From the NCBI GenBank assembly GCA_021414365.1, contig JAIOOR010000012.1, forward strand, positions 1 through 42,132: 42,132 nucleotides of DNA. Direction: 5' to 3'. The notes under the pieces were generated by a model. It was given only the letters and a program-made list of their open reading frames with translations. It did no database searches and was not told the origin of the DNA. The stretch is from Nitrosarchaeum sp. (GTDB lineage: Archaea > Thermoproteota > Nitrososphaeria > Nitrososphaerales > Nitrosopumilaceae). Position numbers and translations under genes: made by a program. Positions 1 to 42,132 of this stretch are shown piece by piece (position 1 is the stretch's first letter; each line of letters starts with the position of its first letter).

Positions 1-965
1 TTGATTCCCTGGTATTTTTTTATCTCACTCATAATCTCCGGGAGACTTTTTGTCGTATCTGGTTTTTTAATCTCTAATAGTTGACTCAACTTTTCATTTT
101 TCAGAGTCATTTCAATTTCTAATTCAGAAATCTCTTGCTCTTTTTTTGTTATTTGTGATTTTAAATATTCTATCTTCTCTTGTATGTTTTCTTTTTTTGA
201 TTCTAGTTTGGTTTTATCGTTGTTTTTTATCTGCAGTTCTTTTAATTCTGAATTTTTAATATCCTCTTTGCTCTCTAACTCTTTTTTTACTCCTTGTAAT
301 TTTGCAATATTCAAGTTAATCTCTGCAATTAATTTCCCAGATTCATCAATTTGGGATTCTAGATCAGCAATGTTGCTAAATTTCTGCTGCAAGCCTGCCA
401 TGAATACCCGAATTTCATTTGTTATTATTTTGGCATTTTCTGCTGCAATGCTGTAATCCTCAATTCCAAATGCCCGTCTAATTGTTACAAGGCGGTTCTT
501 TGGGTCTAGCACCTCTTTCATTGCCTCCTGGGGCGTAAATATGGCATATCGGAATATCCTGCTCACAGCAGTTGCCTCTGTAGGCTCGTTGAATTTGAGA
601 ATCTGCAATACTCGCTGCTTTAGTTCTGATGGAGATAGTGGCTCTACTGAATCGCCTATCTTTATCCAGGAATTTTTTGGGTCCTGATTCACCCCGATGC
701 TTTTTCTTTTCAGTGTGCGTTTTATCTCGTATTTTGCACCGTCCACTGAAAATTCCAAAATGACATAACCTGATTCAGATTTTTTTGCCAACAACGACTC
801 TGCTTTCTGAGAACCCAATCCAAAGAGTGCAAATTCAATTGCCATAAGTATGGTTGATTTTCCAGAACCAATGTCTCCTTCAAACAAAGAAATTCCACGA
901 GGAAATAAAATCTCCTCATGTGTATAGCTGCGGATATTATCAATTACAAGTGAATTAAGAAGCAT
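1..965 (-). CDS. rad50: Rad50 DNA repair ATPase, N-terminal part (runs off the left edge)
   Basis: The first 321 codons of a Rad50/SMC-type ATPase are open on the minus strand up to the window edge. The product begins MLLNSLVIDNIRSY and carries a Walker A motif GDIGSGKST at residues 30-38 and a Q-loop in FTPQEAM near residue 146. From about residue 180 it becomes a Glu/Lys/Leu-rich coiled coil. The zinc hook and C-terminal Walker B half lie outside the window. Rad50 with Mre11 tethers and resects double-strand breaks. The ATG at 965 overlaps the mre11 stop codon by 11 bases, which supports both this start and translational coupling. It is the last visible gene of the nurA-herA-mre11-rad50 operon. 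Confidence 0.93.
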   Translation of the reverse strand, partial: MLLNSLVIDNIRSYTHEEILFPRGISLFEGDIGSGKSTILMAIEFALFGLGSQKAESLLAKKSESGYVILEFSVDGAKYEIKRTLKRKSIGVNQDPKNSWIKIGDSVEPLSPSELKQRVLQILKFNEPTEATAVSRIFRYAIFTPQEAMKEVLDPKNRLVTIRRAFGIEDYSIAAENAKIITNEIRVFMAGLQQKFSNIADLESQIDESGKLIAEINLNIAKLQGVKKELESKEDIKNSELKELQIKNNDKTKLESKKENIQEKIEYLKSQITKKEQEISELEIEMTLKNEKLSQLLEIKKPDTTKSLPEIMSEIKKYQGI

Positions 966-2211
966 CAGTATCTATTCCCATTATGCCAAATGCATTTTCT
1001 TTAATCCTGGTAGAGTAGTCTGCAGTCTTTTCATTTTCTAACTTTTGTTGGATTAATCCTGCAAGCAGTTTTTTTGCTAGTTGAACACCTTGCTCTCCAA
1101 CCAAATTCTTTTGCTCAAATCTTAGTTGTCCAATGTTTTCAGAAAACACATTATTTTCAATCTCTTCTTTGTTTGCACCTTTTGCCTCTGTAATGGAATA
1201 TTCTTTTGATGTTAGTTGATTTTTGTTGATGTTCACCATCAAAGCACCTTTTTGATTTAGCTCATCTCTGATTGCAGAAATATTCACATCTGCAGTTTTT
1301 CCTTTAGTCATCTCTCCTTGCACTTTGATAATTACTACTTGCTGTGCAGGGTCAATCTCTCTAATTTTGTCTTGCAGTTCTTTGTTTACCGATTCTGCAA
1401 TTCTATTTTCTGCATTTACCTCAATTATTTTGTAATGTGTATTTTGAATCTCTACAAACTCTACACTTTTTATTTTATCTTCAAATTCCACCAAAACAAA
1501 ACCACGTTTTTGGCCCTTTGCATTATCTTCCAAATCACTGTGGTACCCTGCAAACAATGCTCCCGGATACACAACTTGAGGATAATCATCAAATTGCTGC
1601 GAGTTGAATTTGTGCATGTGGCCTCCTGCATAATAGTCAAAGTTTCTTGGAAGCAAAGAAAGCGGCATATTTTCGCCATCCATGCCTGATTCAGTCTTCA
1701 TTTCGCTAATTCCGCCATGAAATAGGAATATCTTTAAGCCTGATTCTGCCTCCAGAGAATCCCTGTCTAGTTTCTCATAATACTCTCTATCTTTGCCTAC
1801 CTTGAGTCCAGACAATCCTGCAATCTTTACTCCCGTTTTTTTATCAACTAGAAAATCTAATTTTATTCTGCCATTATCCAAACTTGTTGCCAGAGTTACT
1901 TTGATGATGTAGCCAACTGCTGCAAGCAAATCAATTACTGAATTTGAAACAGGTGAGAAATCATGACTGCCATAAACAACATACACTGGAATGCCAGCAT
2001 CATAAATTTCACGGAATTTTTTAAATGCAAATTTCTGCACTCGCATCTCTGGAATATTTACATGAAACAAATCCCCCGGAATTAAAATAAACTCTACTTG
2101 CCGAGATATGCACTCATCAATTGCTCTCTCAAAAACTTCTTGCTCTATCTTTTGCAAAGCTTCATGCTTTTGAAACCCCAGATGTATATCTGATAAATGA
2201 GCAAATCTCAT
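955..2211 (-). CDS. mre11: Mre11 double-strand-break repair nuclease
   Basis: This 418-residue metallophosphoesterase has the ordered Mre11 motifs: SDIHLG (D8, H10), GDLFH (D47), GSHD at 81-84, a FHGG motif, and GGHMHK in the last metal motif. The canonical third motif is GNHD; here the Asn is Ser. The C-terminal third (about residues 250-418) is charged and would form the capping and Rad50-binding region. Mre11 is the Mn-dependent nuclease of the Mre11-Rad50 complex that works with HerA and NurA in archaeal end resection. Its ATG abuts the herA stop with no spacing and its 3' end overlaps rad50 by 11 bases, so the genes are almost certainly co-transcribed. Confidence 0.96.
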   Translation of the reverse strand: MRFAHLSDIHLGFQKHEALQKIEQEVFERAIDECISRQVEFILIPGDLFHVNIPEMRVQKFAFKKFREIYDAGIPVYVVYGSHDFSPVSNSVIDLLAAVGYIIKVTLATSLDNGRIKLDFLVDKKTGVKIAGLSGLKVGKDREYYEKLDRDSLEAESGLKIFLFHGGISEMKTESGMDGENMPLSLLPRNFDYYAGGHMHKFNSQQFDDYPQVVYPGALFAGYHSDLEDNAKGQKRGFVLVEFEDKIKSVEFVEIQNTHYKIIEVNAENRIAESVNKELQDKIREIDPAQQVVIIKVQGEMTKGKTADVNISAIRDELNQKGALMVNINKNQLTSKEYSITEAKGANKEEIENNVFSENIGQLRFEQKNLVGEQGVQLAKKLLAGLIQQKLENEKTADYSTRIKENAFGIMGIDTDAS

Positions 2212-3774
2212 CTAAAACACCTTTGTTTTGCCTGTTTGTGCCAATACGCCTTTTTGTTTTACAATATCTTCAAAGAGTGGAATCTTGACTGGCATTGCAA
2301 ATGGCACAAAGATGCTAGTGATGATTGCCTCACCTTTATCCAGACTGGCAATGTTCTTGTCATCTTCTGAAAGATCTTGTGAAGCTGAAGATATTATTGC
2401 CTCTCTTTCTTGCTTCATCTCGTTTCCTAAAATTATTTTTGTATTCATGTTTGCCAATATACTTCGAGGAATCACACTGCTCAACTGAGTAATTGCAGTC
2501 AAACCAACTTTGAACTTGCGCCCTTCTTTGGCTATTGTAGAATAGATGTTGTCATTTTTTGTAGTTAACACATCCACTCCAATTACACGAGGCGCCTCTT
2601 CAATTACTACAGTAGCCACTGGCTTTCTTGCCAACTCGCCTGTTGCCTTGTAAGCTTTGTATTTATCAAATAATTTGGATGCAATAATATTTCCAACAAT
2701 TAATTCTGCCTCATCGCCTAATCGTGAAGTATCTAAAACCACCACCTTGCCTTGCTCAATATCCTTGACAATATCATCCACTGTGGTGAATCCCTTTGTT
2801 GCCGAATCAAATACTTCGTGCTTTGATACCAAATGGCCCTCCTCATCTTTGACAAGCCCCAAAATCAGGCGTAATTTACGCTGAATTACCCCCATAGTGG
2901 CAGCTGCAATCCTGTCTTCTGCAGCTTCAGGCGATGTCAGCATTAGTGTGGTAAGCCATGTATCTCGCTGTTTCCAATAGTAGCTTCGAATTGCCTGGAA
3001 CTGGGCATCTGAAAAATCTACAATTCCCTCAAAATGTTCCGGTTTTATTGATTGCAAATTAATTGTTAGTCTGTTTGCACCTGCCGGTGGATTTGACGGA
3101 GTATAGTAGACTAGATTCTCTCTTGACCTTGGATGGTCCTTTAGTCCTACTCCCTGTCGTCCAAAATATTCATCATGTGCATCCAATACTAGAGCACCAA
3201 CTTTGTTTGAATCAAGGACATGCCATAGTATGGTCTTGACTAAATTTGATTTTCCTCTACCCGTTGTTGCTGGAATCAGTACATGGTGTGAAAACACATC
3301 TTCTGATGGTAGCCAAACTTCAGCTTCCTTGATTACTTTGCTTCCACTTCTAATGTAACCGACAAAGATTGAATCTTTTTCTTTGTGCAAAAATTTCAAA
3401 TCATTGCTGGTGATCAATCTTAATTTGTTAAAAAACAAAGGCAGTGACTTTGGAATCTTTACCTCTCCTTTTTCTTTGTACACTCGAGCAAGTGGTTTGA
3501 TTCGAGCCAAAACATAATTTACAAACTCTGGCTCGTAAAATTGTGCATCCACAATTCCTTGCTCCAAATTCACACCTGACATCATCTGCTGCATCTTGTC
3601 TTGTATTTGAGAGCCATACTCTAGTGCAAAAACTTGCAAAATTAAATACGAGCCATTTTCTTCGGAGACCATCAAATCCCCAATCTCCAAATCGCTTCCA
3701 GCTTTTTGTCTTACTATGATATCGCCAAACTTTCCTCCAACTACCTGACCTACAACTGAAATCTCATCCATCAA
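2212..3774 (-). CDS. herA: HerA bipolar DNA translocase/helicase
   Basis: This 520-residue ATPase has an N-terminal HAS-barrel-like region (about residues 1-100), a Walker A motif ATTGRGKSN at 169-177, and a Walker B segment VVIEEAPR in the second half, followed by GRKFKVGL and a sensor-like [10 protein letters not shown] segment. HerA is a hexameric translocase that pairs with NurA nuclease to resect DNA ends after Mre11-Rad50 processing. The start overlaps the nurA stop by 4 bases (ATGA type) and the stop abuts mre11, a tight four-gene operon. Length and domain order are normal for archaeal HerA. Confidence 0.95.
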
Positions 3775-4868
3775 CTAGTCACTCCATTAAGCACATCATG
3801 TGCACCTAAACTTGCTCCATATTTTTTTAATTTTTTCCACTCGGGTCTTCTTAGCATCTCTGCAAGTATGAATCCTTTGTACATGTTTAGTTCATCCATT
3901 CGCACTTGGGCAAATCTGTCTGCATCAATTGCACCATATGGATAACCCATCATGGCAACATCCTGCGAGTTTTCAGCCAGACTTTCAAGCACGGAATTGA
4001 GTTCTTCTGGGCTCATTTTATAGAATTGCTCCCGCAGTATCTCAAATCTAAAGACAAACCTTGATTTTGGATGAAACTTTACTACCATCATAAACCCTTT
4101 ATCATCTGCTGATACTTCTTCTGCAACTTTGACATACCATTTGCCAAAGGAAACATCTTCGGCAATCTCTGAAATTCTTGCAAGTAACGGGTCACCTGAC
4201 TCTGTGATTAGTCGGCTTGTCTTTGCCAATCCACAAACAATGACTCCCTTTCTTTGCGCCAATTCATACAACCTGGCAGAATATTTTATCTCATTTTTAA
4301 AACCTGTCTGCAATGAACCGTCCATTACAATCATGTCCCCCTCATTCAGCTCATTTTCAACTACGTGAATTGCCAATTGCCATTCTGCAAATCTTCTTCC
4401 AAGCGAATTTAATCTTGCACCCTGCAAAATCGAAGTGCTTTCAGTCTTTGATGTTAGATCATTTTCAGATGGAAGATATTTTTTGTCTCCCGGACTGTGT
4501 GGAAATAATCTCGTATCATAACTTACTTTCTTTTTTCCATCTTCCGTGTATATCTTTGATAATACATATGAGAAAAACTGGACTCGTGGATTTGCTTTTG
4601 GTTTGATTCTTTTTTTGCCCTGAAACAATGAAAAATAAACCCGATTAATTGTTATTAGAAAATTTGGCGTCTCCTCTAGCGGTCCGTCTCCACCATCAAC
4701 AAATGCAATCTTTCTATGATTGGTGATCGGCTTTATCTCCTGAAATTCAGAAGGTGCAATAAGAAACTGCTTTCCAGTTCCGTTATTTAGTATTACATCC
4801 GAGTGTACTTTTTGTGATAGATGAGCTCCCAATTCTTCGATTAAACTTTTTACTGGATCGTCATTCAT
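3771..4868 (-). CDS. nurA: NurA 5'-3' nuclease
   Basis: This 365-residue protein fits the NurA fold. The early metal motif is in IAFVDGGDG (D58), a second acidic motif is in VMDGSL (D183), and a late segment [16 protein letters not shown] supplies another acidic residue near the C terminus. NurA is the Mn-dependent nuclease partner of HerA. It is the promoter-proximal gene of the operon; its stop overlaps the herA start by 4 bases. The 158 bases upstream hold no gene. An AT-rich stretch about 25 bases before the ATG could be the TATA element of the whole operon, but it is not a strong match. Confidence 0.92.
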
Positions 4869-5026
4869 ATTTTCTCTCCACTTGTACTGTTAAGATATTT
4901 TCCTAGAGTAATAATCTGACTAATAGTTATCAATGTTTTAACTTGTTTCATATTTTGAATCCGATTAAATTGTATTAAGGGACATGATAATAGTGTGCAT
5001 ACTCTACATACTATTTGAGCCCAAAA

Positions 5027-6079
5027 TTATCCAATTATTCCTTGCAAAACAATCTCTTCGTCCGTACCTGAAGGTGTTGACTTGTCAATGTATCTTATTT
5101 CATACCAGTCACCAATGTCAACTAGTTTGCCATCGATATAGCGAGGAATTTTTATTTTCACCTCAAATGTATCTGAATTTGGACCTGTCTCAATTAGATA
5201 TGATGCATTTGCATCAAAGGCAGGATTTGACAAACTAGTTCTGATTCCGCCTTTTCCTCTATACTCTAAATTGCTTAGAGATATTCTGTCATTTTTCTGA
5301 GAATCCCTATTTGCATCTGGCTCGTAAATTCTCACAGTAAACTCATGCCCAATTCTTGAGCCTCCATTTGCAGTCTCTACTGTTGCATACGAGTTTGCCA
5401 ATGGAATTGATTTTGTTATGGTCTGCTTGCTTCCGGTACTATCTGATGCATCCAAATATTTTACCGTCACAACATCGTTTTGATTCAGAGGTCTGCCGTT
5501 AATTGTATCTGGCAGCTGTAATTTTACAAAAAACTGTCCAGTGTCAGGCCCTGTCTCTGTCATGGTTGCAGGACCATCAATTGAAATACCGTTAATTGAA
5601 AATTCCAACAACCCATGAGTCGACACTGTCTCAATTCCGCTATGAGCCAGATTCAAGTCATCATCTGTGATGTAAAAGTTAACTATGCTTCCACTAGTCG
5701 CTGGAACCTCTTGTATGCTTGTAGGATTTTTTGTACTGATTTGAGTTTTTTGTAGGTCTTCAATTGGGATCTTTGTAGTATTTTGATCCTCTTCTATTGG
5801 AAGCACTTTCTTTTCTTCTCTGGTTATTGTTACTCCTAGTCCCATTTTTTCTATTTTTTGTGCAGTAACTGATTTTACACATATGGCATACCCATTGCTT
5901 CGAATAACCAAACTATGATCTACCTTACAAGTGACATCTTCTGGTAAAACACCCCGATTCATCTGTTTTCTTGGTGATTCTATCTCCGCATTTACAGGAT
6001 TTGCTAAAATCAACACCAAAGATAATGCAAAAAATATAATGATTCCCAATAACACCTTATTTTTTAAATCAAAATCCAC
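5027..6079 (-). CDS. Secreted or membrane-anchored surface protein with two repeat domains
   Basis: This 350-residue protein has an N-terminal hydrophobic segment at about residues 9-26 ending in NPVNA, a likely signal peptide or anchor. Residues 45-80 hold a module with two cysteines, DVTCKVDHSLVIRSNGYAIC, followed by VKSVTAQKIEKMG. Modules of this type are frequent in thaumarchaeal secreted proteins. Two related beta-rich domains follow: the first has TETGPDTGQFFVKLQLP and the second IETGPNSDTFEVKIKIP, each with a TDDDLN or PDANRD opening and a V.YLD or IRYID ending. This is typical of thaumarchaeal cell-surface proteins of unknown ligand. It is divergent from the gene at 6203, with a palindrome between them. 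A TATA-like TTTATC lies about 26 bases upstream of the start. Confidence 0.8.
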   Translation of the reverse strand: MDFDLKNKVLLGIIIFFALSLVLILANPVNAEIESPRKQMNRGVLPEDVTCKVDHSLVIRSNGYAICVKSVTAQKIEKMGLGVTITREEKKVLPIEEDQNTTKIPIEDLQKTQISTKNPTSIQEVPATSGSIVNFYITDDDLNLAHSGIETVSTHGLLEFSINGISIDGPATMTETGPDTGQFFVKLQLPDTINGRPLNQNDVVTVKYLDASDSTGSKQTITKSIPLANSYATVETANGGSRIGHEFTVRIYEPDANRDSQKNDRISLSNLEYRGKGGIRTSLSNPAFDANASYLIETGPNSDTFEVKIKIPRYIDGKLVDIGDWYEIRYIDKSTPSGTDEEIVLQGIIG

Positions 6080-6134
6080 ATCTAAATTTCTGGTTTTTAT
6101 GATAAATAGTTTGATGATAAATTATTCATAAAAG

Positions 6135-6158
6135 TAAATTATCGACTATGATAATTTA
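6135..6158. promoter_or_regulatory. Palindrome between two divergent surface-protein genes
   Basis: A perfect 9-base inverted repeat, TAAATTATC (6135-6143) and GATAATTTA (6150-6158), surrounds a 6-base spacer. It sits between the divergent starts at 6079 and 6203, just upstream of an AT-rich TATA-like element at about 6163-6172. That position suits a dimeric regulator controlling one or both genes. Because the region is AT-rich, chance is possible. No regulator gene is adjacent. Confidence 0.4.
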
Positions 6159-6202
6159 GTCATTAATTATATCTGATCAATACAAAGTGATATTGAAACT
6201 AC

Positions 6203-6772
6203 TTGAAGCTACTTTTGCTTGCACTTGTTCCACTGGCATTAATTCCAACAGGGATTGCTTTTGGAAACCATATTTTTGATAAGGATGCATTTGGACAAAA
6301 TCTGGATGTATCTCAACTCTCATCTGAAAAATATCCTCTAAAAGTAAATGACAAATCATATGATATCTATTATGGATATCACGGAAGTTTGGAAGTTGAT
6401 GTAAACAAAGTAGGTGAAAACCTGCCAAAACTAGCCAGCATGAATATCAATGCAGAAAGAAAATCACTTGAAATAACAATGGATGATGTTCCGTCAAACA
6501 GCGTATTCTGGTTACGATTACCATTAGAAGTGCTCTCTGCAGAAAATGCCCAGTACCAACTATTCATCGACGGTGTAGACACTCAATATGACCTAACCAA
6601 ATTTCCTCAAGATTATGCAATTGGTATGATAGTTCCAAAGGATGCAAAGCACATTGAAATTATCGGCTCACACGTCATTCCTGAATTTGGTGCAATCTCA
6701 ATTGTAATCTTGGGAATCTTTATTATTGGAATAATTTACATTGCAAATGTAAGAAAGTATAACATTCTTTAA
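6203..6772 (+). CDS. Surface protein with PEFG-CTERM archaeosortase signal
   Basis: This 189-residue protein starts at TTG; an in-frame stop at 6194 rules out a longer form. Residues 1-20 form a signal peptide (MKLLLLALVPLALIPTGIAFG). The C terminus has the sorting tripartite pattern: PEFG, then the hydrophobic helix AISIVILGIFIIGIIYIANV, then basic RKYNIL. PEFG-CTERM proteins are described thaumarchaeal targets of an archaeosortase, which would cleave and attach them at the cell surface. The middle is predicted beta-rich and matches no family I recognise. No archaeosortase gene is in this window. A single-gene unit divergent from the surface protein at 5027-6079 is likely. Confidence 0.82.
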   Translation: MKLLLLALVPLALIPTGIAFGNHIFDKDAFGQNLDVSQLSSEKYPLKVNDKSYDIYYGYHGSLEVDVNKVGENLPKLASMNINAERKSLEITMDDVPSNSVFWLRLPLEVLSAENAQYQLFIDGVDTQYDLTKFPQDYAIGMIVPKDAKHIEIIGSHVIPEFGAISIVILGIFIIGIIYIANVRKYNIL

Positions 6773-6792
6773 GATTGGGAATAGTTGGATAA

Positions 6793-7008
6793 TTTGTTAC
6801 AATACGCCCATTTGGAGATGGAAATGGTAGAACTACAAGATTAATGATGAATCATGTCTTAAACACATATGATTATCCTTTAATGGATATTGAATATAAT
6901 GATAGACGTTCATACTATACGGCACTAGAAAAGTCTCAAAGAAAAGACGATGATCTACCATTCCTGCAATGGTTCATGAAAAGATACCTAAAAACTCACA
7001 ATTCTTGA
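6793..7008 (+). pseudogene. Remnant of a Fic-domain protein (C-terminal part only)
   Basis: An open stretch of 71 codons without a proper start encodes FVTIRPFGDGNGRTTR followed by about 55 residues ending MKRYLKTHNS and a stop. This matches the Fic active-site motif HPFx(D/E)GNGRxxR and the helices after it. The catalytic His is replaced by Arg (codon CGC). The fragment begins three residues before the motif, right after an in-frame stop and only 20 bases after the PEFG gene, so the N-terminal Fic fold is gone. An internal ATG at 6844 could not give an active enzyme. A complete Fic protein would AMPylate or otherwise modify proteins. I read this as a dead gene fragment. Confidence 0.72.
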
Positions 7009-7208
7009 TTTCATCTAATGAAAAATAAATTTCAACACCTAGTATATTCCAAGAAAAAGCGAACTTGGTAAATGGTTGTTACGGTAAATCATCTCTGTAG
7101 TCTAATAAAGAATTTCTTGAATTGCTGTAAATCTAACAATCATCATGTTCATCATTTTAGTCTCAATCGGACTAGAATTAATTAAGTCATTATTCTCAGC
7201 ATATCTAG

Positions 7209-8027
7209 ATGAAAAAAATAGGATTATTGGGATGCGGTGCCATTGGCACTCAAATTGCACTTGCAATTGATTCGGGAAAAATTCCTGGAGTCTTGACTCA
7301 TGTATATGATTATTCCAAAGATGCATCATCTGCACTAGTTGCAAAATTAAAAAACAAACCAGTAATAGTTGAAAATCCACACCTGTTATCATCTTACCCA
7401 GTTGACATCATTGTAGAAGCTGCATCACAAGAAGCAGTTAGAAATGTTGCACACAGTGTCTTGCAAAACAAAAGAGACCTGATGATAATGAGTGTAGGGG
7501 CTTTGCTTGATGAAACAATCTTTGATATTTTATCTGAAGCATGCGAGCATTTTCATAAAACAATTTATTTGCCATCCGGTGCAATTGCAGGACTGGATGC
7601 ACTAAAATCCGTAAGAGAACAACTAGACTCTGTCACACTAACTACAACAAAACATCCAAGATCACTTAAAGGTGCAAAATTCTTTGAGACATCAAATATT
7701 GATTTGGAAAAAATTTCCACCATTACAACTATCTTTGAGGGAACTGCAAAACAAGCAGTATCACTATTTCCTGCAAACATTAACGTTGCAGCACTGCTCA
7801 GTTTGGCAGGACTTGGTAGTGAGAAAACTTTTGTAAAAATTGTTGCAGACCCCAACACTTCAAAAAATACTCACAACATAATAGCTCAGGGAAAATTTGG
7901 CAAGATGAGTATATCTGTAGAAAATGTACCAGATGAGACAAACCCCAAGACTAGCAAACTGGCAATTTTATCTGCAATTGAAACTCTGAGAAAATACTGT
8001 TCTAGTGGCATTTCAATTGGCACGTAA
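7209..8027 (+). CDS. nadX: L-aspartate dehydrogenase
   Basis: This 272-residue NAD(P)-dependent enzyme has a Rossmann GCGAIG at residues 8-13 after a short beta strand, the segment LPSGAIAGLDALKSVR typical of aspartate dehydrogenases, and the later FPANINVAALLSLAG segment. It oxidises L-aspartate to iminoaspartate, the substrate of NadA, which is encoded 93 bases downstream on the same strand. NadX takes the place of the FAD enzyme NadB. A hairpin with a T-run directly after the stop suggests that nadX and nadA may be separate transcripts. The length is normal for the family. Confidence 0.93.
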   Translation: MKKIGLLGCGAIGTQIALAIDSGKIPGVLTHVYDYSKDASSALVAKLKNKPVIVENPHLLSSYPVDIIVEAASQEAVRNVAHSVLQNKRDLMIMSVGALLDETIFDILSEACEHFHKTIYLPSGAIAGLDALKSVREQLDSVTLTTTKHPRSLKGAKFFETSNIDLEKISTITTIFEGTAKQAVSLFPANINVAALLSLAGLGSEKTFVKIVADPNTSKNTHNIIAQGKFGKMSISVENVPDETNPKTSKLAILSAIETLRKYCSSGISIGT

Positions 8028-8060
8028 TATGGCAAGAATTGCCATAATTGTGTATTTTTT
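8028..8060 (+). terminator. Hairpin plus T-run after nadX
   Basis: Directly after the nadX stop, TATGGCAA (8028-8035) and TTGCCATA (8039-8046) form a perfect 8-base-pair stem with a 3-base loop. A run of six T (8055-8060) follows. In archaea the T-rich stretch is the main termination signal; the stem may stabilise the 3' end. A role as a regulatory hairpin is also possible. Confidence 0.5.
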
Positions 8061-8086
8061 AGAATAATCCGGACTTGATCTGATTC

Positions 8087-8093
8087 TTTAAAT
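8087..8093 (+). promoter_or_regulatory. TATA box of nadA
   Basis: TTTAAAT at 8087-8093 is a good archaeal TATA element. Its centre is about 31 bases before the nadA ATG, predicting a transcript with a leader of only a few bases. It lies between the nadX hairpin and nadA and supports independent transcription of nadA. Confidence 0.5.
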
Positions 8094-8120
8094 CACTTCT
8101 ACATGCAAGTGTGTTGGTAA

Positions 8121-9074
8121 ATGTTAGTTCAACAATCTAGTCTCAAAGAAGAAATCATGCGTCTGAAAAAAGAAAAAGACGTAGTTATTCTGGCTCATAA
8201 TTATCAAATTCCAGACGTTCAAGATGTCGCAGATTTTACTGGAGACTCGTTAGGATTATCAAGGCAAGCTGCCAAAGTATCTCAAAAAACAATTCTGTTT
8301 TGCGGTGTCCACTTTATGGCAGAGACTGCAGCAATTATCTCACCTGACAAAAAAGTTTTGATTCCTGACTTGCAAGCAGGATGTTCGCTTTCTGATTCAA
8401 TTAATGTAGATGAGCTGAGAAACTGGAAAAAGCAGCATCCTAACGCAATTGCAGTAGGTTATGTAAATACAACTGCAGAGATAAAATCAGAACTAGATTA
8501 TTGTTGCACATCAGCCAACGCTGTAAATGTAGTCAATGCAATTCCAGCTGATAAGGAAATTTTGTTTTTGCCTGACATGTTTTTGGGCTCTTATGTTGCT
8601 AAAGTTACTGGCAGAAAAAACATGTTCATATGGGCAGGTGAGTGCCACGTTCATGCAGGAATCAAACCTGAAGACATTACAAAAAAATTAGATTCACTCA
8701 AAGACGCAGAATTTCTAATTCATCCTGAATGCAGCTGCACCACTCCAATGATGTACGATGCAGCATCTGGAAGTTTTGATAATAACAAAGTTTCAATTCT
8801 ATCTACTGAAGGAATGCTAAATCATGTAAATAACTCAAAGGCCAAGAATTTCGTAGTTGCAACTGAGACTGGAATCTTGTACAAAATGAGACAGCAGAAT
8901 CCAGGAAAAACATTCATCCCAGCATCTGAAAAAGCAGAATGTCAATACATGAAGATGATCACACTGGACAAAGTCTACAACGCACTGGTCCAAGAAAAAA
9001 ATCAAGTTGTAGTGCCAAAAGAGATTGCAGACAAGGCAAGACTGGCAATAGAGCGAATGCTTGCAATTAGCTAA
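8121..9074 (+). CDS. nadA: Quinolinate synthase
   Basis: This 317-residue protein carries the NadA signatures: AHNYQIPDVQDVADFTGDSL near the N terminus, CGVHFMAETA, the cluster cysteines in YCCTSANA, WAGECHVHAG and EKAECQYM, and HPECSCTTP. NadA is a [4Fe-4S] enzyme condensing iminoaspartate with dihydroxyacetone phosphate to quinolinate. It lies just downstream of nadX, which makes the iminoaspartate; nadC, the next enzyme, is at 16728-17546. It starts at ATG after a TATA box with almost no leader. The length is typical for the short archaeal NadA type. Confidence 0.96.
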   Translation: MLVQQSSLKEEIMRLKKEKDVVILAHNYQIPDVQDVADFTGDSLGLSRQAAKVSQKTILFCGVHFMAETAAIISPDKKVLIPDLQAGCSLSDSINVDELRNWKKQHPNAIAVGYVNTTAEIKSELDYCCTSANAVNVVNAIPADKEILFLPDMFLGSYVAKVTGRKNMFIWAGECHVHAGIKPEDITKKLDSLKDAEFLIHPECSCTTPMMYDAASGSFDNNKVSILSTEGMLNHVNNSKAKNFVVATETGILYKMRQQNPGKTFIPASEKAECQYMKMITLDKVYNALVQEKNQVVVPKEIADKARLAIERMLAIS

Positions 9075-9110
9075 TCATCACTGTATGTGTATCTTGATTA
9101 TCAAATAATA

Positions 9111-9228
9111 ATGCAGAAGCATATCTAGGGAAATCACCCCCTGTGTCTTAGGCAGAAATGAAAACTAGAATTGAGGATATGTGGGAACCTGCGTTTTCCC
9201 TTTGGAGTAGATATACTTGCTTCTGCAT
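9111..9228 (+). ncRNA. Candidate structured RNA, rod-like, about 118 nt
   Basis: This 371-base gap after nadA has no credible ORF but holds a nested structure. ATGCAGAAGCA (9111-9121) pairs perfectly with TGCTTCTGCAT (9218-9228). Inside it, TATCTA (9122-9127) pairs with TAGATA (9208-9213), and GGGAAA (9128-9133) pairs with TTTCCC (9195-9200). That gives 23 base pairs in three consecutive helices with one-sided bulges TACT (9214-9217) and TTTGGAG (9201-9207). The 61-base centre is less clearly paired. A T-rich stretch follows at 9233-9245, consistent with plus-strand termination. It lacks recognisable 5S, SRP, RNase P, tRNA or C/D box signatures. Strand and function are uncertain. I see nothing else in 9246-9445. 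Confidence 0.55.
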
Positions 9229-9445
9229 TGGTATATTTTTTTGATTTTATTATTTAGGTGATGCTTAACATTGTTAATCTTTTAATGGGTTTTTTATAAT
9301 TCTAAAAATGCAAAAATACACCGAGACGCAAAATGATCTAGAAATTATAAAAATCATTTCAGTTTATTTGAAGCGAAGATAGTTTTAGAAAATCAGTGTT
9401 GAAAATTGTATATTCGATTATATGCAATATCTGATGAGATAATTT

Positions 9446-10243
9446 ATGGTAAACCAAGTCATTTTAATTGCAATTATGATTGGAGTCTTTTTTGCAGGAC
9501 TTGGAATTGGATTTGCAGTACTTCAGTCTTATAATCAGCCTAATTTTGTAACAATGACTCCACAACAGATGCAACAAATGATGAGCAATCCCCAATTGAT
9601 GGCACAATGGCATCAAACTATGATGACCAATCCACAAGCAATGAATCAGTGGATGAATACTGTGGCAAATAATCCGAATCTAATGAATCAGTGGATGGGA
9701 AAAGTAATGGATGATCCGCAATTAAGACAGCAAATGTATGGCATGATGTTTCAAAATAGGCAATTCATGCAAAACATGATGAATAACACCCAATTTCAAA
9801 ATCAGTGGATGAATCCAGATGTTATGGGCAAAAACATGATGGGTTCTAACATGATGTATTATGGCATGATGGAACGTGGTGATGTGGCGATGGGATTTGA
9901 TCAAACTAAGATCAAACATAATTTTGTAGCCACAGCTACAGGCGGAGAAATTACAATAACTGCATTAGACGCAAATGATGTCACAACTATATCTGAGATT
10001 AGAAACCATGTGGCAGATATTCAAAATGAGTTTGCACAAGGCAATTTCGAAAAACCATTTTTCATACATGCTCAAGTTGTTCCGGGCACTCAAGTTATGA
10101 CTGCAAAAAAAGACTTGATACAATATTCCACAAGACAGATTGAAGGTGGGGATGTTTTAATTCTGACTACAAGTGATCCTGAGTTATTGGATGCAATTAA
10201 ACAATTCATGGACTTTCAGTCCACTCAACACATGGGTCGTTAG
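9446..10243 (+). CDS. Methionine-rich repeat membrane protein, possibly metal-binding
   Basis: This 265-residue protein has a single N-terminal membrane segment (about residues 4-26). A methionine/asparagine/glutamine-rich region at 37-150 follows, with 27 Met in 114 residues. Within it a 14-residue unit repeats from residue 47: SNPQLMAQWHQTMM, TNPQAMNQWMNTVA, NNPNLMNQWMGKVM, DDPQLRQQMYGMMF, then decaying copies. The C-terminal domain (about 155-262) is a compact alpha/beta region with ITITALDANDVTTISEIRNHV and a later LTTSDPELLDAIKQFM. Clustered methionines commonly bind Cu(I), so an extracytoplasmic copper-handling role is plausible in a copper-rich ammonia oxidiser, but this is inference; the NP repeats also resemble STI1-type protein-binding repeats. 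A single-gene unit is likely, with palindromes downstream. Confidence 0.72.
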   Translation: MVNQVILIAIMIGVFFAGLGIGFAVLQSYNQPNFVTMTPQQMQQMMSNPQLMAQWHQTMMTNPQAMNQWMNTVANNPNLMNQWMGKVMDDPQLRQQMYGMMFQNRQFMQNMMNNTQFQNQWMNPDVMGKNMMGSNMMYYGMMERGDVAMGFDQTKIKHNFVATATGGEITITALDANDVTTISEIRNHVADIQNEFAQGNFEKPFFIHAQVVPGTQVMTAKKDLIQYSTRQIEGGDVLILTTSDPELLDAIKQFMDFQSTQHMGR

Positions 10244-10273
10244 TAGAAATTCTAAAATTCGACATGTAAAAAC

Positions 10274-10312
10274 ATTGTAAATACAATCACTGTATCAAAT
10301 TTAGTTTGATAC
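10274..10312. repeat. Two adjacent palindromes upstream of the agmatinase gene
   Basis: Two perfect inverted repeats lie close together in this 125-base intergenic region. ATTGTA-AA-TACAAT is at 10274-10287. GTATCAAA (10292-10299) and TTTGATAC (10305-10312) form the second, with a 5-base spacer. The second could be the 3'-end hairpin of the methionine-rich gene, or both could be operators for the ureohydrolase gene, whose ATG is at 10369. No T-run follows, which disfavours a plain terminator. Confidence 0.45.
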
Positions 10313-10368
10313 GAGGTAACAGCACAAAATAAAGTCAAATTATTATTCATGTATTAAATAAAAAAGCG

Positions 10369-11205
10369 ATGGAAAAAATCTGTTGGGAAAACTCTTCTTA
10401 CGAAGATAGTGATGTTGTAATAATTGGTATTCCTGATGAATCTCAATCACATGCTATTAGAGAAGGAACTTCGCAAGCTCCTGGGCAAATTAGGAAAATT
10501 TCAAACATCATGGATTCTTACAAAAGAGATGGAACCACATCTTTAGGTTACCCCGTTGACGGAATCTCTAAAAATGTTTTTGACTATGGAAATATCACAA
10601 GGCAACAAATTCCAGAAACAATTGACAAGTTTATCTCTGATTTTAAAATTCCAATCTCCATAGGCGGTGATCATTCAGTGAGTAGGTTACTCATAAAGCA
10701 ACTAGCACAAAAATCAAAAATATCTCTGGTGTATTTTGATGCACATCCAGATTTTATTACGTCCACTAAAAATTACTATGGCTCTGTTTTTGGAGATGTT
10801 TTGCCATACATTGATGGTACAACAAGCATTCAGATTGGAACTAGGACTCCTGAAAAAGAAGAAATCAAAAATTTAAAGGAATGCCAAATAGCAGTAATCA
10901 CCCCCTTTGATATTGCAGAAAAAGGAATCTCTGAAATCACTCGACAAGTTTTAGAAAAAATCGGAGATAATGTCTATGTTTCATTTGACATGGATTGTAT
11001 TGATCCCGCACATGCTCCTGGAGTTTCCGTGCCTGTTCCATATGGAATTTCCAGTCTAGATGCAATATTTCTTCTCAAAAAAATTGCAAAAAATGGTATT
11101 ATCGGTATGGACATAGTTGAGGTATGTCCCCCATATGATGTCAAGGATAGAACATCTCATCTTGCATCACGAATGATTGGCGAGATGGTCTCGTCACTAA
11201 AGTAA
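10369..11205 (+). CDS. speB: Agmatinase/arginase-family ureohydrolase
   Basis: This 278-residue protein has all binuclear manganese motifs of ureohydrolases: GGDHS (H102), DAHPD (D124, H126, D128) and SFDMDCIDPAHAPG (D197, D199), with MDIVEVCPPYD near the end. The family hydrolyses agmatine, arginine or related guanidino compounds to urea. Agmatinase, on the route to polyamines, is the most likely assignment in archaea, but substrate specificity cannot be read from the sequence. The next gene, 32 bases downstream on the same strand, is a P5C dehydrogenase, so the pair may be co-transcribed and could link guanidino and proline/glutamate metabolism. Confidence 0.85.
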   Translation: MEKICWENSSYEDSDVVIIGIPDESQSHAIREGTSQAPGQIRKISNIMDSYKRDGTTSLGYPVDGISKNVFDYGNITRQQIPETIDKFISDFKIPISIGGDHSVSRLLIKQLAQKSKISLVYFDAHPDFITSTKNYYGSVFGDVLPYIDGTTSIQIGTRTPEKEEIKNLKECQIAVITPFDIAEKGISEITRQVLEKIGDNVYVSFDMDCIDPAHAPGVSVPVPYGISSLDAIFLLKKIAKNGIIGMDIVEVCPPYDVKDRTSHLASRMIGEMVSSLK

Positions 11206-11237
11206 GATAATGGCTTTAAATTTGACAAATTAGAATA

Positions 11238-12809
11238 ATGATTATGTTTGAAAATGAATACACATGGGGAAATGCAGTATCACAAGGAAAAGAAAATGAA
11301 TTTCATTTAAAATTTGAAGATGCTGTAAAATCTATAAAACAACAATTTGGAAAAAACTATCCTGCAATAATTGGTGGCAAACAAATTTTTTCTGATAGCA
11401 CATTTGATGTAACTTCACCCTCTGACACTAGAATTGTTCTTGGCACTTTTCCAAAACTTACAATATCTCAAACAAATGATGCAATTCTTTCAGCAAAAAA
11501 TGCCTTTCCAAAGTGGGCATCTACATCATATCAAGATAGGGTGAAAATTTTCAATCAAACAGCTGATGAATTCTCTAAAATTAAATTTGAACTTGCTGCA
11601 TGGCTATCCTTTGAGAATGGAAAAACTAGAGTTGAAGCAATGGGTGATGTGGATGAATCAATAGATTTTATGAGATTTTATTCATATCAACTAGAAAAAA
11701 ATGAAGGATTTTGCAAACAAACCCCCCATCCAAATCCACATGAAAAGACACGAACAGTTCTCAAGCCTTACGGCGTATGGGGCATAATTGCACCATTTAA
11801 TTTTCCATCTGCAATTGCAATTGGAATGACTACCGGGGCGTTACTTACAGGTAATACAGCAGTGCTGAAACCTGCAAGTGCAGCTCCGATATCTTCGTAT
11901 TTTTTTGTAAAAAACATCCTTGACAAACTCCCAGAAGGAGCTATTAACTTTGTTACAGGGGAAGGAAATACAGTTGGAAGAGCAATAATTGAAAGCCAGG
12001 ACGTAGAAGGTATTGCGTTTACAGGTTCTCGCCAAGTAGGAATGACTGGTTTGAAAAAATTTACAGAACAAACTTCAAAACCATTTATCGCAGAAATGGG
12101 TGGAAAAAATCCTGTAATTGTTACTAGGAATGCAAATTTGGATAAAGCCTCTGAGGGAGTTATGCGTGCAGCGTTTGGATTCGGAGGTCAAAAATGCAGC
12201 GCATGTTCTCGAGTTTTTGTTCAAAAAGATATCTCAGAACAATTCCTCAAAAAATTAACTGAAAAGAGCAAATCCCTAAAAATTGGCATGCCTTGGAATG
12301 CAGATACATTTCTGGGTCCTGTGATTAACAAAGAAGCAGAATCCAAATTTGAAGATGCAGTCAATCTTGCAAAAAAAGACGGAAAGATAATTCTTGGTGG
12401 CCAGAAAATCAAAAATTCAGAATATGAGCACGGCTTTTTTGTAGAGCCAACTATTGTCACTGATCTTCCACAAGATCATAAACTTGTAACCGAAGAATTG
12501 TTTCTACCGTTTTTGTGTGTTATTACATATGATAATTTTGATGAAGCAATAAAATTAGCAAACAAAACAGAGTATGGTCTTACTGCAGGAATATTTTCTG
12601 ACGATTCAAAACAAATAGATGAGTTCTTTGAAAAAATTCAGGCAGGAACAGTTTATGCAAACAGAGCATCAAGTGCAACAACTGCAGCACTTGTGCAAAG
12701 CCAGCCTTTTGTTGGATGGAAGAGTTCTGGCACCACTGGAAAAGCTGCAGGTGGCGAAAACTATCTGCAACAATTTCTCAGATCCCAAACTCAAACTTTA
12801 TGCGATTGA
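11238..12809 (+). CDS. 1-pyrroline-5-carboxylate dehydrogenase (aldehyde dehydrogenase family)
   Basis: This 523-residue ALDH has the FNFP motif (N188), the glycine-rich FTGSRQVG, the general base in EMGGKNP (E286) and the catalytic cysteine in GQKCSACSR (C320). The overall pattern is that of L-glutamate gamma-semialdehyde (P5C) dehydrogenase, which converts P5C/glutamate semialdehyde to glutamate with NAD. The assignment is strengthened by proline dehydrogenase encoded convergently, with 3' ends overlapping by 19 bases. A second ATG lies two codons after the first. Together these two proteins replace the fused bacterial PutA. Confidence 0.88.
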   Translation: MIMFENEYTWGNAVSQGKENEFHLKFEDAVKSIKQQFGKNYPAIIGGKQIFSDSTFDVTSPSDTRIVLGTFPKLTISQTNDAILSAKNAFPKWASTSYQDRVKIFNQTADEFSKIKFELAAWLSFENGKTRVEAMGDVDESIDFMRFYSYQLEKNEGFCKQTPHPNPHEKTRTVLKPYGVWGIIAPFNFPSAIAIGMTTGALLTGNTAVLKPASAAPISSYFFVKNILDKLPEGAINFVTGEGNTVGRAIIESQDVEGIAFTGSRQVGMTGLKKFTEQTSKPFIAEMGGKNPVIVTRNANLDKASEGVMRAAFGFGGQKCSACSRVFVQKDISEQFLKKLTEKSKSLKIGMPWNADTFLGPVINKEAESKFEDAVNLAKKDGKIILGGQKIKNSEYEHGFFVEPTIVTDLPQDHKLVTEELFLPFLCVITYDNFDEAIKLANKTEYGLTAGIFSDDSKQIDEFFEKIQAGTVYANRASSATTAALVQSQPFVGWKSSGTTGKAAGGENYLQQFLRSQTQTLCD

Positions 12810-13663
12810 ATAAAAGAACTTCCCAAAAGCAAAATATTTCTCTTTCTCTCACGTAATCTTCTAATTGAATAAGGTAGCCAGTTTGTTCCATATGGAATAT
12901 AATCGCACACTGTAAATCCTTGTTTGACTAGTTGCGGTTTTAATTCATCTCTAATTCCCTTTAAGAATTGAAACTCAAATTTTTTAGAATGTTTTTTAGA
13001 CAATAATACAGCGCTATCGATTAGTTTTGAATCATGTGTGGCAATTCCAAACTCATTTCCGTCTTGAAATAACTTTTCAATAATTTTCATATAATTCTGA
13101 TCAACTTCCTTTCTGGTTTTGTATGCTATTTTTCCATTCTCTCTATAAGCTCCCTTTACAATCCTAATTTTTCCTCCCTGCCTGATAAGATCTTGAATAT
13201 CATCATAACTACGCTTAAGATTTGCCTGGATTGCAATGCCTAATCTCTCATATCTTGAAAACAAATCATAGTACAACTCTAGTGTCTCATCTGTATGGTC
13301 TGATGATTCCATATCTATCCAGACAAATACCTGTGACTTTGCGGCATAATCTATCAGTCTTTCAAAATTCAAAAGACATGTTTTGCTATTAATGGAAAGT
13401 CCAATCTGGGTTGGCTTAATTGAGATTGCACCTTTTACTTTCCATTTTCTAAACGAAGAAATTATTTGCTCATATTCTAGAACTGTTTTTTCAATTGTGT
13501 CTCTTGTCTTGTGATACTCTCCAAGCTTGTTGATTATGGCATATCGTCCATTTTTGTATGCATCTTTTGCTGACCTCAGTGCATCATCTATGTTATCGCC
13601 TGCAATCCATTGTTTTGCAAATTTAAAGAGAACTTTTTCTATAAGTTTTGTCCCGTCTGTCAT
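12791..13663 (-). CDS. Proline dehydrogenase
   Basis: This 290-residue FAD enzyme has the PRODH barrel motifs: VWIDMESSDHTDETL, RQGGKIRIVKGAYRE, GIATHDSKLI, EFQFLKGIRDEL and the C-terminal YIPYGTNWLPYSIRRLRER, whose arginines bind the proline carboxylate. It oxidises proline to pyrroline-5-carboxylate, the substrate of the enzyme encoded by the convergent neighbour. The length fits the monofunctional archaeal and Gram-positive type. A TATA-like ATAATATC is present about 24 bases upstream on the minus strand (13683-13690). Confidence 0.9.
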   Translation of the reverse strand: MTDGTKLIEKVLFKFAKQWIAGDNIDDALRSAKDAYKNGRYAIINKLGEYHKTRDTIEKTVLEYEQIISSFRKWKVKGAISIKPTQIGLSINSKTCLLNFERLIDYAAKSQVFVWIDMESSDHTDETLELYYDLFSRYERLGIAIQANLKRSYDDIQDLIRQGGKIRIVKGAYRENGKIAYKTRKEVDQNYMKIIEKLFQDGNEFGIATHDSKLIDSAVLLSKKHSKKFEFQFLKGIRDELKPQLVKQGFTVCDYIPYGTNWLPYSIRRLRERKRNILLLGSSFIQSHKV

Positions 13664-13735
13664 ACTGAATTAAGACTAGTGTGATATTATTTTACATTTT
13701 TTATGTATTTTAATCATGATTCCAAATTTATGATT

Positions 13736-14560
13736 TCAAACTCCATACAATTCAAATTTTACATCAAATGTCCCGTCTTTTCTTTTACTATGAACTGGCA
13801 CAAAACCCAAAGGAGATAAAATACCTGTAACATAATCAATCATACTTTTGTATCCACAAAGATAGAAAAAAGAATTATCATGAGTAACGGGGCTGTCTAA
13901 AATTTGTTCTAATTTTGAATTATGCTTGTCCATTCCAGAAAGGATGCTCTCCACTCTTCCAACACTGCCATGCCAATTCTCAGATAACTTGTCATTAGGA
14001 CGACTCACAGTTGGAATGTATGTAAAATCCCACGAATCACTTTTTTCAGAGGATAATTTTTCTAATGTCTCTCTGTATCCCAGCTCTTGAGCAAAACTGA
14101 CTCCATGCAGCAATGTTATTTTTTTCTTAATTCCATTTTTTTTCAAATAAAGTATATAGCTCATAAACGGAGCAAGACCCGTACCTGAAGAAACAAGTAT
14201 CATTTGCCTTGTATCTGGAGTTCCGTCTGGTCTTTTTTCTATTGTAAATGCACCTCTTGGGGGTTGCAGGAATACCAGATCCCCTACTTTCATTTGGAAA
14301 AGCGCTGTAGTGAATTTTCCCATTGTTGGATGTTCTTTGTGTTTTATGTAAAATTCATAATAGTTTTTTTCGTGAGGTGGTGATGCCAGTGAATATGCTC
14401 TATGTGTAATTTCTTTTTCATCTAACTGTAGACCCAAATTTACAAACTGTCCTGGCTTAAAGTCATCAATTGGAGAGTTATCTGCATGTGCAAATCTGAA
14501 AATAGCTAGATCTTCTGTAAAATTCTTTTTGTAAATTAATCGTCCTTGAATTGATTCCAA
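13736..14560 (-). CDS. Ferredoxin/flavodoxin-NADP reductase-like flavoprotein
   Basis: This 274-residue protein is a stand-alone ferredoxin-NADP(+) reductase fold. Residues 1-100 form the FAD domain with the FAD motif RAYSLASPP. The NAD(P)-binding half has SSGTGLAPFMSYI, then LLHGVSFAQELGYRE and YLCGYKSMIDYV. It would move electrons between NAD(P)H and a ferredoxin or similar carrier; no fused 2Fe-2S domain is present. The start is ATG. It is encoded just downstream (14 bases) of a two-finger zinc-finger gene on the same strand, so the two probably share a transcript. The exact partner cannot be told. Confidence 0.85.
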   Translation of the reverse strand: MESIQGRLIYKKNFTEDLAIFRFAHADNSPIDDFKPGQFVNLGLQLDEKEITHRAYSLASPPHEKNYYEFYIKHKEHPTMGKFTTALFQMKVGDLVFLQPPRGAFTIEKRPDGTPDTRQMILVSSGTGLAPFMSYILYLKKNGIKKKITLLHGVSFAQELGYRETLEKLSSEKSDSWDFTYIPTVSRPNDKLSENWHGSVGRVESILSGMDKHNSKLEQILDSPVTHDNSFFYLCGYKSMIDYVTGILSPLGFVPVHSKRKDGTFDVKFELYGV

Positions 14561-14574
14561 AATTTTTCACTATA

Positions 14575-14863
14575 TTATAATTTGTCATCAAAATGACTGG
14601 TATGTCGAGTTACTCTGTCCTGAGTAGTTCCAGATTCTTCAGGATACGAATTTTTATGCGATCTTTCTCTCATCTCTTCTTCATGCTCTTTTCTTGCATG
14701 ATGTAATCTGTCTTTTTCATGGATGAATTCTTTGCCACAGTGTTGACATTTTACAATTGTCTTGTGGTGTTCATGTCTAACATGAACAACTAAATCTTCA
14801 TGATTTGAAAATTTTGCATCACATTGAATACAGTTATTTTTTTTACTGAAAGGATTTTTCATG
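14575..14863 (-). CDS. Small protein with two C2H2 zinc fingers
   Basis: A 95-residue basic protein if it starts at the ATG at 14863; an upstream TTG at 14883 would add seven residues. Two fingers follow the classic spacing C-x2-C-x12-H-x4-H: C11, C14, H27, H32 and C39, C42, H55, H60. The tail is charged and probably disordered. Such short C2H2 proteins occur in archaea and are presumed to bind nucleic acid, though targets are mostly unknown. It precedes the flavin reductase gene by 14 bases on the same strand, so it may be part of that unit. Confidence 0.78.
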
Positions 14864-14978
14864 ATTTCTATTAGTTTAAGCAAACTGTATGATATAAGGG
14901 TGGGTTAACTATGTTAATCGAAGGTTATTAGGCATTTCACATTATTCCATGCATGAAAAAGACATGGTGTAAAATAAA

Positions 14979-15368
14979 ATGAAATTAGAAGTCATATCAC
15001 ATTATGAGCAAGTATGCAAGGAAATCATGCTGTTGAATTCACACACAAGATTTGTCAAAATCATCAATAGTCATGGAAGAGTAATTACAAGTGCAATAAA
15101 AAATAACATTGAATTTTTTGTAAATGGTCAAGATGAGGCAATGTTGTACATGGAAGTTGCATTACGCACAAAAATGCTAGGTGATTTTGATCCTTTTCTT
15201 GGCCCCATGCACTTCTCTGTATACAACAGAAAAAATGTCGTTATAATGGAATTTCCAATCGAAAATGCAACCGTGTATGTGTCATCTGAAAAAGAGATTG
15301 ATTTGAATGATGTTCCATATAAGATACTTGCAGTTTTAAGAAAAGAAAATATTTTGAATCTAGTTTAG
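14979..15368 (+). CDS. DUF6659-like conserved thaumarchaeal protein
   Basis: This 129-residue protein has the pattern HTRFVKIINSHGRVI, then a MEVALRTKM helix, and DFDPFLGPMHFSVYNRKNVVIMEFP. This arrangement resembles the roadblock-like DUF6659 family that is expanded in Thaumarchaeota. Function is unknown; the fold suggests a small ligand- or protein-binding domain, possibly in signalling. It is cytoplasmic, with no signal peptide or membrane segment. It stands alone: the flanking gene on the left is divergent and the next 294 bases to the right hold no gene I can support. Confidence 0.7.
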   Translation: MKLEVISHYEQVCKEIMLLNSHTRFVKIINSHGRVITSAIKNNIEFFVNGQDEAMLYMEVALRTKMLGDFDPFLGPMHFSVYNRKNVVIMEFPIENATVYVSSEKEIDLNDVPYKILAVLRKENILNLV

Positions 15369-15662
15369 ATAAAAATAAACTATAATTCATTTTTTATGTA
15401 GATTTCAATCAGATTGACTTGTTTAATAGAAATTACACATACGAAGAAATGAAACTAGAATAATGCATCTATGTGATTAATACTGGTTTTAAAAATTTCA
15501 GATACAAGATGTTGTTTCCTAGTCGTATCAATCGCAATCCAAGAAAATTAACCGTCTTTGATTGTGTGGTTTTAGACATGACAAATTTACGATAATTAGC
15601 AAATAAAGAATTGCTTAACAGTGTTACGTTGTCTTTATTAGGAAATTAGTGTATTTACTACT

Positions 15663-15767
15663 ATGGCCAAAAATGAAGACAAAGAAGACGTAAATCTTGC
15701 AACCAAAAGAAATGAGGATTGGTGGAGATTAGAAAAATCTCAGTTTGGACGGAAAAAACTCGCTTAG
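15663..15767 (+). CDS. Possible 34-residue small protein
   Basis: Within the 476-base gap 15369-15844 an ATG opens a 34-codon frame, MAKNEDKEDVNLATKRNEDW followed by a Trp, a basic stretch and a stop. It is charged and has two adjacent tryptophans, unlike a random AT-rich frame. No close TATA box is certain, and I recognise no family. It could be a genuine micro-protein or the end of a decayed regulator gene. I see nothing else supportable in this gap. Confidence 0.35.
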   Translation: MAKNEDKEDVNLATKRNEDWWRLEKSQFGRKKLA

Positions 15768-15844
15768 ATATCATGATAAAGATTGGATGCAAATTCCACT
15801 GACAAAAAGTAGATTTTATACAAAGCATCTTCTTGATGTGATTT

Positions 15845-16270
15845 GTGAAAAACAAAACATTTGATTTTCATGGGACAAAAATGACTGTCAAAATACTTAC
15901 TTCTGAAACTAATGGTACATATTCAATAATTCATTTTGTTCATCCTCCTAATGTAGGTCCTGCATTGCACATGCATCCTAGAGGCTCTGAAAGTTTTTAC
16001 ATTCTCAAAGGTGAGTATAGATTCTTAGTTGGAGATAAAAACATCGATACCAAATCTGGAGATACCATCACAGTTCCAAAAGGCATTTCTCACAAATTCC
16101 ATTCTGGTAATGATGGAGGGGAATTTTTAGTAATCAGTCCACCTGATCTTGAAAATTATTTTTACGAGACAAGTCAATTATCCGCCAAAGGTATGATCAC
16201 ATGGGAAACTGAATCTAATATTGCCAAGCAATACGGACAAATCTTCTTGGAAAATTCAAATCACTGGTAA
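15845..16270 (+). CDS. Cupin-domain protein
   Basis: This 141-residue single-domain cupin probably starts at GTG. Motif 1 is HMHPRGSESFYILKGEYRF, giving the His, His and Glu ligands, and motif 2 is GDTITVPKGISHKFHS with the fourth His. The metal centre therefore looks intact. Small cupins of this type include dioxygenases, isomerases and binding proteins; the substrate cannot be inferred. There is no signal peptide. It stands apart from its neighbours, with 70 bases before the TPR gene. Confidence 0.8.
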   Translation: MKNKTFDFHGTKMTVKILTSETNGTYSIIHFVHPPNVGPALHMHPRGSESFYILKGEYRFLVGDKNIDTKSGDTITVPKGISHKFHSGNDGGEFLVISPPDLENYFYETSQLSAKGMITWETESNIAKQYGQIFLENSNHW

Positions 16271-16340
16271 ATCAGTAAAATGATATTTTTAAACAAAAAG
16301 GATTTACTTCTTATTTCCATCTGAATAACTGTAATTTGAT

Positions 16341-16727
16341 TTGTTTGGCATAAAACCAAAAAGCAACGAGCCTAAAATTTCCCAAAAAAAGAAGGAACTA
16401 CGAAAACTAGTAAAGAAAAAACAATACGATGATGCACTAAAGATTGGCGCTGAAATTCTCCGGAAAGTTCCCGAAGAAAATGACGTCTTGTTCATTATTG
16501 GAGGAATCTACTATATGAAAAATCAATATCAAACTGCAATCTCTTATTTTGAAAAATCTCTAAAAATTGGAACTTATGATACAGATGTGTTGATTTTAAA
16601 GGCAAACGCTCACCATTTTCTTGGTCAATCAAAACAAGCAATCTCTTGTTGCAATAAAATTAAGGAAATTGATCCAAAAAATAAAGCAGTATCAGAACTA
16701 TTATCTAAAATAGACTCTGTAAATTAA
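16341..16727 (+). CDS. Tetratricopeptide-repeat protein
   Basis: This 128-residue protein starts at TTG (an in-frame TAA nine bases upstream leaves no alternative). A Lys-rich N terminus is followed by about three TPR helix pairs: YDDALKIGAEILRKVP, ENDVLFIIGGIYYMKNQYQ with AISYFEKSLKIG, and DVLILKANAHHFLGQSKQ with AISCCNKIKEIDP. It would act as a protein-protein adaptor. Its stop directly abuts that of nadC on the opposite strand. Confidence 0.8.
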   Translation: MFGIKPKSNEPKISQKKKELRKLVKKKQYDDALKIGAEILRKVPEENDVLFIIGGIYYMKNQYQTAISYFEKSLKIGTYDTDVLILKANAHHFLGQSKQAISCCNKIKEIDPKNKAVSELLSKIDSVN

Positions 16728-17546
16728 TCATACTTCTAAACTCATGTCAATTCCTTTGACTGAATTAGTTATGCTTCCGACTGATATGATATCCACACCG
16801 ATTTTGCCGTATCTTGCAATGTTTTTAGAGTCAATTCCACCCGATGCCTCAAGTAGCACACTGTCTCGCAATTTTAAATTTTTTAAAACCTGAATTGTTT
16901 TTTTGATTTGCTCTGGTGAGAAATTATCTAGCATAATTATTGTGGCACCTTCTTTTGCAGCCAACACCGCATCAGACGTATTCTCAACTTCAACTTCAAA
17001 TTTTTTGTACTTTCTTTTTGCACTTTTTATCAGAGATAGCAGTGAATCTGCAACTGCGATGTGATTGTCCTTAATCATTACCATCTCATCTAGACGTAAT
17101 CTGTGTTTTTTGCCTCCGCCAATCTCCACTGCCTCTTTGTCAAAATATCTCAGACCTGGTGCTGTCTTTCTTGTTGCATACAGTTTTGTCTTTTTGTTTT
17201 TAATTTTTCTTACCAAATATTCTGTCTGAGTTGCAATACCGCTCATTCTAGTTAGTAAATTCAATGCGGTTCTCTCGCAAGTTAGAATTTTTCCAGCATC
17301 ACCTGATATCCTCAATATTGTATCATTTGGCTTTACTTTGGAGCCGTCTTTTTTTACAATTATTGCATTACATCCTTTTAGTTTAAAGATCTCTTGAGCA
17401 TATTTTGTACCTGCAACAATTGCACTTTCCCTTGAAATTATTCTTGCAGTGATATTTTTTTTAGGCAATAGAGAACTGGTAATGTCTCCTTTGCCAATAT
17501 CTTCAGATAAAAATTCCGACAACTGTTTTTTAGAATTAAATGACAT
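16728..17546 (-). CDS. nadC: Nicotinate-nucleotide pyrophosphorylase (quinolinate phosphoribosyltransferase)
   Basis: This 272-residue enzyme carries the NadC signatures: EDIGKGDITSSLL near the N terminus, TRKTAPGLRYFDKEAV, the quinolinate/PRPP-binding segment KKHRLRLDEMVMIKDNH, the MLDNFSPEQ motif and EASGGI before the C terminus. It converts quinolinate and PRPP to nicotinate mononucleotide, completing the route begun by nadX and nadA 8-9 kb away in this window. It is convergent with the TPR gene with no gap. Its ATG is separated from spt4 by 37 bases; it may be the third gene of a minus-strand rpo7-spt4-nadC transcript. Confidence 0.95.
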   Translation of the reverse strand: MSFNSKKQLSEFLSEDIGKGDITSSLLPKKNITARIISRESAIVAGTKYAQEIFKLKGCNAIIVKKDGSKVKPNDTILRISGDAGKILTCERTALNLLTRMSGIATQTEYLVRKIKNKKTKLYATRKTAPGLRYFDKEAVEIGGGKKHRLRLDEMVMIKDNHIAVADSLLSLIKSAKRKYKKFEVEVENTSDAVLAAKEGATIIMLDNFSPEQIKKTIQVLKNLKLRDSVLLEASGGIDSKNIARYGKIGVDIISVGSITNSVKGIDMSLEV

Positions 17547-17583
17547 GTGATATTGTAATAAAGTCTGATTTTAAAGATTAAGT

Positions 17584-17772
17584 TTACGTAACCTTGATTG
17601 CGTATTTGCCTTTTTGTGTAATTCCAAGTGTCTTTGAAACTTGGGAGTTTGTTGGATCAACTACTAGTACAATTCCACTCCAATCAGGTGTTAAATCAGA
17701 TGATTTGCAAACCGGACATACTTTACCTGTTGTTACATACTTGCATTTTCTACAAGCCATCTCTCGAGCCAT
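17584..17772 (-). CDS. spt4: Transcription elongation factor Spt4 (RpoE'')
   Basis: This 62-residue protein has a CRKC...CPVC zinc ribbon at about residues 7-22, then SSDLTPDWSGIVLVVDP and ending with GKYAIKV, which matches archaeal Spt4. Spt4 pairs with Spt5 on RNA polymerase to promote processivity. Its ATG abuts the stop codon of rpo7, the conserved archaeal arrangement. The length is normal. Confidence 0.95.
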   Translation of the reverse strand: MAREMACRKCKYVTTGKVCPVCKSSDLTPDWSGIVLVVDPTNSQVSKTLGITQKGKYAIKVT

Positions 17773-18363
17773 TTAACTTGCCTCTACTTTAGCTTCTTTA
17801 GAGTCAGAGCCGCCACCGGATTTTTTTATCTCTTCTTCAATCCATGCATCAGCACCAAGGAATGGCTGTCTGCAAGTAATTCCGATTTTTCCCATCGCGG
17901 CAGCTTTGCCTAATGAGACTGCTGTAATTCTTGCTCTAAGTGTAGAGCCAACTTTTAATGTTCTTCCACTTTGATTAGCCAAGATCATTCCAGATTTAAC
18001 ATCGCTCTTTAGATAATCATCCATGACTTGTGATAAGTGTAACAATGCATCAGTTGGACCAATTCTTACAAATGCGCCAAAGTCTGTAATGTCTACAATT
18101 TCTCCTTGAACAATTTCTTGGAGTTTTGGATAAAATGTCAATGCTTCAAATTCGACTTTGTGAAATGTCCCCCCGTCTCCAGCAATCATCTTTCCCATCT
18201 CGTCAACTTTGGCATCTAAAATCATAATGATGTATCCTAATTCTGCATTAATCATGCTCTCGTACTTGTCTTTGAGAATGTTTGTTGCTGCCTTCTTGAG
18301 TGCGGTTCCAAATAAGCTTGGAGGAATCCTAACCACATCAACTAGGGTAGATATAGAAAACAA
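17773..18363 (-). CDS. rpo7: DNA-directed RNA polymerase subunit Rpo7 (RpoE')
   Basis: This 196-residue protein has the two Rpo7 parts. The N-terminal tip domain spans about residues 1-80 (VVRIPPSLFG, KYESMINAELGYIIMI). The S1/OB domain contains GEIVDITDFGAFVRIGP and DALLHLSQ, followed by GSTLRARI. A short Ser/Gly/Lys-rich tail follows. Rpo7 with Rpo4 forms the polymerase stalk that binds emerging RNA. It is the first gene of the unit with spt4 and possibly nadC. It is divergent from mrp, with a 146-base shared upstream region. Confidence 0.96.
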   Translation of the reverse strand: MFSISTLVDVVRIPPSLFGTALKKAATNILKDKYESMINAELGYIIMILDAKVDEMGKMIAGDGGTFHKVEFEALTFYPKLQEIVQGEIVDITDFGAFVRIGPTDALLHLSQVMDDYLKSDVKSGMILANQSGRTLKVGSTLRARITAVSLGKAAAMGKIGITCRQPFLGADAWIEEEIKKSGGGSDSKEAKVEAS

Positions 18364-18478
18364 TTGTATTTTTTCTTGATTTTGAATTTATGAATCTTTG
18401 GGTAATTCACGCTTGATTTGAGTAATTTTTTGTGTATTTTTTCAATTAATTGATGTTTTTTTAACCATACAACCTATG

Positions 18479-18486
18479 TTTAAATA
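18479..18486 (+). promoter_or_regulatory. TATA box of the mrp transcript
   Basis: TTTAAATA at 18479-18486 is a strong archaeal TATA element. Its centre is 27-28 bases from the ATG at 18510, predicting transcription to begin at or next to the start codon, that is a leaderless mRNA covering mrp and the downstream kinase gene. Confidence 0.6.
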
Positions 18487-18509
18487 AAGTAAAGTGACTT
18501 TTTCACCCA

Positions 18510-19610
18510 ATGGTCGGAGTTGATCAAGTTTTAGAAAAACTTAGCACCGTAATTGATCCTGATTTAAAAAAAGATATTGTATCTATGGGAATGATCAAAG
18601 ACCTTGAGCTTAATGATAATAATCTGAAATTTACTTTGGAGCTTACTACCCCTGCATGTCCGTTTAATGTGGAGATAGAAGATGATGTACGAAAAGCAAT
18701 TGGAGAAATTAAAGAACTCAAAAATTTTGAAATGAAAGTTACTGCCAAAGTCATGGAAGGCCGCTCCCTTGATGCAGACTCTGGAATGGCAACTGTGAAA
18801 AACATTATCGGTGTTGCAAGTGGAAAAGGCGGTGTAGGAAAGTCTACTGTCTCCTTGAATTTAGCTTTGGCATTACAGCAAACTGGAGCAAAGGTCGGTT
18901 TGCTTGATGCAGACATTTACGGTCCTAGTATTCCTTTGATGCTTGGAATGAAAAGCGCTCACATGGAAGTAGATAACAACAAACTGCAACCTGCAAAATC
19001 TCACGGACTACAAGTAGTTTCATTTGGATTTTTTGCAGAGCAATCACACCAAGCAGCAATTTATCGAGGTCCAATTATTTCAGGAATTCTAAAACAATTT
19101 CTAGTTGATACTAACTGGTCTGATCTGGATTATCTTATAGTGGATCTTCCTCCAGGTACAGGCGATATTCCATTAACACTTGCACAAACAATCCCAATTA
19201 CCGGAATTTTGGTAGTTACAACTCCTCAAGATGTTGCAAGTAACGTTGCAGTAAAAGCAATCGGAATGTTTGAAAAATTAAATGTTCCAATTATTGGTGT
19301 GGTTGAAAACATGAGTCATTTTATTTGTCCTACATGCAGTGAAAAACACTACATCTTTGGCGATGGTGGCGCAAAAAAAATCAGCGAACAATTCCACATT
19401 CCATTTCTAGGTGAGATTCCATTGAACTCTGGAATAATGTCTGGCTCTGATTTGGGCAAGCCAATAATGATTACAAATCCTGATTCCCCAAGTGCCGTTG
19501 CATTTAGATCAACTGCAAAAAACATTGCAGCCCAATGCAGTATTTTAGCATCAAAGATGCAAGAAGAGATAGCATCTGAAGCTACAACCGATTCCCCACC
19601 ACAAAGCTAA
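18510..19610 (+). CDS. Mrp/NBP35-family iron-sulfur carrier ATPase (ApbC)
   Basis: This 366-residue protein has an N-terminal MIP18/DUF59 domain (residues 1-80, with DPDLKKDIVSMGMI and TTPACPF) fused to a P-loop ATPase. The ATPase has the deviant Walker A GKGGVGKST at 105-113, the DADIYGPS segment and LPPGTGDI. The paired cysteines CPTC (C273, C276) bind a shared Fe-S cluster in the family dimer. It acts as a scaffold and carrier for Fe-S delivery. The kinase gene begins 9 bases after its stop, so the two are likely co-transcribed. Confidence 0.93.
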   Translation: MVGVDQVLEKLSTVIDPDLKKDIVSMGMIKDLELNDNNLKFTLELTTPACPFNVEIEDDVRKAIGEIKELKNFEMKVTAKVMEGRSLDADSGMATVKNIIGVASGKGGVGKSTVSLNLALALQQTGAKVGLLDADIYGPSIPLMLGMKSAHMEVDNNKLQPAKSHGLQVVSFGFFAEQSHQAAIYRGPIISGILKQFLVDTNWSDLDYLIVDLPPGTGDIPLTLAQTIPITGILVVTTPQDVASNVAVKAIGMFEKLNVPIIGVVENMSHFICPTCSEKHYIFGDGGAKKISEQFHIPFLGEIPLNSGIMSGSDLGKPIMITNPDSPSAVAFRSTAKNIAAQCSILASKMQEEIASEATTDSPPQS

Positions 19611-19619
19611 GCGATTCCT

Positions 19620-20117
19620 GTGAAATTACCTGATTCTCTAAGAGACCGATTCAAAAACCCGCTTGGCATTTTGATTCCTGAAAGCGAGGCAAACAAATCA
19701 AATATCCAGAAATATCTTTCAAAAAATCCATACTTGATTACAGTTGGAGATAGAACAACTGAAAAGATGATTGAATTTGGAATTATTCCTTCATTGCAAA
19801 TAATTGACAATCAAGAAAAAAGAGTAAAACGGGAACATGCAAAAAGCAATCACAGATTCACCGAACTTGCATGTGATAATCCTGCATCTGAAATTACTCC
19901 TCAAAGCATCGATATGATAAAAAAAGCATTTACTTCACAGACACCTGTACGACTCACTGTCTTAGGTGAGGAAGACTTGTTGGTAATTCCTGTATGCATT
20001 CATGCTCCTGAAAATTCCCTGGTGATGTATGGTCAGCCAAACGAAGGACTAGTTATAGTCAACGTAACTCCAGAAATTAGAAATAAAACACAGAGACTAC
20101 TTGATTTAATGGAATAA
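19620..20117 (+). CDS. GTP-dependent dephospho-CoA kinase (DUF359)
   Basis: This 165-residue protein starts at GTG and shows the archaeal DUF359 pattern: KLPDSLRDRFKNPLGILIP, ITVGDRTTEKMIEFG, LQIIDNQEKR, then GEEDLLVIP and YGQPNEGLVIVNVTPE. The family has been shown to phosphorylate dephospho-CoA with GTP, the last step of coenzyme A synthesis in archaea. It follows mrp by 9 bases and is probably on the same transcript. Length is normal. Confidence 0.9.
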   Translation: MKLPDSLRDRFKNPLGILIPESEANKSNIQKYLSKNPYLITVGDRTTEKMIEFGIIPSLQIIDNQEKRVKREHAKSNHRFTELACDNPASEITPQSIDMIKKAFTSQTPVRLTVLGEEDLLVIPVCIHAPENSLVMYGQPNEGLVIVNVTPEIRNKTQRLLDLME

Positions 20118-20118
20118 A

Positions 20119-20178
20119 GGGGTATGATGAGACGGTGGCTGTATGATTTGTGATTACACTACAAAATATTCTGACCCT
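20119..20178 (+). ncRNA. Probable box C/D guide RNA
   Basis: Shortly after the kinase stop the sequence has the layout of an archaeal C/D sRNA. A terminal stem of GGG (20119-20122 region) and CCC (20175-20177) encloses box C ATGATGA at 20124-20130 and box D CTGA at 20171-20174. Internal D'-like CTGT lies at 20139-20142 and C'-like GTGATTA at 20150-20156. The segment before D (20157-20170, CACTACAAAATATT) and that before D' (20131-20138) would be the guides. Such RNAs direct 2'-O-methylation of rRNA or tRNA with L7Ae, Nop5 and fibrillarin. Target not determined. The D' box is imperfect. Confidence 0.58.
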
Positions 20179-20284
20179 ATTAATTCACTTTAAAATAAAT
20201 TTGATTCTATATACAAAACAATACACCAACTCTCATACAAGAATTGACTTTTTAGAATAAACGTGGATTTTTTTACAAACACTC

Positions 20285-20647
20285 ATGAAGCTTGATTCTG
20301 AACTACAATTGCAAATATTAGAAAAAGTAGGCATTTACTCTAGTCGTTTCTCAATCCCTGAACCAAAAATTCTACTTAGTACAAAAGAGGTTCTTGACAT
20401 GCCAAAAGAAATGACAGAAGGAAGGAGAACGTCTGCTTACAAGTACTATGGTGTCTCTTATCTGCAGCATAATCTAGTTTTCATAAACGTAAGAAAAATT
20501 CCAGACGAAAAGATTCTGGAAAACACACTGGTTCACGAATTGATCCACATGAGATTTCCATATCTTGCACATGGCAAGCGATTTAACAAATTAGTAAGAC
20601 AGGGATTACGCGGAAAAACTTTTTTACCATATCAAAAAAGAAAATAA
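20285..20647 (+). CDS. SprT-like zinc metalloprotease-fold protein
   Basis: This 120-residue protein has the zinc-metallopeptidase motif HELIH at residues 84-88 with a following H96 in AHGKRF, as in SprT/Spartan-type domains. The preceding YKYYGVSYLQHNLVFINVRKIPDE is the usual beta-hairpin and exposed segment. It is a minimal catalytic domain with no extra DNA-binding module. In eukaryotes Spartan cleaves DNA-protein crosslinks; an equivalent role here is only an inference. It is flanked by its own upstream region and hppA. Confidence 0.82.
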   Translation: MKLDSELQLQILEKVGIYSSRFSIPEPKILLSTKEVLDMPKEMTEGRRTSAYKYYGVSYLQHNLVFINVRKIPDEKILENTLVHELIHMRFPYLAHGKRFNKLVRQGLRGKTFLPYQKRK

Positions 20648-20660
20648 AATCTCTCATTGA

Positions 20661-20668
20661 TTTATATT
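20661..20668 (+). promoter_or_regulatory. TATA box of the pyrophosphatase gene
   Basis: TTTATATT at 20661-20668 lies about 32 bases before the ATG at 20697, so the predicted transcript starts only a few bases before the start codon. The gene is therefore transcribed separately from the SprT-like gene. Confidence 0.5.
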
Positions 20669-20696
20669 TCCTAACTTTAGGCAAGCTAGTCATAGC

Positions 20697-22736
20697 ATGG
20701 ATATACAGCAGATTTTACCTATAGGGGCTGGAATTGCCTCTTTCATAGTTGCTCTGGGTATCGTATCTTGGATTACTAAACAGCCTTCAGGCACCAAAGA
20801 GATGATGGAGATATCAAATGCTGTCAAAATTGGAGCAGCTGCATTTCTTAGAAGAGAGATGAAGATTATCATCCCAATTGCTATTGCACTATCAATTATT
20901 ATCGGATACTTTATTGGATTTTCAAACGGACTGGCATTTGCAGTAGGTGCAACACTTTCTGCAGTTGCAGGACTAATTTCACTAAAAATTACTGTCAAGG
21001 CAGCAGTTAGGGCTGCACATCTTAGTAGCAGCGGACTAGGCAAGACATTTGCTATGGCCTTTAGAGGTGGAGCAACTGTAGGATTGGCAGTTCCAGCAAT
21101 GGCACTTTTGGCAATCACTGGTCTTTACATGGTTTTCCCCAATCCAATTACAATTGCAGGTGTAGGAATCGGTGCAAGTCTAATTGCACTGTTCATAAGA
21201 ATCGGTGGTGGAATTTTCACTAAAGCTGCAGACATGGGAGCAGACCTGGTAGGTAAGGTAGAAGAAAATATCCCCGAAGATGATCCTAGAAATCCTGCAA
21301 CAATTGCTGATAATGTAGGTGATAACGTAGGTGATGCAGCAGGAATGGGCTCTGATGTTTACGAGTCTTACATTGTGACTATCTTGGCTTCACTACTTAT
21401 TGCAGCACTAATTGGCGCTCCTGAGATTTTCATGTACCCAATTCTAATTGGAACATCTGGAATGATTGCATCAATTATTGGAATTGTAATTGTTCGCTCT
21501 ACAAATATCACAGATGTAATGAAACCGCTTAATCTGTCATTTTATGTTTCAGCTACAATTGCAATTATTTTGAATTTCATATTTACATATTATTTCATAG
21601 GACAAACAACAACCGCATATGCGTTATTTGGAGCAACTGTAATTGGCGTCATACTAGTCCCTGTAATTCAAAAGATTACAGACCGATATACAAATTACAA
21701 ATACAAACCAGTTCAAGACATTGTTGAATCTGCAAAGTGGGGATACGCATCACTAACATTGATGGGAATAATCAAAGGAATGCAATCAACTGGACCATTT
21801 ATGATTGCACTAATTATTGCAATTATTGTCTCATTTAGTGTCGCATCAAGTGCAGCCCCTGTAGGTGCAGACCCAATATTGTACGGTATCTTTGGAACTT
21901 CATTGACTGCAATGGCTATGCTTAGTCTTGCAGGAATTGTACTTAGCATTGATGCGTTTGGACCAATTGCAGATAATGCTGGTGGAATAGTCGAGATGAC
22001 TGGAATGGGCGAAGAAAACAGAAAAGTTACTGACGAAATTGATGCTGTAGGAAACACCACAAAGGCAGTAACAAAAGGATTCGCTATTGCCAGCGCTGGA
22101 CTGGCTGCCCTTGCAATGATACAGGCATTCCAATTTGAAGCCGCACACATCTTTGCAGGAATTTTGGATTTGAATTATAGTTTGACAAATGTAACCGTTA
22201 TTGTAGGATTACTAGTTGGAGGATTGATTCCATTTATCATTACAGGACAACTAATCAACGGTGTATCTCGTGCTGCTGGAAAGATGGTAGACGAGGTAAG
22301 ACGACAATTCAAATTAGATTCTGGAATTCTTGCTGGAACATCAAAACCTGATTATGCAAAATGTGTAGATATTGCAACTGCTGCATCAATTAAAGAACTT
22401 TGGAAACCTGCAATCATTGCAATCATCTCTCCAATTATTCTAGGTATTCTCTTAGGTCCAACTGCAGTTGCAGGTTTACTAATGGGTGCCGTTGTAACTG
22501 GAATTCCACTTGCATACCACTTGGCAAACACTGGTGGTGCGTGGGATAATGCAAAGAAACTAGTAGAGATGCAAGGAAACAAAGGAACTGAATTGCACAA
22601 AGTAGCTGTAGTAGGAGATATCATCGGTGATCCTTACAAAGACACAGCAGGTCCTGCATTAAACACTGTAATCAAATTGCTAAACACAATTGCAATCGTC
22701 TTTGTATCTGCATTTGTTGCACTACTTGCATTCTAG
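20697..22736 (+). CDS. hppA: Membrane-bound proton-pumping pyrophosphatase
   Basis: This 679-residue, very hydrophobic protein (about 16 membrane helices) has the catalytic motif region GGGIFTKAADMGADLVGKVEENIPEDDPRN (written here in part) followed by DNVGDNVGDAAGMGSD, and late GDPYKDTAGPALN. It couples pyrophosphate hydrolysis to ion pumping. The sequence GNTTKAVTKGFAI has Lys at residue 456, the position that is Lys in potassium-independent H+-PPases and Ala in potassium-dependent ones, so I infer a K+-independent proton pump. It would save energy from biosynthetic pyrophosphate. The 3' end shares CTAG with the convergent small gene. Confidence 0.95.
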   Translation: MDIQQILPIGAGIASFIVALGIVSWITKQPSGTKEMMEISNAVKIGAAAFLRREMKIIIPIAIALSIIIGYFIGFSNGLAFAVGATLSAVAGLISLKITVKAAVRAAHLSSSGLGKTFAMAFRGGATVGLAVPAMALLAITGLYMVFPNPITIAGVGIGASLIALFIRIGGGIFTKAADMGADLVGKVEENIPEDDPRNPATIADNVGDNVGDAAGMGSDVYESYIVTILASLLIAALIGAPEIFMYPILIGTSGMIASIIGIVIVRSTNITDVMKPLNLSFYVSATIAIILNFIFTYYFIGQTTTAYALFGATVIGVILVPVIQKITDRYTNYKYKPVQDIVESAKWGYASLTLMGIIKGMQSTGPFMIALIIAIIVSFSVASSAAPVGADPILYGIFGTSLTAMAMLSLAGIVLSIDAFGPIADNAGGIVEMTGMGEENRKVTDEIDAVGNTTKAVTKGFAIASAGLAALAMIQAFQFEAAHIFAGILDLNYSLTNVTVIVGLLVGGLIPFIITGQLINGVSRAAGKMVDEVRRQFKLDSGILAGTSKPDYAKCVDIATAASIKELWKPAIIAIISPIILGILLGPTAVAGLLMGAVVTGIPLAYHLANTGGAWDNAKKLVEMQGNKGTELHKVAVVGDIIGDPYKDTAGPALNTVIKLLNTIAIVFVSAFVALLAF

Positions 22737-22915
22737 TCTTCTATTACCAAAGTCAAATCCAACTCGTCTATTTGTGTCTGAATTGCTTTTTTTAAAACCC
22801 CGTCATGTTTTTTACAGAATTTAAAATAATCGTCTACTGTTTGAAAACATCCGCAAATCCATTTTGTTTTTTTGTCTCCTTCCACTGTGCACTTTGAATA
22901 CTTGTTATCTATCAT
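22733..22915 (-). CDS. Small cysteine-containing hypothetical protein
   Basis: This 60-residue protein contains KCTVEGDKKTKWICGC and FKFCKKHDGVLKKAI, giving four cysteines plus a His that could bind one metal ion. The tail IDELDLTLVIED is acidic. I recognise no named family; it looks like a small cytoplasmic zinc protein. Its stop overlaps that of hppA by 4 bases in tail-to-tail orientation. The composition is unlike a shadow of a membrane-protein frame, which supports it as real. Confidence 0.6.
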   Translation of the reverse strand: MIDNKYSKCTVEGDKKTKWICGCFQTVDDYFKFCKKHDGVLKKAIQTQIDELDLTLVIED

Positions 22916-22980
22916 GCTTTAAAGAAAATAACACTCCTAAAAAATATAGATCAAAATAATTAAAAAAGGAAAAAGATGTT

Positions 22981-23238
22981 TTAAGGACAGCCTTCCATCT
23001 TTTGGATGAAATAACCTTTTTCCTTAATTGCCCGTTCTACAGGCTCTGGTGCACCTTGTGAATGGCAAAATTGACATTCGTTGGTAGTCATTGTTGCACT
23101 TGCTTCACCGACTGTGTTTAACCACTCTTTGCCATATTGAATGGCTTTATCGTGGTTTTTCTCACCAGTAATTACATCAAAGTGCATGGTATGGCCATCT
23201 TTAGCTTTGACATAGGTGTCGTATACGTGAATTTCCAT
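22981..23238 (-). CDS. DUF2024 family protein
   Basis: This 85-residue protein begins MEIHVYDTYVKAKDGHTMHF and continues with DKAIQYGKEWL, then NECQFCHSQ and ends KGYFIQKMEGCP. This is the DUF2024 pattern, including the CxFCHSQ cysteine pair and terminal cysteine. No function is established for the family; the cysteines and histidine suggest metal or redox chemistry. It is a single gene on the minus strand with a good ATG start. Confidence 0.8.
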   Translation of the reverse strand: MEIHVYDTYVKAKDGHTMHFDVITGEKNHDKAIQYGKEWLNTVGEASATMTTNECQFCHSQGAPEPVERAIKEKGYFIQKMEGCP

Positions 23239-23350
23239 GATTCTATTTAAAAAAAGGGATATTTAATTCAAAGATCTCACAAATATTCTCTCCAGAAAAT
23301 CCAGCCTATTTTGATTCGGATCATTTTGTTTATAACTTAAATCATAATTT

Positions 23351-23563
23351 TTACGGATATTCATTCATCGCTTTTACTACTTTCTCTTCTTCTTCAATCA
23401 TGACTTTCTCAAATTCCAATCTTAGCTTATCACATTTGATTTGTTTTTCACTTTCACTCATTTTAGAAAAACGAATCTCTCTAATCTCATTTACAATAGC
23501 TGAGATCTTTTCATTTGTTTCATACATTATCTCGTCTATCTTTTTCTGTGTTTTAGAATCCAT
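23351..23563 (-). CDS. Small coiled-coil hypothetical protein
   Basis: A 70-residue highly charged protein predicted to be nearly all helix: KIDEIMYETNEKISAIVNEI, then SESEKQIKCDKL and FEKVMIEEEEKVVKAMNEYP. Heptad-like spacing suggests a coiled coil. I recognise no family. It has no membrane segment. It stands between two other minus-strand genes with gaps of about 110 and 140 bases. Confidence 0.55.
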   Translation of the reverse strand: MDSKTQKKIDEIMYETNEKISAIVNEIREIRFSKMSESEKQIKCDKLRLEFEKVMIEEEEKVVKAMNEYP

Positions 23564-23700
23564 GCTGGTACTATATCTTAATTAAAATTCTTTACATTAT
23601 AGTTGTTCTGATTTCTATTTTTGATAATCATACATTCTATTTTTTAGCAAATTTTGTTAAACTATGTCATACAGCATATATGAAATTAAAAAGAGCATAG

Positions 23701-24993
23701 TTATTTTTCAATGTCAACATCTTTTGTTTCTGGATTTACCATGGTCCCAATCAATAGTATCACAGAACCCAAAATTATATTGAATCCTAATAGAAAAGGA
23801 ATCAAACCATTTGAATTAGATAAGAGATTTATCGCTACAATTGGAGCTAGTGCTCCAAAAAATAATCCTCCATTATATACAAAACCACTCGCACTATTCC
23901 GAATTTCTGTCGGAAATCGCTCTGAGAGAAATGCTGGAATGGCACCAAAGCCTGTAGTTGCAACAAATACAATAATCACAACATAGATAGCTCGCTCATA
24001 AAAAAATGTGGCATGATACAGACCATAAATGAGCGGTATTGCAAGAATTACTGCTAAAACTGCAAAAACCCCCAATGCTTTACGTCTCCCGATAATTTGA
24101 CTCACATATCCAACAAATATCGTTCCACCAAATGAAGTCGCAGTTGCAACTATCATTAGTTTTGATGATTCAACCTTTTCAACTCCCATAAAGTCCTGCA
24201 ATAAAGTTGGAAAGAAACCAAGTGTGGTATAATATGTATACATAAGACCTGTCATTATGATTAGAGCCAAAAGAAATCTTTTTCGTTGTTCTTTATCTGT
24301 CCAAATTTGACGCAAAGGAAATTTTGCAATTTTCTTTTGCATTGCTTTTTCAATCCAAACTTTTGAATCTTCTACCTTTAGTCTAACAAGTAAAGCAACA
24401 CTGCCAGGAATTATCCCTGTAAAAAATAAAATACGCCATCCATATTCTGCAAAATCTTTTTCTGACAAAGATGACGTTACAATGTAAAAAACAATCGATG
24501 CAATAATGAACCCGAAAGGAAATCCACTTTGAAGAAATCCTGAAAATACCCCTCTTGATTCTTTTGGTACTGCTTCCATGGTTAACACTGCACCACTTCC
24601 CCATTCACCACCAGCAAAGAAGCCCTGCATGAATCTCAAACCCATTAACAAGATTGGCGCCATGATTCCAACCATTTGCCATGTGGGCAACAAGCCTGTC
24701 GCAAATGTGCCAATGGAAAAACCCATTATTGTTATCATCATTATTTTCTTTCTTCCAATCTTATCTCCAAAGTTACCAAAAAATGCCCCTCCGATAGGAC
24801 GCATAACTAGTGTGACAACATATGCAGCAAATGTGGCAAGTAGTGAATATACCTCATTTGTGGATGGGAAAAATAAATTACTAATTACAGGAATTACAAA
24901 CAGCATCAAGACCAAATCGTATCCGTCTAATGACCATCCTAACCACGAACCTAAAGTAACAATTTTTTGCTGTTTTGTTAAAGCCATGATCAA
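23701..24993 (-). CDS. MFS transporter (metabolite:H+ symporter type)
   Basis: This 430-residue polytopic protein, predicted to have 12 membrane helices, carries the MFS loop 2-3 motif FGDKIGRKKIMM and its half-repeat in the second half (GYVSQIIGRRKALG). The GGEWGSGAVLTMEAVPKESRG segment is typical of the metabolite:H+ symporter and sugar-porter branches. The substrate is unknown; relatives carry organic acids, betaine or aromatic acids. A second Met two codons in is an alternative start. The PHA synthase gene lies 13 bases upstream on the same strand and the two may form an operon, which would fit import of a carbon compound. Confidence 0.85.
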   Translation of the reverse strand: MIMALTKQQKIVTLGSWLGWSLDGYDLVLMLFVIPVISNLFFPSTNEVYSLLATFAAYVVTLVMRPIGGAFFGNFGDKIGRKKIMMITIMGFSIGTFATGLLPTWQMVGIMAPILLMGLRFMQGFFAGGEWGSGAVLTMEAVPKESRGVFSGFLQSGFPFGFIIASIVFYIVTSSLSEKDFAEYGWRILFFTGIIPGSVALLVRLKVEDSKVWIEKAMQKKIAKFPLRQIWTDKEQRKRFLLALIIMTGLMYTYYTTLGFFPTLLQDFMGVEKVESSKLMIVATATSFGGTIFVGYVSQIIGRRKALGVFAVLAVILAIPLIYGLYHATFFYERAIYVVIIVFVATTGFGAIPAFLSERFPTEIRNSASGFVYNGGLFFGALAPIVAINLLSNSNGLIPFLLGFNIILGSVILLIGTMVNPETKDVDIEK

Positions 24994-25006
24994 AATATTT
25001 GAATTT

Positions 25007-26329
25007 TTAAGATCTTTCTACAAGCCACTTTGTCACTTGGGGCCAAAGCTGTACATGAGCTTTTGAGCTGACACACAATCCTACGTGACCCGTTGGAAAC
25101 TCTATTAATTTTTTGTCAGTACTTCCTACTTTGCTAATAACTGGCAGGCTAGATTGTGGTGGAACTAGATCATCTCCTTGACCGACAATATTCAAAAATG
25201 GCATAGTTATTTTTCCTAGGTCAACCAAATTACCTCCTACTTTCATTTTGTTTTGTATGAGCAAATTTTTCTTGTATACATCGTCAATAATTTTACTAAA
25301 AACATGTCCAATAATTGGACGACTGTCATAAAGCCATGTTTCAACAGCCATAAACTGATTGATCTCATCCCAACTACGTGGCTCACCAAAGAATCGAGGA
25401 TATTTCAAAATCGCCTCAATTGGGTTTCGCATAAAAAATGCAATGTTGAGAAAACTTCCAGGAATATTGCCAAATGCCTCCACTAATTTATCTGCATTTA
25501 ATTTTCTAGTCCATGATTCCACTGGGGTAGGAGTATCTGTCAAATCTACTGGAGTAGCATGCAATATGATATTCTTTACATTCTCAGGATGAAGAGCTGA
25601 ATAAATCAAGGAAAAAATTCCACCCCAACAGTATCCAAACAAAGAAACTTGTTTTTCACCGGTGATTTCTTGTATTTTTTCTACAGATCTTTCTATGTAC
25701 TGTTCTACATAACTCTCAAGTGTCATGTCTTTGTCATATGACATTGGTGTGCGCCAATCTGTTGCATACACATCAAATCCCATTTTTTGAAATTGCCTAA
25801 CAATACTAATTTTTGGCAATAAATCTAAGATGTAATGTCTATTGATTAGAGAGCCTACAATCAAAATCGGTGTTTTGTGTTTCACATTAGATGAATCATA
25901 ATGTAGCAGATCAAATTTCCCCTTCATTGGAATTAATTTTGAAGGAGCACGGTTTATGTTGTCTCTATATGGTTCAATGAATGTATTCATTTTAGCATAT
26001 ACATCATCAATAATATTGTGCAGCAGATCATGCTGTGTTAATTTTACTTCGTCTGAAAAAACATCAAGGAAATTGCCAAGCGTATTTGCAAATTTTTCTC
26101 CTTCTAATGAATGTCTTAAAGAAGAATCAAACGATGCACGAACCATGTTGTTAATTCTTTTTGTATCTGCGGATTCATCTCGAAAACTAAATAATGATTT
26201 GATTGCATCCAGACTTGCATCATAGATGGCAAAATTATATTGAATACATAGATTACTCCACTCTAGGAAAAAATTTCCGTTTGTAAATACTATGTTATTA
26301 TTGGGTTTTTTTTGTTCAGTGATTTGCAT
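25007..26329 (-). CDS. phaC: Poly(3-hydroxyalkanoate) synthase, class III PhaC-type
   Basis: This 440-residue alpha/beta hydrolase has the PHA synthase box GYCWGG with catalytic Cys at residue 234, Asp at 386/387 in GQGDDLVPP, and His 415 in FPTGHVGLCVSSKA. The segment DVYATDWRTP and the following ESWTRKL region are characteristic. PhaC polymerises hydroxyacyl-CoA into storage polymer; class III enzymes need a PhaE partner, which is not encoded next to this gene. The first ~130 residues are an N-terminal extension. The gene precedes the MFS transporter by 13 bases. Confidence 0.9.
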   Translation of the reverse strand: MQITEQKKPNNNIVFTNGNFFLEWSNLCIQYNFAIYDASLDAIKSLFSFRDESADTKRINNMVRASFDSSLRHSLEGEKFANTLGNFLDVFSDEVKLTQHDLLHNIIDDVYAKMNTFIEPYRDNINRAPSKLIPMKGKFDLLHYDSSNVKHKTPILIVGSLINRHYILDLLPKISIVRQFQKMGFDVYATDWRTPMSYDKDMTLESYVEQYIERSVEKIQEITGEKQVSLFGYCWGGIFSLIYSALHPENVKNIILHATPVDLTDTPTPVESWTRKLNADKLVEAFGNIPGSFLNIAFFMRNPIEAILKYPRFFGEPRSWDEINQFMAVETWLYDSRPIIGHVFSKIIDDVYKKNLLIQNKMKVGGNLVDLGKITMPFLNIVGQGDDLVPPQSSLPVISKVGSTDKKLIEFPTGHVGLCVSSKAHVQLWPQVTKWLVERS

Positions 26330-26409
26330 ATTTGATAATATTCCGTATTTTGTGCATAAGTGACATATTTAAAACAGGATGCCCTTTCCCAAATTCTTTA
26401 GGAACCATC

Positions 26410-28929
26410 TCAAGCCTCAAGTTTAGAGTAGAATTTCTTTTTGACAATCTCGGCACTTATGATATAGAGTGATATTATCACAGCTATGGAAACATAAAAT
26501 GATGCAGGTATTGGCACAAATCCAAGTATTTCTGCAATCGGCGATAATGGTAAAATTAACGTAGCAACAACTATGCACAAAGTCGCAATCAAAAGACTTT
26601 TGCTTGGGTTGCTCTTAAAAAATGGATTCTCTGTACGAATTATCAATACTACAACTGATGCTGATATAACAGATTCAACAAACCAACCTGTTCTGAATTC
26701 TTGTTCTGTTGCTTGCAATAAAAGAAATACTGAAAATGCAAGAAAATCAAACACTACACTCAAGAATCCAAAAGTAATCATAAATTTACGTATAAACTTG
26801 ATATTCCATCTTCTTGGTCGTTGAATCAACTTCTTATCCACATTATCTGTAGATATGGTTAATTCAGGAAAATCTGTCATTAAATTTTCAAGCAAAATTT
26901 GTTTTGGCAATAATGGAAGAAATGGCAAAAATAGCGATGCCCCAGCCATGCTAAACATGTTTCCAAAATTTGCGCTAGTTGCCATAAAGACATATTTTAG
27001 CGTATTTACAAACGTGATCCTACCTAAAACCACACCCTCTACAAGAATGCCTAAATCTTTTTCAAGTAAAATAATATCCGCACTCTCTTTTGCAACATCT
27101 ACGGCACTTTCAACCGAAATACCCACATCTGCAGCATGCAAAGCTATGGCATCATTTACTCCATCACCAAGAAAACCCACCACATTACTTGATTTTTTGA
27201 GAGCCAAGATGATTCTCTCTTTTTGAGTAGGTTCTATTTCTGCAAAAACATTTACTTCGTTTACTAGATTAATTAGGGCTTCATCACTAATGTTACGTAG
27301 TTCGTTCCCAGTAAGTATTGCTTTATCTGATAATCCAATCTGCTTGCCGATATAATTTACAACAAATCTATTGTCTCCGCTGATTATTTTTGTTGAAATT
27401 CCAAGGTGATTTAGTTCTCCAATTATATCTACAATTCCAGATTTTATTGGATCAAAGAAAACAAGAAGACCCAGAAATATCATTTCATTTTCATCCTCTT
27501 TGACTATTTGTGATTTTAATATTTTTTGATAAGATATGCCTAGTATTCGGAATCCATCATTACTTAGACTCTCAAATTGTTTTTCAATTTTTTCCTTAAC
27601 TGATTCAAGTTCTATGATATTGCCATTTGTCAGCTCTGCTTTGGTACAAACCTCAAGTATGTTCTTTAATGCTCCTTTTGTAATGTGTATTTTTTCACTT
27701 TCAGATGAAACTAGAATGCTGAGACGTTTTCTTATGAAATCATAAGGTATCTCATCTAACTTTGAAAAATTTCCAATATCGAACTTGTTTTGATTTCTAA
27801 TACATTCATCAACTGGATTTGTAAATCCTGATTCAAACGATGCATTCAAAAACGCATAAAAAAGAATTTTTTGATTTTCTATACCATCCACATCAATTGT
27901 TGTTTTTATCTTCATTTCTCCTTCTGTAAGTGTACCTGTTTTATCAGAACAAAGCACATTCATGCTTCCAATATTTTCCATAGATTCCAGTCTCTTGATG
28001 ATTACTTTTTTTGATGCCATTTTTTTTGCTCCTTTTGATAGATTGATGCTGATTATTGCTGGAAGTAATTGTGGTGTAAGTCCAACAGCCAGAGCTATTG
28101 AGAATAGAAATGCGTCTATTATTGGTCTTCCAAAATAGGCATTTATTGCAAAAATTGCAATAACTAGAATCATGGTAATCTGCATCAGAAAATACCCGAA
28201 TTTTCTTGTGCCGTGTTCAAATTCAGTTTCAGGTATTCTAAATTTGAGCCGCTCAGATATTTTTCCTATTTCGGTACTAGTTGATGTTTTTGTTACAAGT
28301 AATGTGCAAGTTCCACTTATGACATGACTGCTCATAAAAACTAGATCCATGTTATCTTTATTATGTAACGATTTGTTTTTCTCTGAATGCTTTTCAACCG
28401 GATATGTTTCTCCAGTTAAGGCGGACTCATTTATGAAAAGATCTCTTGATTCAATTAATACTCCATCTCCAGGTACCATATCACCTGCACTAAGAATCAC
28501 TACATCCCCTGGAACAATCCCTTCCACTGAAATCTCTTCTTGTTTACCTTCACGTAAAACAGTTGTTTTGACCTGAACCATTGACAAAAGTTGCTTGACT
28601 GCATTTACAGATCCTCTTTCTTGCCAAAACCCAAGTATGTTGCTAACAAAGACAATACTCAAAATGATTATCGCGTCTATGGAATTGCTAAGAATTAATG
28701 ACACAATTGATGCTGAAATCAAAATGAGTATGATTGGATTTTTAAATTGATTGAAAAACAATGTAAAAGAATCTGCTCTCTTTTTTGGTTTTAGTATATT
28801 TGGACCATATTTTGTTAGATTAACTTGTACTGCTTCACTAGTCAAACCGTTTTCTGATGTTTGAAATTTTGCAAAAAGATCTTTAATTGATTCAGACTTG
28901 ATTTCTTTTAGTTCTTTATTGTCATTCAA
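26410..28929 (-). CDS. mgtA: MgtA-type P-type cation ATPase (Mg2+-translocating, P3B)
   Basis: This 839-residue P-type ATPase starts at TTG (no in-frame ATG before). It has the actuator LTGET at 171-175, phosphorylation motif DKTGTLT (D329), and hinge GDGVNDAIALHAADVGISV. The C-terminal helices include ANFGNMFSMAGASLFLP and LMTDFPELTISTDNVD, diagnostic of the MgtA/MgtB branch. It would import Mg2+ with ATP. Helix 4 reads GLTPQLLPAII, with Gln where bacterial MgtA has Glu (TPEMLP). A role in Mg2+ homeostasis fits, but ion specificity is not proven. Two USP genes follow upstream on the same strand, separated by 121 bases. Confidence 0.9.
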   Translation of the reverse strand: MNDNKELKEIKSESIKDLFAKFQTSENGLTSEAVQVNLTKYGPNILKPKKRADSFTLFFNQFKNPIILILISASIVSLILSNSIDAIIILSIVFVSNILGFWQERGSVNAVKQLLSMVQVKTTVLREGKQEEISVEGIVPGDVVILSAGDMVPGDGVLIESRDLFINESALTGETYPVEKHSEKNKSLHNKDNMDLVFMSSHVISGTCTLLVTKTSTSTEIGKISERLKFRIPETEFEHGTRKFGYFLMQITMILVIAIFAINAYFGRPIIDAFLFSIALAVGLTPQLLPAIISINLSKGAKKMASKKVIIKRLESMENIGSMNVLCSDKTGTLTEGEMKIKTTIDVDGIENQKILFYAFLNASFESGFTNPVDECIRNQNKFDIGNFSKLDEIPYDFIRKRLSILVSSESEKIHITKGALKNILEVCTKAELTNGNIIELESVKEKIEKQFESLSNDGFRILGISYQKILKSQIVKEDENEMIFLGLLVFFDPIKSGIVDIIGELNHLGISTKIISGDNRFVVNYIGKQIGLSDKAILTGNELRNISDEALINLVNEVNVFAEIEPTQKERIILALKKSSNVVGFLGDGVNDAIALHAADVGISVESAVDVAKESADIILLEKDLGILVEGVVLGRITFVNTLKYVFMATSANFGNMFSMAGASLFLPFLPLLPKQILLENLMTDFPELTISTDNVDKKLIQRPRRWNIKFIRKFMITFGFLSVVFDFLAFSVFLLLQATEQEFRTGWFVESVISASVVVLIIRTENPFFKSNPSKSLLIATLCIVVATLILPLSPIAEILGFVPIPASFYVSIAVIISLYIISAEIVKKKFYSKLEA

Positions 28930-29050
28930 AGCAGGTTTGTTTTGAACATCATGATTATTTAAAACACAAGATCATTTTCAGTCTCGTAATCATAAATCAT
29001 AATAATAAGCAAAACCTGTTTCCATATACAAATATCTTTTTGTGATTGTT

Positions 29051-29476
29051 TTATTTTACTACTAGTACTGGTGTTTTGGAGTTGTGAAGAACATAGTTTG
29101 TTGTGCTTCCCAAGACTAACTGCTTAATTCCTCCTATTCCTCTAGACCCCATCACAATCACATCTGCTTTAATTTTTTTAGCATATGATACAATCTTTGC
29201 GCCCTCATCACCGTATTCTATGATGTCAATAAAATCAATATTGTTTTGCTTACATCTTTTTTGCGCCTGTTCAAGAAAGTTTTTGGATTGCTTGTTCAAA
29301 GCTTTACCGATAGCTGTTCGTAAGACTCCTATCTCTGTAGGAAATGCCTGAATTACAAACAGACCTGTAATTAATGCATTATTTTTCTTTGCAAGTGAAA
29401 TTGCCTCATCTAGACCTCTGAAAGAATTTTTTGATCCATCCAGAGGAACAAGAATCTTTTTTATTTCTTTAATCAA
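29051..29476 (-). CDS. Universal stress protein (UspA family)
   Basis: This 141-residue single-domain USP has the start KKILVPLDGSKNS, the Asp in IIEYGDEG, and the ATP-binding loop GSRGIGGIKQLVLGSTTN (G-x2-G-x9-G-S/T). It is therefore predicted to bind ATP. It follows the USP gene at 29478 by one base on the same strand. It is one of five USP genes within 4.7 kb, all of normal single-domain length. Function is signalling or stress survival by family analogy; partner unknown. Confidence 0.92.
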   Translation of the reverse strand: MIKEIKKILVPLDGSKNSFRGLDEAISLAKKNNALITGLFVIQAFPTEIGVLRTAIGKALNKQSKNFLEQAQKRCKQNNIDFIDIIEYGDEGAKIVSYAKKIKADVIVMGSRGIGGIKQLVLGSTTNYVLHNSKTPVLVVK

Positions 29477-29477
29477 C

Positions 29478-29894
29478 TTACATTATCACCAATACTGGAA
29501 CTTGCGAGTTTTGAACTATTGCATTTGAGACACTTCCAAGTGAAGGGCCTGTAAGCTTGTTTGTGCCTCTTCTGCCAATTATTACAATGTCAAAATTCTT
29601 CTTTTTCATTAAATCCAGAATTTTTTCGGCGGGGTTGCCATATAGAATTTCTTTACTAATTGGAATATCTAATTTTGAAGCACCGTGTTCTATCTCAGTC
29701 ATGAATTCCTTAATGTGTCGTAATATTGTCTCTTTGTATGGCTCTATTATTTTGCCAATTGCTTTATCATATGATATGCTGTGAATAATTGTAATTTTAC
29801 CGTCTGTCAAACTTGCCAACACAAATGCTTGTTTTAATGCTCGCTTTGAATTTGCTGAATTATCATATGGGACTAGAATATCTTTAAAATTCAT
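29478..29894 (-). CDS. Universal stress protein (UspA family)
   Basis: This 138-residue USP starts MNFKDILVPYDNSANSKR and ends with IVIIGRRGTNKLTGPSLGSVSN, keeping the G-x2-G-x9-G-S ATP-binding pattern. It is the upstream gene of a two-USP unit with 29051-29476. It is divergent from the basic-protein gene at 29992 with 97 bases between. The Lys-rich insert before the loop differs from the neighbour copies, so this is not a recent duplicate. Confidence 0.92.
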   Translation of the reverse strand: MNFKDILVPYDNSANSKRALKQAFVLASLTDGKITIIHSISYDKAIGKIIEPYKETILRHIKEFMTEIEHGASKLDIPISKEILYGNPAEKILDLMKKKNFDIVIIGRRGTNKLTGPSLGSVSNAIVQNSQVPVLVIM

Positions 29895-29991
29895 GCTATG
29901 ATGCTATTTTATTAGTAGTTTAATTCCATGCCAAAATTCAATGTTGAGAATTGCATACATGTGATAAATAATAATTAGAATTAAAACAATC

Positions 29992-30270
29992 ATGGTCAAA
30001 GTACGAAAGATTGGTAACCGAGGAACAAGTTCGTATGAAAAAGATGAGGGTCCACAGAATTGGGCAGGAGACGCATATAGAAAAGTTGAGATTGATAGAC
30101 TCAAAAAAACTCCAAAAGGCGAAACAATGCATTTAGGCCGTGGAGTAAGAATTGCAAAAGCAAAAGATCTACCTAAACCTTCCAAAAGACCTTCAACAGA
30201 AGGCATGACAAGAATCACTGGAAGAGGTACCGGCAGTAGAAAAAGCAAAAACAAGGGCAGTTCCAATTAA
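29992..30270 (+). CDS. Small basic, probably disordered protein upstream of a Cdc48-like gene
   Basis: This 92-residue protein is strongly basic and rich in Gly, Lys, Arg, Ser and Pro: it starts MVKVRKIGNRGTSSYEKD and ends TGRGTGSRKSKNKGSSN. No membrane segment or recognisable domain is present. It begins a plus-strand series, 16 bases before the Cdc48-like N-terminal part. AT-rich sequence lies before the ATG. An opposite-strand frame covering it is hydrophobic and shadow-like, so I prefer this strand. A nucleic-acid-binding or AAA-substrate/adaptor role is possible, but this is inference. Confidence 0.62.
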   Translation: MVKVRKIGNRGTSSYEKDEGPQNWAGDAYRKVEIDRLKKTPKGETMHLGRGVRIAKAKDLPKPSKRPSTEGMTRITGRGTGSRKSKNKGSSN

Positions 30271-30286
30271 CAAAGATTGAAAAAAG

Positions 30287-30766
30287 ATGACTGAAATCGA
30301 ATTAAAAATCGAAGAGATGCCACAGGCATATGTGGGAAAAGGAGTGGCTATCGTGGATCCTAAAATAATTGAAGATAATAATTGGCAACCAGGACAAATT
30401 CTAGAACTATCATCAAAGAAAAAAAGCCATGTCCGATTATGGTCTGGATTCCCAGAAGACTATGACAGTGAAATTATTCGCATAGATGGTTTGACTAGAT
30501 ACAACATTGGTGCAAGCATAGGCGAAACTCTATCCATCAAACCAGTCGAAGGAGCAGATGCAGAACAAATCATACTATCACCTATTGAAAAAATTCATGC
30601 CGATGGATTACATGAGTACATGTCATCGCTTTATCAGGGACATGTGTTTACTACAGGCGATACAGTTATTGTCAATACTCAGATGGGAAGTAAAATTCAA
30701 CTAGTTGTAACCAGTACAAGCCCTCAAAACCGGTATTTGTTACAGATGATACAATATTCAAGTTAG
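30287..30766 (+). CDS. Cdc48-like AAA ATPase, N-terminal domain part (frameshifted from the rest)
   Basis: The first 147 codons or so encode the Cdc48/VAT N domain: a double-psi barrel with AYVGKGVAIVDP, WQPGQILELS, RIDGLTRYNIGASIGETLSI, then the second N subdomain with GHVFTTGDTVIV. After codon 147 the frame departs: past CAA at 30725-30727 the reading ends 13 residues later at a stop, whereas the continuation of the protein lies in another frame starting with CCG at 30730. One missing A in the AAAA run 30726-30729 would restore a single protein. In isolation this part binds substrates or adaptors but has no ATPase. Confidence 0.72.
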   Translation: MTEIELKIEEMPQAYVGKGVAIVDPKIIEDNNWQPGQILELSSKKKSHVRLWSGFPEDYDSEIIRIDGLTRYNIGASIGETLSIKPVEGADAEQIILSPIEKIHADGLHEYMSSLYQGHVFTTGDTVIVNTQMGSKIQLVVTSTSPQNRYLLQMIQYSS

Positions 30767-32400
30767 GGGACATTACAAAATTAGATGATCCTTCCATACC
30801 TCGAATAACATATGATGATTTGGGAGGATTGAAAAATGAAATTCAAAAGATTCGGGAGATGGTGGAATTACCCATGAGACATCCAGAATTATTTGAAAAA
30901 ATTGGAATAGATTCACCAAAAGGGGTTTTGTTGTATGGTCCGCCAGGAACAGGAAAAACTCTATTGGCAAAGGCAGTAGCTGGTGAGACAAACTCTCATT
31001 TTACTTCGCTTAGCGGTCCTGAGATCATGGCAAAACATTATGGTGAAAGTGAAGAAAAACTACGAGATATTTTCAAGCAGGCAGAAGAAAATGCACCAAG
31101 CATAATTTTCATTGATGAGATTGATTCTATTGCTCCAAAAAGAGAGGAGGTTTCAGGAGAGTTGGAAAAAAGAATTGTCTCTCAATTATTGACATTAATG
31201 GATGGCATGAAAAATAGGGGCAAAGTAATAGTGATTGCAGCTACAAACAGGCCAGACTCTATTGATCCTGCTCTGAGAAGACCTGGTAGATTTGACAGAG
31301 AAATTGAAATTGGAATTCCAGATGATGAAGGAAGACTGCAAATTCTAAATATTCACACTAGAGGAATGCCATTGGATAAAAAAGTGGATCTCAAAAAAAT
31401 ATCCCAAACAACTCATGGATTTGTTGGTGCTGATTTGGAAGTACTTTGCAAAGAGGCTGCCATGAGATCACTTAGAAGAATTTTACCCGAAATCAATCTT
31501 CAAGAAGAAAAAGTATCAAAAGAGATTTTGCAAAAAATCAAGATAACAAGTGAAGATTTCACTGATGCACTAAAGGAAGTAAGACCATCTGCACTCAGAG
31601 AAGTGCTAGTCCAAACCCCAAATGTGAGTTGGGATGATGTAGGCGGTCTTGATGAATTAAAAGAAACACTGCGTGAAGCAATCGAGTGGCCATTAAAATA
31701 CAAAGATGCCTTTGAATATGCTCATATCAAAGCTCCAAAAGGCATCTTGCTTTATGGACCTCCTGGTACTGGAAAGACATTGATTGCAAAGGCAGTTGCA
31801 ACAACCACTGAATCAAATTTTATTAGCATCAAGGGTCCTGAATTGTTATCAAAATGGGTTGGAGAATCAGAAAAAGGGGTACGGGAAATTTTCAGAAAGG
31901 CTCGTCAGGCAGCACCGTGTATAATATTTTTTGATGAGGTAGATGCCCTTGTTCCAAAAAGAGGCAGTGGTGATTCTGGCTCCCATGTTACAGAAAGTGT
32001 AGTGTCTCAGATTCTCACAGAAATTGATGGATTAGAAGAATTACATAATGTCTTGATAATTGGTGCAACAAACCGATTAGATATTGTGGATCCTGCACTG
32101 TTACGACCTGGCAGGTTTGATAGAATAATTGAAGTTCCAAATCCAGACGCTCACGGCATAGAAATGATATTTAAAATTCACACTAAACAAAAGCCTCTTG
32201 CAGACGACGTTGATCTAAAAAAACTAGTCGAAATGGCAAAAGGGTTTAGCGGAGCCGAGATTGAAGAAGTTTGTAATCGTGCAGCTCTTTTTGGAGTAAA
32301 GAGATTTGTGGAACACAAAGAAAAAGATGTCAAGTCAATTAAAATAACTCAAAAAGATTTAGAGCAATCAGTAGAAGAAATAAAGAAGACAAAACCATGA
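30730..32400 (+). CDS. Cdc48-like AAA ATPase, D1 and D2 ATPase part (frameshifted from its N domain)
   Basis: From 30730 this frame reads [14 protein letters not shown] and [14 protein letters not shown], the N-D1 linker, so the protein clearly belongs with the preceding gene. D1 has GPPGTGKT, pore-loop region [14 protein letters not shown], and Walker [10 protein letters not shown]2 has [19 protein letters not shown] with the pore Trp, [10 protein letters not shown] and RPGRFDR. Both ATPase sites look intact over 550 residues, a pattern more like a sequencing or very recent frameshift than old decay. No independent start codon before the D1 linker is convincing. The gene overlaps the downstream USP start by 4 bases (ATGA). 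Confidence 0.85.
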
Positions 32401-32831
32401 CTGATTTTAAAAATATTTTGGTAGCCTATGATTCATCAGGATTTGCAAACCGAGCTTTCAAAAACGCGCTAGATATTGCAGAACCTAAAAGTAAAATTGT
32501 TGTGATTACTGTTGTAACTGGAATGTATCAGCCATCAATTGGATTCTCGATGAAATATAACGAAGACACGTTGACAAAATATACTGCGATTCTTAAAAAA
32601 ACTTTTTCAAGTCTCAAGATTCTAGCAAATAAAAAAAACATAAACATTTCATTCAAAATATTGTATAATCCATCTGTATCAAAAGCTATTGTAACTTATG
32701 TGAATTCTCACAAATTTGATTTGATCGTGATTGGTTCACACGGAAGAACAGGTATCAACAAGATTGTTTTGGGAAGTGTGGCAAATGATGTAGCGCACAA
32801 GGCAAACATTCCTGTGATGGTGGTAAAGTAG
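32397..32831 (+). CDS. Universal stress protein (UspA family), coupled to the Cdc48-like gene
   Basis: This 144-residue USP starts [19 protein letters not shown] and has the ATP loop GSHGRTGINKIVLGSVAND. Its ATG overlaps the stop codon of the Cdc48-like ATPase by 4 bases, strongly suggesting translational coupling. The next USP starts two bases after its stop. The linkage of a full-size Cdc48-type unfoldase with USPs is unusual; it could mean joint stress induction or a functional partnership. Confidence 0.92.
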   Translation: MTDFKNILVAYDSSGFANRAFKNALDIAEPKSKIVVITVVTGMYQPSIGFSMKYNEDTLTKYTAILKKTFSSLKILANKKNINISFKILYNPSVSKAIVTYVNSHKFDLIVIGSHGRTGINKIVLGSVANDVAHKANIPVMVVK

Positions 32832-32833
32832 AA

Positions 32834-33268
32834 ATGTCCATAACAAACATTCTGGTGCCTTTTGATGGTTCCTCTTATTCGATTAAAGCATTTAATGTCG
32901 CAGTAGATATTGCAAAAAAACATGGCGCCAAAATTAATGTCATGACTTGTTTGGAAAAAGCTAATCTTGGTGCATGGTATATTAATAAAAACATCAATAA
33001 GAAAATAATTAAAGATGCACGTAAATTTGCAACTGGGTTTCTCCTGAAATTAGAAAAAAAGGCAAATGATGCAGGTGTTTTGTTTTCTTTCCAAATTCCA
33101 GAGACAAAGTCAATTTCAAAACAGATTGTTAATTTTGCCAACTCAAAAAATATAGATCTTATAGTTATGGGCTCCCATGGGCGTACAGGGTTTAGCCAAT
33201 TTCTATTAGGCAGTGTGAGCAACAATGTAAGCCAGTCTGCCCGATGTCCTGTTTTGATAATAAAATAA
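32834..33268 (+). CDS. Universal stress protein (UspA family)
   Basis: This 144-residue USP starts MSITNILVPFDGSSYSIKAF and carries the ATP loop GSHGRTGFSQFLLGSVSNN. It is similar in motif type to the preceding USP (GSHGRTG), pointing to a tandem duplication, and begins 2 bases after it. It is the last gene of the plus-strand unit that begins with the small basic protein at 29992. It is convergent with another USP 40 bases away. Confidence 0.92.
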   Translation: MSITNILVPFDGSSYSIKAFNVAVDIAKKHGAKINVMTCLEKANLGAWYINKNINKKIIKDARKFATGFLLKLEKKANDAGVLFSFQIPETKSISKQIVNFANSKNIDLIVMGSHGRTGFSQFLLGSVSNNVSQSARCPVLIIK

Positions 33269-33308
33269 TTGAGAAAAATAACGCTCAGTCATAATGATTT
33301 GTTTAAAA

Positions 33309-33737
33309 TCACTTTACTATGGTTACTGGAACTTTGGATTTGTGCAAAACAAAATGCGATGTACTTCCCAAGAAAATTTCTCTTGCAAAACTAACTCCAC
33401 GAGCTCCAATCATAATAAGATCAATGTTGTTTCTTTTACCGTTTCCAAAAAGCACGATATCATATCCTGCATTATTGCCAGGAATCACTGTTGCCTCAAA
33501 AGATACTTGATTCTTTTTTGATTTTTGACTAGCAGTATTCATGAATGATTTTATTTTTTTGGACCACTCGTCTTCAGGAATTTTAACCGCATGCACAGCA
33601 GTAAAAAGACCCACAGTGGTGATAACATGAAGACCGATAACTGTAGCTTTGCATTGTTTGGCCAATTCAATTGCCTTGTCTAATGCCCTCAAGGAATTTT
33701 TTGAACCATCAAGTGGAACAAGTATTCTTTTGTACAT
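33309..33737 (-). CDS. Universal stress protein (UspA family)
   Basis: This 142-residue USP starts MYKRILVPLDGSKNSLRALDKAI and carries GARGVSFAREIFLGSTSHF. Its N-terminal half resembles that of the 29051 copy (ILVPLDGSKNS), so those two are probably closer relatives than either is to the GSHGRTG pair. It is monocistronic, convergent with the USP at 32834 and divergent from the small gene at 33773. Confidence 0.92.
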   Translation of the reverse strand: MYKRILVPLDGSKNSLRALDKAIELAKQCKATVIGLHVITTVGLFTAVHAVKIPEDEWSKKIKSFMNTASQKSKKNQVSFEATVIPGNNAGYDIVLFGNGKRNNIDLIMIGARGVSFAREIFLGSTSHFVLHKSKVPVTIVK

Positions 33738-33772
33738 ACTTTATTTTGACGTGGCAGTATTTATCAATAATT

Positions 33773-34003
33773 GTGATTACACAAAAACCACATGTTGCAT
33801 TGACAATCACATTCAAAAAAGGCATCAATAGAGAATCCAAAGTAGAAAATTTACGTACTAAAGGACTGATGGTTGAAAGCATTGATGAACCTAATGCTCT
33901 TTTGGTTATGGGTTACATGGATATGAACAAAGTTGTAGAAATTTCTAAGGACTCCGATATTGAAAAAATAACTGGAAAGGCAAGTCCAATCATAAGAGGA
34001 TAA
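33773..34003 (+). CDS. Small hypothetical protein
   Basis: A 76-residue protein starting at GTG (MITQKPHVALTITFKKGINR) with segments ESKVENLRTKGLMVESIDEPNALLVMGYM and a C-terminal ISKDSDIEKITGKASPIIRG (each a partial quote). It reads like a compact alpha/beta domain but I recognise no family. A TATA box TTTATTTT at 33740-33747 fits the GTG start and disfavours a longer frame that would overlap the USP gene. Its stop lies 1 base from that of ppk2, tail to tail. Confidence 0.58.
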   Translation: MITQKPHVALTITFKKGINRESKVENLRTKGLMVESIDEPNALLVMGYMDMNKVVEISKDSDIEKITGKASPIIRG

Positions 34004-34004
34004 A

Positions 34005-34868
34005 TTATTTAGTGAGCAATTTACGGAATAATTGCAATTCTTTCTTGCGTTTGACATTAGAATGTGGATAAGCCATTTTAAGTGATTTTAGATTATCTAA
34101 TATGATCTGGGAAATGATCAAGTGTGCATTCTCTTTATCATCTGCAGGAATAATGTGCCATGGTGCGTAGGTAGTACTTGTACTGCTAAGACAAATTTCA
34201 TAGGCCTTCGTGTATTGATTCCAAAATTTTCTCTCAGCAATGTCTGCCAGACTGATCTTCCAGTTCTTTTGAGGATCATCAATTCGTTTGAGAAAGCGTT
34301 TTCGCTGCTCATCTTTTGAAACATGGAGAAAGAATTTGATAATTCTGGTTCCGTTTTGATGAAGATGATTCTCCAAATTAATAATTGAATTGTATCTGTC
34401 CTTCCAAATGGTTTTCTTGTTGTAATTATCAAGACCCTCACCTTGGAGAATCTCTGGATGTACACGAACAATCAACACTTCTTCATAATAAGATCGATTG
34501 AAGATTCCTATTCGTCCTCGTTCAGGCAGACAGACAGTAGTACGCCATAAAAAATCATGTTCAAGTTCGTCTGCACTAGGGTGCTTGAAACTGAAAACTT
34601 GACAGCCCTGCGGATTGATACCTGACATAACATGTTTGATGGAACTATCTTTTCCTGCAGCATCCATTGATTGAAAAATCAGCAATACTGAATAGCGGTT
34701 TGATGCATAGAGAAGATTTTGCAGCGAACTTAGCTCCTCAATGTGCTCTTTGAGTATCTCTTTGTATTGTTCCTTTGAATTAGAAACCGGTTTTACCATT
34801 GTTTGCCATTTGCTGAGTTTGATCTTTTCTTTTTCTCCAACTAGAAAATTTTTAGTGTCTATTTTCAT
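34005..34868 (-). CDS. ppk2: Polyphosphate kinase 2 family protein
   Basis: This 287-residue protein has the PPK2 Walker A in [13 protein letters not shown] (about residues 65-77), the [14 protein letters not shown] segment, [32 protein letters not shown] as second motif region (partial sequence), and [17 protein letters not shown] (Arg lid). PPK2 enzymes transfer phosphate between polyphosphate and nucleotides. The [10 protein letters not shown] form is typical of the branch that phosphorylates AMP or ADP/NDP (class III-like), but substrate class is uncertain. It lies in the stress/storage region beside the USPs. Confidence 0.88.
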
Positions 34869-34923
34869 TCAAAACATTTGCTACCATGAACTTCTTATAT
34901 TTACCGTAAAATTTGATGAACAC

Positions 34924-36240
34924 CTAATTTTTTGTATTTGAAATTGGTTTTTTATTTTTATAAATGAAAAAATACACCACCAATCCTATTGCTGCATATA
35001 CTATTGAAACATATTTTGCCGAATCACTCAAAAAATACATCAAGCCTATACAGCTTGCCGCACCTAAAATTGGAACAATTGGATACAATGGAACTTTGAA
35101 CCCTCTTATGATCTCAGGATTAGATCTTCTTAATTTGATTAAAGACAAGTTTACAAAAAGATATGTGAATAGACTACCAAAATTAACTATTGATGCAATT
35201 GCATCTATGTTATTGTAAAACAGTCCTGCAAAAGTTACTATCACTAAACCTCCTACAATGATTGAAACATATGGTGTTCCAAATCTACTGCTAATTTTTT
35301 CAAGTTGGTGCGGGAGTAGTCCATCTCTACTCATGGCAAAACTTGCTCTTGTTCCAGCAAGTATGCTACTAAGAACAACTGAGCCAGTAGCAATTAATGC
35401 AGAAAATGAAATAAAATCAAAAAACATTTGATTGTCAGATATGACTGATGCTATGGAACTTAAAGGATGTGCATCTTTTACTTCATCACGCCAATCTAAA
35501 ATTCCTACCAACAAAACTGCTACACAAATGTATAACACAAAAGTTACTGCAAATGCAAGCATCAATGCTTTTGGAATTGTTTTTTGAGGATTTTTTGTCT
35601 CTTCGGACATCATTGAAACTGAATTAAATCCAATAAAGACAAAAAATATTATTGCTGCACCATTAAGCATCCCGCCAAAACCTGTAGCAAAAAATGGTGT
35701 GTAATGTCCCACATCAAAGTGTTGAGTAAGATAATACCCTCCTAGCATTAACAAGAAAACAATGGCAAAGACCTTTATCAGAACCATCACCGATGTAACG
35801 GTAGTTGCTTCTTTAACTCCTATAATGTTAAGTGCACAAAGTATGATTGGCAATCCCACAGCTGCAAGCACGATAGGTAATGCACCTTCTAATCCGAACA
35901 CAGAAGTAAAATATGCTGCAAACCCAACTGACACTGCTGCACCTCCTACCATATAATCAAAATATTTGAACCATCCAACAAGAAAGCTCCAAAATCTTCC
36001 GAATGCTTTTTTTGTGTATACATAACTGGCTCCAGTATCTGTAATGAATGAAGAAAGCTCTGCTGCAGACAATGCTGTAAGCATTGCAATTAAACCAGCT
36101 ATTCCAAAAGAAAGTATTACTGCTGGACCTGCTATTCCAGATGCCACTCCGCTTAGTACAAAGATTCCAGCTCCTATGATGTTTGCAATTCCTACTGACG
36201 CTGCACCAAACGTACCTATGTTTCTCTTTAACTCTGCCAA
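34924..36240 (-). CDS. APC-family amino acid permease
   Basis: This 438-residue polytopic protein has the APC helix 1 motif GIANIIGAGIFVLSGVA, SAAELSSFITDTGASYVYTKKAFG after helix 2, and FVFIGFNSVSMMSEETKNPQKTIPKA, the conserved loop of cationic amino acid transporter-like permeases. About 11-12 membrane helices are predicted. It takes up or exchanges amino acids or polyamines; the exact substrate is unknown. ppk2 follows 55 bases downstream on the same strand but co-transcription is not certain. Confidence 0.9.
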   Translation of the reverse strand: MAELKRNIGTFGAASVGIANIIGAGIFVLSGVASGIAGPAVILSFGIAGLIAMLTALSAAELSSFITDTGASYVYTKKAFGRFWSFLVGWFKYFDYMVGGAAVSVGFAAYFTSVFGLEGALPIVLAAVGLPIILCALNIIGVKEATTVTSVMVLIKVFAIVFLLMLGGYYLTQHFDVGHYTPFFATGFGGMLNGAAIIFFVFIGFNSVSMMSEETKNPQKTIPKALMLAFAVTFVLYICVAVLLVGILDWRDEVKDAHPLSSIASVISDNQMFFDFISFSALIATGSVVLSSILAGTRASFAMSRDGLLPHQLEKISSRFGTPYVSIIVGGLVIVTFAGLFYNNIDAIASIVNFGSLFTYLFVNLSLIKLRRSNPEIIRGFKVPLYPIVPILGAASCIGLMYFLSDSAKYVSIVYAAIGLVVYFFIYKNKKPISNTKN

Positions 36241-36344
36241 CTAATTTTCATTTCTCATTATATTGTCTTATGATTAAATATGTTCATACAAAACAGATGT
36301 GATATGGTTCATTATGTTTAAAACAATAAACAATTTTGATATCT

Positions 36345-37025
36345 CTAAATTTGAACAATAAAAAATGACACTGTTGCTACAATCACACACAAAGTAATTA
36401 ATTTTAGAATTCTTTCTTTATTTTTGATCCTCTCAGAATCAATTTCTTCTCTTTTGAGATGCTTATACTTTCTTGATGTTGTAATTAGGACATATGTAAT
36501 CGAGGCTGAAATTATGCTCAAAAGCATCGTTTCTACTGAAATAGAATTTGTTTGTATAACAGAACCTGCAAGCACTGGTAAAATTCCCCATGATATGATT
36601 GTGGAAATATTGTTGTGGAACTTGCCGCCAAAAAGTTCAAGATTATACGCAAACAAGAAAAATCCTTCCACAATTCCTATTGGAATCAAAAGAGGTGAAT
36701 CTAAAAATGCATAGTAAATACCAATGGCAAAAACAATTGCCAATGAAGACAGTGCAACAGATAAGATCTTTTTTCTCGGTAAATTTCCCCACGGTTTTGT
36801 TTTTCCACCTACTGCATCAAGACAGTGAGCAGAGACTCCGACTGCAAGAAAATAGATTACTCCTATTGCTATGATTCTATCTAAAACAAAAGTTCCACCA
36901 AGTGAACCCCATATGGCAAAACATGTTACAATCGAAGTGTAAGGTAGGAACAATATCCCTACGCCAATTCTAAAATTTCTTGGACCTATCTTTGGTACAA
37001 ACCATTCCGATGTCCTATCTTGCAT
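36345..37025 (-). CDS. Polytopic membrane protein, possibly UbiA-like prenyltransferase
   Basis: The ATG at 37025 gives 226 residues with about seven hydrophobic segments. The longer frame starting at 37133 is rejected because a TATA-like CATATAA at 37048-37056 sits correctly for 37025 and the extension overlaps the divergent cupin gene. Segments such as SAHCLDAVGGKTKPWGNLP and AYNLELFGGKFHNNIST, then WGILPVLAGSVIQ, recall UbiA-type membrane prenyltransferases, but the usual paired Asp-rich motifs are weak. I call it a UbiA-like or unknown integral membrane protein. Confidence 0.6.
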   Translation of the reverse strand: MQDRTSEWFVPKIGPRNFRIGVGILFLPYTSIVTCFAIWGSLGGTFVLDRIIAIGVIYFLAVGVSAHCLDAVGGKTKPWGNLPRKKILSVALSSLAIVFAIGIYYAFLDSPLLIPIGIVEGFFLFAYNLELFGGKFHNNISTIISWGILPVLAGSVIQTNSISVETMLLSIISASITYVLITTSRKYKHLKREEIDSERIKNKERILKLITLCVIVATVSFFIVQI

Positions 37026-37047
37026 GTATTTTGAATGCTCTTTGTTG

Positions 37048-37056
37048 TTTATATGA
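37048..37056 (-). promoter_or_regulatory. TATA box of the membrane-protein gene at 36345
   Basis: On the minus strand the 37048-37056 region reads CATATAAAC, about 26 bases upstream of the ATG at 37025. This predicts a leaderless transcript and fixes the start choice. The divergent cupin gene has its own element nearby at 37076-37085. Confidence 0.5.
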
Positions 37057-37075
37057 TAATTTGTTATCCTACTTG

Positions 37076-37085
37076 TTTTATACTG
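37076..37085 (+). promoter_or_regulatory. TATA box of the cupin gene at 37105
   Basis: TTTTATACTG at 37076-37085 lies about 25 bases upstream of the ATG at 37105, consistent with a leaderless mRNA. Its mirror-image neighbour drives the divergent membrane protein; only about 20 bases separate the two elements. Confidence 0.5.
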
Positions 37086-37104
37086 AAAATTCTCTTTATA
37101 CAAT

Positions 37105-37500
37105 ATGCAGAAATATAAAAAATACATTACCAAAGGAATATCAGAATCATTATCTCAAGTACCATTTCACAAAAAATCACCAATCAAACGTCTCTCTATG
37201 TTAAGTAAAAAAATCATACCTGAATCAAACATCCATGCTGCAGTCCACATTGTTGATGTTCATAAAAAAATTTCCAAATACAGTACGCTGCATAAACATA
37301 ATGCTGACGAAGTAAACATAATTCTCTCTCAAGGCAAAAAACTAGTTTATGAAATTCAACTCGATGATGAAATCTATAAAGTGATTTCTCCGTGTACCAT
37401 ATTCATTCCAAAAGGTGTCAAACACCGAGCTGATGTTATCTCAGGGAGTGGATTCTTTGTGTGTTTGATTTTATCTAATAAATACAAAACATCATCCTGA
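37105..37500 (+). CDS. Cupin-like protein
   Basis: This 131-residue protein has a basic N terminus and a single cupin core: YSTLHKHNADEVNIILSQG gives two His and a Glu, and CTIFIPKGVKHRADVISG gives the fourth His in the second motif. The metal site therefore looks intact. Substrate unknown. It is divergent from the membrane protein at 36345 and followed by an O-methyltransferase gene after 58 bases on the same strand. Confidence 0.7.
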   Translation: MQKYKKYITKGISESLSQVPFHKKSPIKRLSMLSKKIIPESNIHAAVHIVDVHKKISKYSTLHKHNADEVNIILSQGKKLVYEIQLDDEIYKVISPCTIFIPKGVKHRADVISGSGFFVCLILSNKYKTSS

Positions 37501-37558
37501 ACAGCCACAAATATTCTCTCTATTACCAGTTAAATCCAAGTATTGTTAATATCATTAA

Positions 37559-38164
37559 TTGAATAAAAAAATTACATCTGTTCTACGATCCCTTGAGAAA
37601 AGATCCACATATGAAGAAAAAAATCATCACAAAATTGATCGTGATCTAAGGATGCTTGCAATAACTAAAGACACTGGAGTTTTTTACAACCTTCTTCTAA
37701 AAACACACAAGCCAAAAAAAATACTTGAAATTGGCATGTCTGTTGGTTATTCTACATTGTGGTTTGCAGGTACCATTGACAAGAAATCAAAGATAATTAC
37801 CATAGAGCAAAATCCTCAAAAAATCGAACTTGCAAAAAAAAATTTTGCAAAAGCAGGCGTATCAAGTATGATACAAATCAAACAAGGCGTTGCAAAAGAT
37901 GTTCTATCTCAACTAAGTAAATCCAAAAATAAGTTTGATTTTGTATTTATCGATGCCGATAAAGAACAATATTCACTTTATTTTGATATGTGCTTGCCCA
38001 TGGTAAAAAAAAATGGCATAATTGCTGCAGATAACATTCTTTTTCCTACCCGATTCAAAAAACACATTCAAAAATATCTAAATCATATAAACAAAATTCA
38101 ATCAGTTGATTCAGTCACCGTTCCAGTTGGTAATGGTCAAGAGATATCTTTTAAGAAAAAATAA
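37559..38164 (+). CDS. SAM-dependent O-methyltransferase
   Basis: This 201-residue protein starts at TTG, with a TTAAAT element about 27 bases upstream. It has the class I SAM motif LEIGMSVGYSTLWFA, the acidic motif IITIEQNPQKIELAKKN, FDFVFIDADKEQYSLYFD (the metal/catechol-type motif region) and IIAADNILFP. This is the metal-dependent O-methyltransferase family 3 pattern. The substrate cannot be told. The length is slightly short but complete. The next gene begins 40 bases downstream. Confidence 0.9.
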   Translation: MNKKITSVLRSLEKRSTYEEKNHHKIDRDLRMLAITKDTGVFYNLLLKTHKPKKILEIGMSVGYSTLWFAGTIDKKSKIITIEQNPQKIELAKKNFAKAGVSSMIQIKQGVAKDVLSQLSKSKNKFDFVFIDADKEQYSLYFDMCLPMVKKNGIIAADNILFPTRFKKHIQKYLNHINKIQSVDSVTVPVGNGQEISFKKK

Positions 38165-38204
38165 TTCCAATCAAACTTTATTTCCTCTATCTCTATGTTT
38201 ATTT

Positions 38205-38594
38205 ATGAAATATTTTGTCGCACTTAAAATTCCAAACGCATCTGAGATATCTTTGGAATTAGATGACAAATATTCTCCAAAGACTGTAAAATCTTTTGTA
38301 GAAAAATTACCATTTACAGTCACACTAAATATCTGGGGTGAGGAGATCTATTCTTCTGAATCTCCAATTAGTGTATCTGAAGAAAATGCCAAATCCCCTG
38401 TCCAATTAAATGATGTTGCGTATTGGCCATCAGGCAAAGCAATCTGCTTGTTTTATGGTCTAACGCCAATTGGGAAAAAAGGAGAGATCACACCGGCATC
38501 CCCAGTTAACGTGATTGGAAAAATTATCTCGCCTGACAAATCAATCTTAAAAAAAGTGAACGGAATCAAAGCCACTTTTGAATTAAGACGATAA
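38205..38594 (+). CDS. Cyclophilin-like fold protein
   Basis: The ATG at 38205 gives 129 residues; an upstream frame would overlap the methyltransferase and is not needed because a TATA element TTTATTT (38177-38183) sits 25 bases before this ATG. The sequence contains PFTVTLNIWGEEIYS, NDVAYWPSGKAICLFYG and PASPVNVIGKI, matching the archaeal and bacterial cyclophilin-like family (Cyclophil_like), which lacks proven isomerase activity. Its stop lies one base from that of the JAMM gene on the opposite strand. Confidence 0.82.
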   Translation: MKYFVALKIPNASEISLELDDKYSPKTVKSFVEKLPFTVTLNIWGEEIYSSESPISVSEENAKSPVQLNDVAYWPSGKAICLFYGLTPIGKKGEITPASPVNVIGKIISPDKSILKKVNGIKATFELRR

Positions 38595-38595
38595 C

Positions 38596-38997
38596 TTAGT
38601 TTTCTATTGGTATCTCTGAAATATCTGATTCAAGCACATATGCTTTGAAATCATTTGTAATTCCAGAGTAAATCACCCATACAACTGGATTACTAAGCAT
38701 GAATTTTTTATCTGTGCTTGACGGATATGCCTCAGAATCTGGATGTGAGTGAAAAATTCCCACAACCTCTGTTTTTTTCTCTTCTGCTGTCTTGTAGATT
38801 TTAATTAATTGCTCATTTGAAATTGTAAAATTTACTGGTGACTCGTCTATGTTTTTTGCAAGGAACACTTCGTTTACTGATGTTATTCTATTCTTTACTG
38901 AACCAAATAATATGGCACACGATTCATTTGGTTTTTCGTTATCTGCATGGTTTGCAAGTATTTTTTTTTGAGATTCTGTTATTATGATTTTTTGCAA
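38596..38997 (-). CDS. JAMM/MPN+ metalloprotease (deubiquitinase-like)
   Basis: The likely start is TTG at 38997, two bases after the cupredoxin stop, giving 133 residues; an ATG at 39045 would overlap that gene by 46 bases. It has the complete JAMM motif: E25 in NESCAILFG, H83 and H85 in IFHSHPDSEAYPSSTD, then S93 and D96. JAMM proteins cleave isopeptide bonds or ubiquitin-like conjugates. No ubiquitin-like gene is in the window. The close spacing suggests co-transcription with the double cupredoxin, probably without shared function. Confidence 0.83.
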   Translation of the reverse strand: MQKIIITESQKKILANHADNEKPNESCAILFGSVKNRITSVNEVFLAKNIDESPVNFTISNEQLIKIYKTAEEKKTEVVGIFHSHPDSEAYPSSTDKKFMLSNPVVWVIYSGITNDFKAYVLESDISEIPIEN

Positions 38998-38999
38998 AT

Positions 39000-40091
39000 C
39001 TAAGATACTTCTACAGAGCCTATCATCCAAGGATGCACCATGCAAAAGTAATCTTGCTTTCCAGGTGAATTGAATGTAAACTTGAATGATTTACCTGCGT
39101 CAATTAATCCAGAATCAAATGTTCCATCAGGTGTGGCATCTTTTCCACTAGTCACAGTGTGTGCCGCACCGTCTGTGTTGTCCCAAACAACTGTAGTTCC
39201 TGCTGACACTGAAACTGTTTGAGGATCAAAATAAACCTGCCCTTCTTTTTGTGTTCCAGCTCCTTGCGGAATCACTACTTTGACATCTTCTTTTGGTTCT
39301 TCTACAATCAAAGTTGCTACCATCCAAGGATGCACCATGCACATGTATTCATATTCACCAGATGCAAGATTAGCTGTATCTAGTAAGAATTTTTCACCTG
39401 GGTTTATCATGTTGGAGTTAAACGTATCACCAAAATCAACTGAGCTAGTCACAGTGTGTGCAACTGCGTCTTCATTTGTCCATTGTATCACATTTCCTTT
39501 TGGAACATGTGCTACATCTGGTTCATAATCCGGATTTCCTTGTGTTGCTGAATCTTTTAAAATTTTAATTGCAAATATTGGACTAGTTGATGATACCTTT
39601 TGTTCTGGCTCTACATCTTTAACGATTGGTTCGTTGATCATGTAAGTATCTGGACTTACAAATCCAAATGCAAACCACATGATGATTCCTGTTGCACTTG
39701 CTAGAATTACAATTGCTCCAATCGGTTTAGCATACTGTGGTTTTTTCATTGCAAGATATGCTATAACTATTGATGGAAATGCAATTCCCATCAAAAGTCC
39801 TGCCAGTGTAATTGTGTAATTTGATGTGTTCATTGTTAATGCAAATGTTCCAAATGCCAATGCAATTGAGATTATGACTAGTGTGGTTGCCTTTGCTCTA
39901 TTGCTAGTTGATATCCCACCATCAAGTATTCCTGCTGATAAAAAGATCAATCCGATAAACATGGTCAAACCAGTTAGCGCATGCATTCCGTCTACAAATG
40001 TATGAGCCACACCAGAATATGCTATTGTTACACCTGTAACGCCTATAGCTGTTAATCCCATGCCTGGCATCATGAGGTCCCAATTACTCAT
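39000..40091 (-). CDS. Membrane-anchored double cupredoxin (plastocyanin-like)
   Basis: This 363-residue protein has about five membrane helices in residues 12-145, followed by two blue-copper domains. Domain 1 has H212, C251, H254 and M257; domain 2 has H311, C350, H353 and M356. In both domains the ligands sit in AHTVTS and CMVHPWM, so both type 1 copper sites look intact. The domains face outside and would carry electrons in the copper-based respiratory or ammonia-oxidation chain of thaumarchaea; the exact partner is unknown. It is divergent from ctaB, which makes haem O for copper oxidases. The two domains appear to arise by duplication. Confidence 0.9.
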   Translation of the reverse strand: MSNWDLMMPGMGLTAIGVTGVTIAYSGVAHTFVDGMHALTGLTMFIGLIFLSAGILDGGISTSNRAKATTLVIISIALAFGTFALTMNTSNYTITLAGLLMGIAFPSIVIAYLAMKKPQYAKPIGAIVILASATGIIMWFAFGFVSPDTYMINEPIVKDVEPEQKVSSTSPIFAIKILKDSATQGNPDYEPDVAHVPKGNVIQWTNEDAVAHTVTSSVDFGDTFNSNMINPGEKFLLDTANLASGEYEYMCMVHPWMVATLIVEEPKEDVKVVIPQGAGTQKEGQVYFDPQTVSVSAGTTVVWDNTDGAAHTVTSGKDATPDGTFDSGLIDAGKSFKFTFNSPGKQDYFCMVHPWMIGSVEVS

Positions 40092-40185
40092 TCAAGCTAG
40101 CTGTTAAGGCTGTAATACTTATTCCTTTTGAAATAGCGCGGATCATTAAAGTCGAATAAATTAAATGGCTTCTGATTTGGATTAA

Positions 40186-41073
40186 GTGAGATTGGGCTTT
40201 AAAGAAATAATGGAAATATCCAAACCACGAATTGTTGTATTGTTAGTAATTACCGCTGTAACATCAATGTATGCAGCAAGCAAGCTAGTTCCAAATGCCC
40301 CCCATCTGGATAATTTGGCATATTTGCATATCATCATAGCTGGAGCATTGGCTTCTGCTGGATCTAGTGCACTGAATCATTATTATGATAAAGACATTGA
40401 TCCAAAAATGACTAGAACCAGTACTAGACCTATTCCATCTGGACGAATGGCAGCATCACACGTTTTGATTTATGGAATCGCTGTGAGTTGTATTTCTGTA
40501 ATTTATGGATATTTTGCACTAAATGCAGTCTCTGCATTTTTTATTGCATTGGGAATCTTCTCATATGTCATAATTTACACCGTATGGCTTAAACGACTAA
40601 ACTCTTCAAATATTGTAATTGGTGGTATTGCTGGCAGTGCTGCATCATGGGCAGGTTGGTCAGCTGCAACTGGCAGCATGGACATGCTTGGATTTTTGGT
40701 AGGTTTTTTGGTGTTTGTATGGACACCATCACACTTTTGGTGTCTTGCAATGAAAATCAAAGACGAGTATGCTCAAGCAAACATTCCAATGCTGCCTGTT
40801 GTAATTGGAATGCAAAAAACATCAAAATACATACTGGGAAATACTTTGATATTGCTTCCATACTCTTTGATACTGCCAGCATTTGGAATGGGCCTTGTAT
40901 ACACAGTAATGGCTGCAATCTCTGGAGGTTTGATGTTGGCTTATCACTACAAACTTACAAAAAATCCCACATCTGAATTTGCATGGAAAGCCTACAAAGT
41001 AACTGCTCCTTATCTAACAATAATTTTTGTTGCAGTTGCCTTAGATGCAGCATTTCACTTCCCACTATTTTAA
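40186..41073 (+). CDS. ctaB: Protohaem IX farnesyltransferase (haem O synthase)
   Basis: This 295-residue UbiA-family protein starts at GTG and has the first Asp-rich motif NHYYDKDIDPKMTRTSTRP followed by IPSGRM, then WTPSHFWCLAMKIKDEYAQA as second motif region. About eight membrane helices are predicted. It farnesylates haem B to haem O for haem-copper terminal oxidases. It is divergent from the double-cupredoxin gene, consistent with respiratory functions. A TTAAAT element lies about 22 bases before the GTG. Confidence 0.93.
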   Translation: MRLGFKEIMEISKPRIVVLLVITAVTSMYAASKLVPNAPHLDNLAYLHIIIAGALASAGSSALNHYYDKDIDPKMTRTSTRPIPSGRMAASHVLIYGIAVSCISVIYGYFALNAVSAFFIALGIFSYVIIYTVWLKRLNSSNIVIGGIAGSAASWAGWSAATGSMDMLGFLVGFLVFVWTPSHFWCLAMKIKDEYAQANIPMLPVVIGMQKTSKYILGNTLILLPYSLILPAFGMGLVYTVMAAISGGLMLAYHYKLTKNPTSEFAWKAYKVTAPYLTIIFVAVALDAAFHFPLF

Positions 41074-41338
41074 AACATCATAAAATGTACGATTAATTTT
41101 TTCTAAACTCTTATTCCTTTGAACTATTTACCCTCAAATTTGCTATGTTGTTTTTTACAAATTTGGATGTAATTTGGAAGAATCTTCTTAAACTATGTTT
41201 GAAATTTTTCTCTCACCGAAATTGCTCTCTTTTGCTCTGAATCTTTTGCTAATAGAAATTTACACTATTGCCAAATTGGCCTATGAAACAAGCACAAATG
41301 TCAGCGCGGCTTAATATCGTATATGATAATACAACATA

Positions 41339-41656
41339 ATGTCAAAAATCTTATATGAAATACAAGGAAAAAATAAAGTGAATTTAAAATGTGGATTTAC
41401 TATTGTGATAGTCTCTCTATTTGTTATGTCTAGTTTTAATACAAATGTATTTGCAGAATTAGAAAAAGTAACATTCATTGCAGTAGACAAGGAACAATTT
41501 GAACAACCACACTCAAAATACAATTATGAACACATTATAATTTCAGGATATGTTGAAGATTATACTAGAGGGGATGAGATTTTAGCAGTAATTATTCATC
41601 CAGATCAATCCCAAAATGAAATTCATACACATGCCACAAAGAAGGGGGAGTTCTAG
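41339..41656 (+). CDS. Secreted protein, probably truncated
   Basis: This 105-residue frame has a signal peptide (hydrophobic segment around residues 19-38 ending NTNVFA; a GTG at 41378 is an alternative start). It continues YEHIIISGYVEDYTRGDEIL, then VIIHPDQSQNEIHTHATKKGEF and a stop. Thaumarchaeal secreted proteins with this GYVEDY module normally continue past ATKKG for another domain. Here the frame closes immediately, suggesting truncation. The 265 bases upstream (41074-41338) hold nothing I can assign beyond a TATA-like region near 41317. Confidence 0.5.
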   Translation: MSKILYEIQGKNKVNLKCGFTIVIVSLFVMSSFNTNVFAELEKVTFIAVDKEQFEQPHSKYNYEHIIISGYVEDYTRGDEILAVIIHPDQSQNEIHTHATKKGEF

Positions 41657-41755
41657 AGGTAAACCCAAAGACACGGAAAGAAAATAATTAAAAAACGTCA
41701 ATAATCTATCTTTATTATCTTATCGCAAATCCATAACTGTCAGCATAGTGTTGCA

Positions 41756-41959
41756 TTGCAGTGTACACACACTGGTTATCTTCACATTTGCATTCCGTAT
41801 TATGTGGAATCCGTAAAAGTAGAATTTGATTGGGAACATCCAAATATTGAAAAAAATTATGGTCACACGCAAAATGAATGGGGTAAATCAGTCTCAAATA
41901 TAAAAAAAGTTCCTTTCGTAATTTATGCATATAAAATGAAATGGGAGTCCACTGACTAA
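41756..41959 (+). CDS. Doubtful small ORF, perhaps a gene remnant
   Basis: A 67-codon frame opening at TTG reads MQCTHTGYLHICIPYYVESV and ends VIYAYKMKWESTD. The charged, Trp- and Tyr-containing middle (EFDWEHPNIEKNYGHTQNEW) is more protein-like than the opposite-strand frame. No ATG or GTG start is available and upstream codons are open for about 50 bases to a TAA at 41702. I recognise no family. It could be the tail of a decayed gene rather than a functional protein. Confidence 0.25.
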   Translation: MQCTHTGYLHICIPYYVESVKVEFDWEHPNIEKNYGHTQNEWGKSVSNIKKVPFVIYAYKMKWESTD

Positions 41960-41971
41960 TTTTCAAAAATA

Positions 41972-42088
41972 ATGAGTTGCAAAGGAATTTGCCACAAATA
42001 CAAGAATTCCAACAAATTTAAAATAAATTTATTGATATGTGAATTTAATTTGCATCTAATTGTTTTCTTGTATTTTTGGGAAATTTGA
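41972..42088 (+). pseudogene. Possible remnant of a thaumarchaeal zinc-ribbon protein
   Basis: The ATG at 41972 begins MSCKGICHKYK and then becomes an AT-rich, hydrophobic frame ending at a stop after 38 codons. MSCKGIC followed by a basic residue pair is the typical start of a small zinc-ribbon family widely found in Thaumarchaeota, where a CxxC-rich region should follow; here that part is absent. I read it as a truncated copy. The evidence is only the first 11 residues. The remaining 44 bases to the edge show nothing. Confidence 0.3.
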
Positions 42089-42132
42089 TATTTTTACTTC
42101 TATTCCATTAATGTCAAAGCATGTCTGTATGT

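What the first reader, a model, noticed from the sequence alone, without database searches (positions are those of the whole stretch)
9111..9228. Unassigned rod-like structured RNA after nadA
Three consecutive helices (9111-9121 with 9218-9228; 9122-9127 with 9208-9213; 9128-9133 with 9195-9200) give 23 base pairs in a non-coding gap, followed by a T-rich stretch. The pairing is far better than expected for AT-rich intergenic DNA and I cannot match it to 5S, SRP, RNase P, tRNA or C/D RNA. The asymmetrical bulges may hold a protein-binding or kink-turn-like element.
Basis: partly seen in the sequence, partly recalled or inferred. Interest (0 to 1): 0.65.

Follow-up and report, generated by a model that had tools for sequence, protein, structure and literature searches.

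The report
Regulated small RNA family in Nitrosarchaeum
The structure beside nadA is real, but it belongs to a small RNA read from the opposite strand: a previously uncatalogued, multi-copy RNA of ammonia-oxidizing archaea that sits under one conserved regulator-type promoter and may switch off a family of genes by covering their start codons.

Summary
No Rfam family matches them. Relatives show a ~120-nt RNA transcribed from the MINUS strand (window 9229 to ~9105). The "T-rich stretch" is that RNA's promoter: palindrome TTAACAWTGTTAA plus a TATA-like CTAAATA box. All 37 copies inspected have it, with the palindrome ending 34-38 nt before the RNA start.

The RNA occurs in three genera of one family: three copies in this genome, and further copies in other Nitrosarchaeum genomes and two other genera. 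The inner helix covaries at all seven pairs; the outer helix is near-invariant but compensates C-G to U-A in divergent paralogs. A winged-helix (HTH_45) gene under the same palindrome co-occurs with the RNA: 21 of 21 genomes with a close ortholog have it. This is a regulon-embedded archaeal sRNA family.

The proposed mechanism is tentative. A conserved segment, CUAGUUUUCAUUU, pairs over 13-17 nt with the start codon of a repeated gene-start motif, AAATGAAAACTAGR (17 in this genome, reversed control 0). Motif numbers track RNA presence and an intact segment, but several RNA-bearing genomes lack such genes. No expression data were available.

The parts
9105..9229 (-). structured small RNA; 5' end about 9227-9229, 3' end about 9100-9109
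   Evidence: covariance model R1 hit 9109-9229 minus, 114.7 bits; ends inferred from the conserved promoter and the T-rich flank; no RNA-seq
9218..9229 (-). 5' arm of outer helix A (AAUGCAGAAGCA)
   Evidence: pairs with 9110-9121; near-invariant in 32 sequences, with C-G to U-A compensation in 3 b-type paralogs
9110..9121 (-). 3' arm of outer helix A (UGCUUCUGCAUU)
9208..9213 (-). 5' arm of helix B (UAUCUA); Nitrosarchaeum copies only
   Evidence: pairs with 9122-9127; invariant in genus g1, gapped or missing in genera g4 and g12
9122..9127 (-). 3' arm of helix B (UAGAUA)
9195..9200 (-). 5' arm of helix C (GGGAAA)
   Evidence: all 7 pairs of this helix show two-sided changes in 31 homologs
9128..9133 (-). 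3' arm of helix C (UUUCCC)
9201..9207 (-). conserved asymmetric bulge CUCCAAA (part of conserved CUACUCCAA)
   Evidence: alignments A5 and A8
9156..9168 (-). conserved segment CUAGUUUUCAUUU, proposed pairing segment; its complement AAATGAAAACTAG covers an AUG
   Evidence: conservation in A8; complementarity to the repeated gene-start motif
9141..9155 (-). conserved segment CUGCCUAAGACACAG with possible CUG/CAG mini-helix
   Evidence: alignment A5
9251..9257 (-). TATA-like box CTAAATA centred 26-27 nt upstream of the RNA start
   Evidence: same spacing in nearly all of 37 loci
9265..9277 (.). palindrome TTAACATTGTTAA, inferred regulator-binding site
   Evidence: 8 in own genome against 2 for the reversed control; 34-38 nt upstream of all 37 RNA copies
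9097..9109 (-). T-rich 3' flank, inferred terminator (TTATTATTTGATA)
   Evidence: T-rich flank in most copies

Best explanation
A small non-coding RNA gene on the minus strand. Supported by sequence evidence: it is a ~105-135 nt RNA with an outer 10-12 bp helix whose sequence is almost fixed, an inner covarying helix, a variable hairpin region and conserved unpaired segments. It is switched by a dedicated promoter (palindrome plus TATA-like box). The same palindrome fronts a winged-helix regulator gene and its neighbours, and the RNA is inherited together with that regulator. Inferred: the winged-helix protein binds the palindrome, and the RNA is therefore made only under the condition it senses. 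Inferred and less certain: the RNA acts in trans. Its conserved CUAGUUUUCAUUU pairs with AAAUGAAAACUAG at the 5' ends of mRNAs for MKTR-type secreted or membrane proteins, covers the AUG and blocks translation initiation. The closed outer helix would protect and terminate the RNA. The regulated-RNA part alone I hold at about 0.9; the start-codon-masking step at about 0.35.
For: Homologs: blastn finds two further own copies and copies in nine other congeneric genomes; the R1 model hits 30 of 250 family genomes in three genera, one of which (G170) I reject. Promoter: 37 of 37 copies have the palindrome (31 exact, 6 with one mismatch), ending 34-38 nt before the RNA start, 30 of them at exactly 37 nt. 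The same palindrome and box front the winged-helix gene, its divergent membrane-protein neighbour, a small zinc-ribbon gene and a MoxR operon. Structure: 45 two-sided compensatory cells against 13.4 in shuffles, 94.9% of cells paired; outer-helix compensation in paralogs. Co-inheritance: 21 of 21 genomes with the regulator at 74% identity or more have the RNA, and 113 of 115 others do not; the two exceptions carry a 58% copy about 2 kb from the RNA. Target idea: three of three non-self hits of the 19-nt complement (up to 3 mismatches) put the ATG on a start codon. AATGAAAACTAGR occurs 17 times in this genome and 23 in G205, with 0 for the reversed control. It is commoner in RNA-bearing genomes of genus g12 (mean 9.5 against 2.6, p = 5e-4) and with an intact segment (11.5 against 3.0, p = 0.004). 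Exact complement of 13-17 nt in six of seven RNAs tested, 0-1 of 1000 shuffles as good. A and C to G and U changes in several genera-g12 RNAs keep a wobble pair with AUG.
Against: No transcript, no regulator-binding data, no target data. Some RNA-bearing genomes have no or almost no motif genes (G001, G014, G003, G020, G069, G116, G138) and some RNA-free genomes have many (G120 21, G179 20, G151 12, G170 10). RNAs of genus g4 have changed segments without matching gene starts. The tests treat genomes as independent although they are related. The motif was picked because it matched the RNA. Predicted openness of the segment is only moderate and low in two of the best cases (0.17 in G165, 0.12 in G205). 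The b-type paralogs lack the segment.
Confidence: 0.42

Rival explanations
1. Same regulated RNA, but it works by binding a protein (for example as a decoy or cofactor for the winged-helix protein or the small zinc-ribbon protein encoded beside it), with no mRNA pairing.
For: The outer helix sequence is almost fixed although pairing alone would allow change, and the unpaired CUACUCCAA is conserved: both suit a protein contact. The RNA gene lies inside its own regulator locus in genera g4 and g12. Conserved segments persist in genomes without target candidates.
Against: Does not explain the 13-17 nt match to a repeated gene-start motif. No known RNA-binding domain was found among the neighbours.
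Confidence: 0.35
2. A MITE-like mobile element: the outer helix is a terminal inverted repeat.
For: Perfect inverted ends, several copies per genome in different places.
Against: The promoter outside the 'ends' is conserved with the copies, inner helix C covaries, low copy number, synteny with the regulator locus in several genomes, end sequences change in compensated fashion.
Confidence: 0.03
3. A leaderless small-protein gene: every main-type copy begins AUGCAG(A/G).
For: AUG sits at the inferred 5' end; a reading frame of 14-45 codons follows in main-type copies.
Against: Frames shift and stop at different places, the peptides are not conserved beyond the helix-encoded MQ(K/R), and the b-type paralogs read AUG-UAG.
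Confidence: 0.05
4. One reading: an RNA on the + strand.
For: The helices form on either strand; T-runs follow on the right.
Against: The left flank on the + strand is not conserved, while the right flank is a conserved minus-strand promoter shared with protein genes; the model scores 114.6 bits minus against 21.1 bits plus.
Confidence: 0.03

Closest known systems
sRNA154 / sRNA41 of Methanosarcina mazei (intergenic archaeal sRNAs; PMC5867862)
   Same: Intergenic, structured, conserved within a group of related archaea, conditionally expressed; sRNA154 and sRNA41 are reported to repress translation by masking ribosome-binding sites of mRNAs.
   Different: No sequence relation shown. Here the proposed site is the start codon rather than a ribosome-binding site, the RNA is bounded by one long closed helix, is multi-copy, and is tied to a palindrome-winged-helix module. 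Expression untested.
RyhB-type regulon sRNAs of bacteria (own knowledge)
   Same: Works like: a transcription factor's regulon includes an sRNA that extends the regulon to many mRNAs.
   Different: Archaeal promoter, no Hfq evidence, signal unknown, not homologous as far as tested.
Yfr103 of marine picocyanobacteria (PMC5069720)
   Same: Multi-copy, strongly structured ncRNA with a palindromic element upstream of its start.
   Different: Cyanobacterial, 290-328 nt, single most abundant transcript; no sequence or structural relation shown.

Membership tests
Any Rfam 15 family (5S, SRP, RNase P, tRNA, C/D, riboswitches) | covariance-model score at or above the gathering threshold | tested here: not met
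   0 matches in the window and in ten homologous loci; only sub-threshold chance matches at the site; no tRNA in the window
Conserved structured RNA | compensatory base changes in homologs | tested here: met
   caveat: alignment A7 was fitted to the structure
Archaeal intergenic trans-acting sRNA | own promoter and 3' end in an intergenic region | tested here: met
   promoter anatomy in 37 of 37 copies, T-rich 3' flank in most; by sequence only
Archaeal intergenic trans-acting sRNA | transcript observed | not testable with these tools
   no RNA-seq available
Archaeal intergenic trans-acting sRNA | conserved base-pairing to target mRNAs | tested here: inconclusive
   strong complementarity and association, but exceptions and no covariation of RNA and target in genus g4
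Kink-turn | 3-nt bulge next to tandem G-A pairs | tested here: not met
   strand opposite the bulges is fully paired, no G-A tandem
MITE | terminal inverted repeats forming the limits of conservation | tested here: not met
   conservation continues into the promoter
Cis-acting leader or riboswitch | lies in the 5' leader of a co-directional gene | tested here: not met
   window copy is convergent with nadA; in other genera the downstream gene has its own palindrome promoter

The most novel reading that the evidence does not exclude
A transcription-factor-controlled sRNA of ammonia-oxidizing archaea recognises a start-codon tag (AAAATGAAAACTAGR) shared by a large, scattered and clustered set of secreted/membrane-protein genes, and so silences a whole laterally moving gene family at once.
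Probability: 0.25. Interest if true: 0.75.

Novelty: new member of a known kind. Interest (0 to 1): 0.5.

Why it matters
I found no report of a regulated sRNA family in ammonia-oxidizing archaea in the open papers searched; this one comes with its promoter, its likely regulator and a concrete target hypothesis, so it can be tested directly in cultured Nitrosopumilaceae. If the start-codon pairing is right, it would show how archaea with short or absent mRNA leaders can use an sRNA, and how they hold a family of mobile secreted-protein genes in check.

Tried and rejected
Kink-turn: no G-A tandem. Cis-leader of nadA or of the Met-rich gene: wrong orientation. MITE: promoter co-conserved. Small protein: frames not conserved, b-type AUG-UAG. 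Model hits G170 (L087), G120 (L141), G109, G019 and G216 rejected: no palindrome promoter or in coding sequence; the G120 hit is the antisense of a gene-start motif. The first association test counted G120 as RNA-bearing and was redone. The genome contigs pattern was too strict and gave only two named records. Viral contigs hold no relative of the winged-helix protein. Literature searches found no description of this RNA; the 104-motif survey PMC2864571 does not mention thaumarchaea.

Full report
OBSERVATION. The three helices pair 11/11, 6/6 and 6/6 at the coordinates given, in a gap between nadA (8121-9074, +) and a Met-rich membrane-anchored protein gene (9446-10243, +). Rfam gives nothing at gathering score and only chance-level matches below it. 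As a whole the + strand is not an exceptional fold (z -1.66); the minus strand is better (z -2.82).

HOMOLOGS. The window is one whole contig of a 1.88 Mb genome. blastn found two further copies in that genome (C15, 79%; C4, 68%) and copies in nine other genomes of its genus. A covariance model of 12 copies (R1) then hit 30 of 250 genomes of the family, in genera g1, g4 and g12. A second model (R2) confirmed these and found no new genus with a convincing hit. An order-wide draw of 250 genomes gave hits only in the same three genera. Copies sit in several different, partly orthologous places.

STRAND AND PROMOTER. Once oriented, conservation runs past the structure on the right side of the window copy only. 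Read on the minus strand it is TTAACAWTGTTAA, then CTAAATA, then the RNA start. In 37 of 37 copies the palindrome is present (31 exact, 6 with one mismatch); its end lies 37 nt before UGCAG in 30 copies, 36 in four, 38 in two and 34 in one. The TATA-like box is centred 26-27 nt before the inferred start, the usual archaeal distance (own knowledge). The left flank is T-rich in most copies, as archaeal U-tract terminators are (PMC8716108). The RNA is therefore on the minus strand. This is inference from sequence; no transcript was seen.

STRUCTURE. On alignment A7 (31 sequences) 94.9% of cells pair, with 45 two-sided changes against 13.4 in shuffles; the seven pairs of helix C all show two-sided changes. 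A7 was fitted to the structure, and related sequences inflate such counts. An independent MAFFT alignment with three divergent b-type paralogs shows two-sided compensation in the outer helix, C-G to U-A in three sequences. Helix B is confined to Nitrosarchaeum. The single-sequence minimum-energy fold often differs in the middle region, so the interior is not settled.

NOT A PROTEIN. AUG stands at the inferred 5' end of main-type copies, but the frames shift and stop at different places and b-type copies read AUG-UAG.

REGULON. The palindrome occurs 8 times in this genome, the reversed control twice. Three copies front the RNAs, one lies on the far side of the C4 copy, and the others front a winged-helix gene (HTH_45 above its cut-off), the adjacent membrane protein, a small zinc-ribbon gene and a MoxR operon. 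In six genomes of g4 and g12 most palindromes fall within one 2-4 kb locus containing winged-helix gene, membrane protein, small zinc-binding proteins, the RNA and, in several, DUF1059, cupredoxin-like and EMC3/TMCO1-like genes. Among 136 genomes of at least 90% completeness, all 21 with a winged-helix ortholog of 74% identity or more have the RNA, and of the 115 others only two do (G003, G010; each has a 58% copy about 2 kb from the RNA). That the winged-helix protein binds the palindrome is inferred.

MECHANISM. The conserved segment 5'-CUAGUUUUCAUUU-3' is complementary to AAATGAAAACTAG. A 19-nt pattern with up to three mismatches gave three non-self hits in this genome, each with the ATG on an ORF start: two MKTR(L/F)LI secreted proteins and one short ORF. 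AATGAAAACTAGR occurs 17 times in this genome and 23 in G205, with no reversed-control match in either; one of the 17 is the RNA itself. The sites are mostly gene starts, often clustered. Exact complementarity is 13-17 nt in six of seven RNAs tested and 10 nt in G205, rarely reached by shuffles. Pairing of the segment with these starts (-15 to -20 kcal/mol) lies at or beyond the best of 46 background starts (mean -8.4, minimum -15.7). Site numbers go with RNA presence in g12 and with an intact segment. Against this: related genomes are not independent, the motif was chosen because it matched, several carriers lack such genes, several non-carriers have many, and genus g4 shows no matching change. 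I therefore offer start-codon masking as the leading but unproved mechanism, with protein binding close behind.

VERDICT. A new, uncatalogued member of a known kind: a regulon-embedded small RNA.

Noticed in passing
own genome C22, C25, C12, C11 (L146 and L106-L108) and many relatives: A repeated gene-start motif AAAATGAAAACTAGRCTTTTGATAAT heads many unrelated secreted/membrane-protein ORFs (MKTRLLIIIG...), often clustered and sometimes truncated after a few codons, as if a movable gene cassette start.
   Followed up: partly
L080:2658-2775, L082:867-992 (-), L085:331-449 (-), L148:1093-1204: Divergent second type of the RNA (AAUGUAGAAGUCA...UGGCUUCUACAUU in three; L148 copy not inspected in detail) under the same palindrome promoter, near the regulator locus in L080, L082 and L085.
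   Followed up: partly
L149 (G125:C1:41010-41097): What looks like a decayed copy: the 3' half of the RNA is intact, the 5' half and promoter are lost.
   Followed up: no
own genome C21:7500-13000 (L144): The palindrome-flanked winged-helix/membrane-protein/zinc-ribbon locus; in this genome no RNA copy was found inside it, unlike in relatives.
   Followed up: yes
window 9278-9446: The Met-rich protein gene (9446-10243, +) is divergent from the RNA and shares the palindrome interval; it could be under the same regulator.
   Followed up: no
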